Part shown: positions 1 to 64,000 of the stretch, in pieces
Position numbering within the stretch: position 1 is the stretch's first letter
Layout of the letters: each line of letters begins with the position of its first letter
DNA from: an uncultured Clostridia bacterium
Lineage (GTDB): Bacteria > Bacillota > Clostridia > Christensenellales > Aristaeellaceae
DNA: 64,000 nt
NCBI GenBank assembly: GCA_946542235.1
Contig: CAMNKK010000001.1
Span: 1-64,000 of the forward strand
Direction of reading: 5' to 3'
Position numbers and translations under genes: made by a program
Notes under the pieces: model-generated
The model's database searches: none
Told to the model about the DNA's origin: nothing
What the model saw: only the letters and a program-made list of their open reading frames with translations

Positions 1-59
1 ACAATTTCCAAATTTTTTCTGCACGTCCGTATTATCCTTATTTTCTTCCAAATAAAAAA

Positions 60-82
60 CCCGACGCAGTAAATGCGTCGGG
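60..82 (-). terminator. Rho-independent terminator of ferredoxin gene
   Basis: CCCGACGCA-gtaaa-TGCGTCGGG hairpin followed by a T-run on the minus strand, just downstream of the ferredoxin stop. Confidence 0.85.
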
Positions 83-95
83 AAACCTCTCATGC

Positions 96-266
96 TCAGG
101 CTTTGGCAGGAGCACCGACCGGGCAGGTATCAGCACAGGCACCGCACTCAATGCAGGTATCCGCATCGATTTCGTACTTGCCGTCACCTTCAGAGATCGC
201 GCTCACCGGGCATTCCGCAGCGCAGGCACCGCAAGCGATGCATTCGTCAGAAATCTTATAGGCCAT
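96..266 (-). CDS. 2x[4Fe-4S] ferredoxin
   Basis: MAYKISDECIACGACAAECPVSAI...CIECGACADTCPVGA; two CxxCxxCxxxCP motifs; start shifted to internal Met. Confidence 0.93.
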   Translation of the reverse strand: MAYKISDECIACGACAAECPVSAISEGDGKYEIDADTCIECGACADTCPVGAPAKA

Positions 267-311
267 AAACAATACCTCCATTCAAATTAATCCATATCTG
301 GACTCATCTGT

Positions 312-339
312 ATTATACACATTTTTTGCTAAAAATCAA
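312..339 (-). promoter_or_regulatory. sigma70-type promoter of ferredoxin gene
   Basis: minus strand TTGATT (334-339), 16 bp spacer, TATAAT (312-317). Confidence 0.6.
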
Positions 340-406
340 TATTAATTTGTTCTTTTCGGTCACAAATTTTATTATTCCGAACAAATGATCATTTGTTCAA
401 ACATAG

Positions 407-1810
407 TCATTTTTCAGCCGCCTTCATCGCCTTTTCCAGTGCATCAGCCCATCCCCTGGAACCGGATCGCGATGAATCTTTACTGATCGCATTTTCGCCT
501 CTGTCGGCTCCTGTATCCTCTTTCTTTGCAGAAGGCATTCCACTTCCTTTTTTTGCCGGAGTTCTGGCTGAATCATTTGCCTTCTGTTCTCCACGGCTGT
601 TGTGCGCAGGAGAATTTCCGGCATTTCCGGGTGCGGCAGTACGATTCTCCCTGCGAACCGGACGGCCAAGCTGGTTGTTCTCTCTTTCGGGCTTGTCCTT
701 CCCTGAATTGTGATTATTTTTCCCTTTGGGTCGATTCTCTTTTCTGCGTACTCCATCTTCCGGCGCGCCGGCCTGCTGGGGCTTTTTTGTGAGGCCGGCA
801 GCAGTCTTTGCGTTTGCCCTGGACTTTCTGTCACGGGGATTACTCTCCCGGGTTACTTCAGCTCCGGAATTTTCCGCAGCGAAATCATTCGCCTCCAGAT
901 CCTGAATCATTTTTCTTTCCTCTTCGGTGATTTCCGAAGTCCCGGCGGGATCCATATCCTGCCTGGGGGGTTCCGTCTTTCCGGCCGCGCCTGCTCCATC
1001 CGGAGTGATTCTGGTGATCTGGCTCAGCGGATATTGTTTGATCTCTGTCGAATCTCCGTTGGGAATTCTGACGGAAACGGTCTCCTTGACAACATTCAGG
1101 TCGCACACAGTTCCCCGTCCGTCAGGTGTCTCCACATCCCTTCCGATCCGCGGCATTTTCCTTCGTATCTCTTCATACTGGTCCTGTTCATATTTGAGGC
1201 AGCACATCAGACGTCCGCACACCCCACTGATTTTAGTGGGATTCAGTGACAGATTCTGCTCTTTTGCCATTTTAATGGAAACAGGCTGAAAATCATTCAG
1301 AAACGCACCGCAGCATATGGGTCTCCCGCATGGGCCAAGGCCGCCGAGCATTCTGGCTTCATCACGGACTCCGATCTGTCTCAGTTCTATCCTTGTTCTG
1401 AATGTGGACGCCAGATCCTTGACCAGAGCCCTGAAGTCAACCCGCCCGTTAGCGGTAAAATAGAAAAGCATTTTCCCATTGTCGAAAGTAGTTTCCACTG
1501 AAACAAGCTTCATTTCCAGTTTATGTTCCGCAATCTTTTTCTGGCAGACAGCATAGGCTTCCCTTTCCCGGGCTCGATTATCGGTAGCCTGCTGGATATC
1601 CTGCTCGGTAGCGATGCGTATAACTTTGGGAAGGGCAGAATTAACCTGATCGTCCGCCATCTCGTTTCCGGTCAGAATCACTTCTCCCAGATCAAGTCCG
1701 CGGGATGTTTCCGCAACAACATAATCCCCGTTCTGTAGAGAGAAAGATCCTGCATCATAATACAGCATCTTTCCATCCTGTTGAAATCGAATTCCAACAA
1801 TATTTATCAT
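407..1810 (-). CDS. ricT: PSP1-domain protein, RicT/YaaT family, with long charged C-terminal tail
   Basis: GPCGRPICCGAFL and CGRLMCCLKYEQ motifs; gene order with holB and darA as in Bacillus yaaQ-holB-yaaT. Confidence 0.88.
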   Translation of the reverse strand: MINIVGIRFQQDGKMLYYDAGSFSLQNGDYVVAETSRGLDLGEVILTGNEMADDQVNSALPKVIRIATEQDIQQATDNRAREREAYAVCQKKIAEHKLEMKLVSVETTFDNGKMLFYFTANGRVDFRALVKDLASTFRTRIELRQIGVRDEARMLGGLGPCGRPICCGAFLNDFQPVSIKMAKEQNLSLNPTKISGVCGRLMCCLKYEQDQYEEIRRKMPRIGRDVETPDGRGTVCDLNVVKETVSVRIPNGDSTEIKQYPLSQITRITPDGAGAAGKTEPPRQDMDPAGTSEITEEERKMIQDLEANDFAAENSGAEVTRESNPRDRKSRANAKTAAGLTKKPQQAGAPEDGVRRKENRPKGKNNHNSGKDKPERENNQLGRPVRRENRTAAPGNAGNSPAHNSRGEQKANDSARTPAKKGSGMPSAKKEDTGADRGENAISKDSSRSGSRGWADALEKAMKAAEK

Positions 1811-2820
1811 ATGTGAACAGCCTCCATCAGTGATAAAATCAATTGCTCGAGAACAGCTTGGAAATTGACGGAAAAACGGACACGTTTTCTGGCCAGTGCA
1901 ATTGCTTCAAAGAGCTGAACGTAATCCTTCGGCCTGGCTTTCTCCGTAAATTCTATCCATTCAGACGGCATCCACCGCATGGATTCCCGCGATGAGTCAG
2001 CAGTCACTGCGCCATGCATCATCCGGTGCACAGCATTTTCGAGAATGGAAAACAGGACATCGGCTTCATCTTTTCTGTCTTTCCATTCTGAGGATGTTTT
2101 CAGGATATCGCTTCGATGATCGCAGAAAAGGAACTCCCTGAGCACTTTTTCCCGAAGCTTCCAATATTCCTCGTCCGAAGATACAGTCAGGGCTTTTCCG
2201 AAGGATCCTCCAGCTTCCATGACAGATTCCTGTGCGCGAATCTCATCGACGTTGTTTTCAGCGAGCACCCTCAGAATCTCCCGGTCTCCCCATGGTTGGA
2301 TTTTCAGCGGCCGGCACCTGCTGATAAGCGTAGGAAGCAGCCTGTCCGGATTGACGCTGGTCATCAGAAAAAAAGTACCTGCAGGCGGTTCTTCCAGAGT
2401 TTTCAGCATTTTATTCTGAGCTGCCTCATTCAGGTCCTCAGAATGATAGATCATAACAATATGCCGGTTTCCCTGAAAGCCCTGCAAGCTGATTCTCTTC
2501 TGCATTTCCAGCACATCCGAGACAGGAATGGCATTCTTTGTCTCCGTCGGCACCAGAGGCTTTCCCTTTCTCATGACGATCAGATCCGGATGAGAGAGGC
2601 CTTCCATCTGCGTACAGGATCTGCATTTTCCGCATGGTTTCTGTTCCGAATGGATGTCTTCGCAGAGAAGAAAGGCGGCTATTGCCTGAGCAAGTGACCA
2701 TTTTCCGGTTCCTCTTTCTCCGGATATCAGTATCGCATGATTCATTCTCCCCTCCCGCATCTGCTGAATCAGAGAGGAGATGGCTTCACCCTGCGGCAAA
2801 AACCGATCAATGGAAATCAT
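1807..2820 (-). CDS. holB: DNA polymerase III subunit delta'
   Basis: AAA+ clamp-loader features: ILISGERGTGKWSLAQAIA, zinc-binding CGKCRSC, KMLKTLEEPPAGTFFLMTS. Confidence 0.9.
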   Translation of the reverse strand: MISIDRFLPQGEAISSLIQQMREGRMNHAILISGERGTGKWSLAQAIAAFLLCEDIHSEQKPCGKCRSCTQMEGLSHPDLIVMRKGKPLVPTETKNAIPVSDVLEMQKRISLQGFQGNRHIVMIYHSEDLNEAAQNKMLKTLEEPPAGTFFLMTSVNPDRLLPTLISRCRPLKIQPWGDREILRVLAENNVDEIRAQESVMEAGGSFGKALTVSSDEEYWKLREKVLREFLFCDHRSDILKTSSEWKDRKDEADVLFSILENAVHRMMHGAVTADSSRESMRWMPSEWIEFTEKARPKDYVQLFEAIALARKRVRFSVNFQAVLEQLILSLMEAVHI

Positions 2821-2823
2821 TGA

Positions 2824-3217
<394 letters not shown>

Positions 3218-3289
3218 GCTTGACTGCCTTTGGATCAGCGATTCATGCTTTACATACACCTGAAAATAGAATAAACTTTATCCGGTTGC

Positions 3290-4459
3290 ATGTATGATTC
3301 GGTTGAAAGGAAGAGGAAACGAATGCAGAGAAATCAGATTTTCTCTCTGGTCGCTGTCTCCGCATTTGGGCTGGAAGGGCCCATTGCCGCAGAACTGAAG
3401 CGCCTCGGAATGCATGATGTGAAAGCAGAAAACGGGCTTGTCCGCTTTCATGGTACAATTCTGGACGCTTATCGCTGTAACCTTTCCCTTCGGTTTTCCG
3501 ACAGGGTTTATTTACTGCTGCAGGAGAAAACCTGCCTTTCTTTTGAAGATCTGTTTCAGCTGATTCTTGCTGTTCCCTGGGAGGAGTATACTTCCGGAAT
3601 GGAAGCTTTCCATATTTCAGCCCAGTGTGCAAGAAGTAAGCTGATGAGTCCGAGAGACTGCCAGTCCATTACGAAAAAGGCTCTTCTCGAAAGGCTGAAA
3701 AGATTTTCCGGAAGATCTGTATTTCCGGAAACAGGTCCTGAATTTCCAGTCCATATCAACATCCATTCCGATCGTGTAAGAGTGCTGCTGGATACTTCCG
3801 GGACTTCCCTGTCACGTCGTGGATACAGGACCTGGAACGGAGAAGCGCCTCTTAGGGAAACACTTGCGGCCGCACTGGTTGAATTCAGCCCCTGGAGGCC
3901 CGGTATGCCCCTGTATGATCCCTGCTGCGGTACGGGAACCATTCTGATTGAGGCGGCGCTTCGTCAGGGGCATATCGCTCCCGGTTTGCGGCGCAATTTT
4001 TCCATGGAGCGCTTTGCATTTTTTCCATTCAAAGAGGCTGCAATACTGAAGTCCGATACGGAGAAGGAGTGCGTTCCGGAACGCATTTCTGAAATCAACG
4101 GCTCGGATATTGACACAGGGGCGATTGATCTGGCATGCAGGCACCTTTCCCAGGCAGGTCTGGCGGACAAAATCAATTTCCGGTGTCTTCCCTTGCAGGA
4201 ACTGCATCTCGAAGCAGAACGCGGTGTGTTTTTGTGTAATCCACCTTATGGGGAAAGGCTCGGAGACAATCTGTCCTGCAGAAAGCTATATCATGACCTC
4301 CATCTCCTGCAATGCCGTCATCCCACCTGGTCCCTGTGCGCTATCTCCTCAGATCCCGGATTTGAAAAAGCATATGGCAGACGAGCGGACCGAAAGCGCA
4401 GGCTGTATAACGGCCGTCTGGAGTGCCAGTTCTATACCTATTTTCCGTTGAAGAAGTAA
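3290..4459 (+). CDS. THUMP-domain class I SAM-dependent rRNA methyltransferase (RlmL-N/YpsC type)
   Basis: FGLEGPIAAELKRLG N-terminus, YDPCCGTGTILIEAALR, FLCNPPYGERLGD motif. Confidence 0.9.
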   Translation: MYDSVERKRKRMQRNQIFSLVAVSAFGLEGPIAAELKRLGMHDVKAENGLVRFHGTILDAYRCNLSLRFSDRVYLLLQEKTCLSFEDLFQLILAVPWEEYTSGMEAFHISAQCARSKLMSPRDCQSITKKALLERLKRFSGRSVFPETGPEFPVHINIHSDRVRVLLDTSGTSLSRRGYRTWNGEAPLRETLAAALVEFSPWRPGMPLYDPCCGTGTILIEAALRQGHIAPGLRRNFSMERFAFFPFKEAAILKSDTEKECVPERISEINGSDIDTGAIDLACRHLSQAGLADKINFRCLPLQELHLEAERGVFLCNPPYGERLGDNLSCRKLYHDLHLLQCRHPTWSLCAISSDPGFEKAYGRRADRKRRLYNGRLECQFYTYFPLKK

Positions 4460-4485
4460 GAATTGCGTAATGCAGCAGACTTTCG

Positions 4486-6912
4486 TCAATAGTTTACCCT
4501 CATTCTGTCCGTAAGCAGGAATGGCGTATCCTTCTGTACCTGCTGCAGAACCCTGAGCGCATCCGTATCCAGTGCAATCATCGGCTGATAATCGTTGACC
4601 CTGCTGCCAGAGGAAGAACTGGTCAGAACGGGGATCAGATTCAACTCCATCTGATGATCCTCCCGTTCAGGATAGATCTTCACCTGCAGAAGCATCGCGT
4701 CATAGGTCGTTAGGCGAAGCGTCCCGCCAAAAACAAGGTTTCCCAGGCTGTAGACAACGGGCATTCCATCAATCCAGTCCACACCCTGAACCACATGGGG
4801 ATGATGTCCCACAACCAGGTCTGCCCCAGCCCGATAGCAGGCTCTCGCCATCGCTTCCTGCAGTACATTGTGGTTCTCTTCATATTCTGTTCCCCAATGG
4901 CACTGGTAAATGATATATTCTGCTCCTTTCTCCTTCAGCTCCCGGATATCCGTACCTATAATGTCCGGATTCAGACAGTAATTGGTTTCGCGGCAGCCGC
5001 CAAATCCGAACAGGTGTCCCCCGATCTCCAGAATTATATTATATCCATTTCCGCAGTAAGGAATTCTGTCCTCCAGCGTCTGCAGGGTGGACCGATACCC
5101 TTCTTCACCATAATCAACCGTATGATTATTGGCTATATTTACCAGATCAATATGGCCTTCTTCCAGTGCCTGAACATATTCTGTCAGTCCCCGGAACCTC
5201 CAGGCTTTGGTAATGTCCTCGTTTCGGCCATCATCCTTCAGTACGCACTCCAGATTTACCACGGTCAGATCATCTTTCGAAAACAGGGATTGCAGGGCCG
5301 CAAAAGGCCAGCCCATTCCCTTTTTCCGGAGATAGGCCGGCAGTCCGTCCTCCAGCCCGTAATAAGCTTCCCGACCTCCCAGCACAACGTCGCCGCCGAA
5401 GGTGATCGTGATATGCTCTTCATCCTCTTCGCCGGTTTCAACAAGCCATGCTTTTTCCAGTCCTTCCAGAAGATTCGGCGTATTGCCCGTTATTATTCTC
5501 TGCAGACTGGTTCGTTCCTCCGGATCATCCAGGACAATAATCCTGGTATGATACGGCAGATGAGTCCAGAACCAATAAGCATTGATTCCCTGCCCGCTGG
5601 GCTTTTCCTGAACCCTGATGCAGGCGTGGGAGGCTTTCGTGCCCAGATATACCTCTCCGGGAATCATATCCTTTTTCCCGGATTCGTTCCAGGCATATGG
5701 AATCTGATGAAGGAGGTTTCCCCCGTCATACCTGATTACAAAGTCATATTTAAGGCCATTGGTAGAGTAATCACTCATATGGTAGTCTGTCAGAAAACTG
5801 CCTGCGGCAGTCTCCTGATACAGCTCGCCCTTGGCCATCCGTCCTGTGGAGACAAGCAGGGTATCAATCTTTTTCCCCTGATGATATACCGTCAGCGTCT
5901 GATATTTTTTGTCTACCAGGAGACCGTATTCAGTCTGCGGACGAACCACCATCAGCACCCTGCGGGGTACCCATCCTTCCACCGGAGAGCCGTCTTCGTG
6001 GTTCCATGCGCTGATTCTGACCCATTTGTCCCGTATTTCCAGCACCGATACAGCCTGGCTCTGTCCATGAAGCGTACCCAGCACCCGGCTTTCCTGATCC
6101 GGTTCCTCAAACACCTTCTGGTGAGACGTGTTATTAATATTGATCACGGTCGCGGGAGCAATCATTTTCTCCCAGATTTCCTGATCGCTGTCCTCCCGGG
6201 ACGGCATGATATCCCCCGTTACTTCCAGTGAGAGCACCGGTCGCTTTCCTTCCCTGACCTCCAGCATGAATTCCCTGGCGTAGGAAGGATGTCTCTGCCC
6301 GTATACGGATACACGATATTTGCCCTCGGGCAGTTTTTTTCGTCCCGTCAGCGCATAATAGGAAATATGATTGACTCTGGCACCTTTTGACTGATGGCTC
6401 GACTTCAGAATCAATTCATCGCTTTCCGCGTCATAGAATTCCGAGACCAGCTGATCCGTGTACAGAATTTTGAACTCAAGAAACCAATCTCCCGCATCTG
6501 AAAGATAAACCGTGGGGTCGCTGGGCAGCGCAAACAGGATCGCCTGCTGCGCCGGTCCAACCTGAATCATCGCGCTGCAGGTCAGCGTAATTCCGGACAC
6601 TCCTGAAAATGTTCCGTCAATTACAAAGGATTTTTTGGCCATCCGTTCTTCATTCCATCCAAGTCCGTCCCAGATAATCTGGGTTTTCCCGGAAGAAACT
6701 TCCTTTTCGATGACGCGATAAACTGTATGCTCGTCATGAATCTTCAACAAGACTGTTCCGTCTTCAGGCGCAAGCACAACAATAGGATTGTCCTGGTACC
6801 CGGAGATTTCACCGGGAACGCTGATCTGAAAAGAGCCCTCGCCAAAGCCTTTCCCACAGAGAAAGATGAAAAAGAAGATCAGCAAAGCTGTGATCATTTT
6901 TCGCTGGTTCAT
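4486..6912 (-). CDS. secreted multidomain protein: SH3-like region, L,D-transpeptidase (YkuD) and CapA/PgsA-type metallophosphatase domain
   Basis: N-terminal signal/TM; GWVPRRVLMV SH3-like end; DYHMSDYSTNG...SHACIRV (YkuD S-H-G-C-like site); ITFGGDVVLGG...NIANNHTVDYGEEG...VVGHHPHVVQG...YSLGNLVFGG (CapA motifs). Confidence 0.85.
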   Translation of the reverse strand: MNQRKMITALLIFFFIFLCGKGFGEGSFQISVPGEISGYQDNPIVVLAPEDGTVLLKIHDEHTVYRVIEKEVSSGKTQIIWDGLGWNEERMAKKSFVIDGTFSGVSGITLTCSAMIQVGPAQQAILFALPSDPTVYLSDAGDWFLEFKILYTDQLVSEFYDAESDELILKSSHQSKGARVNHISYYALTGRKKLPEGKYRVSVYGQRHPSYAREFMLEVREGKRPVLSLEVTGDIMPSREDSDQEIWEKMIAPATVININNTSHQKVFEEPDQESRVLGTLHGQSQAVSVLEIRDKWVRISAWNHEDGSPVEGWVPRRVLMVVRPQTEYGLLVDKKYQTLTVYHQGKKIDTLLVSTGRMAKGELYQETAAGSFLTDYHMSDYSTNGLKYDFVIRYDGGNLLHQIPYAWNESGKKDMIPGEVYLGTKASHACIRVQEKPSGQGINAYWFWTHLPYHTRIIVLDDPEERTSLQRIITGNTPNLLEGLEKAWLVETGEEDEEHITITFGGDVVLGGREAYYGLEDGLPAYLRKKGMGWPFAALQSLFSKDDLTVVNLECVLKDDGRNEDITKAWRFRGLTEYVQALEEGHIDLVNIANNHTVDYGEEGYRSTLQTLEDRIPYCGNGYNIILEIGGHLFGFGGCRETNYCLNPDIIGTDIRELKEKGAEYIIYQCHWGTEYEENHNVLQEAMARACYRAGADLVVGHHPHVVQGVDWIDGMPVVYSLGNLVFGGTLRLTTYDAMLLQVKIYPEREDHQMELNLIPVLTSSSSGSRVNDYQPMIALDTDALRVLQQVQKDTPFLLTDRMRVNY

Positions 6913-7034
6913 GCGCTTCCCTTTCAATAAGTGTATTCCCGTTCATGTTGAAAAACAAGTTTACAGCATGATACATGCTGAACCCGGAAAAGCAGTTGAA
7001 AATGAAATGAGGATGCATAAGCTGCATCCTCCGC

Positions 7035-7121
7035 GGAGAGTTAGGGATTCGAACCCTAGGTGAGGTATCACCCCACACACGATTTCCAGTCGTGCGCCTT
7101 AGACCACTCAGCCAACTCTCC
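7035..7121 (-). tRNA. tRNA-Ser (anticodon GGA)
   Basis: GGAGAGTTGGCTGAGTGGTCTAAGGCGCACGACTGGAAATCGTG...GGGTTCGAATCCCTAACTCTCC; anticodon loop CTGGAAA; long variable arm. Confidence 0.95.
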
Positions 7122-7204
7122 ACCAGAGCTGAAGTGCTCACTCGAAATAGTATAGCGAAAAAGAAATATTTGTCAAGGACAAATTTTTACCGTCCTTTCC
7201 TGCT

Positions 7205-7245
7205 GAAAAAAAGGGCTTAAACAAACCTTCCTGGTTTGTTCAAGC
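7205..7245 (-). terminator. Rho-independent terminator downstream of ssrA
   Basis: GGGCTTGAACAAACC-aggaa-GGTTTGTTTAAGCCC followed by TTTTTT on the minus strand. Confidence 0.9.
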
Positions 7246-7253
7246 CCAAACAG

Positions 7254-7595
7254 TGGAGATGAGGGGAGTTGAACCCCTGTCCGAAGACCCGTCAACAGGA
7301 TTTTCTCCGAGCGCATTCCGTGATTTGTTTTCCCGTCTCACGCCGTCCGCGGAAAGGCTGCGGAGACAGTAGCTTCATCATTACGGACTCCGCCGCAAAG
7401 CTTAAACGGAGCTCGTTCCCTGCGTCAATGACGCCGGCTTGCTGAGCCGCAGGCGCTCAGGGCCGACGCGCGGCATTAAGCCGCGAAAGCGTAATTGCTA
7501 TTGTCAGTTATTGTTTTTCCCCGTTGTTGCGCGGTACAGGGGCCGCGGCTCGCTTATCCTGCCTTCGCAATCCCCGTCGAAACCGGATCATCCCC
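7254..7595 (-). ncRNA. ssrA: transfer-messenger RNA (tmRNA); tag peptide (A)DNSNYAFAA
   Basis: 5' GGGGATGATCCGGTTTCGACGGGG; 3' GGGGTTCAACTCCCCTCATCTCCA pairing with the 5' end; tag ORF GAC AAT AGC AAT TAC GCT TTC GCG GCT TAA at 7476-7505; adjacent to smpB. Confidence 0.95.
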
Positions 7596-7682
7596 ATGAT
7601 GAAGTGTGCTCAGGCTGCTTCCATCACGTCTTCTTTCTGTCTCCCGGAAGGAGCAGTTCCTCAAAAGACGGATCATACATTT

Positions 7683-8150
7683 CTACTTCTGCCTGTTCCG
7701 CATCGCCCGCTGGATTTCTCTCTCGGAATCTCTTTTAGCCATGCTGTCCCTCTTGTCATGCAGTTGTTTTCCCTTGCAAAGGCCAAGCTGAATTTTCATT
7801 CTGCCGTCCTTCAGATACACTTCCAGGGGAACCAGTGTGTAGCCTTGGCGCATAACCAACCCGTCAAGCTTCCGAATTTCTTTTTTATGCATAAGCAGCT
7901 TTTTCGCCCGGAGCGGATCCCGGTTAAAAATGTTTCCCTGTTCATAGGGGCTGATATGCATTCCTTCAATCCAGACTTCCCCTTTCCGGATCTGGGCCCA
8001 GCTTTCCTTCAGATTGACTTTTCCGAGACGGACGCTTTTTACTTCCGTTCCGAAAAGAACGATACCGCACTCGTATCTGTCTTCCACAAAATAGTCATGA
8101 AAGGCTTTTTTGTTGGTGGCAATCACTTTGATTCCCTGCTGATGCGGCAC
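7683..8150 (-). CDS. smpB: SsrA-binding protein SmpB
   Basis: [42 protein letters not shown]; next to ssrA. Confidence 0.96.
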
Positions 8151-8251
8151 CGGCTCCCCCTCCTTTCCTCATAAAATTATATCAGAATAATCGTCTCTTT
8201 TCAACATCACATTTGTCTGGTATACTTTCTGCAGAAAGGAGGGAGTAACTG

Positions 8252-9547
8252 TTGAATCTTCATGAAATTGCATCCCGCAGCAGAGCTGCTTCCTATGATC
8301 TCTCCGTCTCTTCCGTGGAAAAACGCAACAAGGCCCTGTCCCTGATGATTGATTATCTGGAGCGCGACAGAGAACTGATCTTTGATTCGAATAAGGTCGA
8401 TGTAGCTGAAGCAGAGTCGGAAGGACTTGCTGCACCGCTTCTTCACCGGCTTGTCTTTGCCGGAGACAAACTGAAGCAGGTTCAGGCCGGCCTTCGTTCT
8501 CTTATTTCGCTCGAAGATCCGATCGGCCATACCGTCTTCTGTCATGAAATCACAGAAGGTCTCAAGCTGTACCGTGTAACCTGTTCCATCGGGGTCATCG
8601 GCGTTATCTTTGAAAGCCGGCCGGATGCGCTTGTACAGATCACCTCGCTCGCTGTCAAAAGCGGAAATTCCGTAATTCTGAAGGGAGGCCGGGAAGCGCT
8701 TCGAACGAATCAGGCTCTGATCCATTCCATCCGCTCCGCCCTGGATGACGCCGGCTTTTCTCCGGACGCTGCCCAGCTGCTGGAAACCAGAGAGGATGTT
8801 TCCGCCATGCTGAAAGAGGATGCTCTGATTGACCTGGTGATTCCGCGCGGGAGCAATGCTTTTGTCCGCTATATTATGGATAACAGCAGGATCCCTGTTC
8901 TCGGGCACGCGGATGGAATCTGCCATGTCTATGTGGATCAGGATGCAGATCTGAATCTGGCATTCAAGGTTGCTCTTGACAGTAAAATCCAGAATCTGTC
9001 TGTCTGCAATGCGGAAGAAACCCTTCTTGTTCACCGGAATATCGCGGAACGCTTCCTTCCGGAATTTGCCGGGATGCTCACGGAGAACCATGTGGAAATT
9101 CGGGGAGATGAAATGACCGGTTCCCTGATCCAGTGCAAGCCGGCCTCGGAGGAAGACTGGAAGACCGAATATCTGGATGCGATCCTGTCTATCCGGGTGG
9201 TATCTTCCCTTGAGCAGGCTATCGAGCATATCAATCATTACGGATCTCATCATACCGACTGCATCATTACTGAAAATGACGAAGCTGCAAAGACTTTCCT
9301 GGACAGAGTAGACAGTGCAGGCGTGTACAGAAATGTCTCTACCCGTTTTGCAGATGGATTTGTGTATGGTTTCGGGGCAGAGGTCGGAATATCCACCGGA
9401 AAAATTCACTCCCGCGGTCCGATGGGTCTGGAAGGGCTTACGACATATAAATACAAACTTCTTGGAAATGGTCAGACCATGGCGGAAATGAAATCCGGAG
9501 CGCGGCGCTATACCCATCGTATTCTTCAGGAAGATTGTCCGCTGTAA
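8252..9547 (+). CDS. proA: glutamate-5-semialdehyde dehydrogenase
   Basis: IGVIGVIFESRPDALVQITSLAVKSGNSVILKGG; TTG start with AAAGGAGGG RBS. Confidence 0.95.
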   Translation: MNLHEIASRSRAASYDLSVSSVEKRNKALSLMIDYLERDRELIFDSNKVDVAEAESEGLAAPLLHRLVFAGDKLKQVQAGLRSLISLEDPIGHTVFCHEITEGLKLYRVTCSIGVIGVIFESRPDALVQITSLAVKSGNSVILKGGREALRTNQALIHSIRSALDDAGFSPDAAQLLETREDVSAMLKEDALIDLVIPRGSNAFVRYIMDNSRIPVLGHADGICHVYVDQDADLNLAFKVALDSKIQNLSVCNAEETLLVHRNIAERFLPEFAGMLTENHVEIRGDEMTGSLIQCKPASEEDWKTEYLDAILSIRVVSSLEQAIEHINHYGSHHTDCIITENDEAAKTFLDRVDSAGVYRNVSTRFADGFVYGFGAEVGISTGKIHSRGPMGLEGLTTYKYKLLGNGQTMAEMKSGARRYTHRILQEDCPL

Positions 9548-9575
9548 AAGGCAGAAAGGATGTACGGTCAATAGA

Positions 9576-10286
9576 ATGATGCGTTTGCAGAAATACCTTG
9601 CGCTTTGCGGGGTTGCTTCCCGGCGCCGGGCTGAAAAGATGATTCAGGACGGGCTGGTCCAGATAAATGGCATAACCGTTCGGGAGATGGGAATTCAGAT
9701 TGATGAAAGCCGAGATACAGTCAGCGTTTCCGGAGAGACTGTGCATCCGGAGGCTGAGAAGCATTATCTTGCGTATAATAAGCCCATCGGAGAAGTGACA
9801 ACGGTATCCGATCCGGAAGGCCGTCCCACCGTGATGGATAAATTCCGGGATTATCCGGTGCGTCTGTTTCCTGTCGGCCGTCTTGATTTTGACAGTGAGG
9901 GGCTTCTGTTGCTGACCAATGACGGAGACCTGATGAATCATCTGCTGCACCCGAGTCATGAAGTCAGTAAAGTGTATCTTGTAAAGGTTTCCAATCAGGT
10001 GAGCGAAGCGGAAGTGCAGCGTTTGCGTGCCGGCGTCATGATTGACGGAAAAATGACATCTCCTGCCCAGGTCCGTCTCATCCGTCATGAAACTTTCGAT
10101 ACCGTTCTTCTTGTTTCCATCCATGAAGGAAGAAACCGCCAGGTCCGGAAAATGATGGAAGCTGTTGGACACCAGGTGGTCAGCCTGAAGCGGGTGGAAT
10201 TCGGGCCCATCATCCTTGGCGATCTTCCCCGGGGGCAATGGCGCCGCCTGACAGAACGGGAAATCAGCCGTCTGAAAGCGCTGTAG
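9576..10286 (+). CDS. rRNA pseudouridine synthase (RsuA/RluB family)
   Basis: MRLQKYLALCGVASRRRAEKMIQDG S4 domain; PVGRLDFDSEGLLLLTNDG catalytic motif; EGRNRQVRKM. Confidence 0.94.
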   Translation: MMRLQKYLALCGVASRRRAEKMIQDGLVQINGITVREMGIQIDESRDTVSVSGETVHPEAEKHYLAYNKPIGEVTTVSDPEGRPTVMDKFRDYPVRLFPVGRLDFDSEGLLLLTNDGDLMNHLLHPSHEVSKVYLVKVSNQVSEAEVQRLRAGVMIDGKMTSPAQVRLIRHETFDTVLLVSIHEGRNRQVRKMMEAVGHQVVSLKRVEFGPIILGDLPRGQWRRLTEREISRLKAL

Positions 10287-10341
10287 CTTTGCTCCCTGAC
10301 GAGGTTCGAAAAAGCTCCCATACCGGCAGAACAATAAAGCA

Positions 10342-10369
10342 CCCTGCAGATTATCTGCAGGGCTTTTTT
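10342..10369 (+). terminator. Rho-independent terminator
   Basis: CCCTGCAG-attat-CTGCAGGG then CTTTTTT. Confidence 0.85.
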
Positions 10370-10371
10370 CG

Positions 10372-10453
10372 TGCGGTCGACGGGACTTGAACCCGTACCC
10401 ATTGCTGGACACGCCCCTCAAACGTGCGCGTATGCCGATTCCGCCACGGCCGC
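10372..10453 (-). tRNA. tRNA-Leu (anticodon GAG)
   Basis: GCGGCCGTGGCGGAATCGGCATACGCGCACGTTTGAGGG...GGGTTCAAGTCCCGTCGACCGCA; class II variable arm; CCA not encoded; one C-A mismatch in acceptor stem. Confidence 0.9.
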
Positions 10454-10613
10454 AAACCGAACAGGTTGGATTATACTGTGAGTCATCCCTTTTGTCAAGC
10501 GTACCTGTCATTTTCTGAATTCACCGAAATCTTACGATTCTGTGAATTTCTTTCCATCCATTATGAATCGTGATAGAATAAAAAGAATCCTTGGAAGGAG
10601 GAGTCTGTTTCTT

Positions 10614-11978
10614 ATGCGCATTATTCTGATTGGTGCGGGGAAAGTCGGTCACATCCTGGCAGACCGGCTCACAGCGGAAGAGCATGATGTAACCATCATC
10701 GATAACAATGATGAAGTGGTTGACCGCTGTCAGGATTCCATGGACGTTATGTGCATCAAAGGTAACGGCGCCAATGCCAAAACGCTTGTGGAAGCGGGCG
10801 TGGATCGAGCCGATATCGTAATTGCCACTACCGCCAGTGACGAAACCAATATGCTCTGCTGCCTGATTTCCAAGAGGCTGGGCGCAAAATATACCATCGC
10901 CAGAATCAGGGATCCGGAATACAATGAAAGTCAGCTTCTGCTTCAAAATGAGCTCGGTATTGATGTCGCCATCAATCCGGAGCGTGCTACAGCCCTTGAA
11001 ATCAGTAAGCTCCTCAGATATCCCTTTGCCGGCAGTATCGAATCCTTCGCCCGGGGGCAGGTTGAAATGGTGGAGTTCCGCGCGCAGAAAGACGATATTA
11101 TTATTGGTGTTCCCATGAAGGATATTGCCTCCACCATCCCAAACATTCCCCATGTCCTCTATTCCATGGTGGAACGTGATGGAAAAGTCATTATTCCCGG
11201 CGGCGATTTCTTTATCGAAGCCGGAGACAAGGTCCATATCTCCGGAAATATTCTGAATATTACAAACTATTTCCGTTTTCTAGGCCGGAATACGCTGAAA
11301 ATTCGAAGTGCCATGGTTCTCGGCGGCGGAAAGATCACCTACTATCTGGCCAGGATGATCATGCCAATCGGGATTCATATCACCATTTTTGAGGTTAATC
11401 CGGAGAAGGCCCGCACCCTCAGCGAGCAGTTTCCCAAAGCAGATGTGATCCTGGGAGACGGAACGGATCAGGATTTACTGGAAGAGCAAGGTCTGGCCCA
11501 GATGGATGCATATATTTCTCTTTCCAGCCGGGATGAGGAAAATCTACTGACCGGAATGTACGCTTCCCGGTGCGGTGTGCCGAAAGTGATTGCCAAAAAT
11601 ACACGCACCACATATGCGGATGTTTTGAATCAGCTGGGCCTGGACTCCATTGTCAGCCCCCAAAGCATCACCTGTTCAACGATCCTCCGATATGTGCGTG
11701 CCCGGGAACACAGCAAGGGAACTGAGATCGAGCGGCTCTACCGTCTGGCCGACGGAAAAGCGGAAGCGATCGAATTCATCGCCCGGGAGGGAGATTCCTA
11801 TATCGGAACCGCGCTGAAAGACCTGACCACCCGTCCCGGGAACCTGGTTGCGGTAATCCTGCATCAGGGAAAAGTGATCGTGCCTTTCGGCAACGATAAA
11901 ATTGAAGCCGGTGATCACGTAGTCATCATTTCCAGGGAATCCGGAATCGGTGATTTGAACGAGGTGCTCTACAGATGA
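10614..11978 (+). CDS. trkA: Trk system potassium transporter, NAD-binding peripheral subunit TrkA
   Basis: MRIILIGAGKVGHILADRLTAEEHDVTIIDNN and a second Rossmann/RCK repeat; start chosen at ATG after GGAAGGAGG. Confidence 0.94.
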   Translation: MRIILIGAGKVGHILADRLTAEEHDVTIIDNNDEVVDRCQDSMDVMCIKGNGANAKTLVEAGVDRADIVIATTASDETNMLCCLISKRLGAKYTIARIRDPEYNESQLLLQNELGIDVAINPERATALEISKLLRYPFAGSIESFARGQVEMVEFRAQKDDIIIGVPMKDIASTIPNIPHVLYSMVERDGKVIIPGGDFFIEAGDKVHISGNILNITNYFRFLGRNTLKIRSAMVLGGGKITYYLARMIMPIGIHITIFEVNPEKARTLSEQFPKADVILGDGTDQDLLEEQGLAQMDAYISLSSRDEENLLTGMYASRCGVPKVIAKNTRTTYADVLNQLGLDSIVSPQSITCSTILRYVRAREHSKGTEIERLYRLADGKAEAIEFIAREGDSYIGTALKDLTTRPGNLVAVILHQGKVIVPFGNDKIEAGDHVVIISRESGIGDLNEVLYR

Positions 11979-13435
11979 ACAGAAAACTGATCATCCGTCT
12001 GCTGGGTGCCATTCTCGGAATAGAAGCAGCGGCGATGGTCCCCTCCTTTGCCATCGCACTCTATTTCGGGGATGGAGATGCTCTTGTCCTTGGCATCTGC
12101 ATCCTTTGTCTTGCCGTTCCAGGCCTTCTCCTCTGGTTTCTTGTCAAATCTCCTTCCAGCTCTCATTTGCGTCTGAAGGAAGGTTTTATCATTGTGGCAC
12201 TGGGTTGGCTGGTTTTAAGCCTTGGCGGCGCAGTTCCTTTTTACTTTTCCGGACTTTATCCACGATTTGAAGACGCCCTCTTTGAGTCTGTCTCCGGTTT
12301 CACCACAACGGGAGCCACGGTATTAACCCATTTTGAAGATTTTCCAAGAGGAATCATGTTCTGGCGTGGAACAACGCACTGGATCGGCGGCATGGGCGTA
12401 CTGGTACTGACTCTGGCGCTTTTGCCGAAGCTTACCGGCCGCACTTCTCACCTTGTCCGGGCAGAAAGCCCCGGTCCTTCTCTGAGCAAGCTGGTTCCGC
12501 ATACCGGAACGACCGCAAAGCTGCTGTATCGAATCTATATTCTGCTCACTGCCATGGAGTTTCTGGCGTTGCTGCTCTGCGGTCTTTCTCCCTATGATGC
12601 CGCGCTGCATTCGCTGTCCAATGCAGGTACAGGTGGTTTCAGCAATTACGGATCCAGCATTGCAGCCTTCCAGAATCCAGCAGCAGAAGCGGTGATTACG
12701 CTTTTTATGTTTCTTTTCGGTGTCAATTTTGCGCTGTATTACCGTTTTCTTATCGCCGGTCCGCGGGATAAAATCCGTTCCTTCTTCCTGGATGAGGAAT
12801 TCCGCTGGTATTTCGGAATCAATATCGTTCTGATTCTGGCTTTGACAGCACTGAACCTTTCCTTTTATCAGGGAAACCTGCTTCGGTCTTTCCGTTACAG
12901 CGCCTTTGAAATCTGTTCGGTTCTGTCGACAACTGGCTTTGTCACATCTAATTTTAACAGCTGGTCTTCCGCCTCTCAGATGCTGGTATTTTTTGCAATG
13001 TGGATCGGCGCCAGCGCCGGCTCCACCGCAGGCGGAATCAAGGTCATCCGTGTTGTCCTTCTTGGTAAAATCAGCAAGCGTTCCATTCAGGCGACCGGGC
13101 AGCCCAAAAAGGTGCAGGTAGTTCGTCTGGATGGAAAAGCCGTGGAAGAATCCATGCTGAACCAGATCACGATATTTGCGGTTGTATATGTTCTGCTGGT
13201 TCTGGCCGGTGGATTACTGCTTTCTCTGGACGCCGGATTTGCGGCAATCGATCATTTGTCCGGAGCTTTGACCTGCGTAAGCAATGTTGGACCGGCATTC
13301 GGGGCACTGTCCGGCGACTTTGCCGGTTACGGTTTTTTCGGTAAGCTGGTGTGCTGTTTCCTGATGCTGGCTGGTCGTCTTGAATTGTTCCCCATGCTGT
13401 TCCTGTTAACCCGTGGAGCATGGAAATCACATTGA
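11975..13435 (+). CDS. trkH: TrkH family potassium uptake protein
   Basis: FESVSGFTTTGATVL, NAGTGGFSNYG, STTGFVTSNF, GASAGSTAGGIKVIR selectivity-loop repeats; overlaps trkA by 4 nt. Confidence 0.95.
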   Translation: MNRKLIIRLLGAILGIEAAAMVPSFAIALYFGDGDALVLGICILCLAVPGLLLWFLVKSPSSSHLRLKEGFIIVALGWLVLSLGGAVPFYFSGLYPRFEDALFESVSGFTTTGATVLTHFEDFPRGIMFWRGTTHWIGGMGVLVLTLALLPKLTGRTSHLVRAESPGPSLSKLVPHTGTTAKLLYRIYILLTAMEFLALLLCGLSPYDAALHSLSNAGTGGFSNYGSSIAAFQNPAAEAVITLFMFLFGVNFALYYRFLIAGPRDKIRSFFLDEEFRWYFGINIVLILALTALNLSFYQGNLLRSFRYSAFEICSVLSTTGFVTSNFNSWSSASQMLVFFAMWIGASAGSTAGGIKVIRVVLLGKISKRSIQATGQPKKVQVVRLDGKAVEESMLNQITIFAVVYVLLVLAGGLLLSLDAGFAAIDHLSGALTCVSNVGPAFGALSGDFAGYGFFGKLVCCFLMLAGRLELFPMLFLLTRGAWKSH

Positions 13436-13447
13436 GGGGGGTAGTCT

Positions 13448-15040
13448 ATGGCTTCTGACACCAGAAAAGGCATTGTAAAAGGAGTATCCATCCTAAGCCT
13501 GGCCGGAATAATCTGTAAGCTGATCGGTCTGCTGTATACTGTTCCGCTGACCCGGATTATCGGTTCGGAGGGATTGGGAATTTATCAGTCCGTTTACCCG
13601 ACTTACAATCTTTTGCTCACTCTTTCCTCCGCAGGACTTCCGGTAGCCGTTTCCAGGATGGTCAGTCAGTTTCTGGCCAAGGATGACCCAAAGAATGCTC
13701 ATCATGTTTTTATAACCGCGCTCTGGCTATTGACGGGCTTGGGATGCCTGTGCATGATTCTCATGCTGGCCGGAAACGGCGCGCTGGTTGTCTGGGTTCG
13801 GGAGCCGCGTTCCTCCCAGGGCTTCTATGTAATTGCTCCCTGTCTGGCCATCGTCTGCGCGCTCTCCGCTTTCCGCGGATTTATGCAGGGGCAGCAGAAT
13901 ATGAAACCCACTGCCATTTCCCAGATAGCGGAGCAGATTGGAAAGGTTACGTTTTCTCTCCCTCTTGCCTACCTGGGCGCCCGCCGCAGTCTTGCGTACG
14001 GTGCTGCCGGTGCCCTGCTGGGAATCACGCTCAGCGAAGCCTGCGCAACAATCATCGTGGCAATCCTCTACTTCCGGAATAAAAAGCGCTTTGCCCTCCT
14101 TCCGCAGCTTTCCGCAGAGCCGCCAGCTTCCACCGGATCCCTGGCCCGAACGCTGTTTTCCATTTCCATTCCAATTACCATCAGCGCCTGTATTGTTCCT
14201 TTGGCTCAGTTTGTCGATTCAGTCATGATGGTTCCCCGTATGATCGATTCCGGACTGACCAACGAAGCCGCCAGATCCCTTTACGGTGTTTTCTCGGGCC
14301 TGGTAATCCGTCTGATCAACATGCCGACAGCGCTGGCACTGGCCATCGCAATGAGCCTTGTGCCTGCAGTCTCCGCCGCACAGGCTGTCCATGATGAAAA
14401 GGGAACCAGCCAAGCAGCCGATCAGGGGCTGAAGCTGGCCTTTATGATTGGTTTCCCCTGTTCAATCGGAATGAGTGTTCTGGCCCGGCAGGTTTTTGGC
14501 TTTCTGTATCTGGAAAGCCTTAAACCCGAGCAGTTCCAGACCGGCTGGGAACTGCTGACAGTCTCCAGCCTGACCATTGTTCTATTTACTGTCGTCCAGG
14601 CCACCAGCGGCATCCTGCAGGGGCTTGGCAAGCAGAAGATTCCCATGTATACACTGATCGCCGGCGTCAGCTTCAAAATCCTGATGAACTATATTCTGGT
14701 CGGCATTCCGGGCGTCAATATCCATGGCGGTCCATACGCCTCCCTGGTCTGCTATACGGTTTCCATGGTTCCAAATCTTTATTTTGTCTGTAAGTATGCT
14801 CATCTTTCCTTCAATTTCAGAGACTGGATATTCAAGCCTGGTCTCTCGGCCGCCGCAATGGGTATTGTCATCTTCGCAATGCGGTCCTTCCTTCCCCTGA
14901 ACCGCGTTCTTACCCTGCTGGAGGTTGCTGTCGGCGTGGCAGTTTACGCTTTTATGGCGGTAAAGCTGAAGATGATCTCTTCCGGCGAGCTGTCAGGTTT
15001 GCTTCATAGGATAACCGGCAGAAGGAAGAAGCAGGGCTGA
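13448..15040 (+). CDS. SpoVB/YabM-like polysaccharide flippase (MATE/MOP superfamily)
   Basis: multi-TM; GIVKGVSILSLAGIICKLIGLLYTVPLTRIIGSEGLGIYQSVYPTYNLLLTLS; precedes mazG as in yabM-yabN. Confidence 0.9.
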   Translation: MASDTRKGIVKGVSILSLAGIICKLIGLLYTVPLTRIIGSEGLGIYQSVYPTYNLLLTLSSAGLPVAVSRMVSQFLAKDDPKNAHHVFITALWLLTGLGCLCMILMLAGNGALVVWVREPRSSQGFYVIAPCLAIVCALSAFRGFMQGQQNMKPTAISQIAEQIGKVTFSLPLAYLGARRSLAYGAAGALLGITLSEACATIIVAILYFRNKKRFALLPQLSAEPPASTGSLARTLFSISIPITISACIVPLAQFVDSVMMVPRMIDSGLTNEAARSLYGVFSGLVIRLINMPTALALAIAMSLVPAVSAAQAVHDEKGTSQAADQGLKLAFMIGFPCSIGMSVLARQVFGFLYLESLKPEQFQTGWELLTVSSLTIVLFTVVQATSGILQGLGKQKIPMYTLIAGVSFKILMNYILVGIPGVNIHGGPYASLVCYTVSMVPNLYFVCKYAHLSFNFRDWIFKPGLSAAAMGIVIFAMRSFLPLNRVLTLLEVAVGVAVYAFMAVKLKMISSGELSGLLHRITGRRKKQG

Positions 15041-15178
15041 TCTGCTTCACTGATACAACACATTTCGAACTCTTATCGGCATTCCACATCAGACCGGGAG
15101 GATTAGTGTGAAAGTTCAATACTGCGGCGGACTTTCATGGGCTATTTGCGCCGGTGCCGCACTGGCGTGGGGATTAAC

Positions 15179-16624
15179 ATGTCAATTCACTTAACGATCA
15201 TTCCGCTTGGACCCGGTTCTCCTGAGCTGCTTACGCTCCAGGCTTCCCATCTTCTTTGGGAATCCAACCAGTATCTGATTTTTCGGACATCCCGTCATCC
15301 TGTGGCGGACTTGCTGAAGCAGCAGGGACGTTTTTTCGAGTCGCTGGATGATTATTACAATCGCTATGATGATTTTGACCTGATGCATCAGGCGATGGCA
15401 GCTTATGTAAAGGAAAAAGCAGCCTCTTCTCCAGTCTGTTTTTGTGTGATGGATCCTGAGACAGACGGTGCAGTCCGGATTCTCAGATCCCTGCTGGCTC
15501 CGGAAAAAATCCGTATTCTCCCTGGAATCACCAGAGCAAGTCAGTGTCTGGCTTCCGTTCCGGATTCGTATGCAACGCTATCAGGGCTTCAGCTTTACAC
15601 CGCAACAGATTATCTGCATATGGACGAAAACCCATCCCGTCCGCTGATAATCACAGAGCTTGATTCCCCCCTTCTGGCCGGGGATGTCAAGCTGCGTCTT
15701 CTGGAGCTGCACCCGGATGAGCAGACCGTGTTTTTTTTCCCTCCCTCTGAAAAGGACTTCCCTTCCGTCAGACCTGTTCCTCTTTATCTCCTGGATGCCC
15801 AAAAGAAATACGACCATACCGCCTCTGTTTATGTTCCAGGCATGGATTTCCTGCACAGATCCCGCTTTACCTTTCAGGATCTGGCTGCCGTTACTTCCCG
15901 GCTCAGGAGTCCGGATGGCTGCCCATGGGATCGGGTGCAGACCCACGAATCCCTTCGTCCTTATATGGTGGAAGAAGCCTGGGAAGCTGTTGGTGCCATC
16001 AATGAAAATGATATGCAGCATCTTTCGGATGAACTGGGTGACGTTCTGTTTCAGGTGATGATTCATTCTTCCATCGGATCAGACTTTGATGAATTTACCC
16101 TGACGGATGTGATCTCTGGAATCTGCGAAAAAATGATTCACCGTCATCCCCATGTGTTTCGCACACAGGAGGAAAACGCAGCATCCCAGGCCTCGATCAG
16201 TTGGGAGCAGCTGAAAAGAATGGAAACCGGAAGCAGGACCATCGGCGAAAGCCTGGATGATGTATCAAAGTCGCTTCCTTCCCTGAAATATGCCGCCAAG
16301 ATCATGAAAAAGCTCTCCCAGATTCCGGCTCTTCGCCGGAATCCCGAAGATGTCATTCAGGACATCCAAGCCATATCCGGCTCACTGATGAGTGACACTC
16401 CGCTTTCCGATTGCAAAGCAGCGGATCTGCTTTTGAAATGTACCGAATTATGCTTCCTTTCCGGCTTTGATCCTGAGGTTCTTCTTCATCGAAGGGCAGA
16501 AGAGCTGGCTAAATTGTATCAAAAATCGGAAAAATTGATTATTCATGATGAAAAATCCCCGGAAAGCTTGACATTTCAACAGCTTTGTGTATACTTTAAT
16601 TCAGTTAGGGATGAAATTGAATAG
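15179..16624 (+). CDS. mazG: tetrapyrrole methylase-like/MazG pyrophosphohydrolase fusion (YabN-like)
   Basis: N-terminal [18 protein letters not shown]; MazG motif [36 protein letters not shown] start selected. Confidence 0.9.
16568..16595 (+). promoter_or_regulatory. promoter of hup inside the mazG 3' end
   Basis: TTGACA (16568-16573), 16 bp, TATACT (16590-16595). Confidence 0.65.
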
Positions 16625-16683
16625 TTTTTTCCTTAACATTATTATGGATCCGTAAAACGGATCATCTGAGGAGGTTTTTCTTT

Positions 16684-16983
16684 ATGAACAAGAGCGAACT
16701 CGTAACTGCTCTGGCAGCAAAAACTGAGCTTTCTAAAAAAGATGCAGAGAAAGCTGTTAACGCTTTTGTCGAGACTGTCAGCGACAGCCTGGCCCACGGT
16801 GATAAGATCCAGCTGATTGGGTTCGGTACCTTTGCCGTAAAAGCGCGGCCTGCCCGTGTCGCCCGTAACCCCCGTACCGGCGAAGAAATTAAGATCGCCG
16901 CTTCCAAGGCTCCTGCTTTCAAGGCCGGCAAGGCTCTGAAGGACAAGGTGAATGTCCCTGCCAAGAAGAAGGGCAAAAAGTAA
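16684..16983 (+). CDS. hup: HU family DNA-binding protein
   Basis: [50 protein letters not shown]...RNPRTGEEI. Confidence 0.97.
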
Positions 16984-16998
16984 TTTTTGTTATATTAC

Positions 16999-17027
16999 CC
17001 ACAGGGATCTTCCCTGTGGTTTTTTTT
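16999..17027 (+). terminator. Rho-independent terminator of hup
   Basis: CCACAGGGA-tct-TCCCTGTGG followed by T8. Confidence 0.92.
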
Positions 17028-17131
17028 GTCCGGTCAGGTTGGAATACTTTTTTCATAACTGTGAATTCATCCTGATCGCACTTTGAAGTAAAAATCAGGC
17101 TCCATTCTATTCAGGCATCTGAGGTGAAATA

Positions 17132-17404
17132 ATGCGACTGGATAAATATCTTAAAGTTTCCCGCATCATCAAACGCCGTACCGTTGCGAACGAGGCTTGC
17201 TCCGGCGGCCGCGTTACGGTAAACGGAAAAGTGGCCAAGCCTGGTGCTGATGTAAAGCCCGGCGATCGTCTCACAATCCGTTTCGGTGAGCATCTCGGCA
17301 TTTATGAAGTCGTTTCCACGGCGGAAACAGTTCGGAAAGAAGAGGCTGATCAGCTTTATCGGATCATCGAAGAGGATGAATCCACAGCCAGGGAGAGATC
17401 ATGA
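17132..17404 (+). CDS. rqcP: S4-domain RNA-binding protein (RqcP/YabO-like)
   Basis: [45 protein letters not shown]; synteny with mazG. Confidence 0.9.
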
Positions 17405-18612
17405 TGAAGGAAACTGTCTATTCTGTTTTGTTGGCCGGAGGTACCGGAAGCAGAATGCATTCCTCCGTCAACAAGGTTCTCCTCCCAGTTGCCGGAATTC
17501 CCTGCATCGCCCGAAGTGCTCTGGCGCTGGCGCCTTTTACCGATTACCTGGTGCTGGTCGGACGTCCGGAGGAAAAAGCGCTTTTGCTAAAACTGCTGGA
17601 AGATTCCGGCATCAATAAACCCATTCTGTTTGCCTCCGGAGGTGCTACACGTCAGGAATCTGTTCATCACGGGCTGCATGCAGCTGCTGCACATGCGCAG
17701 GATGATAACGCAGTCATTCTGATTCATGACGGAGCCCGCTGTCTCGTAAGCGCGGAAGTCATCCAGAATTGTCTTCATTCCCTGTATACGAAAGGATCTG
17801 GTGCGGCTTCCATTTCAGTGACGGATACGCTCCGGAAGTCCGATCAATCCTGTCTTGCAGGCATTACTGTTCCCCGGAATGATCTGCAAGCTATGCAGAC
17901 TCCGCAGTGCTTCTATTTAAAAGATCTTTTGATTGCTTTTTCAAAAGCCGCGGAAGATGGATTTGAGGGAACGGACGATACATCCGTGATGGTTCATGCC
18001 GGTTTTCCTGTCTTTCTGTCAGAAGGAAGCCGCTTCAACCTGAAACTGACCACACGGGAGGATTTGGAAATGGCTGAAAAAATTCTGCGGGAATCATCCT
18101 GCCGTGTCCGGCAGAAGCCGGATTCCGTTTTGTGTTGTGCGCGGGTGGGTTTGGGTTATGATGTGCACCAACTGGTCGAAAGCAGAAAACTGATCCTTTG
18201 CGGAGTTGAAATTCCCTACTCGATGGGACTTCTGGGGCACAGTGATGCAGATGTCGCACTGCATGCTCTGATGGACGCTCTGCTGGGAGCGGCAGGCTTG
18301 GGGGATATTGGGCGTCATTTCCCGGATACAGATGCCAGGTATAAGGGAATTAGCTCCATGGAACTTCTTGAATCCGTAATCGGGAAGCTTTCTGAGGCCG
18401 GCTATCATCCCTCCAATGCAGACATTACAATCGTTGCCCAAAAACCAAAACTGGCGCCATATATCCCCCTGATGTCGGAGAAGGTGGCGTCAGCATTGGA
18501 TTTGCCATTATCTCGGGTCAATATCAAGGCTACAACAACAGAGCATCTTGGTTTTGAAGGTCGGATGGAAGGAATCTCCGCCCAGGCCGTCTGTCTGGTT
18601 CAGCCGTTGTAA
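17401..18612 (+). CDS. ispDF: bifunctional IspD-IspF (MEP cytidylyltransferase / MECDP synthase)
   Basis: Isp[26 protein letters not shown]...HDGARCLVS; Isp[26 protein letters not shown]...[31 protein letters not shown]. Confidence 0.95.
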
Positions 18613-18706
18613 ACCTTGCTTCTTCTTCCGGCACGCTATTCAGCGGTGCCGGTTTTTTCATTCCGTATCCGGACAGACGGATAATATCTTGGAAATCTGC
18701 GGTTTC

Positions 18707-20377
18707 TCAGGAATTGCCATCCGCTGCATCCGCAGTTTCGGAAGAACTCCCTTCAGGATCGGCAGACGTTGTTTCCGGGCTTTCCGGCTTTTCAGCGGAA
18801 GAAGCATCTTCTGAAGTTTCCATCACAGCTGCAGTGGATTCCGTTTCTCCGGTTTCAGCATCGTTTTGATTTTCTTCCGGGTTCTGATCCTGATTTGTCC
18901 CCTCGGTATTTTCTTCGGCTGTTTCAGGCTTGGCAGGCGTCAGCTGTTCGCTTGCGCCAGCCAGGAATTCTGCAATTTTCACTGTCAGCTCATTGGCGGA
19001 AAAGGTCGTAAACTCCCTGGCGCCTTCCGTGGAAAACGGAGAAAACACCCACGGAGAAGAAGTCTTCATCTGCCCGTTTCCCGAAATCAGAAAGTCCTCT
19101 CTTATGATGCTCAGGCTGTATTCCAGCGTAGTAGGGCTGGACTGGGAATACCTGCTGAAATAGTGCAGATTCAATTCTGCGGAAAGCGGAAGCTCCTCCG
19201 GATAGTTTTTTTCATCCTCCCCTTCGGGAAGCCTCGAAACATCCCGTTCAGCAGTAAGCTTCCAGACCGTTCTCTCATGATCTCTGGATTCTTCATCTGT
19301 CGTTTTTTCGGAGGAGTGCTGCAACTCCAGCCGAATCGCATGATACAAGCCCTTTTCTGTTTCCTCCCCATTCGGATTTGGGCGCATAATCACCCACGCA
19401 CTGGCGGAATCAATCTGACTCCAGTCATAGTCTCTTCCCATCAGCAGCGTGATCACCTGTTCATCGTTCCGAAGCGTATAGGAGATCAGACCGTTTTTAT
19501 CTTCAATCAGCAGCGATTTGAATCCCATGCTGCTTTCATCAAGCGGCAGCTCAAGGCTGCTGGAGAGCTGAACTCCCAAGGTGGATATAGTGCTGGTATA
19601 GTTTATATCATACTCATTGTTCAGCGCGGAAAGCGCATCCAGAAAATAATAACCCAGATTCTGATTTTCAAACAGCCCCTTCTGTTCCTCAGAAAAGATC
19701 TGATCCATCAGGGCTTTTCCCTCCGCGCTGTTCTGCAGGATGTTCATGAGGCTGACAATTTCCTGCCTGAAATCATCCATTGGAATACTGTAGGACAGTT
19801 CCACCGCTGAAGTGCCGCTTTCTGTTGTTTTTACCTCCGAGGCTTCCGCATACCTTGCCAGCCAGACTTCCAGCTGCTTTTCCAGGATCTCGAGAACCGG
19901 ATTCAGGAGTGCTTCCTGCTGAGCTTTTCCAGTCTGTATCCAGCGAACAGCAGCGGACGCAATGGATGGATTTCCTCCTCGAGAAGGAAGCATGGCATCC
20001 GCCAATGCTGCCAGCGCAGGAAAACGAATAACCTCCCCAGGAAGAAAATCGGACCGGAAGAACAGACTGCTGCCATCATCGAAGATTTCTGTCAGCCCTT
20101 TCTGGCTTTCATCGTCTCCTGCCTGATAGAAATAATAGTGTCCCTGTTCACCTGTTCTCATACCCCGAAACTGGAGCTCAACGTCCTGAAAAGGCTGAAG
20201 TGACAGAATGAACGGATCATTCCCTTCTCCGTGAAGCTGCAGGGTGCCTTTCAGACCGCTGCCGCTGTCCAGCTGCTTCTGCATTTTTTCCTGCAGCGTA
20301 TAATCCACCGCTGCCAGGCTTTCCGCGGAAATCATCACCAGCATCATGCACAATAAGGCACAAAGGATTTTTTTCAT
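18707..20377 (-). CDS. hypothetical secreted protein with acidic Ser/Thr/Glu-rich C-terminal tail
   Basis: signal peptide MKKILCALLCMMLVMISAESLAA; no family recognised by eye. Confidence 0.75.
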   Translation of the reverse strand: MKKILCALLCMMLVMISAESLAAVDYTLQEKMQKQLDSGSGLKGTLQLHGEGNDPFILSLQPFQDVELQFRGMRTGEQGHYYFYQAGDDESQKGLTEIFDDGSSLFFRSDFLPGEVIRFPALAALADAMLPSRGGNPSIASAAVRWIQTGKAQQEALLNPVLEILEKQLEVWLARYAEASEVKTTESGTSAVELSYSIPMDDFRQEIVSLMNILQNSAEGKALMDQIFSEEQKGLFENQNLGYYFLDALSALNNEYDINYTSTISTLGVQLSSSLELPLDESSMGFKSLLIEDKNGLISYTLRNDEQVITLLMGRDYDWSQIDSASAWVIMRPNPNGEETEKGLYHAIRLELQHSSEKTTDEESRDHERTVWKLTAERDVSRLPEGEDEKNYPEELPLSAELNLHYFSRYSQSSPTTLEYSLSIIREDFLISGNGQMKTSSPWVFSPFSTEGAREFTTFSANELTVKIAEFLAGASEQLTPAKPETAEENTEGTNQDQNPEENQNDAETGETESTAAVMETSEDASSAEKPESPETTSADPEGSSSETADAADGNS

Positions 20378-20497
20378 TGAGTCCGCCCTCCAGTATCGTC
20401 AGATTTCTACCGATGCATGAATCCGTCGTCCGGTTTGCAGCACCGGCTTTCCATCCTCACTGCACCCTTCCCCGCCGTACATGCTCATACCGCCGTT

Positions 20498-21472
20498 TCA
20501 TGTATCATCCGCAGCCAGCGCTTCTTTCTCTACCTCATACAAAACAGCCCACACCTGTTCAGGGGTCTCTGCCCGGTTAATCTCTCTGCGGGCCCGGCTG
20601 GCTCCCCGAAGTCCATGAAGGTACCATCCGATATGCTTTCGCATCTCCCTCACAGCAATAGGCTCAGGCTTCCATGCAAGCATCCGGTCATAATGGGTTC
20701 GAATCATTCTGAAGCGTTCTGTTACGGTTACAGGCGTGATTTTTCTTCCCTGATCCAGCTCCAGAATCTGTCGAAATATCCAAGGGTTTCCCATGGCTCC
20801 GCGCCCAATCATGACGCCTGCCACTCCAGCTGTTCTGTAGCGCTGAATCGCCTGTTCCGCCTGAAAAATATCTCCGTTTCCCCAAACGGGAATTTGTACT
20901 TTTTCAGCAACAAGCTGAATCTGATCCCAGTCTGCTTCCCCGCTGTACTGCTGCATCCTGGTACGCCCGTGAACAGTAATCTCGGCTATACCGGCATCTT
21001 CAGCTCTTTGAGCCAGTTCAAGTGCGTTAATATGCTCAGCATCCCAGCCCAGCCGGATTTTAATGCTTACGGGCAGGGACACAGCACGTACCGTCAGCCG
21101 CATCATTTTCTCGGCAATATCCGGTGTCCGCATCAGGCCGCACCCTTCGCCGGAAGGCGCAATCTTATGTGCAGGGCAGCCCATGTTCAGGTCGATCCCG
21201 TCAAATCGGCCCAGCGCCTCCATCTGCTTGGCTGCTTCCGCAACCACCTCCGGGTCACGGCCGAAGAGCTGTACACAAACCCTGGGCTCATTTTCTCCCC
21301 GAATCAGCAGCTCCTGCACAGCCCGCTGCCGCGGCGCACACAGATATCCCATGGCACTGATCATCTCTGTATAGGATTGCTGGCAGCCCTGTTCTGCGCA
21401 TAGTCCGCGGAACACATGATCTGTTACGCCGCAGAGCGGCGCCAGCCTTACCTGTATCATCCTCAACTCCAT
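20498..21472 (-). CDS. dusB: tRNA-dihydrouridine synthase (DusB family)
   Basis: RLAPLCGVTDHVFR, DLNMGCPAHKI, SIKIRLGWD, ITVHGRTRMQQYSGEADW, GNGDIF, MIGRGAMGNPWIF. Confidence 0.93.
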   Translation of the reverse strand: MELRMIQVRLAPLCGVTDHVFRGLCAEQGCQQSYTEMISAMGYLCAPRQRAVQELLIRGENEPRVCVQLFGRDPEVVAEAAKQMEALGRFDGIDLNMGCPAHKIAPSGEGCGLMRTPDIAEKMMRLTVRAVSLPVSIKIRLGWDAEHINALELAQRAEDAGIAEITVHGRTRMQQYSGEADWDQIQLVAEKVQIPVWGNGDIFQAEQAIQRYRTAGVAGVMIGRGAMGNPWIFRQILELDQGRKITPVTVTERFRMIRTHYDRMLAWKPEPIAVREMRKHIGWYLHGLRGASRARREINRAETPEQVWAVLYEVEKEALAADDT

Positions 21473-21639
21473 CTCTCAGGTTAAAAATCCGAATCAGCTG
21501 ACAGCCTATGCGAAAGCGGGAATACCGCTTTCCGGTTCCGGTGCGGCCAGACTATTATAGATCAAATCCGGGTCCTGTGCAAGCAAACAGAATACAGCAG
21601 CTCTGTAGCGAGCTGCTGCATGCATGCTGGTGCTTTTGC

Positions 21640-22323
<684 letters not shown>

Positions 22324-22387
22324 TTACCATTTTCCACTCCGGATTTCAATTCCTTTTCTGTACTGCTTCGGTTTGACATGGTTGACT

Positions 22388-23416
22388 ATGACTTCTATAA
22401 TGAATGTAATTCGTATGAAAGCTGGTGAGCTGCGATTGGCAACGCCTTCTTCGCGACTGTTTCTCGGTCTGGTCCCATGGTATGGGCTGCTGATTGTGCT
22501 GGGGGCGGCTCTTGCTGTTTTTCATTCGGACAGAGAAGCAAAAAGGCTCCTCCTGCCGAAGGACTGCATCCTGGATCTTGCTCTCTGGATCCTGCCCTTT
22601 GGCATTATAGGCGCAAGAATTTACTATGTAATCTTTACCTGGCCCACCTTCAGAACCAATCCGGTATCCGTTCTATATCTCTGGGAAGGCGGCCTTGCCA
22701 TTTACGGCGGACTGATTGCAGGCGCAGCCGTCCTGGTTCTTTTCTGCCGGAAGAGAAAGCTTTCCGTGCTTCAGATGCTCGATATCATCGTTCCCGGAGT
22801 TGCCCTGGCTCAGGCAATCGGCAGATGGGGAAACTACTTTAATCAGGAAGCTTTCGGCCTGCCTCTTCGGGATAATTCTCCCCTGGCATTTTTCCCTCTG
22901 GCTGTACTGATCCGGAATGAATCCGGTTCTTCCTGGCATATGGCAACTTTCTTTTATGAATCATCCTGGGATTTTCTGGTCTTTCTGTTTCTGCTCTGGG
23001 GCAGACGCCGCTGGTTCAGAAAGCGGGGAGATGTTTTCCTCTTTTATCTCATGCTTTACTCAGCCGGACGCCTTGTGATTGAGAATCTTCGGATGGATTC
23101 CCTGTATCTTGGCTCCTCCGTCCGGATCAGTCAATTGCTCAGTATTTTGATTCTGATCTCAGTACTGGCCCTTTTCTGGTTCAGAAAAAAGAAGGAAAAA
23201 GGCTGCTGGCCGCGATTTATTATTATCTGTCTTTCACTGGGCCTTACCGTTTTTGCTCTGCTTCTTTCACTGACTTCCTTTTATCCCGGCTGGAATACCC
23301 CCCTGGTTCAGGCGCGTTATCTGGCCGTCTATTCCCTGATAATGATACTTTTCGCCGTGTTCCTCTACGGGCGCAGCGATCGTTCGGAGGTTTGCTATGC
23401 CCACCACCAGGCTTAA
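22388..23416 (+). CDS. lgt: prolipoprotein diacylglyceryl transferase family
   Basis: GIIGARIYYVIFTW, WEGGLAIYGGLIAGA, AIGRWGNYFNQEAFG; exact start uncertain (22388/22400/22415). Confidence 0.9.
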   Translation: MTSIMNVIRMKAGELRLATPSSRLFLGLVPWYGLLIVLGAALAVFHSDREAKRLLLPKDCILDLALWILPFGIIGARIYYVIFTWPTFRTNPVSVLYLWEGGLAIYGGLIAGAAVLVLFCRKRKLSVLQMLDIIVPGVALAQAIGRWGNYFNQEAFGLPLRDNSPLAFFPLAVLIRNESGSSWHMATFFYESSWDFLVFLFLLWGRRRWFRKRGDVFLFYLMLYSAGRLVIENLRMDSLYLGSSVRISQLLSILILISVLALFWFRKKKEKGCWPRFIIICLSLGLTVFALLLSLTSFYPGWNTPLVQARYLAVYSLIMILFAVFLYGRSDRSEVCYAHHQA

Positions 23417-24551
23417 AAATACGCTGTACCGGCTGGCCCTTCCCGTGAAGGCGCCCCGTCTGTATCCTGAGCTTACCGCAAAAGGAGATCCGCTCAGTTC
23501 CCCTGATGCGTTTCTGAGGCTGCTTCGCATGCACCATGTCATGGGTTCCGCCACGCTTCTGAAGGATCAGTCGCATCGTTCTGTGCTGCTCTGTTCCTCC
23601 CGGAATCCGGATCATTCCGTTTTCTGGCATTCCATGTTTCGTGTTGCTTCCATTACGAAAATGGCGACCGCGCTGGCCGCGCTTCGCGCGGCAGAAGAAG
23701 GGATGCTCGCTTTGGATCTGCCCGTCCTGTCTTATTTCCCGCAGATTTCATCTCTTCCCGACCTTCAGGATGTTACCCTTCTGCATCTTCTCTCCCATAC
23801 TTCCGGGCTGATGGATCCGCCGGACATGGAGTCTGCACTGATCCAGGAAAAAACATTTCCGGAGATCGTGCTGAATACTCGGCAGTCGGCGCCCGGCACT
23901 GAATTCCATTATTCCAACCTGGGGTTCGGCCTCATCGGTTCCCTGCTGGAAGCTGTTTACAGCAAGCCTGTTTCCAAAGTGCTGAAGAATCTTGTTTTTT
24001 CTCCTCTGGGTATGAATGCAACACTGGATGCTTCTGAGCTTCTTCCGGAACAGATTGTTCCAATTACCCGTGTTTTTCCCTATCATTCCGGAAAGGATCT
24101 GGTTAAGACACCCCTGGGAGAAAGGCCCCTCACGAAGCCGGACCCTCTTCGCCATTACGGGCATACAGCCGGTGCAATGTACCTGGATCTTCCCTCTCTT
24201 GAAAAACTGACGGACTGTCTGATGCGGAACGGACAACCAATCCTGAAAACCGATCTCGGGCAGGTCATGATTCGGAAGCACGCCGAATACGGCCAAATCT
24301 CACCCACTCTCTCCTACGGGCTGGGAATTCTTCGCATCCAGGATCGTTCCCTTTCCGATTCCCTGATTTTCGGGCATCAGGGGTTTGCCTACGGCTGTGC
24401 GGATGGAGCCTTCTGGGAGAATGGTACAAATCGCATGGTTCTTTTCCTGAACGGCGGCGCAAGCGAAGCAAGAAAAGGACGTCTTGGATTATGCAATTAT
24501 GATCTGCTGAAATGGGCTTTTCGAAAGGAGATGCCGCAATGGTCCAGGTAA
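23397..24551 (+). CDS. serine hydrolase, beta-lactamase class C/PBP-like
   Basis: FRVASITKMATALAAL (SxxK), HTSGLMDPPD, FHYSNLGFGLIG (YxN), GHQGFAYG; overlaps lgt 3' end. Confidence 0.88.
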   Translation: MPTTRLKNTLYRLALPVKAPRLYPELTAKGDPLSSPDAFLRLLRMHHVMGSATLLKDQSHRSVLLCSSRNPDHSVFWHSMFRVASITKMATALAALRAAEEGMLALDLPVLSYFPQISSLPDLQDVTLLHLLSHTSGLMDPPDMESALIQEKTFPEIVLNTRQSAPGTEFHYSNLGFGLIGSLLEAVYSKPVSKVLKNLVFSPLGMNATLDASELLPEQIVPITRVFPYHSGKDLVKTPLGERPLTKPDPLRHYGHTAGAMYLDLPSLEKLTDCLMRNGQPILKTDLGQVMIRKHAEYGQISPTLSYGLGILRIQDRSLSDSLIFGHQGFAYGCADGAFWENGTNRMVLFLNGGASEARKGRLGLCNYDLLKWAFRKEMPQWSR

Positions 24552-25174
24552 GCAATGTGGAAAAGCTCAGAGGCCAAAAAATAAAAATCACCTTCGAGGA
24601 TGGCTCCAGCTATCTGCTTCTTCGTTCCATGTATCTGGATCGGCCGCTGGAGGCCGGTGATGAAGTGGATCCAAAGGAATATGCCCAGTGGGTTCTGACC
24701 CGTCAATACCGTTCCGCGCTGGATAAAGCAGTGGCCATGCTGGCAGTTAGAGCCTGCAGCAAGGGAGAAATCCGGCAGAAGCTTCGCAGAATCGGTTTTT
24801 CGGAAGAAACCGCGGATATGGTAATCTACAAACTGGAAAAAAACCATCTTTTGAATGACGAAGAATTTGCTGCTCAGTGGGTTCAGTATCGCTCCGGCCA
24901 GAAATACGGTCCGCGGCGGATCTCCCAGGAGCTCCGCATCAAGGGTGTTTCCGCAGAAGAAGCGGAAAGCGCTCTGGAGGAAGTTCCGGAAGAAGCACAG
25001 CTGGAAAACGCCGTCAGGCTTGCCCGGAAAGCGTTGCAGCGTGCCAAAGCGGGCGAAGATCCCCGAAAAACCCGGCAAAAAATACTGGCTTCCATTGTGC
25101 GCCGCGGCTACAGCTGGGACCTGGCCAGGCAGGCTGTAGATCAGGTTCTGAATGCAGATGACGAATGGCCGTAA
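24539..25174 (+). CDS. recX: RecX family regulatory protein
   Basis: ALDKAVAMLAVRACSKGEIRQKLRRIGFSEETADMVIYKLEKNHLLNDEEFAAQWV; start at 24539 Met. Confidence 0.88.
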   Translation: MVQVSNVEKLRGQKIKITFEDGSSYLLLRSMYLDRPLEAGDEVDPKEYAQWVLTRQYRSALDKAVAMLAVRACSKGEIRQKLRRIGFSEETADMVIYKLEKNHLLNDEEFAAQWVQYRSGQKYGPRRISQELRIKGVSAEEAESALEEVPEEAQLENAVRLARKALQRAKAGEDPRKTRQKILASIVRRGYSWDLARQAVDQVLNADDEWP

Positions 25175-25252
25175 TTTTTTCCGCGAAGGTGATCCGGCCG
25201 GATCAGAAAGCAGAATGCCGCCCCGCCAATCAGTTCATTCTGCATAAAAAAA

Positions 25253-25284
25253 CGCCGCTTCCCGAAAGGAAGCGGCGCCTTTTT
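25253..25284. terminator. bidirectional Rho-independent terminator between recX and ppdK
   Basis: A-run, CGCCGCTTC-ccgaaag-GAAGCGGCG, then cctttttttg. Confidence 0.88.
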
Positions 25285-25304
25285 TTGATTGTATCTGGGT
25301 TGAA

Positions 25305-27944
25305 TTACTTTTTGTCAGCGATGGCAGCCTGCGCAGCAGCAAGCCGGGCGATCGGTACGCGGAAGGGAGAGCAGCTCACATAGTCCAGGCCGATCTTGTG
25401 GCAGAATTCCACAGAGCTCGGATCGCCGCCATGCTCGCCGCAGATGCCAACGTGCAGCTTGGGATTGACGGGACGGCCGAGGTCGATCGCCATCTTCATC
25501 AGCTTGCCCACGCCGGTCTGATCCAGCTTCGCAAAGGGATCGCTTTCAAAGATCTTGGTGTCATAGTAGGCTCCCAGGAACTTGCCGGCGTCATCGCGGC
25601 TGAAGCCGAAGGTCATCTGGGTCAGGTCATTGGTTCCGAAGCAGAAGAAGTCAGCCTCGGTCGCAATCTCATCCGCGGTCAGTGCAGCGCGCGGAATCTC
25701 GATCATGGTACCGACTTCGTACTCCAGCTTCACATCGGAAGCGGCGATTTCGGCATCAGCGGTCTCCACAACCACCTTCTTGACAAATTTCAGCTCTTTG
25801 ACCTCGCAAACCAGCGGAATCATGATTTCCGGCTTCACATCCCAGTCCGGATGAGCCTTCTTGGTGTTGATGGCAGCCCGGATGACAGCCTTGGTCTGCA
25901 TCTTCGCAATTTCCGGATAGGTAACCGCAAGACGGCATCCGCGGTGACCCATCATCGGGTTGAACTCATGCAGGCTGGCAATGATGTTCTTGATGGTCTC
26001 CACGGACTTGTTCTGCGCCTTGGCCAGGGCAGCAATTTCTTCTTCCGTGGTGGGCACGAACTCATGCAGCGGCGGATCCAGGAAGCGGATGCACACAGGG
26101 CAGCCTTCCAGCGCTTCGTACAGCTTTTCGAAGTCACTCTGCTGATAGGGCAGAATCTTGTTCAGCGCCACTTCGCGCTCTTCGGCGGTGTCGGAGCAGA
26201 TCATCTCGCGGAAGGCTGCAATGCGCTCCGGCTCAAAGAACATGTGCTCGGTACGGCAGAGGCCGATGCCTTCGGCGCCCAGCTCACGGGCTTTCTTCGC
26301 GTCAGCGGGGGTATCCGCGTTGGTACGAACCTTCAGGCGGCGATACTTGTCCGCCCAGGCCATGATGCGGCCGAACTCACCGGCGATGGTGGCATCCACG
26401 GTCGGAATCAGGCCGTCATAGATCTTTCCGGTAGAGCCGTCGATGGAAATGAAGTCACCTTCATGATAGGTCTTCCCGGCCAGCACAAACTTCTTGTTCT
26501 CCTCGTCCATGGCGATATCGCCGCAGCCGGAAACACAGCACTTGCCCATGCCGCGGGCAACCACAGCCGCGTGGCTGGTCATGCCGCCGCGAACGGTCAG
26601 GATACCCTGAGCGCTCTTCATGCCGGTAATGTCTTCAGGAGAAGTTTCCAGGCGAACCAGAACGACCTTCTCGCCGCGGGCAGCCCAGGATTCGGCATCT
26701 TCCGCGGTGAACACGATCTTGCCGCAGGCGGCACCGGGGCTGGCGCCCAGACCCTTGCCGATGGGCTCGGCCTTCTTCAGGGCGGCGGCATCAAACTGCG
26801 GGTGCAGCAGGGTATCCAGATTGCGGGGATCGATCATGGCGACAGCTTCTTCTTCCGTCTTCATGCCTTCGTCCACCAGATCGCATGCGATCTTCAGAGC
26901 GGCAGGAGCAGTGCGCTTGCCGTTACGGCACTGCAGCATGTAGAGCTTTCCGTTCTCCACGGTGAACTCCATATCCTGCATGTCGTGATAGTGCTTTTCC
27001 AGCACATCACATACGCGGATAAAGTCTGCGTATGCCTGGGGGAACTTGCTTTCCATCTCAGCGATGGGCATGGGGGTACGCACGCCGGCCACCACGTCTT
27101 CGCCCTGAGCATTGGTCAGGAACTCGCCCATCAGTTTCTTCTCGCCGGTGGCGGGATCACGGGTGAAAGCAACGCCGGTACCGGAATTGTCATTCAGGTT
27201 GCCGAACACCATGGGCATCACGTTGACAGCAGTGCCCCAGCTGTAGGGAATGTCATTGTCGCGGCGATACACGTTGGCGCGGGGATTGTCCCAGCTGCGG
27301 AAAACGGCCTTGATGGCGCCCATCAGCTGTTCCTTGGGATCGGAGGGGAAATCCGAGCCAATCTTGCTCTTGTATTCGGCCTTGAAGGCAGCAGCCAGCT
27401 CCTTCAGATCAGCCGCAGTCAGCTCAACGTCAAATGTAACGCCGCGCTTGGCTTTCATTTCATCGATGAGCTGTTCGAAGTACTTTTTGCCAACTTCCAT
27501 GACGACATCAGAGTACATCTGGATGAACCGGCGATAGCTGTCATATACGAACCGCTCGAACTTGGGATCAGGGTTGCCTGCGATCATCGCGGCCACCACA
27601 TCATCATTCAGGCCGAGGTTCAGAATGGTATCCATCATACCGGGCATGGAGGCGCGGGCACCAGACCGCACGGAAACCAGCAGGGGGTTCTGCAGATCGC
27701 CGAACTTCTTGCCGTTAATCTCTTCCATCTTGGCGATGTACTCCATGATCTGCGCCTGGATTTCATCGTTGATCTGACGGCCATCTTCGTAATACTGGGT
27801 GCAGGCTTCGGTAGTAATGGTGAAGCCCTGGGGCACCGGCAGGCCAATATTGGTCATCTCAGCCAGGTTCGCGCCCTTGCCGCCCAGCAGCTCACGCATC
27901 TGAGCGTTGCCTTCACTGAAGAGGTAAAGGTACTTGTGGGACAT
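25305..27944 (-). CDS. ppdK: pyruvate, phosphate dikinase
   Basis: LLGGKGANLAEMTNIGLPVPQGFTITTEAC; GGMTSHAAVVARGMGKCCVSGCG phosphohistidine site; GICGEHGGDPSSVEF; start at MSHKYLYLF after GAGGAGG. Confidence 0.97.
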   Translation of the reverse strand: MSHKYLYLFSEGNAQMRELLGGKGANLAEMTNIGLPVPQGFTITTEACTQYYEDGRQINDEIQAQIMEYIAKMEEINGKKFGDLQNPLLVSVRSGARASMPGMMDTILNLGLNDDVVAAMIAGNPDPKFERFVYDSYRRFIQMYSDVVMEVGKKYFEQLIDEMKAKRGVTFDVELTAADLKELAAAFKAEYKSKIGSDFPSDPKEQLMGAIKAVFRSWDNPRANVYRRDNDIPYSWGTAVNVMPMVFGNLNDNSGTGVAFTRDPATGEKKLMGEFLTNAQGEDVVAGVRTPMPIAEMESKFPQAYADFIRVCDVLEKHYHDMQDMEFTVENGKLYMLQCRNGKRTAPAALKIACDLVDEGMKTEEEAVAMIDPRNLDTLLHPQFDAAALKKAEPIGKGLGASPGAACGKIVFTAEDAESWAARGEKVVLVRLETSPEDITGMKSAQGILTVRGGMTSHAAVVARGMGKCCVSGCGDIAMDEENKKFVLAGKTYHEGDFISIDGSTGKIYDGLIPTVDATIAGEFGRIMAWADKYRRLKVRTNADTPADAKKARELGAEGIGLCRTEHMFFEPERIAAFREMICSDTAEEREVALNKILPYQQSDFEKLYEALEGCPVCIRFLDPPLHEFVPTTEEEIAALAKAQNKSVETIKNIIASLHEFNPMMGHRGCRLAVTYPEIAKMQTKAVIRAAINTKKAHPDWDVKPEIMIPLVCEVKELKFVKKVVVETADAEIAASDVKLEYEVGTMIEIPRAALTADEIATEADFFCFGTNDLTQMTFGFSRDDAGKFLGAYYDTKIFESDPFAKLDQTGVGKLMKMAIDLGRPVNPKLHVGICGEHGGDPSSVEFCHKIGLDYVSCSPFRVPIARLAAAQAAIADKK

Positions 27945-28017
27945 TTTAATCTCCTCCTCGATCAATTTCGGCGCGCGCCACAAAGCGTCAACGCATTGGC
28001 CCACGCACATCGTTTTT

Positions 28018-28046
28018 ATTATAGCTGTACAGCCATATTTTTGCAA
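28018..28046 (-). promoter_or_regulatory. ppdK promoter with palindrome in spacer
   Basis: minus strand TTGCAA (28041-28046), 17 bp, TATAAT (28018-28023); GCTGTACAGC palindrome at 28024-28033. Confidence 0.6.
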
Positions 28047-28063
28047 GAAAAAGTTTGGAAAAA

Positions 28064-28093
28064 AGAGCCCGGGAAAACAGTTTCCCGGACTCT
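28064..28093 (-). terminator. Rho-independent terminator of the rnf operon
   Basis: AGAGTCCGGGAAA-ctg-TTTTCCCGGGCTCT followed by TTTT on the minus strand. Confidence 0.85.
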
Positions 28094-28122
28094 CCGCTGC
28101 AAATGAAAACCAGCAATCGGAT

Positions 28123-29283
28123 CTATTTCGCGTTTTGCGCCGCTTCCCTCTCTGCCTTGGCTTTCAGCGCGGCATCAATTTTCGCCTGTACTTCAGGAGA
28201 ATACTTCGGCTTTCCTTCAGCAGACGCGGCAGCTACAGGCGTGTCCACTGAAACCGCTTCCGGAGTTGTACCGATCTTGGAGAAGGCATCCCGTGTATGT
28301 TCACGAACCTTCATGGTAATACACTTCTTCGGACACTTTTCAGCACACTTTCCGCAGCCTGTGCAGGCATCCAGTACCTCATGGGGCTTCTTCACCTCGC
28401 CCACAATGCTTTCAAACTGGCATTGCCGTTTGCACAGTCCGCAGCCGATGCAGGTGTTCTTGTCAATCTCCGCAATCTTCCGCTGGTCCCAGGCAGCCCA
28501 GATGGCGTTCGTCGGGCAGGCTTCCGCACACATCATACATCCCCGGCATTTCTCCGTATCAATGATGGGCAGGTGATCCTTCATTTCGATGGCGCCGAAT
28601 TTGCATGCATGGAAGCAGCGCTCGCAACCGATGCAGCCCACGCGGCAGTTGTCGCTCACCAGGATGCCCTTATCCGCCGCCCGGCACATCAGTCTGACAG
28701 GCAGATTGGCAGGCTGAAGCTGGATCACATGCTTGGGACACACATCCACACACTTCCCGCAGCTCTGGCACTTTTCCCGGTCTACCACAGCAATCCCCTT
28801 GACCGGATCCACATGAATCGCGTCAAAGGGGCAAGCCCGCACACAGGTCCCCAGTCCCAGGCAGGCATACTTGCACCCCCTGTTTCCGTCGTTGACCAGG
28901 CTGGCTGCCACACAATCCTGGATACCGCTGTAATTAAACTTCGTCCTGCAGTGTTCCAGATCGCCCTGGCAAAGTACGGTTGCCACCATTTTTTCGCCTT
29001 CATCCTGAGCTTCCTGGCCCATGATCGCAGCGATCTTTTTAGCACATTCACTGCCGCCCACCGGGCAGGCATTCACCGGTGCTTTTCCCGAAGCGATCGC
29101 ATCCGCGCAGCCGTCACAGCCCGGAAAGCCGCAGCCACCGCAGTTTGCTCCGGGAAGAGCCTCTCTTACCGCATCCCGCTGCGGATTTGCAGGAACCGCG
29201 AAAATCTTTCCTGCCACCGTCAGCAGGATTCCGAAAAGGGCCCCCATTCCGCCGAGGACCAGCGCCGCATATAATACTTCCAT
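28123..29283 (-). CDS. rnfB: Rnf electron transport complex subunit RnfB
   Basis: N-terminal TM; ALPGANCGGCGFPGCDGCADAIASGKAPVNACPVGG; multiple ferredoxin CxxCxxCxxxCP motifs. Confidence 0.95.
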   Translation of the reverse strand: MEVLYAALVLGGMGALFGILLTVAGKIFAVPANPQRDAVREALPGANCGGCGFPGCDGCADAIASGKAPVNACPVGGSECAKKIAAIMGQEAQDEGEKMVATVLCQGDLEHCRTKFNYSGIQDCVAASLVNDGNRGCKYACLGLGTCVRACPFDAIHVDPVKGIAVVDREKCQSCGKCVDVCPKHVIQLQPANLPVRLMCRAADKGILVSDNCRVGCIGCERCFHACKFGAIEMKDHLPIIDTEKCRGCMMCAEACPTNAIWAAWDQRKIAEIDKNTCIGCGLCKRQCQFESIVGEVKKPHEVLDACTGCGKCAEKCPKKCITMKVREHTRDAFSKIGTTPEAVSVDTPVAAASAEGKPKYSPEVQAKIDAALKAKAEREAAQNAK

Positions 29284-29303
29284 GATTTACGCGATCCTCC
29301 TTA

Positions 29304-29882
29304 TTATCCGATCAGTCCGCTGAAGCCCATGAAGGAAACAGCCATAAGTCCGGCTGCGATCAACGCGCCGGGGAACCCCTGCATCCACTTGGGCATATCG
29401 CTCATCTCAAGTCTTTCCCGAATGCAGCTGAACAGCAGCAGACTCAGGGTGAAACCCAGCGCACTGAAACAACCGCTCAGAGTGCTCTGCAGAAGCCCGT
29501 ATCCGTTGTTGGAATTCAGCACGGCCACGCCGAGCACAGCACAGTTGGTTGTAATCAGCGGGAGATAGACGCCCAGCGCCTGATAGAGGCTGAAGCTCAG
29601 CTTTTTCAGTGCCATCTCCACCAGCTGAACAAGCACGGCTATGACCAGAATGAAAGCAATTGTCCGCAGATACATCAAATCCAGGGGCATCAGCAGAAAA
29701 TGTTCCACCATCCAGGTCATAAAGGAAGCCAGCGTCATTACAAAGGTGACCGCCAGGCCCATGCCCAGGGCAGTGTCAAATTTTTTGGACACTCCCAGGA
29801 AGGGGCAGATGCCAAGGAACTGACACATGACATAGTTGTTCACCAGCAGGCATCCAACCAGCATCAGCAGATATTCCTTCAT
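29304..29882 (-). CDS. rnfA: Rnf complex subunit RnfA
   Basis: [52 protein letters not shown]. Confidence 0.95.
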
Positions 29883-30520
29883 GCCGGCTCACCTCCCTTC
29901 CGCGCGGCCATCCGGGCATCGATCTTTTTCCGGATCATATTGACAATAATCAGCAGCACACCCAGCGTCAGGAAGCCCCCGGCGGGCGCTGTCAGCAGCG
30001 ACATGGGCTGGTAACCGCTCCCCATGATCTCCTGTCCGAACAGCGTTCCGGATCCGAAGATTTCCCGCACTGATGCAAGTACCGTAATGGCTGCAGTAAA
30101 GCCCAGGCCCATACCGATTCCGTCGCCCAGTGCAAGAATCGGTCCGTTTTTGAAGGCGAAGGATTCCGCGCGGGCAAAAATAATACAGTTGACTACAATC
30201 AGCGGGATATAAAGCCCCAGCGTCGCGCTCAGTTCAGGCATATAGGCTTTCAGCACCATTTCTACGATGGTAACAAAGCTGGCTATGACCACGATAAACG
30301 CGGGAATCCGGATCTTTTCGGAGATCAGATTCCGAAGCAGGGAGATGAACAGGTTGGAGCAGACCAGAACCACAGTAGTGGAAAGCCCCATACCGATCGC
30401 ATTGGAAGCCGCTGTTGTCACAGCCAGGGTCGGGCACATGCCAACCATCAGAACAAAGGTTGGGTTTTCAAACAGAAGTCCGTTGATCAGTGCGCCCAGG
30501 AAGGTATTTTTCTTATCCAT
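29879..30520 (-). CDS. rnfE: Rnf complex subunit RnfE
   Basis: [61 protein letters not shown]. Confidence 0.95.
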
Positions 30521-31448
30521 TCTTTTTCACCTCCCCGAAAAGTCTGCCCGCCGTAAAACGGTCAATCAGGGGTGTCATTACATTCATGAACAGAATCGCG
30601 AAGCTGCATCCTTCCACGTAGCTTGCGTAGCTGCGGATGACAAACAGGAGCACTCCGCATCCGATTCCCATAATGATTCTCCCCAGTCCCGACATGGGGC
30701 AGGTTACGTAGTCCGTGGCCATGAAGAACGCGCCCAGCAGCAGACCGCCGCTGAGGATTTCCATCATCGCTACGCTGAATCCATCCTGAATCAGGTAGCA
30801 TAGAAAAGCGCTTCCGATAAAGAAAACCGGAATCCGCCAGTCCACAATTCCCCGCACAATCAGATAGATTCCGCCGAGCAGAATGGCAATCTTGCAGGTT
30901 TCTCCCAGAACGCCGCCGCAGTTGCCAAGCAGCAGATCCATCAGGTTCGGAGACTGTCCGCCGGCAATCTGGACCAGTGGGGTGGCTCCGGAAGCCGCAT
31001 CAGTCATATATCTCGTGGCAGGATAATTGCTCATGATTCCTGCCCAGCTCACAAAAAGGATAGCTCTGGCAGTCAGCGCCGGGTTCATGAAATTTCCGCC
31101 CAGGCCGCCAAAGCACTGCTTCACAAGCACGATGGCAATAATTCCTCCCACCAGCGGGATCCACAGAGGAGCATTGGCTGGAATATTATAGGCCAGCAGC
31201 AATCCGGTCACAACCGCGCTCCAGTCACCGATCAGGATTTTGCGATGGTTGATCCGCTGGAAAGCATATTCGCTGACAACGCAGCTGAGAACCGAGGTAA
31301 TCATGATGGCCAGCGCGTTCCATCCAAAGAGAACAATCCCGGCGATCCCCGCGGGTGCCAGGGCCAGGCATACCTCCATCATGATGCTCCGAGTAGTCCG
31401 GCTGGAGCGCAGATGGGGCGAAGAAGTCACAATCAGGTTCTTTTGCAT
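30513..31448 (-). CDS. rnfD: Rnf complex subunit RnfD
   Basis: SPHLRSSRTTRSIMMEVCLALAPA; GGLGGNFMNPALTARAILF; DAASGATPL covalent-FMN-type motif. Confidence 0.95.
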   Translation of the reverse strand: MQKNLIVTSSPHLRSSRTTRSIMMEVCLALAPAGIAGIVLFGWNALAIMITSVLSCVVSEYAFQRINHRKILIGDWSAVVTGLLLAYNIPANAPLWIPLVGGIIAIVLVKQCFGGLGGNFMNPALTARAILFVSWAGIMSNYPATRYMTDAASGATPLVQIAGGQSPNLMDLLLGNCGGVLGETCKIAILLGGIYLIVRGIVDWRIPVFFIGSAFLCYLIQDGFSVAMMEILSGGLLLGAFFMATDYVTCPMSGLGRIIMGIGCGVLLFVIRSYASYVEGCSFAILFMNVMTPLIDRFTAGRLFGEVKKNG

Positions 31449-31455
31449 GGAATCC

Positions 31456-32889
31456 TTACGCCTCCTTTCCAGCTTTTTCAGCCGTTTGCTTATCCGGAAT
31501 TACAGCAGCCTGTTCCGCTGCTTCTCTGGCTTTCTGCGCTGCTTCTTCCTGTGCTTTCCGGGCCGCATCCCTCCGGCGTTTCCGCTGGATGGCGTTTTTC
31601 GCCGTGCGCATGCTCTGCGTCAGGCTGCGTTTGGCAGGGCAGACAAAGCTGCAGCATCCGCATTCAATGCAGTTCATGACTCCGATCTTTTCCGCATCTT
31701 CAAACCGGTCGTGCCTGCAGAAGGCATCGATCCGGCTGGGGAAAAGCTTCATCGGACATGCCTCCCGGCAAGCTCCGCACTTGATGCATGGGCTTTCCTT
31801 AGGTTCCATGGCTTCTTCTCCCAGCGCCACCAGGCCGCTGCATCCTTTGGTCACCGGGATATCAAAGCGGGCAATGGCCATGCCCATCATGGGCCCGCCG
31901 TAGATGAACTGTTTCACGTTGCTCTGCAGTCCGCCGCAGGCTTCTATCAGGTGATCGATGGGGGTGCCGATCCGCACGAGGAAATTACCGGGATTCTGAA
32001 CAAGCCCGCCCACAGTCGTAATCCGGTCAATCAGCGGACGGCCCTCCCGGATCGCTCTGTCTATGGCATAGACAGTCCCGACATTGCAGACCACCACGCC
32101 CACATCCAGCGGCAGCCCTCCGTTGGGAACCTGCCGTCTGGTCAGTGCGTATACAAGCTGTTTTTCTCCACCCTGGGGATAGCGAACGGGCAGGCCTACC
32201 ACCTTGATTCCTTCCACCGCTTTGGCCGATGCCGCCATGATCTCGATGGCATCCTGTTTATTGTTCTCGATGCCGATAATTGCTTCATCCACATCGAGCG
32301 CGAGCATGATCAGACGTACACCGTCAATAATATCGGCAGCTTTTTCCAGCATCAGCCGATGATCCGCGGTCAGAAACGGCTCGCACTCCGCCCCGTTCAG
32401 GACGATTTTCTCGATTTTCTTTCCGCCGGAAGGAGAAAGCTTCACCGCAGTAGGAAACGTTGCTCCGCCAAGTCCGACGATTCCCGCTTCCCGAACAATT
32501 GTCTGCAGTTCCTGCGCGCTCAGATTCTCAGGATGATCCGAAGGATGCAGTTCGATCCATTCCTCCTGGTAATCGTTGTCAATGATGATTGCCGGAGTCA
32601 TTGTACCATTGGGAAGCAGCGCATCCTGGATATCGTGAACGGTTCCGGATACAGTGGCATGAACCGGTGCGGAAACAAATCCGCCGGCTTCACCGATCTT
32701 CTGTCCGATTCGGACATGATCTCCCTGCGAAACCACAGGCTTCGCAGGAGCCCCGATATGCTGCTGCAGCGGAATAATCACCCTGGGAGGCGCTTCCAGA
32801 GAGCGAATGGGATTCAGCCCATTCACTTTTTTCCCGTTGGCGCCTTCCCTTGGATGAATTCCACCGGGAAACATTCTTTTTTCAAACAC
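31456..32889 (-). CDS. rnfC: Rnf complex subunit RnfC
   Basis: GGIHPREG; GLGGATFPTAVKLSP; CIKCGACREACPMKLFP and CIECGCCSFVCPAKRSLTQSM; GTG start after AGGAGG. Confidence 0.93.
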   Translation of the reverse strand: MFEKRMFPGGIHPREGANGKKVNGLNPIRSLEAPPRVIIPLQQHIGAPAKPVVSQGDHVRIGQKIGEAGGFVSAPVHATVSGTVHDIQDALLPNGTMTPAIIIDNDYQEEWIELHPSDHPENLSAQELQTIVREAGIVGLGGATFPTAVKLSPSGGKKIEKIVLNGAECEPFLTADHRLMLEKAADIIDGVRLIMLALDVDEAIIGIENNKQDAIEIMAASAKAVEGIKVVGLPVRYPQGGEKQLVYALTRRQVPNGGLPLDVGVVVCNVGTVYAIDRAIREGRPLIDRITTVGGLVQNPGNFLVRIGTPIDHLIEACGGLQSNVKQFIYGGPMMGMAIARFDIPVTKGCSGLVALGEEAMEPKESPCIKCGACREACPMKLFPSRIDAFCRHDRFEDAEKIGVMNCIECGCCSFVCPAKRSLTQSMRTAKNAIQRKRRRDAARKAQEEAAQKAREAAEQAAVIPDKQTAEKAGKEA

Positions 32890-33012
32890 AGGAAAAAAAC
32901 CTCCTTTCAGGGGGATGGCCCTCCTGACCCTCGTTTTTCTTTTAATTATACCATACTGTCCCCGGCAAAGACAAAACATTTTTTTAACGATCGTGAACAC
33001 CGGCAGGAAGAA

Positions 33013-34740
33013 TCATATCTTTCTCCCGGCATCCCAGGCTGCTTTCTGCCTTTCAGAGGCCTCAATCATGGAGCGGGCATATGTTTCTGCCTGTTCATCG
33101 CTGCCCTTTGCACCGCTGATCATTCTGGCCACTTCTCGGATTCTTCCCTCCCTGTCCAGTTCCCTGACAGCGGTCTGGGTTCGCCCTTTTTCCACCGTTT
33201 TTGAGACGAAATACTGGTAATCCGCGGCGGCCGCAATCTGCGGCAGATGTGTCACACAGATCACCTGTTTTCTTCTTGAAATCGATCCCATTTTTTCCGC
33301 AACAACCTGAGCCATCCGTCCGCTGATGCCAGTATCGATTTCATCGAACACCATGCAGTCCACCCCGTTCCCCTCGGTTTCCAGGGTTTTCATAGCCAGC
33401 ATCAGCCGGCTCAGTTCTCCGCCTGATGCAATTCTGGCCAGCGGTTTCATCGGTTCCCCGGGGTTGGGGCTGATCATGAACTCAATCCGATCGTCTCCCC
33501 CGGGCTGCGGCATGGTTTTCTTTTCATTCTGCGTCTCCGCAAAAACTGCCTGAAACCTCGTTTTTTCCATGCCAAGATCCTTCAGCTGATCCATCATCTG
33601 GACTTCAAACCGGGCTGCAAGCTCTTTCCGTGCTGCCGAAAGGGCTCCCGATTCCTGTCGGTAGGATGCCAGCAGGCGCTTATGCTCATGGGCTGTATCA
33701 CGGAGGTCGTCATCAAGACAGCCAAGCTGTTCATATTCTGCCTCCATCCTCCGCTGCTCCTGCAGGACCGCTTCCACGCTCTCCCCGTATTTTCTTTCCA
33801 GTCTGCGGATCAGATCCAGCCTTTCCTCCGCCTTTTCCAGCTTCAGGGGATCATGTTCATTTTCTTCCAGCATTCGGTGAAGTTCGTAGACAATTTCCTC
33901 CAGCTCATAATAGGCGCTTTCGCACCGTTCGGCCAGTCCGTTCTTTTCCCCGTATCCTTTCAGGGATGACAGAGAAACGGAAGCATGCCTGATCTTTTCC
34001 AGCGTACTGGAACCGTTTTCGTTCAGGGAGAGATCCTCCTGCACGCTGCGGATAACCGATGCAATTTTTTCACTGCTGCGCAGTCGCAGAATTTCATGCT
34101 GCAGGCTTTCTTCCTCACCCTTTTTCAGCTTCGCTCCATGCAGCTCTCCCAGGGCCAGTTCAAGCTCCTCCATGCGCCGCTGCTTCTGATCGTTTTCCCG
34201 TCGGAGCCTGGCATATCTCCGGTGGACTTCCAGAAACTCCCGGCAGGACAGGGCTGTTTTCTCCAGCTGCTTCCGGAAAGCCTCGTCCCCCATCCTGTCC
34301 AGAAACTCCCTGTGCATTTCAGGATCCATCAGAAACTGATGCTCATGCTGTCCGTGAATGTCCATCAGCTGAGCTCCGATTTCCCGCAGCAGTGATACGG
34401 AAACCAGGACTCCGCAGATCCGGCAAACGTTCTTCCCTCCCGCAGTCATTTCCCTGTATACGGTTACGGTGCTTCCGTCATAGTCAATCTTTTCCCTCTC
34501 CAGAATCTGCGCGATCTTTTCCTGTCCGGAAGTATCGAACACCGCTTCCACGCTGCCCTTTTCGCATCCGGTTCGGATCAGGCTTCTGTCGGCTCTGCCG
34601 CCCAGGATCAGGTTCACCGCGTCCACCACAATGCTTTTGCCGGCTCCCGTTTCGCCTGAAAGCACCTGCATGCCGGTGTGGAACTGAAGATGAAGCTGCT
34701 GAATCAGGACGATGTTCTGAATTGTCAGCGACTGAATCAT
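33013..34740 (-). CDS. recN: DNA repair protein RecN
   Basis: MIQSLTIQNIVLIQQLHLQFHTGMQVLSGETGAGKSIVVDAVNLILGGRAD; IASGGELSRLMLAMK; FDEIDTGISGRMAQVVAEKM. Confidence 0.95.
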   Translation of the reverse strand: MIQSLTIQNIVLIQQLHLQFHTGMQVLSGETGAGKSIVVDAVNLILGGRADRSLIRTGCEKGSVEAVFDTSGQEKIAQILEREKIDYDGSTVTVYREMTAGGKNVCRICGVLVSVSLLREIGAQLMDIHGQHEHQFLMDPEMHREFLDRMGDEAFRKQLEKTALSCREFLEVHRRYARLRRENDQKQRRMEELELALGELHGAKLKKGEEESLQHEILRLRSSEKIASVIRSVQEDLSLNENGSSTLEKIRHASVSLSSLKGYGEKNGLAERCESAYYELEEIVYELHRMLEENEHDPLKLEKAEERLDLIRRLERKYGESVEAVLQEQRRMEAEYEQLGCLDDDLRDTAHEHKRLLASYRQESGALSAARKELAARFEVQMMDQLKDLGMEKTRFQAVFAETQNEKKTMPQPGGDDRIEFMISPNPGEPMKPLARIASGGELSRLMLAMKTLETEGNGVDCMVFDEIDTGISGRMAQVVAEKMGSISRRKQVICVTHLPQIAAAADYQYFVSKTVEKGRTQTAVRELDREGRIREVARMISGAKGSDEQAETYARSMIEASERQKAAWDAGRKI

Positions 34741-34836
34741 ACCCGTAACGCTCCTCTTTGACACAAGTCCGGAAAACCGGGCCGATAATTATCCGTCCGT
34801 ATCGCTCGGATTGTCCCTCCTGCCGTGAATCATCCT

Positions 34837-35286
34837 TTATCGGATCAGCTCCCGGATTCTGTCCGAAACCGCTTCCGCGGAATCGTGATCCCGCACGGCC
34901 AGAAAGATGGTGTTATCCCCGGCAATAGAGCCAGCTATCTCCGGCATCTCCAGCGTATCCAGAGCTTCCGCTGCAGTACTGGCAGCACCGCTCATGGTCT
35001 TGACCACAACCATTTGCCCGGCGGCTTCCGTACTGAGGACGCAGTCACGCAGCATTCGTACCAGTCTCTCATTGATTCCGCTCCAGCCGTTTTCCGGCTC
35101 CGCATACCGATAGCCGCCTTCTTCAAAGGGGACCTTGATCAGATGCATCTCCTTCATGTCGCGGGAGACGGTCGCCTGTGTTACCTGGAAGCCATCTCTA
35201 CGCAGCGCCTCTGCAAGCTCCTCCTGCGTCTGGATCATCTTCTCCTTCAGCAGAATTCTGATCGCTGCCTGTCGCTTTGCTTTCAT
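34837..35286 (-). CDS. argR: arginine repressor
   Basis: MKAKRQAAIRILLKEKMIQTQEELAEALRRDGFQVTQATVSRDMKEMHLIKV; GSIAGDNTIFLAV. Confidence 0.94.
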   Translation of the reverse strand: MKAKRQAAIRILLKEKMIQTQEELAEALRRDGFQVTQATVSRDMKEMHLIKVPFEEGGYRYAEPENGWSGINERLVRMLRDCVLSTEAAGQMVVVKTMSGAASTAAEALDTLEMPEIAGSIAGDNTIFLAVRDHDSAEAVSDRIRELIR

Positions 35287-36194
35287 CTTTCTGAATCCTC
35301 CCGGCTCCATTCGTTCAGCTTCGTATGCAGCACAGTAAAGAAACGGTAGTCATGTATACGGACCAGCTGAAGCGACTCGGAAGATCCGGTGATCCGCACC
35401 GTGTCTCCTGCGTGAATCTTCCGCTTGCTCTGCCCGTCAATCTGCAGTTCCGCACGCTGAGCGCGGTCAGACCGCAGATGAAAAATCACCTCGGCGTTCC
35501 TGGGAACGATGCACGGACAGTGCTGCAGACTGTGGGCACAAACCGGTGTGATTACCATACATTCGACGCCTGGGGCGACCACCGGCCCTCCGGCGGACAG
35601 GGAATAGCCAGTGGAACCGGTTGGTGTAGCCGCAATCACGCCGTCTGCCGTAAATGTTCCCCAATGGTCCTGATTCACGAGGGTCTCCACCTGTATCAGC
35701 CGTGCGTAGCCTCCCCTTGTGACCACTGCATCATTCAACGCTGTAAAGGTTTCAGGTTCGCTGTTCACCTGAACCTGCAGAAGCTCTCTATTTTCCACGG
35801 AGAACTCACCCTGCAGAATCTTCCGTGCAATCGTTTCACGCTGCTCCGGATCTCCTTCGGTCAGGAAACCTACCGTTCCAAGATTGATTCCCATCAGCGG
35901 GCATCCGAGGCGAATCGCCGTTCCTGCACCCATCAGCAGAGTTCCGTCCCCTCCGAAGGTCATGACCATCCCGCAGCCGTCCGCAGTCTCTCCCTTCTGC
36001 GGATAGGCAATCCGGAGGCCTGCCGCTTCCAGAATCTCAGCCATCTTTCCGGCTTCATTCCAGGCATCGGGCCTTTCCGGATGAATCACAAAGGCAATTT
36101 TCCTGATTTTGTTTCCGTCCGTGTTTCCCGCCTCCTTTCGGACAGCGCTCTCATTTTCTGCTTTTCCCCATGCTTCTGTGCGCTTCTTCCACAA
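35283..36194 (-). CDS. nadK: NAD(+)/NADH kinase
   Basis: VMTFGGDGTLLMGAGTAIRLGCPLMGINLGTVGFLTE; TPTGSTGYSLSAGGPVV; start uncertain. Confidence 0.94.
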   Translation of the reverse strand: MWKKRTEAWGKAENESAVRKEAGNTDGNKIRKIAFVIHPERPDAWNEAGKMAEILEAAGLRIAYPQKGETADGCGMVMTFGGDGTLLMGAGTAIRLGCPLMGINLGTVGFLTEGDPEQRETIARKILQGEFSVENRELLQVQVNSEPETFTALNDAVVTRGGYARLIQVETLVNQDHWGTFTADGVIAATPTGSTGYSLSAGGPVVAPGVECMVITPVCAHSLQHCPCIVPRNAEVIFHLRSDRAQRAELQIDGQSKRKIHAGDTVRITGSSESLQLVRIHDYRFFTVLHTKLNEWSREDSER

Positions 36195-36972
36195 TGCTGC
36201 TTACTTCCTCACCGGATATCATGGGGGTATCATCTTTCCTGTGCCTGATCTCCGCCAGAAACTCTATATTCCCTTCCGGCCCTGTAATGGGAGAAAAGCT
36301 CAATTTTACCGTGCGCCACCCAAAGGTTTCCGTAAACTGAATGATCCCGTTGATTACCTCTTCATGGGTAGCCGCCTCACGGACAACCCCTTTCTTCCCG
36401 ACCTTTTCCCGTCCGGCTTCAAACTGAGGTTTGATCAGCGTATAAAAAACGCCGTCTGTTCCCATGATTTCGGCCGCCGCCGGAAGAATCAGGCGAATGG
36501 AGATAAAACTGACGTCCATCACCGTAATGTCGGGCCTTTCCGGAAAATCCTGCGGTTTCAGATACCTGGCGTTGGTTCTCTCCATGACAGTAACCCGAGG
36601 ATCATTCCGAAGTTTCCAATCCAGCTGTCCATAGCCCACATCCACCGAATAAACCCTTCTTGCCCCGTTCCGCAGGGAAACATCGGTAAAGCCGCCAGTG
36701 CTGGCGCCGATGTCCAGCACCACCCTGTCCTGCATCTCCGCCTGAAAAACACGAATGGCTTTTTCCAGCTTCAACGCGCCGCGGCTTACATATTCAACCG
36801 CAGGTTTCCGTACCGTCAGTTCCGCTTCGGGGGGGATATCCTCAGAGGATTTCAGTATTTTCCGTTCTCCGAGATAAACCTCTCCGGCCATAATGGCAGC
36901 CTGCGCTTTCTCCCGGCTTGAAAACAGACCGCGATTTACAAGTGCGATATCTGCTCTGACTCTATCGCTCAA
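36151..36972 (-). CDS. tlyA: TlyA family rRNA (cytidine-2'-O)-methyltransferase
   Basis: RADIALVNRGLFSSREKAQAAIMAGEVYLGE S4 domain; VVLDIGASTGGFTDVSLRNGARRVYSVDVGYGQLDWKLR; TTG start after GGAGC. Confidence 0.92.
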   Translation of the reverse strand: MSDRVRADIALVNRGLFSSREKAQAAIMAGEVYLGERKILKSSEDIPPEAELTVRKPAVEYVSRGALKLEKAIRVFQAEMQDRVVLDIGASTGGFTDVSLRNGARRVYSVDVGYGQLDWKLRNDPRVTVMERTNARYLKPQDFPERPDITVMDVSFISIRLILPAAAEIMGTDGVFYTLIKPQFEAGREKVGKKGVVREAATHEEVINGIIQFTETFGWRTVKLSFSPITGPEGNIEFLAEIRHRKDDTPMISGEEVSSIVEEAHRSMGKSRK

Positions 36973-38857
36973 GTACAGCTCCTTTCTGCTGCTGCGCTTC
37001 CATCCTGTAAAGAATTGACTCCGCAATCTGTTCCGGGGTCAGCCCAGCATCCTTCATAAGAAGATCATGCCGCCCATGCTGAAGATAGATATCTGCTACG
37101 CCGAAACAGATATCCGGCCTTCTAAGCGACAGCTTGGCACACTTTTCACACACAAAGGAACCGAATCCCCCGGTTTGCATGTGCTCCTCCAGTGTATAGA
37201 AGGGGGTATTTCCGATTTTCCGCAGGGTTTCTTCATCCAGTGGCTTTACTGTGGAGCAATTGTAAACAGAAACAGATATTCCTCGCTCTCCGAGCAGCTT
37301 CGCTGCTGTCATCCCATGTCTCACCATGGTACCGACACAGAGCAGGGCAGCATCTTTCCCCCGCAGGATCTGCTGCCAGACCCCCGGCCGGAATTTCTCA
37401 TCCTTCCTTCCGGGCACACTCTCTCCGGACCTGGCATAACGAATCACCACCGGATCATCCTGTGACAGGGTCCATCGGAGCATGTGCTTCAGTTCCCTGG
37501 CATCCGCAGGCGCAAGCACCCGAATACCCGGAACAGGCAGCGTCGCAGCGAAGTCGAAAAGGCCGTGATGGGTTTTTCCATCTTCCCCGCCGATTCCGCT
37601 GCGATCCAGCAGAAAAACGACCGGAAGCTTCTGCATGGCAACGTCATGAATCATCTGATCATAGCAGCGCTGAAAAAAGGTGTTGTATACCGCAAAATAA
37701 GGCCGCATTCCCCCGGCCGCCATCCCGGCCGCCATCGTAGCCGCATGTTCTTCCGCGATCCCGACATCCACCATCCGTTCCGGATACTTCTCCGCAAAAT
37801 GATCCAGCCCGGTTCCCAGAGGCATCGCGGCAGTAACAGCCACAATACGGGAATCCGTTTCCGCCATTTCCATCAGCGTTTCCGCCATGATATGTCCGCT
37901 GGAATGACATTCCGGCTTTTCCGCCCGATCTCCGGTTTCCACCAGGAAAGGGGGTGTTCCATGAAAGATCTCCGGCCTTTCCTCCGCTTTCTCATACCCA
38001 AAGCCTTTTTTGGTTTTCACGTGGATTACGCATGGCCCGTTGAATTCCTTTGCTTTTCGCAGGGTTTTTTCCAGTCCGGCCACATCGTGTCCGTCAATGG
38101 GACCGAAGTATTCAAATCCCAGCGTTTCAAAGAAACCGATGCTGTCTCCTTTAACGAGAGCCGTCTTCATCATGGTTTTTGCGGCATGCATCACATGGTA
38201 AACCGGCTCTCCGATCACCGGAATCCGGCGGAAGCGACGTACGGCAAGCTTTGTATTCTGCCATTTACTGCTGACTCTCAGATTGGTCAGACGGGAACTG
38301 AGCGCGCCAACATTTCTGGCAATGCTCATCTCGTTGTCGTTCAGCAGTACGATCATCCTGGTTCCGGCGTTTCCAGCGTCATTCAGGGCTTCATAGCACA
38401 TCCCTCCCGTCAGAGCGCCGTCTCCGATGAGCGCAATAACAGCATGGTCCTCTCCCCGGAAATCCCTTGCCCTGGCCATTCCGAGCGCTGCGGAGATGGA
38501 TGTGGAAGCATGGCCTGTTTCAAAGCAGTCATAGGGGCTCTCGTCCCGTTTGGGGAAGCCGCTGAGCCCATCATACTGCCGCAGTGTGCCGAACCTGTTG
38601 AGTCTTCCGGTAATCATCTTGTGAACATAGGTCTGATGGCCGACATCAAAGATGATTTTATCCCTTTGAAAGTCAAAGACGCGGTGAAGCGCCAGCGTCA
38701 GCTCCACAATTCCGAGATTGGAAGCAAGATGGCCCCCGTTCTGGGACACCGTACGAATCAGCTCCTGCCGGATTTCATCACAGAGGGTATGAATCTGATC
38801 CTGATTCAGTTTTTTCAGATCTTCCGGACCGCGGATAGTTTCCAGAAGCAAATTCAT
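36962..38857 (-). CDS. dxs: 1-deoxy-D-xylulose-5-phosphate synthase
   Basis: GGHLASNLGIVELTLALHRVF; ALIGDGALTGGMCYEALNDAG; DVGIAEEHAATMAAGMA; DRSGIGGEDGKTHHGLFD. Confidence 0.97.
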   Translation of the reverse strand: MNLLLETIRGPEDLKKLNQDQIHTLCDEIRQELIRTVSQNGGHLASNLGIVELTLALHRVFDFQRDKIIFDVGHQTYVHKMITGRLNRFGTLRQYDGLSGFPKRDESPYDCFETGHASTSISAALGMARARDFRGEDHAVIALIGDGALTGGMCYEALNDAGNAGTRMIVLLNDNEMSIARNVGALSSRLTNLRVSSKWQNTKLAVRRFRRIPVIGEPVYHVMHAAKTMMKTALVKGDSIGFFETLGFEYFGPIDGHDVAGLEKTLRKAKEFNGPCVIHVKTKKGFGYEKAEERPEIFHGTPPFLVETGDRAEKPECHSSGHIMAETLMEMAETDSRIVAVTAAMPLGTGLDHFAEKYPERMVDVGIAEEHAATMAAGMAAGGMRPYFAVYNTFFQRCYDQMIHDVAMQKLPVVFLLDRSGIGGEDGKTHHGLFDFAATLPVPGIRVLAPADARELKHMLRWTLSQDDPVVIRYARSGESVPGRKDEKFRPGVWQQILRGKDAALLCVGTMVRHGMTAAKLLGERGISVSVYNCSTVKPLDEETLRKIGNTPFYTLEEHMQTGGFGSFVCEKCAKLSLRRPDICFGVADIYLQHGRHDLLMKDAGLTPEQIAESILYRMEAQQQKGAVLER

Positions 38858-38881
38858 CCCGCCTTTCTGCCGTTTATCTGC

Positions 38882-40090
38882 TTACGCTTTGCTCCCTTTG
38901 CTGCCCTTGGCACCTTTGGCTCCCAGCACAGCTCCCTCCAGGATATTGCTGGTATAAGCATAGCTTGCCTGATTCTTATCCTGATGGGCTTTTTCAGCCA
39001 GACTGACCATCTGATCAATCAGTCTGCGGTACGGGATTCCGGCATTTTCCCACAGATAGAAGGCCAGGCTTCCTGGAATGGTATTGATCTCTGTGATAAA
39101 GAAGTTGCCGCTGTCCCGGTCAAACATATAATCGATTCGGACCACGCCCTTGCAGTCCATCATGGTAAAGATTTTCTTGCTCATCTCCTGAATCTGATCC
39201 CGCAGCTCATCCTCTACGGGAGCTGGCAAGACCCTGTGAAGACTTGCCATGCCCTTGCTTCCGCCGGAGGCCAGATACTTTTCCCGGTAAGTGAGAAATT
39301 CATCCCCGCTGACAGGCATTTCCAGAGGGGAAGCCGTTACATCCCCGTCATATCCCATGACGCTGCAGTTCAGCTCGATAGGCCTGGTCAGTCCTTTTTC
39401 CACCAGAACCCTTCTGTCATATTCAAAGGCCAGCTCAAGGGCACTGCGAAGCTCTTCCCGATTTTCCGCCCGGCTTACGCCGATGCTGGATCCCAGATTG
39501 GCCGGTTTCGTATAAACCGGGAAACCAAGCTCTTTTTCAGTGCTTTCCAGCACAGCATCCGGATCCTTTTCAAAGGCTGAACGGGAAAACCATACAGAAG
39601 GCAGTACGGGCAGACCGCCGCCCCGGAAAAACTGCTTCATCAGGATCTTGTCCATTCCCAGGGCGCTGGCACCAACCCCGGCGGAAGTATATGGGATGTT
39701 GGCCAGCTCAAAAACCCCCTGAAGTGTACCGTCCTCTCCGTTCATGCCGTGCATGACGATCACAAATACGTCAATCCTCGCGACTGCTTTCAGCTCTTCC
39801 CGGGCCAGCAGTCCTTTCCCTTTTTGTACGGCCAGAAGCGCTCCGGAGCCCTGGGACAAGTCCGGAAACACCTTGACAATTCCGCTCTGTCCGGGCTGAA
39901 AGGGCTGGAATGTCCGGATATCCTTCAGCTTTTCCCCAGTATACCATCCGCCGTGTTCATCGATATATACAGGAATTACGTCATATTTCTCAGGATCCGC
40001 ATGCCGCATCAGCTGGATGGCGCTGATGATGGACACTTCCCTTTCACAGCTTCTGCTTCCAAAGATAACTCCGAGTTGCTTTTTGCTCAT
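38882..40090 (-). CDS. ddl: D-alanine--D-alanine ligase with Gly/Lys-rich C-terminal tail
   Basis: GVIFGSRSCEREVSIISAIQ; VFVIVMHGMNGEDGTLQG; FITEINTIPGSLAFYLW; tail GAKGAKGSKGSKA. Confidence 0.95.
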   Translation of the reverse strand: MSKKQLGVIFGSRSCEREVSIISAIQLMRHADPEKYDVIPVYIDEHGGWYTGEKLKDIRTFQPFQPGQSGIVKVFPDLSQGSGALLAVQKGKGLLAREELKAVARIDVFVIVMHGMNGEDGTLQGVFELANIPYTSAGVGASALGMDKILMKQFFRGGGLPVLPSVWFSRSAFEKDPDAVLESTEKELGFPVYTKPANLGSSIGVSRAENREELRSALELAFEYDRRVLVEKGLTRPIELNCSVMGYDGDVTASPLEMPVSGDEFLTYREKYLASGGSKGMASLHRVLPAPVEDELRDQIQEMSKKIFTMMDCKGVVRIDYMFDRDSGNFFITEINTIPGSLAFYLWENAGIPYRRLIDQMVSLAEKAHQDKNQASYAYTSNILEGAVLGAKGAKGSKGSKA

Positions 40091-40099
40091 CTGTTTTTC

Positions 40100-41737
40100 T
40101 TACCCCTCACTGTAATTGTCCGGAAGATCATTTTCAAAAAGAACCGTATCTCCGGGGGAAACAAGGTTCTTCAGCAGTTCTGCGGCTTCATCCAGGCTTC
40201 CGGTTACATGTATCTTTTCCGGGCTGAATCCGCCTTCTTTCAGTCCGTATGAAAGAGCTTCGCTTCGCTTCCGGCCCACCAGAACCGCCTCATCGCAGCA
40301 GCCCGCCATCGCAAGCCCGAATTCTCTGTTCAGTTCATCTTCCAGGTCTCCCAGCTCCACCATGCCCGGGGTCACAATAATCCGCTTTCCGGGAAAATCC
40401 TTCAGTACCTGAAAAGCCTGCCTCGCTCCTCTGATATTGCTGTTGAACGCATCATCCAGCACGTTGATTCCGCCGGGATTCCGTTTCAGCTCAAGTCGGT
40501 GTTCTACCGGCTTGAGCTTTCTGATTCCGCGCAGAATCTCCTTTTCCGTCATGCCCAGTTTCAGACAGACACTGGCGCAGAGAACAATGTTCCGTATGTT
40601 CAGCTCCCCCAGAAGCTCCGTTTCAGACGGGAACTTTCCGTTGGCCGTACACAGCAGGAACCTGCTTCCTTCCGGAGTGGATACCAGTTCTTCTGCCCAT
40701 ACGTCATCCCTGGAGGCGTCCATGCCTGCCAGGTACTTCTCTTTGGCAGTCTTCTTCCAGAGCTCTGTCACAATGCCGCCGTCGTCAGCGAAAAAGCAGC
40801 TCCCGTTTTCCGGAATTGCTTCCATCAGTTCGTATTTTGTTCTGGTAATCCTTTCCTGCGTATGAAAGGTATCAAGATGCTGAGGGCCGACGGAGGTCAG
40901 GACGCCCATGACCGGAGAAACAAGCCGGCACATTTCTTTGATGTCTCCCACATGCCGGGCTCCCATTTCCGCAACAAAAATTCTGTGTCCTGGTTCCAGG
41001 CTGGATCTGATCACCTTGGTGACACCCATGGGCGTGTTATAGCTGGACGGCGTCACCAGGGTAGGATATTTTTCAGAAAGAAGCGTTCCGAGAATGAATT
41101 TGACGCTGGTTTTGCCCCACGAGCCGGTGATTCCGATCCGGATCAGATCCCCATGCTCCCGGAGAATTCGCTGCGCATCCCGGAAGTACATCTCGCTGAT
41201 TCCTTTCTCGACAGGCCATGCAATCAGGCCGCCCAGAGCCACCCAGACAGGCAGAAACAGCGCGAATACCGAAGCCGGAATACAAGGATTGATGCCCAAT
41301 GATCCGGAGATGGAAAACAGGATCAGAATCAGCATGCAAAAAATGATCAGACTGATTGCGTACAGCCTTTTAATCCTCGCCGTATACACCAGTTTTTTCT
41401 TTTCCTTCTGACGCATTCCGATCTGACGGATTCCGTATCCGGCCGCAATCAGAAAAAAAGAAAGAAGGAGGGAACGGATCCAGATCGGAATGCCGGTGTG
41501 CAAAAGTCCATCCATCCAGAATAGAAAGGCTGCCGCTCCGGCCATCAGGATGCCCGGGAGCCAGGCATGAATCCCCTTTCTTCGGATCGTCCTGAAAAAG
41601 CCGGGATGCTGATAGCTCTCCAGCTGAAACCAGTGAATAAGGGATCTCGCCGCAAGCAGGCAACCGGCTGCATAGAAGGCAGAGGTGAGGACAGTCCAGA
41701 TTCCTATCGTCGCTCCGACGCTTTCCATATGTCTCAC
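40100..41737 (-). CDS. MurF-like Mur ligase with N-terminal transmembrane region
   Basis: hydrophobic N-terminal ~170 aa; GITGSWGKTSVKFILGTLL P-loop; FVAEMGARHVGDIKEMC; NVLDDAFNSNIRGARQAF; next to ddl. Confidence 0.85.
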   Translation of the reverse strand: MRHMESVGATIGIWTVLTSAFYAAGCLLAARSLIHWFQLESYQHPGFFRTIRRKGIHAWLPGILMAGAAAFLFWMDGLLHTGIPIWIRSLLLSFFLIAAGYGIRQIGMRQKEKKKLVYTARIKRLYAISLIIFCMLILILFSISGSLGINPCIPASVFALFLPVWVALGGLIAWPVEKGISEMYFRDAQRILREHGDLIRIGITGSWGKTSVKFILGTLLSEKYPTLVTPSSYNTPMGVTKVIRSSLEPGHRIFVAEMGARHVGDIKEMCRLVSPVMGVLTSVGPQHLDTFHTQERITRTKYELMEAIPENGSCFFADDGGIVTELWKKTAKEKYLAGMDASRDDVWAEELVSTPEGSRFLLCTANGKFPSETELLGELNIRNIVLCASVCLKLGMTEKEILRGIRKLKPVEHRLELKRNPGGINVLDDAFNSNIRGARQAFQVLKDFPGKRIIVTPGMVELGDLEDELNREFGLAMAGCCDEAVLVGRKRSEALSYGLKEGGFSPEKIHVTGSLDEAAELLKNLVSPGDTVLFENDLPDNYSEG

Positions 41738-42513
41738 GCCTCCGTCAAAAAGTGATGAACGATCATGTTGAACCGGGGAGCCTGTTCCAGATAGGCGAAG
41801 TGGGTTCCCCCTTCCAGTATGACCAGCCCCGCATCCGGAATGAGGTTTTCCATCTGTCGCCCCATCCAGAGAGGTGTTTCAGTGTCCTGATCCCCCCAGA
41901 TCAGCAGCGTGCTTGCTTTTATCTGCGGATAGCAGTCCTTCAGATCCAGGCTGATCACCTTGACAAACGTCTTCCGCATCTCCGGATCAAGCGCTTTATA
42001 ATCCGCGCTTCCGTATTTTTGCCTTAGCTTTTCTTCCCATTGCTCGCCGATGCTTTTCATTCCCGGAATCTTTTCCAGCTGAAGAACCAGGCGCTTTTTT
42101 TTCTGAAAAGCTTCGGCCCGTTTTCTGCCCTCTTCTGTCGGTTCCGCCTTCAGGCCGGCAGCTCCGGTAAAAACAAGCTTCGAAAACAGCTCCGGCCATC
42201 TGGAAGCGGCATAGGCTGCGATCCTGCAGCCAAAGCTGTGCCCTACCGCTGCGCAGGGAAAAAAGCTCGTTTTTTCAAGCAGCTCGCGCAGGCTTTCCGC
42301 GTATTCCGGCACGCCCCATGGCTCCGGCGGCCTGCCGCTCTGTCCGTGTCCGGGAAAATCAATCAGCATAACCCGGTGGTCCTGCTCCAGCGCGCTGCAC
42401 AGATTCTCCATCAGCTTCACGGAGCATCCCCATCCATGGAGAAGCACAACCCTGTCTCCCCGTTCTCCGTGAATCTCGTAGTAGATCCGTGTTCCTTTCG
42501 TATCCGCAAACAT
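41734..42513 (-). CDS. alpha/beta hydrolase
   Basis: VVLLHGWGCSVKLMENL; AVGHSFGCRIAAYAA nucleophile elbow; C-terminal GGTHFAYLEQAP. Confidence 0.9.
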   Translation of the reverse strand: MFADTKGTRIYYEIHGERGDRVVLLHGWGCSVKLMENLCSALEQDHRVMLIDFPGHGQSGRPPEPWGVPEYAESLRELLEKTSFFPCAAVGHSFGCRIAAYAASRWPELFSKLVFTGAAGLKAEPTEEGRKRAEAFQKKKRLVLQLEKIPGMKSIGEQWEEKLRQKYGSADYKALDPEMRKTFVKVISLDLKDCYPQIKASTLLIWGDQDTETPLWMGRQMENLIPDAGLVILEGGTHFAYLEQAPRFNMIVHHFLTEA

Positions 42514-42529
42514 GCTTTATCCTGTCCTC

Positions 42530-42988
42530 TTATCCAACCCGCCAGATATATCTTTCCTTTCGCGGACTGATCTCATATTTTTCCTGCAGGTCCGAATCCA
42601 CCGGAACCTCGCTTTCCCACAGGCACCCCAGTGCCAGGCAGGTTCTGCGGCTGGGTTCATTGTCCGGATCGCAGGTAATGACCACACTGCTCTTTCCGCT
42701 GCGGAGGATCTCCTTCCGAATCAGTCGGCATGCCTTAGCCGCGTAATGCTTCCCGCGCCAGGCGCGGTCGATATGGTAGCCGATATGTCCGTAGAAATAA
42801 ATTCCTCTGCTTTCCCCGTCACGGTAGCTGATCTGCCCGATTTCCTGCCGTTTTCCATGCTCGGTAATCCGCCAAACCCTTTCCCTGCCGAATCCAAGCT
42901 CTTTTGCGGCCGCAGAAACACGGATCGGAATCAGATCAATCTCCTCATCGCTGTACTCCGGCTTATGCAGATGAAAAAACAGGCTCAT
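42530..42988 (-). CDS. GNAT family N-acetyltransferase
   Basis: YHIDRAWRGKHYAAKACRLIRKEIL; CDPDNEPSRRTCLALGC. Confidence 0.85.
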   Translation of the reverse strand: MSLFFHLHKPEYSDEEIDLIPIRVSAAAKELGFGRERVWRITEHGKRQEIGQISYRDGESRGIYFYGHIGYHIDRAWRGKHYAAKACRLIRKEILRSGKSSVVITCDPDNEPSRRTCLALGCLWESEVPVDSDLQEKYEISPRKERYIWRVG

Positions 42989-43914
42989 CAGACCTCCTGA
43001 ATGCGCACCTGATCCAGCAGATTGTAAAAATCATCCGGCCGCATCAGCTGGGTACCTTCCGTCATTACGCTTGCTGCGCCCGCAGCCACGCCGTATCTGA
43101 AGGCTCTTCCCATGTCCCCTTCTTTTTCATATCCGAGCAGCATGCCGCCCAGCATGGCATCGCCCGCTCCGACCGTCGACTTGGTGGCAACTCTCAGCGC
43201 CGGGGCAAACAGTGTCCGTTCTTCGTCCACATACATGGCCCCCATGGCTCCCATGGAAATCACCACATGCAGCACACCGAGACGAAGGAACAGCAGAGCC
43301 GCATCCCGAATGGATCTCATCGTCCTCAGCTCGAGCCCCAGCGTCGTCTCCATCTCATGCAGATTCGGCTTGATCAGGAAAGGATGAGCGCTTTTCGCAG
43401 CCAGTTCCAGCTCCGGTCCCTCCGTATCAAGTATACACTTTTTCCCTTTCAGAGCCAGCATCAGATCCCGGTATACCCCACGCGGGCATCCCGGGGGCAG
43501 GCTCCCGGTCAGAACAACCATATCGCTGTCCGCCGTTTTCTCCCTGGCCAACTGGAAAAAAGCCTTCAGATGCTCCTCATCCAGCTGGGCACCGGCTTCA
43601 TTCAGCTCCGTAATTCCCTTTTCATCCTTCAGCACCAGTTTCAGATTGGTGCGAACCTTCCCGGGAATCCGAAGAAAATGATGCTTCAGCTCCTCCCGAT
43701 CCATCATTTCGGACAGCTGATCCGCTCCCGTTTCTCCCATAGTTCCGATGCACTGCACATCCAGACCCAGCCGCTGGGCTACTACAGCGACGTTGATCCC
43801 CTTTCCTCCGAGATCCTCCCGAAGCTCACGGATCCGATTGACTTCTCCCAGCTTCAGGGAATCCATTTCCACCGCCTTGTCAAAGCTCGGATTAAGACAG
43901 ATCGTTGTAATCAT
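42988..43914 (-). CDS. 1-phosphofructokinase family hexose kinase (PfkB superfamily)
   Basis: MITTICLNPSFDKAVEMDSLKLGEVNRI; LGGKGINVAVVAQRLG; VVLTGSLPPGCPRG; KSTVGAGDAMLGGML. Confidence 0.92.
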   Translation of the reverse strand: MITTICLNPSFDKAVEMDSLKLGEVNRIRELREDLGGKGINVAVVAQRLGLDVQCIGTMGETGADQLSEMMDREELKHHFLRIPGKVRTNLKLVLKDEKGITELNEAGAQLDEEHLKAFFQLAREKTADSDMVVLTGSLPPGCPRGVYRDLMLALKGKKCILDTEGPELELAAKSAHPFLIKPNLHEMETTLGLELRTMRSIRDAALLFLRLGVLHVVISMGAMGAMYVDEERTLFAPALRVATKSTVGAGDAMLGGMLLGYEKEGDMGRAFRYGVAAGAASVMTEGTQLMRPDDFYNLLDQVRIQEV

Positions 43915-43940
43915 GCCATCACCCCCGTAAAATACAAAAT

Positions 43941-43991
43941 ATTATATCATTCAGGATCAACTTGCGCAACCTTCAGAACGTATGATAAAAT
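43941..43991. promoter_or_regulatory. divergent promoters with overlapping -35 boxes on TTGCGCAA
   Basis: minus: TTGCGC (43964-43969), 17 bp, TATAAT (43941-43946); plus: TTGCGC (43962-43967), 18 bp, TAAAAT (43986-43991). Confidence 0.5.
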
Positions 43992-44021
43992 AGCAGTATC
44001 TTGTTACCGGGAGGGTATTTC

Positions 44022-45488
44022 ATGACAAACGTTACGGATATTCTGATCATTGGCGGCGGTGTCATCGGCTGTGCTCTGGCCAGAGAGCTCAGCCGTTTCA
44101 GCGCTTCCGTGCTTCTGGTTGACAGAGCATGGGATGTGGCGGAGGGGGCCTCCAAGGCAAACAGCGGCATTGTTCACGCCGGATACGACGCAGTCCCCGG
44201 ATCGCTGAAGGCAAAATACAATGTGGAAGGAGCTCAGCTCTACCCTTCTCTCTGCGAAGAGCTCAGCGTGCCCTACCGTCAGTGCGGTGCCCTTGTGGTG
44301 GGCTTCTCCGAAGAGGACAGGGATACGTTGGAAGACCTGCTTTCCCGGGGAGAGGCCAATGGCGTTCCCGGGCTTCGTATCATCGGCCGGGATGAAATGC
44401 TTGCGCTGGAGCCTCAGCTGAATCCGGATGCCTGTTTTGCACTGTTGGTTCCCACCAGCGGAATCGTTTCCCCCTATGAACTGACCTTCGCCCTGGCGGA
44501 TGATGCGGCACTGAACGGAGTTTCCTTCCGTTTCGGCGTCGATGTTCATTCCGTTTCCCGGGAAAGCGACGGCCGTTTTCTCGTCAGCACATCTCAGGGG
44601 GATCTTTTCTGCCGCATTCTGGTCAACTGCGCCGGAAGTTCTTCCGCAGCGCTTCACAATCAGCTTTCTTCCGTAAAGTACAGCATAACGCATCGGCGTG
44701 GCCAGTATTATCTTCTGGACCGTCCGGCGGCGCTGCCCTTCGAGCGGACGATTTTTCAGTGTCCTTCCAGGATGGGAAAAGGCGTGCTGGTTTCTCCGAC
44801 GGTGCACGGCAATGTTCTTCTCGGTCCCAGTGCGGAGGACATCGATGACCCTCTGAATACGGAAACAACTCAGGAGGGACTGGATTCTGTCATGGAGAAG
44901 GTTCGGCTGACCTGGCCGGGAGTATCCCTCCGGACCAATATTACCAATTTCAGCGGTGTCAGAGCACACGAAGACAGCGGAGACTTTGTGATCGGTGCCG
45001 TGGAAGGCTGTCCGGGGGCCTATGAGGCTCTTGGCATTGAAAGCCCCGGCCTTTCCTCTGCGCCCGCCATCGCCAGGGCCCTCTGTGCGCAGATTTCAGA
45101 AGAGCAGGCGCTGACGCCCAGCCCTGAAACCGTTCCCTACCGGAAGCCGGCTGTCCCGTTCCGGGAGATGACCCCGGAGGAGCAGGAAAAAGCGCTCCGG
45201 GAGAATCCGCTGTACGGCAATGTCATCTGCCGCTGCGAAGTCGTCACGGAAGCGGAAATTGTACAGGCGATTCACCGCCCCGTTCCTGCGCTCCACATTG
45301 ACGCTGTCAAGCGGCGCACACGGGCCGGCATGGGCCGCTGCCAGGGAGGGTTCTGCTCTCCCAGGGTTGCTTCCATTATTTCCAGGGAAACGGGAATTCC
45401 CCTGCTGGAGATCACGAAGAACGGCGGCAGCAGTTATCTGCTGACAGGCACCCTGTCCGAAAGAGCAGAAAGGAAGGATCGTACATGA
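44022..45488 (+). CDS. FAD-dependent oxidoreductase, GlpA-like with C-terminal BFD-type [2Fe-2S] domain
   Basis: DILIIGGGVIGCALARELSRF; KANSGIVHAGYDA; ICRCEVVTEAEIVQAI...RRTRAGMGRCQGGFC. Confidence 0.92.
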   Translation: MTNVTDILIIGGGVIGCALARELSRFSASVLLVDRAWDVAEGASKANSGIVHAGYDAVPGSLKAKYNVEGAQLYPSLCEELSVPYRQCGALVVGFSEEDRDTLEDLLSRGEANGVPGLRIIGRDEMLALEPQLNPDACFALLVPTSGIVSPYELTFALADDAALNGVSFRFGVDVHSVSRESDGRFLVSTSQGDLFCRILVNCAGSSSAALHNQLSSVKYSITHRRGQYYLLDRPAALPFERTIFQCPSRMGKGVLVSPTVHGNVLLGPSAEDIDDPLNTETTQEGLDSVMEKVRLTWPGVSLRTNITNFSGVRAHEDSGDFVIGAVEGCPGAYEALGIESPGLSSAPAIARALCAQISEEQALTPSPETVPYRKPAVPFREMTPEEQEKALRENPLYGNVICRCEVVTEAEIVQAIHRPVPALHIDAVKRRTRAGMGRCQGGFCSPRVASIISRETGIPLLEITKNGGSSYLLTGTLSERAERKDRT

Positions 45489-46753
45489 TACGGGAGCATG
45501 TGGATATTCTGATTATTGGCGCCGGCCCTGCAGGTCTGGCTGCTGCCATCGCGGCGCGGGAAGACGGAATCGACTCCATTCTGGTGCTGGAACGGGAAGC
45601 CATGCCCGGGGGCATTCTGCGGCAGTGTATTCATAATGGATTTGGACTTCATCGCTTCAAGGAAGAGCTGACCGGACCCGAATATGCCCAGCGCGATATC
45701 GACAGGGCTCTTGAGCTGAAGATCCCCATCGAATGCAGCACCACGGTCCTTTCCGTTTCAAAGGATCGGGTTGTCACCTGTATTTCCCGGGAAAAGGGTC
45801 TGCGTTTGATTGAAGCTGGAGCAGTGATTCTGGCCATGGGCTGCCGGGAACGCCCCCGCGGCGCCCTCTGTACGCCGGGAACCCGCTGCGCAGGCATCTA
45901 TTCCGCCGGTACTGCGCAAAGATTCGTAAACCTCGAAGGTTTCATGCCGGGTCAGCGGGTTGTCATTCTCGGATCAGGGGACATCGGACTGATCATGGCG
46001 CGGCGGATGACCCTTCAGGGGGCAAAAGTCCTTGCCTGCGTGGAAATCATGCCTTTTTCCTCCGGCCTGAACAGGAATATCGTGCAGTGTCTTCAGGATT
46101 ACGATATTCCGCTTTATCTCTCCCATACCGTAACTGATATTCAGGGGCGAGAGCGGCTGGAAAGCGTTACGGTCTCTAAGGTGGACGAACGCCGCCGCCC
46201 CATTCCCGGCACGGAGATGGTCTTCGAATGCGATACGCTGCTTCTTTCCGTAGGCCTGATTCCGGAAAATGAGCTCAGCGAAGGCGCCGGCGTTGTCATT
46301 TCCCCCGCCACATCCGGCGCCGTGGTGACGGACTCCTTTGAAACATCCGTGCCTGGTATATTTGCATGCGGCAATGTGCTTCATGTTCACGATCTGGTGG
46401 ATCATGTGTCAAATGAAAGCTTCCGAGCCGGTCATGCTGCTGCTTCGTATGTGCGCTCCGAGAAGAAGCCCGGCCTTATGCTGAAGGTAGAGGACGGAGC
46501 AGGGGTCCGCGGCGTTGTTCCACAGCTGATCCGCCTGGCTCCGCAGGAGCCTGTCACACTGATGTTCCGTCCTTCCGGCGTATTCCGCAATGCTTCCGCT
46601 GTCATTTCCTGCGGAGATAAGGAACTGATGCGTCGGAAGGCCATGATTTTTACTCCCGGAGAGATGGCAGCCTATTCCCTGAAGCCGGAGCTGTTTGCCG
46701 GCCTGGACGGTTCTCTGCCGCTGACGGTCCGAATTGAAAAAGGAGATGAATAA
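45485..46753 (+). CDS. FAD/NAD(P)-dependent oxidoreductase (GlpB-position partner)
   Basis: DILIIGAGPAGLAAAIAARE; MPGGILRQCIHNGFGLHRF; VVILGSGDIGLIMARRM; overlaps preceding gene by 4 nt. Confidence 0.9.
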   Translation: MIREHVDILIIGAGPAGLAAAIAAREDGIDSILVLEREAMPGGILRQCIHNGFGLHRFKEELTGPEYAQRDIDRALELKIPIECSTTVLSVSKDRVVTCISREKGLRLIEAGAVILAMGCRERPRGALCTPGTRCAGIYSAGTAQRFVNLEGFMPGQRVVILGSGDIGLIMARRMTLQGAKVLACVEIMPFSSGLNRNIVQCLQDYDIPLYLSHTVTDIQGRERLESVTVSKVDERRRPIPGTEMVFECDTLLLSVGLIPENELSEGAGVVISPATSGAVVTDSFETSVPGIFACGNVLHVHDLVDHVSNESFRAGHAAASYVRSEKKPGLMLKVEDGAGVRGVVPQLIRLAPQEPVTLMFRPSGVFRNASAVISCGDKELMRRKAMIFTPGEMAAYSLKPELFAGLDGSLPLTVRIEKGDE

Positions 46754-47114
46754 ATCCATGGAACAGATCATCACCTGTATTAATTGCCCTGTTGGATGCC
46801 GAATGACTGTTTCCCTGAATGAAACCGGCGAAGTTGTTTCCGTATCCGGCAACACCTGTGCCCGCGGTGAAAAATACGCTCATCAGGAATGTACCCTTCC
46901 GCTGAGAATGGTGACGGCCGTTATTCCGGTGGCGAACAGCGATGTTCCCCTCTCCGTAAAAACCGCTCAGCCCGTGCCCAAAAAGCTGATCTTTGCAGTG
47001 ATGGAAGAGCTGAAAAAAGTTCAGGTCGCCGCACCGGTTGCCCTGGGTCAGGTCATTCTTCCCGATGTCTGCGGAACCGGCGTTTCCGTCATCGCCACGC
47101 GTCCGCTGCTTTGA
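46746..47114 (+). CDS. DUF1667-like small protein with CxxCxxxC...C motif
   Basis: ITCINCPVGCRMTVSLNETGEVVSVSGNTCARGEKYAHQEC; overlaps preceding oxidoreductase. Confidence 0.85.
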   Translation: MNKSMEQIITCINCPVGCRMTVSLNETGEVVSVSGNTCARGEKYAHQECTLPLRMVTAVIPVANSDVPLSVKTAQPVPKKLIFAVMEELKKVQVAAPVALGQVILPDVCGTGVSVIATRPLL

Positions 47115-47220
47115 TCTGCCCCCGTCCGGTTCTTCTTTTCCTTTTTTCTCTCTTGTATCCTTTTCCGGATTCTGTTATAATTCACCTCGGACCGAATGAA
47201 CGTAAAGGAGTTTGACAATC

Positions 47221-47616
47221 ATGATTCTTGAAAAGCTTTTCGGAATTACTTCCGCGCTGGCGGAGGAAGCTGGCGCCGCGGGTGCTGCTGCCGCAGGGGA
47301 AGAAGCTGCTGCCAATCCTATCGCCGCCCTGCTGACGACTTTTCTCCCCATGGTGCTGATTTTCGTCGTTTTCTACTTCATGCTGATTCGCCCGCAGCGG
47401 AAAAAGGATAAGCAGGTCAAAGAAATGCTGAACAATCTGAAGGCCGGTGACCGGGTCTGCACCATCGGCGGAATCTACGGCACAATCGTGAGCATCAAGG
47501 ATGACACGGTTACCCTTTCCGTCGGCCGGGATAATCTGAGCATGGTTGTCGCCCGCTGGGGAATCCGGAGCGTTGAGGAAATCACCATTGAAAATGATGC
47601 GGAAGCGCTGAACTGA
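47221..47616 (+). CDS. yajC: preprotein translocase subunit YajC
   Basis: LVFVVFYFMLIRPQRKKDKQ-type single TM; MLNNLKAGDRVCTIGGIYGTIVSIKDDTVTLSVG. Confidence 0.93.
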   Translation: MILEKLFGITSALAEEAGAAGAAAAGEEAAANPIAALLTTFLPMVLIFVVFYFMLIRPQRKKDKQVKEMLNNLKAGDRVCTIGGIYGTIVSIKDDTVTLSVGRDNLSMVVARWGIRSVEEITIENDAEALN

Positions 47617-47638
47617 AATCCCGGCGTATTCAAAAAAA

Positions 47639-47662
47639 GAGCCCATCCGGGCTCTTTTCTTT
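47639..47662. terminator. bidirectional terminator between yajC and dnaX
   Basis: A-run, GAGCCC-atcc-GGGCTC, T-rich on both strands. Confidence 0.8.
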
Positions 47663-47673
47663 TATATGGCAAT

Positions 47674-49341
47674 CTACTTCTGTGGAATTTCGTCCACCAC
47701 GTCCACCGGTTCGTGTCCGAATGTATCATAGAGTTCTTCCAGGTATTTTTCGTCGGAAGCCTCCTCGACTTTCTGCTGGTCCTGGGATGCATCCAGAGCC
47801 GTAAATGTGCATTCCGTTCCGGAAGCCGCCGTAAGCGCTTCCTCTATCTTCGGCTTTCTTTCTCCGGAGTTCAGGCTGCTCGCGATAATTTCAAACCCAG
47901 GATTCGCCTTCCATCGATATTCTTTTCCGTCCGATCCGGCAAAAAGCCCCATCAGGAACATGCCGTGGATACTCGGTTCCGTCTTCTGAAGAATTTTAAG
48001 TGCTTCCTTCCAAACTTCGTCCGTACTCCGGCCAAGAGGGGTCATCGATTCCGGCTTTTTCACTGCAGTACTTTTCTCCCTGGGCTTCCGGGAAGCTGCC
48101 GCAGGGCTGGAAGCCGCTGTCTTTCCGCTTTCCGTCTGTTCTTTCTCCTGAAGCGGCCCCTGAGCAGGTATGTTCTTTACGCGATCCTCCAGCAGCTTAA
48201 TTTCTGCTTCCAGCTCGGCAATACGGTCATTCAAAGCCAGCGTATCTGTTTCCTTTGTCCGAAGGCAGCATTTCAGGCTCGTGTTCTCCAGCGCGATTCT
48301 CGGGGATCCGGAATACCGGAGTTCCGTCTCCAGATGCATAAACAAATCCAGCATATCCATCATGCGGGATGTGGTGAAGCTTTCGCTTTCCCGGATATAC
48401 TCAGCGGCATCCTCCGCGGTCAGATCCAGCGTCTCTGCAATGGATTCACCGCAGCATTTTGCAAGGATCAGTGTTCGAAGATGTGAGCTTACGTCCCGGC
48501 TGAAAACCAGCGGATCCTTTCCCCGGCTCATCAGCTCATCCACCAGGCGGATCAATTCGGCTGCATTTTCCGACCTCAGCGCGCTGCTGAAGCGGAACAA
48601 AAAGGCGCGGTCACTGGTTCCCAGTACATCACGCACAAGCTTTTCATCAATCTTCCGCCCGTATCCGAGGCACATGTCGAGAATGCTGAGCGCATCTCGC
48701 ATACCTCCTTCCGCTGCCCGCGCTATCGTCATCAGTGCGCCGTCGCTGGCCTCTCCTCGGGCGCCGAGGACCGCTTCTCTCAGTCGGCCCTGAATCTGCG
48801 CTGCAGGGATTCTGCCAAAGTCAAATCGCTGACACCGGCTCAGAATCGTAGCCGGCAGCTTGTAAGGTTCAGTGGTAGCCAGGATAAAAACCAGGTATTC
48901 AGGCGGTTCTTCCAGCGTTTTAAGCAGCGCGTTAAAGGCACTGTTGGACAGCATATGGACTTCATCAATGATGTATACCTTATAGGCGCCAAACTGGGGC
49001 GGAAAGCTGACCCGCTCCAGCAGCTCCCTGGCATCCTCCACGCTGCTGTTGCTGGCTGCGTCAAACTCGAGAATATCCATATAGTCTTCCGCCTGCATTC
49101 TCTGACAGGTTTCGCATTTTCCGCAGGGGTTTCCGTCCTGCGGGTGCATGCAGTTCACAGCTCTGGCCAGAATCTTGGCCGCAGATGTCTTTCCGGTTCC
49201 CCTGCTTCCGCAGAAGAGATAGGCATGGGCGATTCTTCCCGTCTGCACCTGATGCCGAAGGGTTTCTACGATGGCTTCCTGACCAACCATCTGCGAAAAG
49301 TCCCTGGGTCGCCATTGCCGGTACAATGCCTGATAAGCCAT
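47674..49341 (-). CDS. dnaX: DNA polymerase III subunit gamma/tau
   Basis: YQALYRQWRPRDFSQMVGQEAIVETLRHQVQTGRIAHAYLFCGSRGTGKTSAAKILARAVNC; KTLEEPPEYLVFILATTEPYKLPATILSRCQRFDF. Confidence 0.96.
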   Translation of the reverse strand: MAYQALYRQWRPRDFSQMVGQEAIVETLRHQVQTGRIAHAYLFCGSRGTGKTSAAKILARAVNCMHPQDGNPCGKCETCQRMQAEDYMDILEFDAASNSSVEDARELLERVSFPPQFGAYKVYIIDEVHMLSNSAFNALLKTLEEPPEYLVFILATTEPYKLPATILSRCQRFDFGRIPAAQIQGRLREAVLGARGEASDGALMTIARAAEGGMRDALSILDMCLGYGRKIDEKLVRDVLGTSDRAFLFRFSSALRSENAAELIRLVDELMSRGKDPLVFSRDVSSHLRTLILAKCCGESIAETLDLTAEDAAEYIRESESFTTSRMMDMLDLFMHLETELRYSGSPRIALENTSLKCCLRTKETDTLALNDRIAELEAEIKLLEDRVKNIPAQGPLQEKEQTESGKTAASSPAAASRKPREKSTAVKKPESMTPLGRSTDEVWKEALKILQKTEPSIHGMFLMGLFAGSDGKEYRWKANPGFEIIASSLNSGERKPKIEEALTAASGTECTFTALDASQDQQKVEEASDEKYLEELYDTFGHEPVDVVDEIPQK

Positions 49342-49361
49342 CCTCGATCTCCTTTGTCCAC

Positions 49362-49706
49362 TTAATTGTCAGACAAATCCAGCCACGGCCGTATTTGCTC
49401 CAGTTTGCTCCTCCCGATACCCCGAACAGCCAGCAGGTCTTCGGGGTAATGGAAGTCTCCGTTCTTCTTCCGTTCATCCAGGATTGCCTGCCCCAGCGTT
49501 TCTCCGATGCCCGGAATCAGGACCAGTTCCTCCAGGTCCGCTTCGTTGACCCGAACTGTACCGTTCGGAAGCTGCGGACCTGTGAAGCCGGAGGCAGGGA
49601 CTTTCGAACGAAATCCCGTCTCCGCCTTCTTCGGCAGGCCAGCCAGTACGGCCAGGCAGCAAAGGACGGCCGCAGCCGTCAGAAGAAAACCGGCTTTCTT
49701 TTTCAT
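49362..49706 (-). CDS. ComEA-like helix-hairpin-helix protein (secreted/membrane-anchored)
   Basis: N-terminal TM; VRVNEADLEELVLIPGIGETLGQAILDERKKNGDFHYPEDLLAVRGIGRSKLEQIRPWL. Confidence 0.9.
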   Translation of the reverse strand: MKKKAGFLLTAAAVLCCLAVLAGLPKKAETGFRSKVPASGFTGPQLPNGTVRVNEADLEELVLIPGIGETLGQAILDERKKNGDFHYPEDLLAVRGIGRSKLEQIRPWLDLSDN

Positions 49707-51115
49707 CGGTCCTGATCCCTGCGGACCTTCTGTCCCTGCTTGGTATCCTCCAGAATATAACCCGCGGCCCGGATCGCGTCCCTCAGTTCATCGCTTCTTT
49801 TCCAGTCTTTGTTCTTCCGGGCTTCAGCCCGCTCTTCCACCATACGGCGAACCTCATCAGTCAGTCCGTCATTCTGTCTGGTCAGGATTCCCAGCACCCC
49901 GCAGATCGCGTTCAGGCTTTCCAGGGCTTTCGCGGCTGCTTCCTTCGCACTTCCGGCCTGAATCACCACATTCGCGTCCCTGACCAGCTCAAAGACTGCG
50001 CCCAGGGCGTCCGCCGTATTCAGGTCATCATCCATGGCCGCGTCAAATTTCGCTTCGTACTCTTTCAGCCTGCCGATAAATTCTTCTTCCCTCTCATTCA
50101 TCGGCCTGTCTTCCCCGTTCTCCATCTGAAAAACCAGATTATCCCGGGCAGTATACAGGCGGTTCAGGCTGGCGTTCGCACTCTCGATCTGGTCACGGCT
50201 GAAGTTGATCGGGCTGCGGTAATGCGCTGTCAGCATGAACAGTCGAACCGCTTCCAGATCGAATTCCTTTGATATATCGCGGACCGTGAAGAAATTGTTC
50301 AGGCTCTTGCTCATCTTCTGGTTGTCCACATTGATGAACCCGTTATGCATCCAGTAATGGACAAAAGGCTTGCCTGTAGCTCCTTCGCTCTGGGCGATTT
50401 CGTTTTCATGATGCGGAAAAAGAAGGTCCTTTCCGCCGCAATGGATGTCAAAAGTTTCTCCGAGATATTTCATGCTCATGGCAGAGCATTCAATATGCCA
50501 TCCCGGTCTTCCCAGGCCCCAGGGGCTTTCCCACGCAGGTTCCCCGGGCTTCTGCGCTTTCCAGAGGGCAAAATCCTCGGGCGCTTCCTTGTCCGTTTCC
50601 ACGTCCAGCCGCTCGCTGGCTCCCATTTCTCTGTCCTCAACACGCTGTCCGCTGAGTTTCCCATATCCCGGGAAGGCGGAAACCCGATAGTAGACGTCTC
50701 CGGCCGGCGTCGAATAGGCGTGTCCATTTTCAATGAGCCTGGAAATCAGTTTGATGATATCTCCGATATGCTCCGTCGCCTTCGGATGTACCGTCGCTTT
50801 CCGAATCCCCAGCGCAGCCGCGTCAATAAAATATTCTTTAATATAGCGTTCGCCCAGATCCTTGACGGTAATTCCTTCCTCGTTGGCCCTGCGGATCATT
50901 TTGTCGTCGATATCCGTGAAGTTCTGGACAAAGGTGACCTCATAGCCTTCCCGCTCGAGCTGGCGCCGAAGGACGTCAAATGTGATGAAGGGTCTCGCGT
51001 TTCCGATGTGGAAGTAATTGTATACCGTAGGCCCGCAGGCGTAGATGCTGACTTTTCCTTCATGAATGGGTTTAAATTCTTCCTTTCTCCGGGTCATGCT
51101 GTTATAGATCTGCAT
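49703..51115 (-). CDS. cysS: cysteine--tRNA ligase
   Basis: YACGPTVYNYFHIGNARPFITFDVLRR; GWHIECSAMSMKYLG; HCGGKDLLFPHHENEIAQSE; KMSKSLNNF. Confidence 0.97.
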   Translation of the reverse strand: MQIYNSMTRRKEEFKPIHEGKVSIYACGPTVYNYFHIGNARPFITFDVLRRQLEREGYEVTFVQNFTDIDDKMIRRANEEGITVKDLGERYIKEYFIDAAALGIRKATVHPKATEHIGDIIKLISRLIENGHAYSTPAGDVYYRVSAFPGYGKLSGQRVEDREMGASERLDVETDKEAPEDFALWKAQKPGEPAWESPWGLGRPGWHIECSAMSMKYLGETFDIHCGGKDLLFPHHENEIAQSEGATGKPFVHYWMHNGFINVDNQKMSKSLNNFFTVRDISKEFDLEAVRLFMLTAHYRSPINFSRDQIESANASLNRLYTARDNLVFQMENGEDRPMNEREEEFIGRLKEYEAKFDAAMDDDLNTADALGAVFELVRDANVVIQAGSAKEAAAKALESLNAICGVLGILTRQNDGLTDEVRRMVEERAEARKNKDWKRSDELRDAIRAAGYILEDTKQGQKVRRDQDR

Positions 51116-51722
51116 TCGTTGCTCCCTCTCTTCCTCTTCTCAGATTCAGTACCAGATACCGGCTGACGGCTGCCAGCCATACCAGAAGACCTGCCAGGAG
51201 CAGGATAAGAATCAACTGGTCGGCTTTCTTTGCGGGAGAAGCCCCCTGAATGGCTTCCTCAGCCGCCAGGGATCCTTCCTCCATTCTGCCTTCCGCAATC
51301 GTATTTCCTTCCGCGTCCTGAATCGTAAGCGTTATCACAGCCCTGGCAATCCCGCTTCCGGTATCCGCCGGAAGATTCCACTCTCCTTCAAACAGGAATT
51401 CGCTTCCGGCCTGAAGATCCTCGGTAATCTCCGGGCCTCTTTTCCTGATTTTCAGCTTTTTACCGTTCACAGATGTAAATATAGCCTCTCCGGAATCCTC
51501 CAGGCTGGTTTCCGCCCGGAGAGTCAGTACGGCATCCGCCGCATCCTGATCCGTCACGATGCTGCCATGAAAGGATGCTACTTCGTTGGCGTTCCAGGTC
51601 CATTCATCTGCCGTCATTTCGATTTCCGTATCCCCCAGGCAGACAGCAGGAATAAAACAGAGCAGCATACACCACACCCGGATAATCCGGACGAGCTCCT
51701 GCCTTCGATGACTCACTTTCAC
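51102..51722 (-). CDS. hypothetical exported protein with C-terminal TM anchor
   Basis: N-terminal signal-like segment; C-terminal LILILLLAGLLVWLAAVSRYLVLNLRRGR; no family recognised. Confidence 0.7.
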   Translation of the reverse strand: MKVSHRRQELVRIIRVWCMLLCFIPAVCLGDTEIEMTADEWTWNANEVASFHGSIVTDQDAADAVLTLRAETSLEDSGEAIFTSVNGKKLKIRKRGPEITEDLQAGSEFLFEGEWNLPADTGSGIARAVITLTIQDAEGNTIAEGRMEEGSLAAEEAIQGASPAKKADQLILILLLAGLLVWLAAVSRYLVLNLRRGREGATNADL

Positions 51723-51778
51723 CGCCTCCTTTCAGACATATGGTTTATTATATCAAAAGTACCGTCTCAATTCAATCA

Positions 51779-51805
51779 AAAATGCCCTCTCCGGGGAGGG
51801 CATTC
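51779..51805 (-). terminator. Rho-independent terminator
   Basis: AATGCCCTC-cccgga-GAGGGCATT then TTTT on the minus strand, downstream of the 51858 CDS. Confidence 0.75.
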
Positions 51806-51857
51806 AATGCTGTATTCTGGTTTCTGATCAGTTGTTCGTTATTCCTTGTCATGAATT

Positions 51858-52520
51858 TCAGATGTGATCCGGATCAGAGAAATCCTTCAACTGATCGGCC
51901 GGATCCTCTGCGGTTCTTGTGGTATCCTCACTGAATTGCTTCAGACCGTCCTCCAGTGAATCCAGCGCGCTGTTCACCTGATCTGCGGCGCTGTCTGAAG
52001 GATTGTTATTTTCAAACAGATCATTGATCGCATCGCTCAGTCCGCCTGCAGGCTTCTCCTCATCAGGCCTCTCAATCCGTATCACGGGAACAGGGTCTTC
52101 CCTGTCGGAATCCGACTGCAGATCTCCATCTTCTTCCCGGCTGAACTCGTCCTCCGTAAATTTATCCTGCTTGTCTGTGTCTCCGGTGTCCGCCGCGTCG
52201 GTATCACTGTCCAGGGCTTCCTCCTGCTTTGTTTCCGGCTTAACCCCGGCGAGACGTTCTGCCCGCAGATCGTTCAGCTGATCGTCCAGCTTTACAAGCT
52301 CCTGAAGCTGGCTGGCCAGCTCCTCCGGAAACTGTTCACCCTTCAGCCACAGCGCATAGGCCCGATTGCCAAAGTCCTTCAGGATTTCCGTCCGCCGGTT
52401 AACCAGATTCATTTCATCCACTTTGGATTTTGTACTGCTTGCAATACTGGAGGCCGCGTTTCCGACCGCTTCCATCCCCTTCATCCAGATTCCCTTTATA
52501 CTTGAACGAAAATCAGCCAT
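51858..52520 (-). CDS. hypothetical protein with coiled-coil N-terminus and acidic low-complexity C-terminus
   Basis: AASSIASSTKSKVDEMNLVNRRTEILKDFGNRAYALWLKGEQFPEEL then Asp/Glu/Ser-rich tail. Confidence 0.7.
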   Translation of the reverse strand: MADFRSSIKGIWMKGMEAVGNAASSIASSTKSKVDEMNLVNRRTEILKDFGNRAYALWLKGEQFPEELASQLQELVKLDDQLNDLRAERLAGVKPETKQEEALDSDTDAADTGDTDKQDKFTEDEFSREEDGDLQSDSDREDPVPVIRIERPDEEKPAGGLSDAINDLFENNNPSDSAADQVNSALDSLEDGLKQFSEDTTRTAEDPADQLKDFSDPDHI

Positions 52521-52551
52521 ACTTTAACCTCCTTACGCAGTATCTTGAAGT

Positions 52552-53469
52552 TTACAGATGATTTTTGATGTTTTCAGCGATCTGCGGGCCGGTCAGTCCG
52601 TATTCCTTCAGAAGATCAGCAGGCTTTCCGCTTTGGCCGAAGACATCCTGAATTCCGATTTTATGGAAGGTTTCTACGCCCTGGCCGATAACCGCAGAAG
52701 CAACCGTATCCCCCAGACCGCCGATGACACTATGTTCCTCCAGGGTGAAAACATGCTTGCATTTGGCGGCATACTGTCTGGCCAGCAAGTCATCGAAGGG
52801 CTTGATGGTGTGGAAGGAAACCAGAGCGACATCCAGCCCCTGTCCGGACAAAATGTCAACAGCTTCGATGGCATGTTCCTTCAGAATACCGCAGGTAAAC
52901 AGAACCGCATCCTTGCCGTCCTTCAGTACATTTCCCTTGCCCACCTCAAAAGGCAGCGGATCATAGACCGGGGAGGGCAGGCGGGCTGTCCGTATGAAAA
53001 CCGGCCCCTCAATCCTGGCTGCCGCTTCCACGCACTGATAGCATTCGTTGGCATCGCTGGGAACAAATACAGTCATACCCGGAAGCACACGCATCAGTGC
53101 GATATCCTCAATCGCCTGATGGCTTCCGCCATCTTCGCCCAGAGTAATGCCGGCGTGACTGAATCCAAATTTCACGTTGAAATGAGGATAGCATACTCCG
53201 TTCCGGATCTGGTCATAGCACCGCCCCGCAAATACGGCAAAGGTGGAACAGAAGGGAATCAGCCCCATGGTGCTCATGCCGGCCGCGATGTCAACCATAT
53301 CCGCTTCGGCAATTCCGCAGTCATAATGTCTTTGGGGAAACTGCTTTTTAAAAGCGTTAGTCATGGTCGCCGCAGCCAGATCGGCATCCAGCACAACCAC
53401 TTTTTCATTCTTTTCTCCCAACTTGCAAAGGGCTTCGCCGTAGGCGACCCGAACTGCTTTCTTTTCCAT
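52552..53469 (-). CDS. transketolase, C-terminal subunit
   Basis: VVVLDADLAAATMTNAFKKQFPQRHYDCGIAEADMVDIAAGMSTMG; EDIALMRVLPGMTVFVPSDANEC. Confidence 0.93.
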   Translation of the reverse strand: MEKKAVRVAYGEALCKLGEKNEKVVVLDADLAAATMTNAFKKQFPQRHYDCGIAEADMVDIAAGMSTMGLIPFCSTFAVFAGRCYDQIRNGVCYPHFNVKFGFSHAGITLGEDGGSHQAIEDIALMRVLPGMTVFVPSDANECYQCVEAAARIEGPVFIRTARLPSPVYDPLPFEVGKGNVLKDGKDAVLFTCGILKEHAIEAVDILSGQGLDVALVSFHTIKPFDDLLARQYAAKCKHVFTLEEHSVIGGLGDTVASAVIGQGVETFHKIGIQDVFGQSGKPADLLKEYGLTGPQIAENIKNHL

Positions 53470-53473
53470 CTTT

Positions 53474-54286
53474 TCAGTCCTCCAGTTCCTTCAAAGCCTG
53501 CTCTGCCTGTTCAGCATTCGGGGCCTTTCCGTGCCATCCAACCTGACCTTCCATATAGCTGACACCCTTGCCTTTCAGGGTATGCATCAGAATGTATCTG
53601 GGCTTTCCGGGGCAGGCGGGAGTACGCAGCGCGTCAAGCACCTGCTGCATATCGTTTCCGTCAGCGATTTCCAGAACATCATATCCGAAGGCCTCTGCCT
53701 TGGCTCTGATATCGCCCAGGCTCATCACTTCGTCGTTTGTTCCGTCAATTTGCATTCCGTTGTAGTCCAGAATAACAGTCAGATTATCCAGCTTGTAATG
53801 TGCGGCAGCCATGCTCGCTTCCCAGACAAGTCCTTCCTGGCTTTCCCCGTCGCCGATAAGAGTATAGACATGGCAGGGATTCCCGGTATGCTTTGCGCCC
53901 AGCGCCATGCCTACGGCAATGGAGATTCCCTGTCCGAGAGAACCGGTGGAAGCGTCCACGCCCGGGCACTTCTTGATGTCCGGATGGCCCTGCAGCATCC
54001 CGTGCAGCTGGCGGAAATGATCGAACTCTTCCCGTCCGAAGTATCCGCGTTCACACAGCGTACCGTACAGAGCGGGCGCGGCATGCCCCTTGCTCAGAAC
54101 AAAGCGGTCCCTGTCGGGCTTTTTCTCGTCGGCGGGATCCACGTTCATGATTTCAAAGTAGAGCGCCACCAGCAGATCCGTACAGCTCAGCGATCCGCCC
54201 GGATGTCCGGCCCCGGCTTTCGCGGTCATCGTAATGATATCCCTGCGAACCTGTCTGGCCTGATCCTTCAAGTATTGGATGTCCAT
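53474..54286 (-). CDS. transketolase, N-terminal subunit
   Basis: AKAGAGHPGGSLSCTDLLVALYFEIMNVDP; LIGDGESQEGLVWEASMAAAHYKLDNL; start at MDIQYLKDQ. Confidence 0.94.
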   Translation of the reverse strand: MDIQYLKDQARQVRRDIITMTAKAGAGHPGGSLSCTDLLVALYFEIMNVDPADEKKPDRDRFVLSKGHAAPALYGTLCERGYFGREEFDHFRQLHGMLQGHPDIKKCPGVDASTGSLGQGISIAVGMALGAKHTGNPCHVYTLIGDGESQEGLVWEASMAAAHYKLDNLTVILDYNGMQIDGTNDEVMSLGDIRAKAEAFGYDVLEIADGNDMQQVLDALRTPACPGKPRYILMHTLKGKGVSYMEGQVGWHGKAPNAEQAEQALKELED

Positions 54287-54427
54287 ATTGATTGCTGCCT
54301 CCTTTGGAGTTTCCTGCAGATTTTTTTCATTATATTCATATTCATCCGTTCTTGTCAATTCACCGCGGCATCTTTCTTGATTTTACAGTTCATCACGGAT
54401 GGGCCTTCCTGCGCTTCAGGTCTTTTT

Positions 54428-55819
54428 TCAGGCTTCCATCATAAAGGCATGATATGCCCGGACCGCTTCATACAGATCCGCCTTGCTGATAATCTCACAG
54501 GGAGCGTGCATGCTCAGCACGGCCACACCGCTGTCAATGACTTCCATTCCGTACAGCGCGCAGATATAGGCAATGGTTCCGCCGCCGCCGGCATCGACTT
54601 TGCCCAGCTCCGCGGTCTGCCAGCGGATCTGATTTCCGTCCATGATACATCTCAGTCTGCCCATAAATTCGGCATTCGCATCATTGGAACCGCTTTTCCC
54701 CCGGCTGCCGGTGTATTTGTTGAAGCACACGCCTCTGCCGAGATATGCGGCATTTTTCTTTTCAAAAACGGAAGCATAGAGAGGATCATATCCGGCACTC
54801 ACATCGCAGGAAAGCATCCTGCTGTTTTGAAGCGCCCGGCGGACCTTCAGTTCACTGTAGTTTCCCATCAGCTCCAGGATTTCCGCCGCAGCGTTTTCGA
54901 GGTAATTTGCCCTCATGCCTGTTGCTCCGACACTGCCGATCTCTTCCTTGTCCACGAACATGCCGCAGCAGGTAACCTTCGGCGTTCCCTCAATCTGTTC
55001 AATGGCTTTCAGCTCCGCATAAGAGCATACCCGATCGTCATGGCCGTAGCCGATAATCATGCTTCGGTCCAGCCCGAAATCCCTTGCTTTTCCGGCCGGA
55101 ACCACTTCAATTTCAGCTGAAATGAAGTCTTCCTCTTCGATCCCGTATTGATCCTTCAGAATCCTGAGCAGTGTCGCCTTCACCGCATCCTTTTCTTCTC
55201 CCTTCAGCGGCTGCCCGGCCAGAATCACGTCCAGATCCTCCCCTCCGATGCCTTCGGAGAGCTTTTTTCCCATCTGATCAGCAGACAGATGAATCAGCAG
55301 ATCGCTGATCCCAACCACGGGATCGTCATCCTTCTCTCCGATCACAAGATCCAGTGCGGTGCCATCCTTTTTCACGACGGTGCCATGCAGGGCCAGCGGC
55401 CTTGCGACCCACTGGTACTTTTTGATTCCTCCGTAATAGTGGGTATCTCCGTATGCCAGGTCGGAATCCTCATACAGAGGATTCTGCTTGAAATCCAGAC
55501 GGGGGGAATCAATATGCGCACCGACGATATTCATTCCGTTTTCCAGATCTTCCTGTCCAAGATAAAAAGAAAGCACTGCCTTCCCCATCCTGTTTACATA
55601 TACCCTGTCGCCGGCTTTCAGCTTCCCTTTCTGCCTGCGGACCGTATCAAGGGAAACATATCCCTTCGCTTCCAGCCGCCGAACAATTTCGCGGGCCCAT
55701 TCCCGTTCTGTCTTGCACCTGCTGATCAGATCCCGATACTCTTCCCCGATTTCCTGAACTGTCTTCAGATCCTTTTCCTCATACGCCTTCCAGGCATTTG
55801 TCCTTTCCATGGTTCCCAA
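54428..55819 (-). CDS. M18 family aminopeptidase
   Basis: NIVGAHIDSPRLDFKQNPLYEDSDLAYGDTHYYGGIKKYQWVARPLALHG; DKEEIGSVGATGM; HAPCEIISKADLYEAVRAYHAF. Confidence 0.93.
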   Translation of the reverse strand: MGTMERTNAWKAYEEKDLKTVQEIGEEYRDLISRCKTEREWAREIVRRLEAKGYVSLDTVRRQKGKLKAGDRVYVNRMGKAVLSFYLGQEDLENGMNIVGAHIDSPRLDFKQNPLYEDSDLAYGDTHYYGGIKKYQWVARPLALHGTVVKKDGTALDLVIGEKDDDPVVGISDLLIHLSADQMGKKLSEGIGGEDLDVILAGQPLKGEEKDAVKATLLRILKDQYGIEEEDFISAEIEVVPAGKARDFGLDRSMIIGYGHDDRVCSYAELKAIEQIEGTPKVTCCGMFVDKEEIGSVGATGMRANYLENAAAEILELMGNYSELKVRRALQNSRMLSCDVSAGYDPLYASVFEKKNAAYLGRGVCFNKYTGSRGKSGSNDANAEFMGRLRCIMDGNQIRWQTAELGKVDAGGGGTIAYICALYGMEVIDSGVAVLSMHAPCEIISKADLYEAVRAYHAFMMEA

Positions 55820-55833
55820 CCTCCTTTATCATA

Positions 55834-56247
55834 TTATGCCTTCTGACTGAACTGATGTCCGCATCTGGCACATTTGATTTCCTTTTCTCCTGATCCCCGT
55901 TTCATCCGAAGCAGCTGTTTGCACTGAGGACATTTGAAATATCTGTAATCCTTTCTGTTTTTCATTCTCCGGAAAAACTGCTTCGTTTTTGTTCCGGCAT
56001 TTTCGGTTATCTGAAGATACTTCTGATTTTCTTCCTGTCGGTTCTCCCTTTTGCGGCTGAGCATTCTGAACAGGGTGTATACATACAGCCCAAATCCCAG
56101 AAAAGAGATAATTCCCAGTCCGGAGAAGGCTCCGGCAAGAGAAAGGATAATTCCCGCAGACAGGGTGAATACCCCCAGGCTGTCCGGTCCGTATCGGCCT
56201 GCCATAAACTTTTGAAGCCCATTCCTGATTCTGTCCCCAAAGCGCAT
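55834..56247 (-). CDS. small membrane protein with C-terminal zinc ribbon
   Basis: two hydrophobic segments; CPQCKQLLRMKRGSGEKEIKCARCG. Confidence 0.75.
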   Translation of the reverse strand: MRFGDRIRNGLQKFMAGRYGPDSLGVFTLSAGIILSLAGAFSGLGIISFLGFGLYVYTLFRMLSRKRENRQEENQKYLQITENAGTKTKQFFRRMKNRKDYRYFKCPQCKQLLRMKRGSGEKEIKCARCGHQFSQKA

Positions 56248-56329
56248 TCCATCACTTCCTTACTGGTATATCTTTGATCAATCTTTCGGTTATGGCACCG
56301 GGTTTCCATTCGCCCAGCTGAAAAAGAAA

Positions 56330-57151
56330 CTAACAGCAGAACCCCATTCTTCCTCCCAGGCAGCAGTTCAGCAGAATGTTCAGCGCGCAGCAGCTGAGAA
56401 AAGGATTGGAACAGATGGTGCTGCGGAAATCATATCCGTTCCGGCGGGTTTGCTGATATTGCTGCCGTCCGCTCTGCACTTCCCTCAGCAGCATCTGATA
56501 ATCCTGATCAGACGGCGCCATCTGCGCCGCGGTTCTGGCATGCTCCAGCGCGGAAATCCTGTTTCCCAGCCCGAAATCTGCCCGGGCATACAGCGCGTGC
56601 CAGTCAGCATCGTGCACCAGTATGCGGTTCAGCAGATTAAGCGCATCGTGGAACTGTCTGGCAAGCACATAGCTCTCCGCTGTTTTCAGCTCCGGATTCT
56701 GATAGTTTCTGGTGCGGAAGGTACTTCGCCGGGAGCCGTTGAACATGGTTTCGAAAGGATCGAATCCGCCGAATGGATTCCCCTGCCAGTAGAACCCGGA
56801 TCCCTGATCCGAACCGTCTCCTGAGGATCCGTATCCGCCGGAAGCGGAATACTGCCCATAGGAGCCTCCATATCCGCTGCGGCCGTTCTGGCCGTAATAG
56901 CTTCCGTATCCGGAGGAATATCCGTTCCCGTATGGATTTCCGCTGTGACTGCTCTGCGTTCCTCCGCCCTTCTTGATCTGCATAGCCTGAGCATATGCTT
57001 CGTTGACTTCCTTCATTCTTTCCTCGGCAGCCTTGTCCCCGGGATTCAGGTCAGGATGATATTTCTTGGCCAGCTTCCGATAAGCCGACTTGATTTCATC
57101 CTCTGTCGCAGAGGAAGAAATCCCCAGCACAGAATAGGGGTCTCGGTTCAT
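56330..57151 (-). CDS. J-domain protein with Gly/Tyr/Ser-rich linker and Cys-rich C-terminus
   Basis: [36 protein letters not shown] (HPD); [26 protein letters not shown]...; C-terminal [27 protein letters not shown]. Confidence 0.9.
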
Positions 57152-57993
57152 CTGTTCTTCCTCTCCTTTCCGGCTCGCTGCTGCCTGATCTCATATCTTT
57201 GCCATACGCCACTATACAGCACATTCCGCATAAGATCAAGATCCTTCTCCAGAGGAAGCATTTCAAAAAAGCCGGTCGCTTCTCCGATCAGCATTTCCAG
57301 AGACTCCCTGACAAATGAGTCCATATCTTCACCGGGTTCCATGAGAAGCAGGGGATTCACATGCTCTTTTCGCCTGTCCTCCTCCAGATCGTCCCAGGCG
57401 TCCATCCAGTAAATAAAGCGTCCCAGACCTTCCCCAAGTCTCCGGAGCGCATTCATCCAGTAGGGGTCAGCCCAGGAAGGCGTAAACGCCGCCCCAAGCA
57501 TCTCTCCGCTCAGGTTGCACAGCCGGTCCGGATCGGGCCGTTCTTTTTTCTCTTCCTGCCAAAGCGCACCCAGTGCGTCCCGAATCCTGCCATACTGTGA
57601 GGGATACTCCTTCTGCAGTCTTTCCGCCGGGGCTTTCAGCATTTTTCTTGCGAACCGGCCCGTCCTGGAATGATCATCCCGGATCTGGTCTTCACATTTC
57701 AGATCCATCAGAAGGATATTCATTCCGGCTGCATACCTTACAGGTTCGCAGCAGATGATCTCCCGGCTGCGAGCCGGATGCAGTCCGCATCGAGTCTTTT
57801 TCTCCCCCTCCGAAGGTTCCATCAGAGAATTCAGCAGGATGGCCAGAAAGGTCATATCATGGCTTAACAGCAGGCGTCCCGTTTTCCCGGAAAGGCTTCC
57901 GATCTCCCTGCAAATGCCGCAGTAAAATGAACGGTATCTCATTTTCTGCGTCTCCGTCATCTGGTCCATTCGGGGTGCGATATATCCAAACAC
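57148..57993 (-). CDS. DUF5685-like protein
   Basis: [38 protein letters not shown]; overlaps J-protein gene by 4 nt; family name from memory. Confidence 0.75.
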
Positions 57994-58059
57994 GGGGTTT
58001 CATCCCTTTCTCCCATCTGCGGAAAGGATATCTTCCCTTTTTCTGTCTGCTTTCTTTTT

Positions 58060-59640
58060 TCAGGCGTCCATAGCGCCGTCGTCCTGTTCACCGGAGCCGT
58101 TCCCGGTTTCCTTCCTGCCTTTCCGCTCCCCGGCTGAACGTTTCTCCTGTTCCCTCCGCGCATAGTTCTCCGCATCCAGGATCGCCTGCTCAATCTCTTC
58201 CCGGCTCATCGATCCGGAATTGGATATGGAAATATGCTGGCTCTTGTTTGTTCCCAGATCCTTCGCGGTTACCTGGACAATTCCGTTTGTATCGATGGTA
58301 AATGTCACTTCAATCTGCGGAACTCCCCGCATGGCCCGCCGTATTCCGTCCAGCCGGAATTTGCCGAGGGATCTGTTGGCGGAAGCAAGGTCGCATTCTC
58401 CCTGAAGCACATTGATCTCCACGCTGGTCTGAAAGTTTGCCGCGGTAGTAAACACCTGGGAATGATGGCATGGTAACGGTGTATTTCTTGGAATAATCTG
58501 GGCAAAATGATCCCCGATGGTTTCGATTCCCAGGGAAAGCGGTGTCACGTCAATCAGCAGCAGGCTGTTGACTGTTCCTGTCAGTACGCCTCCCTGCAGG
58601 CAGGCTCCCATCGCTACGCATTCATCTGGATTGATGTCTCTGGATGGTTCCTTTCCCATCATTTTCCGGACCATTTCCTGCACTGCCGGAATTCTTGTGC
58701 TTCCTCCCACCAGCAAGACCCGGTCGATCCGTTCAGGGGTCAGGCCCGCATCCTCCATGGCCTGCTGAACCGGCCCCCTGGTAGAGGAGATCAGATGCTC
58801 TGTCATTCTTTCAAAGGCAGCTCGGGTCAGAGTCGTTTCCAGATGCAGGGGCTCTCCTCCCTTCTGTGCCAGGAATGGCAGAGTGACTGTGGTTTCCGAT
58901 GAAGAGGAGAGCTCAATTTTAGCTGTTTCGGCTGCTTCCGTCAGCCGCTGCATGGCCATCGGATCCCCGGAGAGATCAAGCCCGTGCGCTTTCCTGAACT
59001 GTTCCAGCAGATATCCGACAATGCACTGGTCAAAGTCGTCCCCGCCCAGGTGATTGTTGCCGGCAGTCGCCAGCACTTCAATCATTTCATTTCCGATTTC
59101 AAGAATAGATACATCAAAGGTGCCGCCGCCCAGATCGTATACCATGATTTTTCTGGAAACCTGCTTGTCAAATCCATAGGCCAGCGCCGCGGAGGTGGGC
59201 TCATTGATGATCCGAAGTACATTCAGGCCTGCGATGGTTCCGGCATCCTTGGTGGCCTGCCTCTGTGCATCCGAAAAATAAGCAGGTACCGTAATAACAG
59301 CGTCCTCCACCTTCTCCCCGATATACTTTTCCGCGTCCGCCTTCAGCTTCTGCAGAATCATGGCGGACAGCTCCTGTGGTCTGTATTTTTTTCCGTCCAC
59401 CTGATAGATCCTGTCAGACCCCATCTCCCGTTTGACAGAGCTGAAGGTCCTCTCCGCGTTGGTTACAGCCTGGCGTTTGGCAGCTTCCCCCACCAGCCTC
59501 TCTCCGCTCCGGGTAAAGGCAACGACGGAAGGCGTAGTTCTTCTGCCCTCCGAACTGGGGATCAGAACTGCACGTCCGTTTTCCAGAAAAGCCATGCATG
59601 AATTGGTTGTTCCCAGATCAATCCCAATTAATTTGGACAT
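58060..59640 (-). CDS. Hsp70 family protein with shortened C-terminal lid
   Basis: [85 protein letters not shown]; 526 aa. Confidence 0.95.
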
Positions 59641-59824
59641 TCGTCCTCCCTCCGTCTGTTCCGTTTCTCCCGGAAACGCCTTCCGGCTGTTTGGCTGATG
59701 ATGGGTGCCATTTTCAGCCGCACCTTTCCCCCGGAAGACCGCTCCGCCTCAGATTATATCATCTTTCAGATTATGGAGAGAAGAACACTCTGTGATCATT
59801 TTATGAAAGATGCTCATTTGTTTT

Positions 59825-60604
59825 TTACATCCGGTATTCCGTAAATCTGGCAATATCTTCCTCGCTGGCCCGCTGCCATGGGGACAGTACTCCAAGTACC
59901 TTTCCCACGCACCGGACTGAATCCTCGCTGCTGAAACGGATCGGGGCATATTTCGGATTGTGGCTGTACAGACCGTCCTTCCGGTACTCCTTGATATAGC
60001 CGGAGGAGGCATTTACAAAAATACCTATTTCTCCTTCATTGAGATGATCCCTGTGCTGAACCAGAACCATTTCGCCGCTGTGAAAGGTCGGCTCCATGCT
60101 GTCCCCGCTGACTTGGATGATCTCATCCGCCATTTTGGTCAGCTCATCCGAATAAAGATAGACCATTTCACCGCTCGCTTCTTCCAGGTAGGAAACCGGG
60201 CCCGCTGCCGCGGAAAGATCGCTCTGGTAGAGGCAGACCAGTCTGGGCGGTTCCTCCTCCCTGACTGCCTGCAGCTCATACAGCATATCCATCTGCCGCA
60301 AAACAACTTTTCGGTTATAGGGCGTCAGCCTTTCGAACCGTTCCGTGATACGAAAAGGATCCTCCGGCTCCTGCAGCCCAAAAAAAACAGGAAGCGGAAT
60401 CCCGAGCGTCTTGCACAGCTTGGGCACGCTGGCCAGGTCCGGCCGGCTCCGGCCGGCCTCCCAGGCGCCGACGGCATTCTTTTTCACTCGGACCAGGGCG
60501 CCGAGCTCTTCCTGCGTCATGCCGCATTTCAGACGATATTCCCGGATCAGATCCCCGAATGAGCAGCCGGCAGCATTCAGCATCTCAGATGTGTTTTCTC
60601 TCAT
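59825..60604 (-). CDS. XRE-family regulator with S24 (LexA/CI-like) peptidase domain
   Basis: HTH: REYRLKCGMTQEELGALVRVKKNAVGAWEAGRSRPD; S24: QVSGDSMEPTFHSGEMVLVQH...GYIKEYRKDG; possible AAAG autocleavage site; start at internal Met. Confidence 0.9.
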   Translation of the reverse strand: MRENTSEMLNAAGCSFGDLIREYRLKCGMTQEELGALVRVKKNAVGAWEAGRSRPDLASVPKLCKTLGIPLPVFFGLQEPEDPFRITERFERLTPYNRKVVLRQMDMLYELQAVREEEPPRLVCLYQSDLSAAAGPVSYLEEASGEMVYLYSDELTKMADEIIQVSGDSMEPTFHSGEMVLVQHRDHLNEGEIGIFVNASSGYIKEYRKDGLYSHNPKYAPIRFSSEDSVRCVGKVLGVLSPWQRASEEDIARFTEYRM

Positions 60605-60634
60605 CAGACACCTCTCCCCCTGTTCTTTGACAAA

Positions 60635-60663
60635 AGTATAGCACAATTTCTTTGTGCAGACAA
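60635..60663 (-). promoter_or_regulatory. promoter/operator of the S24 regulator
   Basis: minus strand TTGTCT (60658-60663), 17 bp spacer, TATACT (60635-60640); spacer is the palindrome GCACAA-N5-TTGTGC. Confidence 0.65.
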
Positions 60664-60678
60664 CCCGGGTTTTTCCCA

Positions 60679-60708
60679 TTGACCGGAAAACGGAAATACA
60701 ATTATAAT
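60679..60708 (+). promoter_or_regulatory. promoter of argF
   Basis: TTGACC (60679-60684), 18 bp, TATAAT (60703-60708). Confidence 0.65.
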
Positions 60709-60737
60709 AATTTCATCTTTTTTCAGGAGGGAATCGC

Positions 60738-61724
60738 ATGTTTCACGTAACCGGAAAAAGCTTTCTGAAGCTCCTTGATCTGTCTTCCGAAGAGATCCAG
60801 GGACTGCTGGATCTGGCAGCCGAGCTTAAATCCCTCAAAAAGCGCGGAGTTCCGCATCGCTTCTTTGAAGGAAAAAATATCGCCCTGATTTTCGAAAAAA
60901 CCTCCACCCGAACCCGCTGCTCCTTTGAGGTTGCGGCCCATGATCTGGGTATGCAGGTCACCTATCTGGATCCGTCCGGCAGCCAGATCGGAAAAAAGGA
61001 AAGCATCCGGGATACAGCCCGGGTACTGGGACGCATGTTTGATGGCATCGAGTACCGCGGATACGGCCAGGAGATTGTAGAAGACCTGGCCGCCTATTCC
61101 GGCGTGCCGGTCTGGAATGGGCTGACGAATGAATACCATCCCACCCAGATTCTGGCTGATTTTCTGACGATTCAGGAGCATTTCGGCTCCCTGCGCGGAA
61201 AAAAGCTGGTCTATCTCGGAGATGCGCGCTATAACATGGGAAATTCCCTCATGGTCGGCTGCGCCAAAATGGGAATGCACTTTGTGGCCTGCGCTCCCAA
61301 AGCCTACATGCCGGACGAAGCCTTGCAGGATACCTGCCGGAAAATTGCAGAAAACACCGGTGCCACGCTTGAATTCATCACCGATCCGGAAGAGGCCGTG
61401 GCTGGAGCGGATGTGCTGTACACGGACGTCTGGGTCTCCATGGGAGAGCCGGACGAAGTCTGGGCACAACGGATTCATGATCTGACTCCCTACAGGGTCA
61501 CCGCGCATCTGATGAAAAAGGCCGGCCCCCAGTGCCGTTTCATGCACTGCCTGCCGGCGTTCCATGATCTGAATACCTCCATCGGCCGGAAAATCCATGA
61601 CCAGTTCGGCATCGACTGCATGGAAGTGACAGATGAGGTTTTCGAGGGCAGCGCTTCCATCGTTTTCGACGAAGCGGAAAACCGCATGCATACCATCAAA
61701 GCCGTCATGGCCGCTACGCTGTAA
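60738..61724 (+). CDS. argF: ornithine carbamoyltransferase
   Basis: [68 protein letters not shown]. Confidence 0.96.
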
Positions 61725-61764
61725 ACTTTTTCTCTCATTGCAATCTGGCGTTCCCGCAAAAAAA

Positions 61765-61797
61765 GAGGGTGTGAATTCAGTCACACCCTCTCTTTTT
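61765..61797. terminator. bidirectional terminator between argF and pckA
   Basis: A-run, GAGGGTGTGA-attcag-TCACACCCTC, tcttttt. Confidence 0.9.
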
Positions 61798-61814
61798 GGT
61801 ACTGTTAAGTCAGC

Positions 61815-63419
61815 TTACAGCTGGGGGCCGGCAGCGACAAGCGCCTTGCCCGCCTCGTTGCTTTCATATTTGGCAAAATTCTTGATGAAACGTCCGGCCA
61901 GATCCTTGGCCTTCTCCTCCCACTGGGACTTGTCCTGATAGGTGTCACGGGGATCCAGGATTCCGGTATCCACACCGTTCAGCTTGGTGGGTACTTCGAA
62001 ATTGAAGTAAGGAATCTTCTTGGTGGGCGCGTTCAGAATATCGCCGTTCAGGATGGCGTCGATAATGCCGCGGGTATCCTTGATGGAAATCCGCTTGCCG
62101 GTTCCGTTCCAGCCTGTATTAACCAGGTAGGCCTTGGCGCCGCTCATCTCCATGCGCTTGACCAGCTCTTCCGCGTACTTGGTCGGATGCAGCTCCAGGA
62201 AAGCCTGTCCGAAGCAGGCGGAGAAGGTGGGCGTGGGCTCGGTAATGCCACGCTCGGTACCGGCCAGCTTCGCGGTAAACCCGCTCAGGAAGTAGTACTT
62301 CGTCTGTTCGGGGGTCAGCACGGAAACGGGCGGCAGCACGCCGAAAGCATCCGCGGAAAGGAAGATCACATTCTTCGCAGCAGGGCCGGCGGAGATGGGC
62401 TTGACAATCTTTTCGATATGATCAATCGGATAGGAGACGCGGGTGTTCTCGGTCACGCTCTTGTCGGCAAAATCAATCTTGCCTTCCGCGTCCACCGTCA
62501 CGTTCTCCAGCAGGGCATCCCTGCGGATCGCGTTGTAAATATCCGGCTCGGATTCCTTGTCCAGGTTGATAACCTTCGCGTAGCATCCGCCTTCGAAATT
62601 GAAAACGCCGTTGTCGTCCCAGCCGTGCTCGTCATCGCCAATCAGCAGACGCTTGGGATCAGTGGACAGGGTGGTCTTTCCGGTTCCGGACAGGCCGAAG
62701 AAAATTGCGGTATTCTCCCCGTTCATATCGGTATTCGCGGAGCAGTGCATGGCTGCAATGCCCTTCAGCGGCAGGTAATAGTTCATCATGGAGAACATAC
62801 CCTTCTTCATTTCGCCGCCGTACCAGGTGTTCAGAATCACCTGCTCCCGGCTGGTGATGTTGAAGGCGACCGCGGTTTCAGAGTTCAGGCCCATTTCCTT
62901 GTAGTCATCCACCTTGGCCTTGCTGGCCGCGTAGACAACGAAGTCCGGCTCAAAGTTTGCCAGTTCTTCAGCGGAGGGCTTGATGAACATGTTTGTCACA
63001 AAGTGGGCCTGCCAGGCTACTTCCATCATGAAGCGTACTGCCATCCGGGTATCCTTATTTGCGCCGCAGAAGGCGTCCACCACAAACAGCCGCTTTCCGC
63101 TCAGCTCCTTCTGAGCCAGCTTCTTCAGCTTTGCCCAGTTTTCCTCGCTCAGGGGATGGTTGTCATTCTTGTATCCTTCCGTCGTCCACCATACAGTATC
63201 CCTGGAGTTTTCATCCATCACGATGTACTTGTCCTTGGGGCTCCGTCCGGTATAGATACCGGTCATGACATTCATGGCGTCCAGCTCGGTCAGCTGGCCT
63301 TTTTCAAAACCTTCCAGCTCCGGCTTGTTCTCTTCTGCAAAGAGAACTTCGTAAGAAGGGTTGTGCACGATTTCGGTTGTCCCGGTAATTCCATACCGGC
63401 TCAGGTCAAGATTGGACAT
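61815..63419 (-). CDS. pckA: phosphoenolpyruvate carboxykinase (ATP)
   Basis: [54 protein letters not shown]; start at [10 protein letters not shown]. Confidence 0.97.
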
Positions 63420-63480
63420 TGGGCACCTCTTTCTTTGCGGTTCCTTCATTACCCTCGAGCAGGGCTGAACCGCAATTTTT

Positions 63481-63509
63481 ATTATATTCTTCCTCCGATG
63501 AAAATTCAA
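63481..63509 (-). promoter_or_regulatory. pckA promoter
   Basis: minus strand TTGAAT (63504-63509), 17 bp, TATAAT (63481-63486). Confidence 0.65.
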
Positions 63510-63556
63510 CAAGGTCTTATGAAAATAGATTCAATCCCTTATTCCGCCTGATCAGC

Positions 63557-64000
63557 TCATCCGAAAACGCTCATCAGGAAGCCTGCGGCGATCGCAGATC
63601 CAATGACGCCGGCCACGTTCGGCCCCATCGCGTGCATCAGCAGGAAATTGGATGGATTCTCCGCCTGTCCGACCTTCTGGCTTACTCTGGCTGCCATCGG
63701 TACCGCGGAAACGCCTGCAGAACCGATCAGCGGGTTGATTTTGCCTCCGCTCAGCCTATACATCAGCTTGCCGACCAGCAGACCTCCGATGGTGCTGAAG
63801 GAAAAGGCGATCAGTCCGAGAACAACAATATAAATGGTCTGAACATTCAGGAAGTTGGATCCGACCATCGTCGCGCCGACGCTGATGCCCAGGAACAGGG
63901 TTACAATGTTCATAAGGGCATTCTGGGCCACATCGCTCAGCCGATCCGTCACGCCGGTTTCCTTCAGGAGGTTTCCGAACATCAGGCAGCCGATCAGGGG
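63557..64000 (-). CDS. sodium ion-translocating decarboxylase subunit beta (OadB/GcdB family), 5' end beyond window
   Basis: [88 protein letters not shown]. Confidence 0.93.

Follow-up and report, generated by a model that had tools for sequence, protein, structure and literature searches.

An L,D-transpeptidase fused to a CapA domain in a family of Clostridia, and the repeated decay of the CapA half at one locus

The gene and its domains

The window analysed here is a 64,000-nucleotide stretch of contig CAMNKK010000001.1 from an uncultured gut bacterium of the Clostridia (Aristaeellaceae), whose genome is a draft of 157 contigs (86% complete). On its reverse strand lies one uninterrupted open reading frame (ORF), 4486–6912, which has no internal stop and encodes 808 amino acids. 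A Shine-Dalgarno-like AAAGGGAAG, read from the sequence, stands just 5' of the ATG at 6912. The ORF finder also gives a TTG start at 6927; as it lies directly 5' of this stretch, the ATG is the more probable start. The features of the gene are as follows.

4486..6912, minus strand: whole gene, a putatively exported Ig-Ig-SH3-LDT-CapA protein of 808 aa plus stop (ORF and translation; full-length orthologs)
6917..6924, minus strand: Shine-Dalgarno-like AAAGGGAA 5' of the ATG (sequence reading)
6838..6912, minus strand: putative signal peptide or membrane segment, residues 1–25 (hydrophobic MNQRKMITALLIFFFIFLCGKGFGEG; model helix 3–18)
6193..6834, minus strand: two beta-rich Ig-like domains, residues about 27–240 (strands in a low-confidence model; Foldseek Ig-type)
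5959..6114, minus strand: SH3-like domain, residues 267–318 (Pfam SH3_3, 22.3 bits, under the cut-off of 27)
5515..5928, minus strand: YkuD L,D-transpeptidase (LDT) domain, residues 329–466 (Pfam YkuD, PF03734, 39.2 bits against a cut-off of 23.4)
5707..5709, minus strand: His402, upstream histidine of the LDT site (kept in all orthologs whose LDT motif is intact)
5611..5631, minus strand: LDT nucleophile motif SHACIRV, residues 428–434, with Cys431 (sequence; SHAC/SHGC pattern over orthologs)
4726..5409, minus strand: CapA (PGA_cap) metallophosphoesterase-fold domain, residues 502–729 (PF09587, 170 bits against a cut-off of 27; Foldseek; ligand table)
4489..4725, minus strand: C-terminal extension of the CapA half, residues 730–808 (kept in orthologs)

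A preliminary description of this DNA had read the gene as a single polypeptide joining SH3-like, L,D-transpeptidase and CapA domains. The domain search agrees with it: both YkuD and PGA_cap were found above their cut-offs in the one ORF. The SH3-like domain stands as a weak call only, because its SH3_3 match is below the cut-off. The YkuD match itself spans residues 329–436; the domain extends to about residue 466, and a short linker leads from there to CapA. The two N-terminal Ig-like domains were absent from the preliminary description. The Pfam search gave no match over residues ~27–240, and the N-terminal Foldseek matches were of Ig type, LdtMt2 among them. AlphaFold models built from seven sequences reached a mean pLDDT of 58.6 (full protein) and 50.0 (SH3-LDT part), with confidence below 50 across most of the YkuD domain in both runs. 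We therefore base the YkuD assignment on the Pfam match and the motif and make no structural claim for it.

The candidate LDT residues H402, S428, H429, C431 and R433 are present in the window and conserved in the active-site table of the orthologs. The published YkuD motif consensus is (S/T)XGCh(R/N) (PMC10434034). The preliminary description placed SHACIRV correctly and pointed to Ala in place of the usual Gly of SHGC. This substitution is real, but comparison of orthologs identifies it as a clade-level variant and not as damage. The residue before the Cys is Ala in the window and the majority of its genus, and Gly in most other genera and in the clade of the genus that lacks CapA. On the tree, SHAC originates at the base of the genus, with SHGC in the CapA-less clade (L113, L115, L116, L117). 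Two further orthologs, L036 and L047, read SQGC, which the consensus permits (PMC10434034). The change of Gly to Ala could alter activity. The window protein very probably has LDT activity.

In the CapA half, the stretches GDVVLGG, NNHTVDYG and GHHPHVVQG are all present as described, and so are the PGA_cap ligand motifs GD, NLE, NNHxxD, HWG and GxHPH. The candidate ligand set in the window is D508, E555, N596, H597, D600, H672, H704 and H706.

Distribution of the fusion and decay of its CapA half

By a hand count from the table, LDT and CapA share one ORF in about 66 of 300 genomes from the taxonomic family of the window, so the gene is not an assembly join. A frameshift or assembly artefact, which the preliminary description had named as a possible source of the fusion, has a practically negligible probability: the window genome is a many-contig draft and nothing else spoke for an artefact, while full-length orthologs with 65–70% identity come from many independent assemblies, including near-complete genomes with intact fusions such as G091 (2 contigs). 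Every full-length match in the order sample came from the same family, and the window itself was the sole full-length match in the phylum sample. The fusion was not found in the other sampled order or phylum genomes, in searches that scored at most 3–4 candidates per genome and that rarer fusions might escape. The closest records in public databases come from metagenome assemblies of ruminant-gut Clostridia. The window genome has six PGA_cap and four YkuD profile matches. Among its extracted ORFs, only that at 4486–6912 has both domains; the remaining YkuD ORFs have SHGC, and CapA stands alone in the ORFs that clearly encode it. We regard the fusion as a variant, specific to this lineage, of an LDT with an accessory domain.

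The window gene has housekeeping neighbours. An RlmL-like methyltransferase gene is convergent with it and ends 27 bases away, and tRNA-Ser, tmRNA and SmpB lie on the other side. In the genus the order is (SmpB) - tmRNA - tRNA-Leu - gene - RlmL - DarA - holB - RicT, the gene names being our reading of the translations. In the window and its close relatives it is a tRNA-Ser (window 7033–7121) that adjoins the gene, and other genus members have tRNA-Leu there, which is a local tRNA rearrangement. The synteny is common to orthologs with an intact CapA domain, a pseudo-CapA domain, a remnant or no CapA at all.

These forms make up a stepwise decay series. All CapA ligands are present in the window clade and in L018–L024; in L015 one His of GHHPH is replaced by Gln. 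The ligands are lost in L029/L118 and L030/L119. Seven genomes (L048/L107, L104–L106, L108–L110), three of them near-closed assemblies of 1–2 contigs, encode a full-length CapA-like domain in which every ligand is replaced. Only a remnant of the C-terminal half of CapA is left in L111 and L112, and CapA is wholly absent from L113–L117. PGA_cap still recognises the pseudo-domains and the remnants, except for L108, which is under the cut-off. H402, S428, H429, C431 and R433 are kept through the whole series. Altogether, 16 of the 30 genus orthologs examined have lost the CapA ligands or the domain and kept the LDT triad. Since several close relatives have lost the site or the whole domain with the wall half intact, CapA here has the look of a helper module and not of a capsule maker.

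In a tree built from the Ig-SH3-LDT part only, the genus forms one clade inside the genera with intact fusions, and the intact fusion stands both outside and around the losses. The loss of CapA requires three changes on a quick tree and two on a careful one; it occurred independently at least twice and probably three times. There was no sign that extra standalone CapA genes offset the lost half: the five CapA-less genomes G204, G211, G224, G242 and G263 have 3–4 PGA_cap genes, compared to 5–7, fusion included, in genomes with the intact fusion. The reverse loss is also found. L128 (G099:C37) has intact CapA ligands and has lost the LDT residues (the six tabulated positions read Q, G, V, G, S, L), and both sites are lost in L133 and L134. 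The former (L133:1147-4326, G139:C15) is a 1060-aa relative with a long acidic C-terminal repeat tail (STQISIMKPEKTD...).

We estimated dN/dS by the Nei-Gojobori method; each value is an average over one pair, at a dS that is moderate to high. The four unsaturated pairs gave 0.12, 0.17, 0.20 and 0.29 for the pseudo-CapA domain, which resembles the values for the Ig domains and for intact CapA (0.10–0.30). The LDT part of the same pairs gave 0.04–0.10. At about 0.12–0.29, the dead CapA domain is not drifting freely. Of the invariant positions, the pseudo forms keep 26 of 82 in CapA and 73 of 85 in the LDT half. None of the 26 is a metal ligand; core residues are kept. On this sequence record, the pseudo-CapA domain appears to be retained as a non-catalytic module. 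That it serves for binding or regulation in the pseudo-clade is a conjecture to which we give about an even chance.

The possible role of the CapA half

The preliminary description proposed that peptidoglycan modification is coupled to the attachment or release of a surface polymer; on this view CapA would deal with a capsule-type polymer and the LDT would join it to the wall. One part of this idea is supported, in that the association of LDT and CapA recurs. Besides the family-wide fusion, five genus genomes (L203, L204, L205, L206, L207) carry a second, co-directional cassette LDT - AsnA - NAGPA (a phosphodiester glycosidase) - CapA. The window genome has a partial cassette, AsnA-NAGPA-CapA, on the short contig C132 (L208), with an LGT gene beyond, and the CapA of this cassette is the closest standalone paralog of the window CapA domain. 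No NAGPA gene adjoins the fused gene. CapA is also fused to VanX-like D-Ala-D-Ala dipeptidases (Peptidase_M15) in two other families (L083:706-2409 and L084:913-2646, in G596 and G571), with M15 before CapA in one and after it in the other. Among 78 CapA ORFs scanned, chosen partly by length, M15 was the sole recognisable enzyme partner.

Our preferred reading, at a probability of roughly 0.6, is that a secreted, Ig- and SH3-bearing YkuD LDT gained a C-terminal CapA in the ancestor of the family, and that CapA is an accessory module acting on or binding the wall. The Ig and SH3 domains would hold the protein at the wall. Cys431 would attack a stem-peptide donor, which may then be passed to an amine acceptor, giving a 3-3 cross-link or an attachment. 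CapA would act on or bind a wall component bearing a phosphoester or carboxylate near the site of cross-linking. Once its chemistry is lost, selection could still maintain the fold in a binding or regulatory role, or the domain could be deleted and the LDT go on working without it. Taken alone, an action of CapA on the wall is evenly balanced in our judgement. The leading candidate for its target is a phosphodiester-linked wall glycan, because NAGPA neighbours CapA in the sister cassette; a phosphodiester-linked component as the target is a tentative suggestion, somewhat under even odds.

The ligands of CapA bear on its chemistry. The best sequence and fold match of the CapA half, and its nearest solved relative, is the lasso-peptide epimerase MslH (Foldseek best; 8GQ9). 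In MslH, E44, N87, H259 and H261 hold one Ca(II), alongside two His/Asp dyads, a site rearranged from the two-metal site of YmdB, and the metal binds the C-terminal carboxylate of the peptide (PMC10406935). In our alignment E555 corresponds to E44, N596-H597-D600 to N87-H88-D91 and H706 to H295; H704 lies opposite Gly293. The order of the motifs pairs D508 with D11 and H672 with H259. The set looks like the two-metal YmdB type, since H704 is kept where MslH has Gly293. We infer through MslH that the window CapA keeps the ancestral two-metal ligand set.

It is rather unlikely that the CapA half is instead an enzyme of the MslH kind, an epimerase or an editor of C-terminal residues, working on the peptide carboxylate of stem peptides and not a phosphoesterase. 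The closest solved relative is an epimerase and not a phosphatase, which counts against the phosphoesterase reading; its metal holds a peptide carboxylate (PMC10406935), and the VanX-like peptidases fused to CapA likewise act on peptide C-termini. However, the window reaches only 50.5 on the MslH-type epimerase model NF038314, whose cut-off is 700, and both the retained H704 and the phosphodiester glycosidase of the sister cassette point the other way.

The capsule-type coupling proposed at first seems equally improbable to us. It is favoured by the recurring LDT/CapA association and by the NAGPA neighbour in the sister cassette. However, the poly-gamma-glutamate kind of polymer is rejected: CapC (PF14102) was found in none of 41 genus genomes (the window genome and 40 relatives), nor in the M15-CapA genomes, and was found in the B. 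subtilis control. An obligatory coupling of two activities is unsupported because over half of the genus orthologs examined kept the LDT triad after losing CapA chemistry.

We consider it less probable still that two independent exported enzymes were joined neutrally and have no functional tie. The halves lose their sites independently, as the dead LDT with intact CapA in L128 and the commoner reverse case illustrate, and some species have deleted CapA. Against this, the fusion is conserved across the family, dN/dS is well under 1 for either half, and LDT and CapA also occur as separate adjacent genes, as CapA does in fusions with M15.

The preferred reading, an LDT with an accessory wall module, can be carried further only speculatively. 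CapA-like proteins occur in 221 of 300 sampled phylum genomes and, to our knowledge, are mostly labelled as capsule synthesis proteins without evidence. Our literature search returned no relevant work tying YkuD or peptidoglycan to the CapA family, PGA_cap or PF09587. We would suggest, as a possibility short of an even chance, that the CapA family in Clostridia-like bacteria is a peptidoglycan-acting module that partners stem-peptide enzymes (LDTs, VanX-like peptidases) and not capsule synthases, and that one genus presents, at one syntenic locus, the passage from an enzyme to a non-catalytic part of an LDT that is kept by selection. A CapA that is fused to a wall cross-linker, adjacent to it or decaying beside it offers a direct handle on the function of the family. 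The orthologs at this one locus supply natural controls: some are intact, some have a dead active site and some have no CapA. The main value of the system lies in this natural decay series and in the link of the CapA family to stem-peptide enzymes.

Comparison with known systems

MslH (8GQ9; PMC10406935) shares the fold family of the CapA half, and equivalents of its D11, E44, N87, H88, D91 and H295 are present; the window differs in having H704 in place of Gly293 and in scoring far under the cut-off of the MslH model. The Asp, Glu, Asn-His-Asp, His and His-x-His set agrees with the residues given for the two-metal phosphodiesterase YmdB in PMC10406935, a likeness drawn through the MslH paper. 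Like CapA/PgsA of poly-gamma-glutamate synthesis, the window protein has a high-scoring PGA_cap domain, but this domain is fused to an LDT in a genus without the CapC partner. The tandem Ig-like domains ahead of YkuD recall LdtMt2-type enzymes (Ig-Ig-YkuD), and LdtMt2 is among the Foldseek matches of the low-confidence window model; the window protein differs from them in its intervening SH3-like domain, its SHAC motif and the CapA domain after YkuD. In LdtPae1 of Pseudomonas aeruginosa, the active LDT domain precedes a second domain that is catalytically dead and is proposed to bind peptidoglycan (PMC10434034). Some relatives of the window protein likewise have an LDT domain followed by a dead second domain. 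In LdtPae1, however, that domain is a YkuD duplicate, whereas here it is CapA, intact in the window and dead in those relatives.
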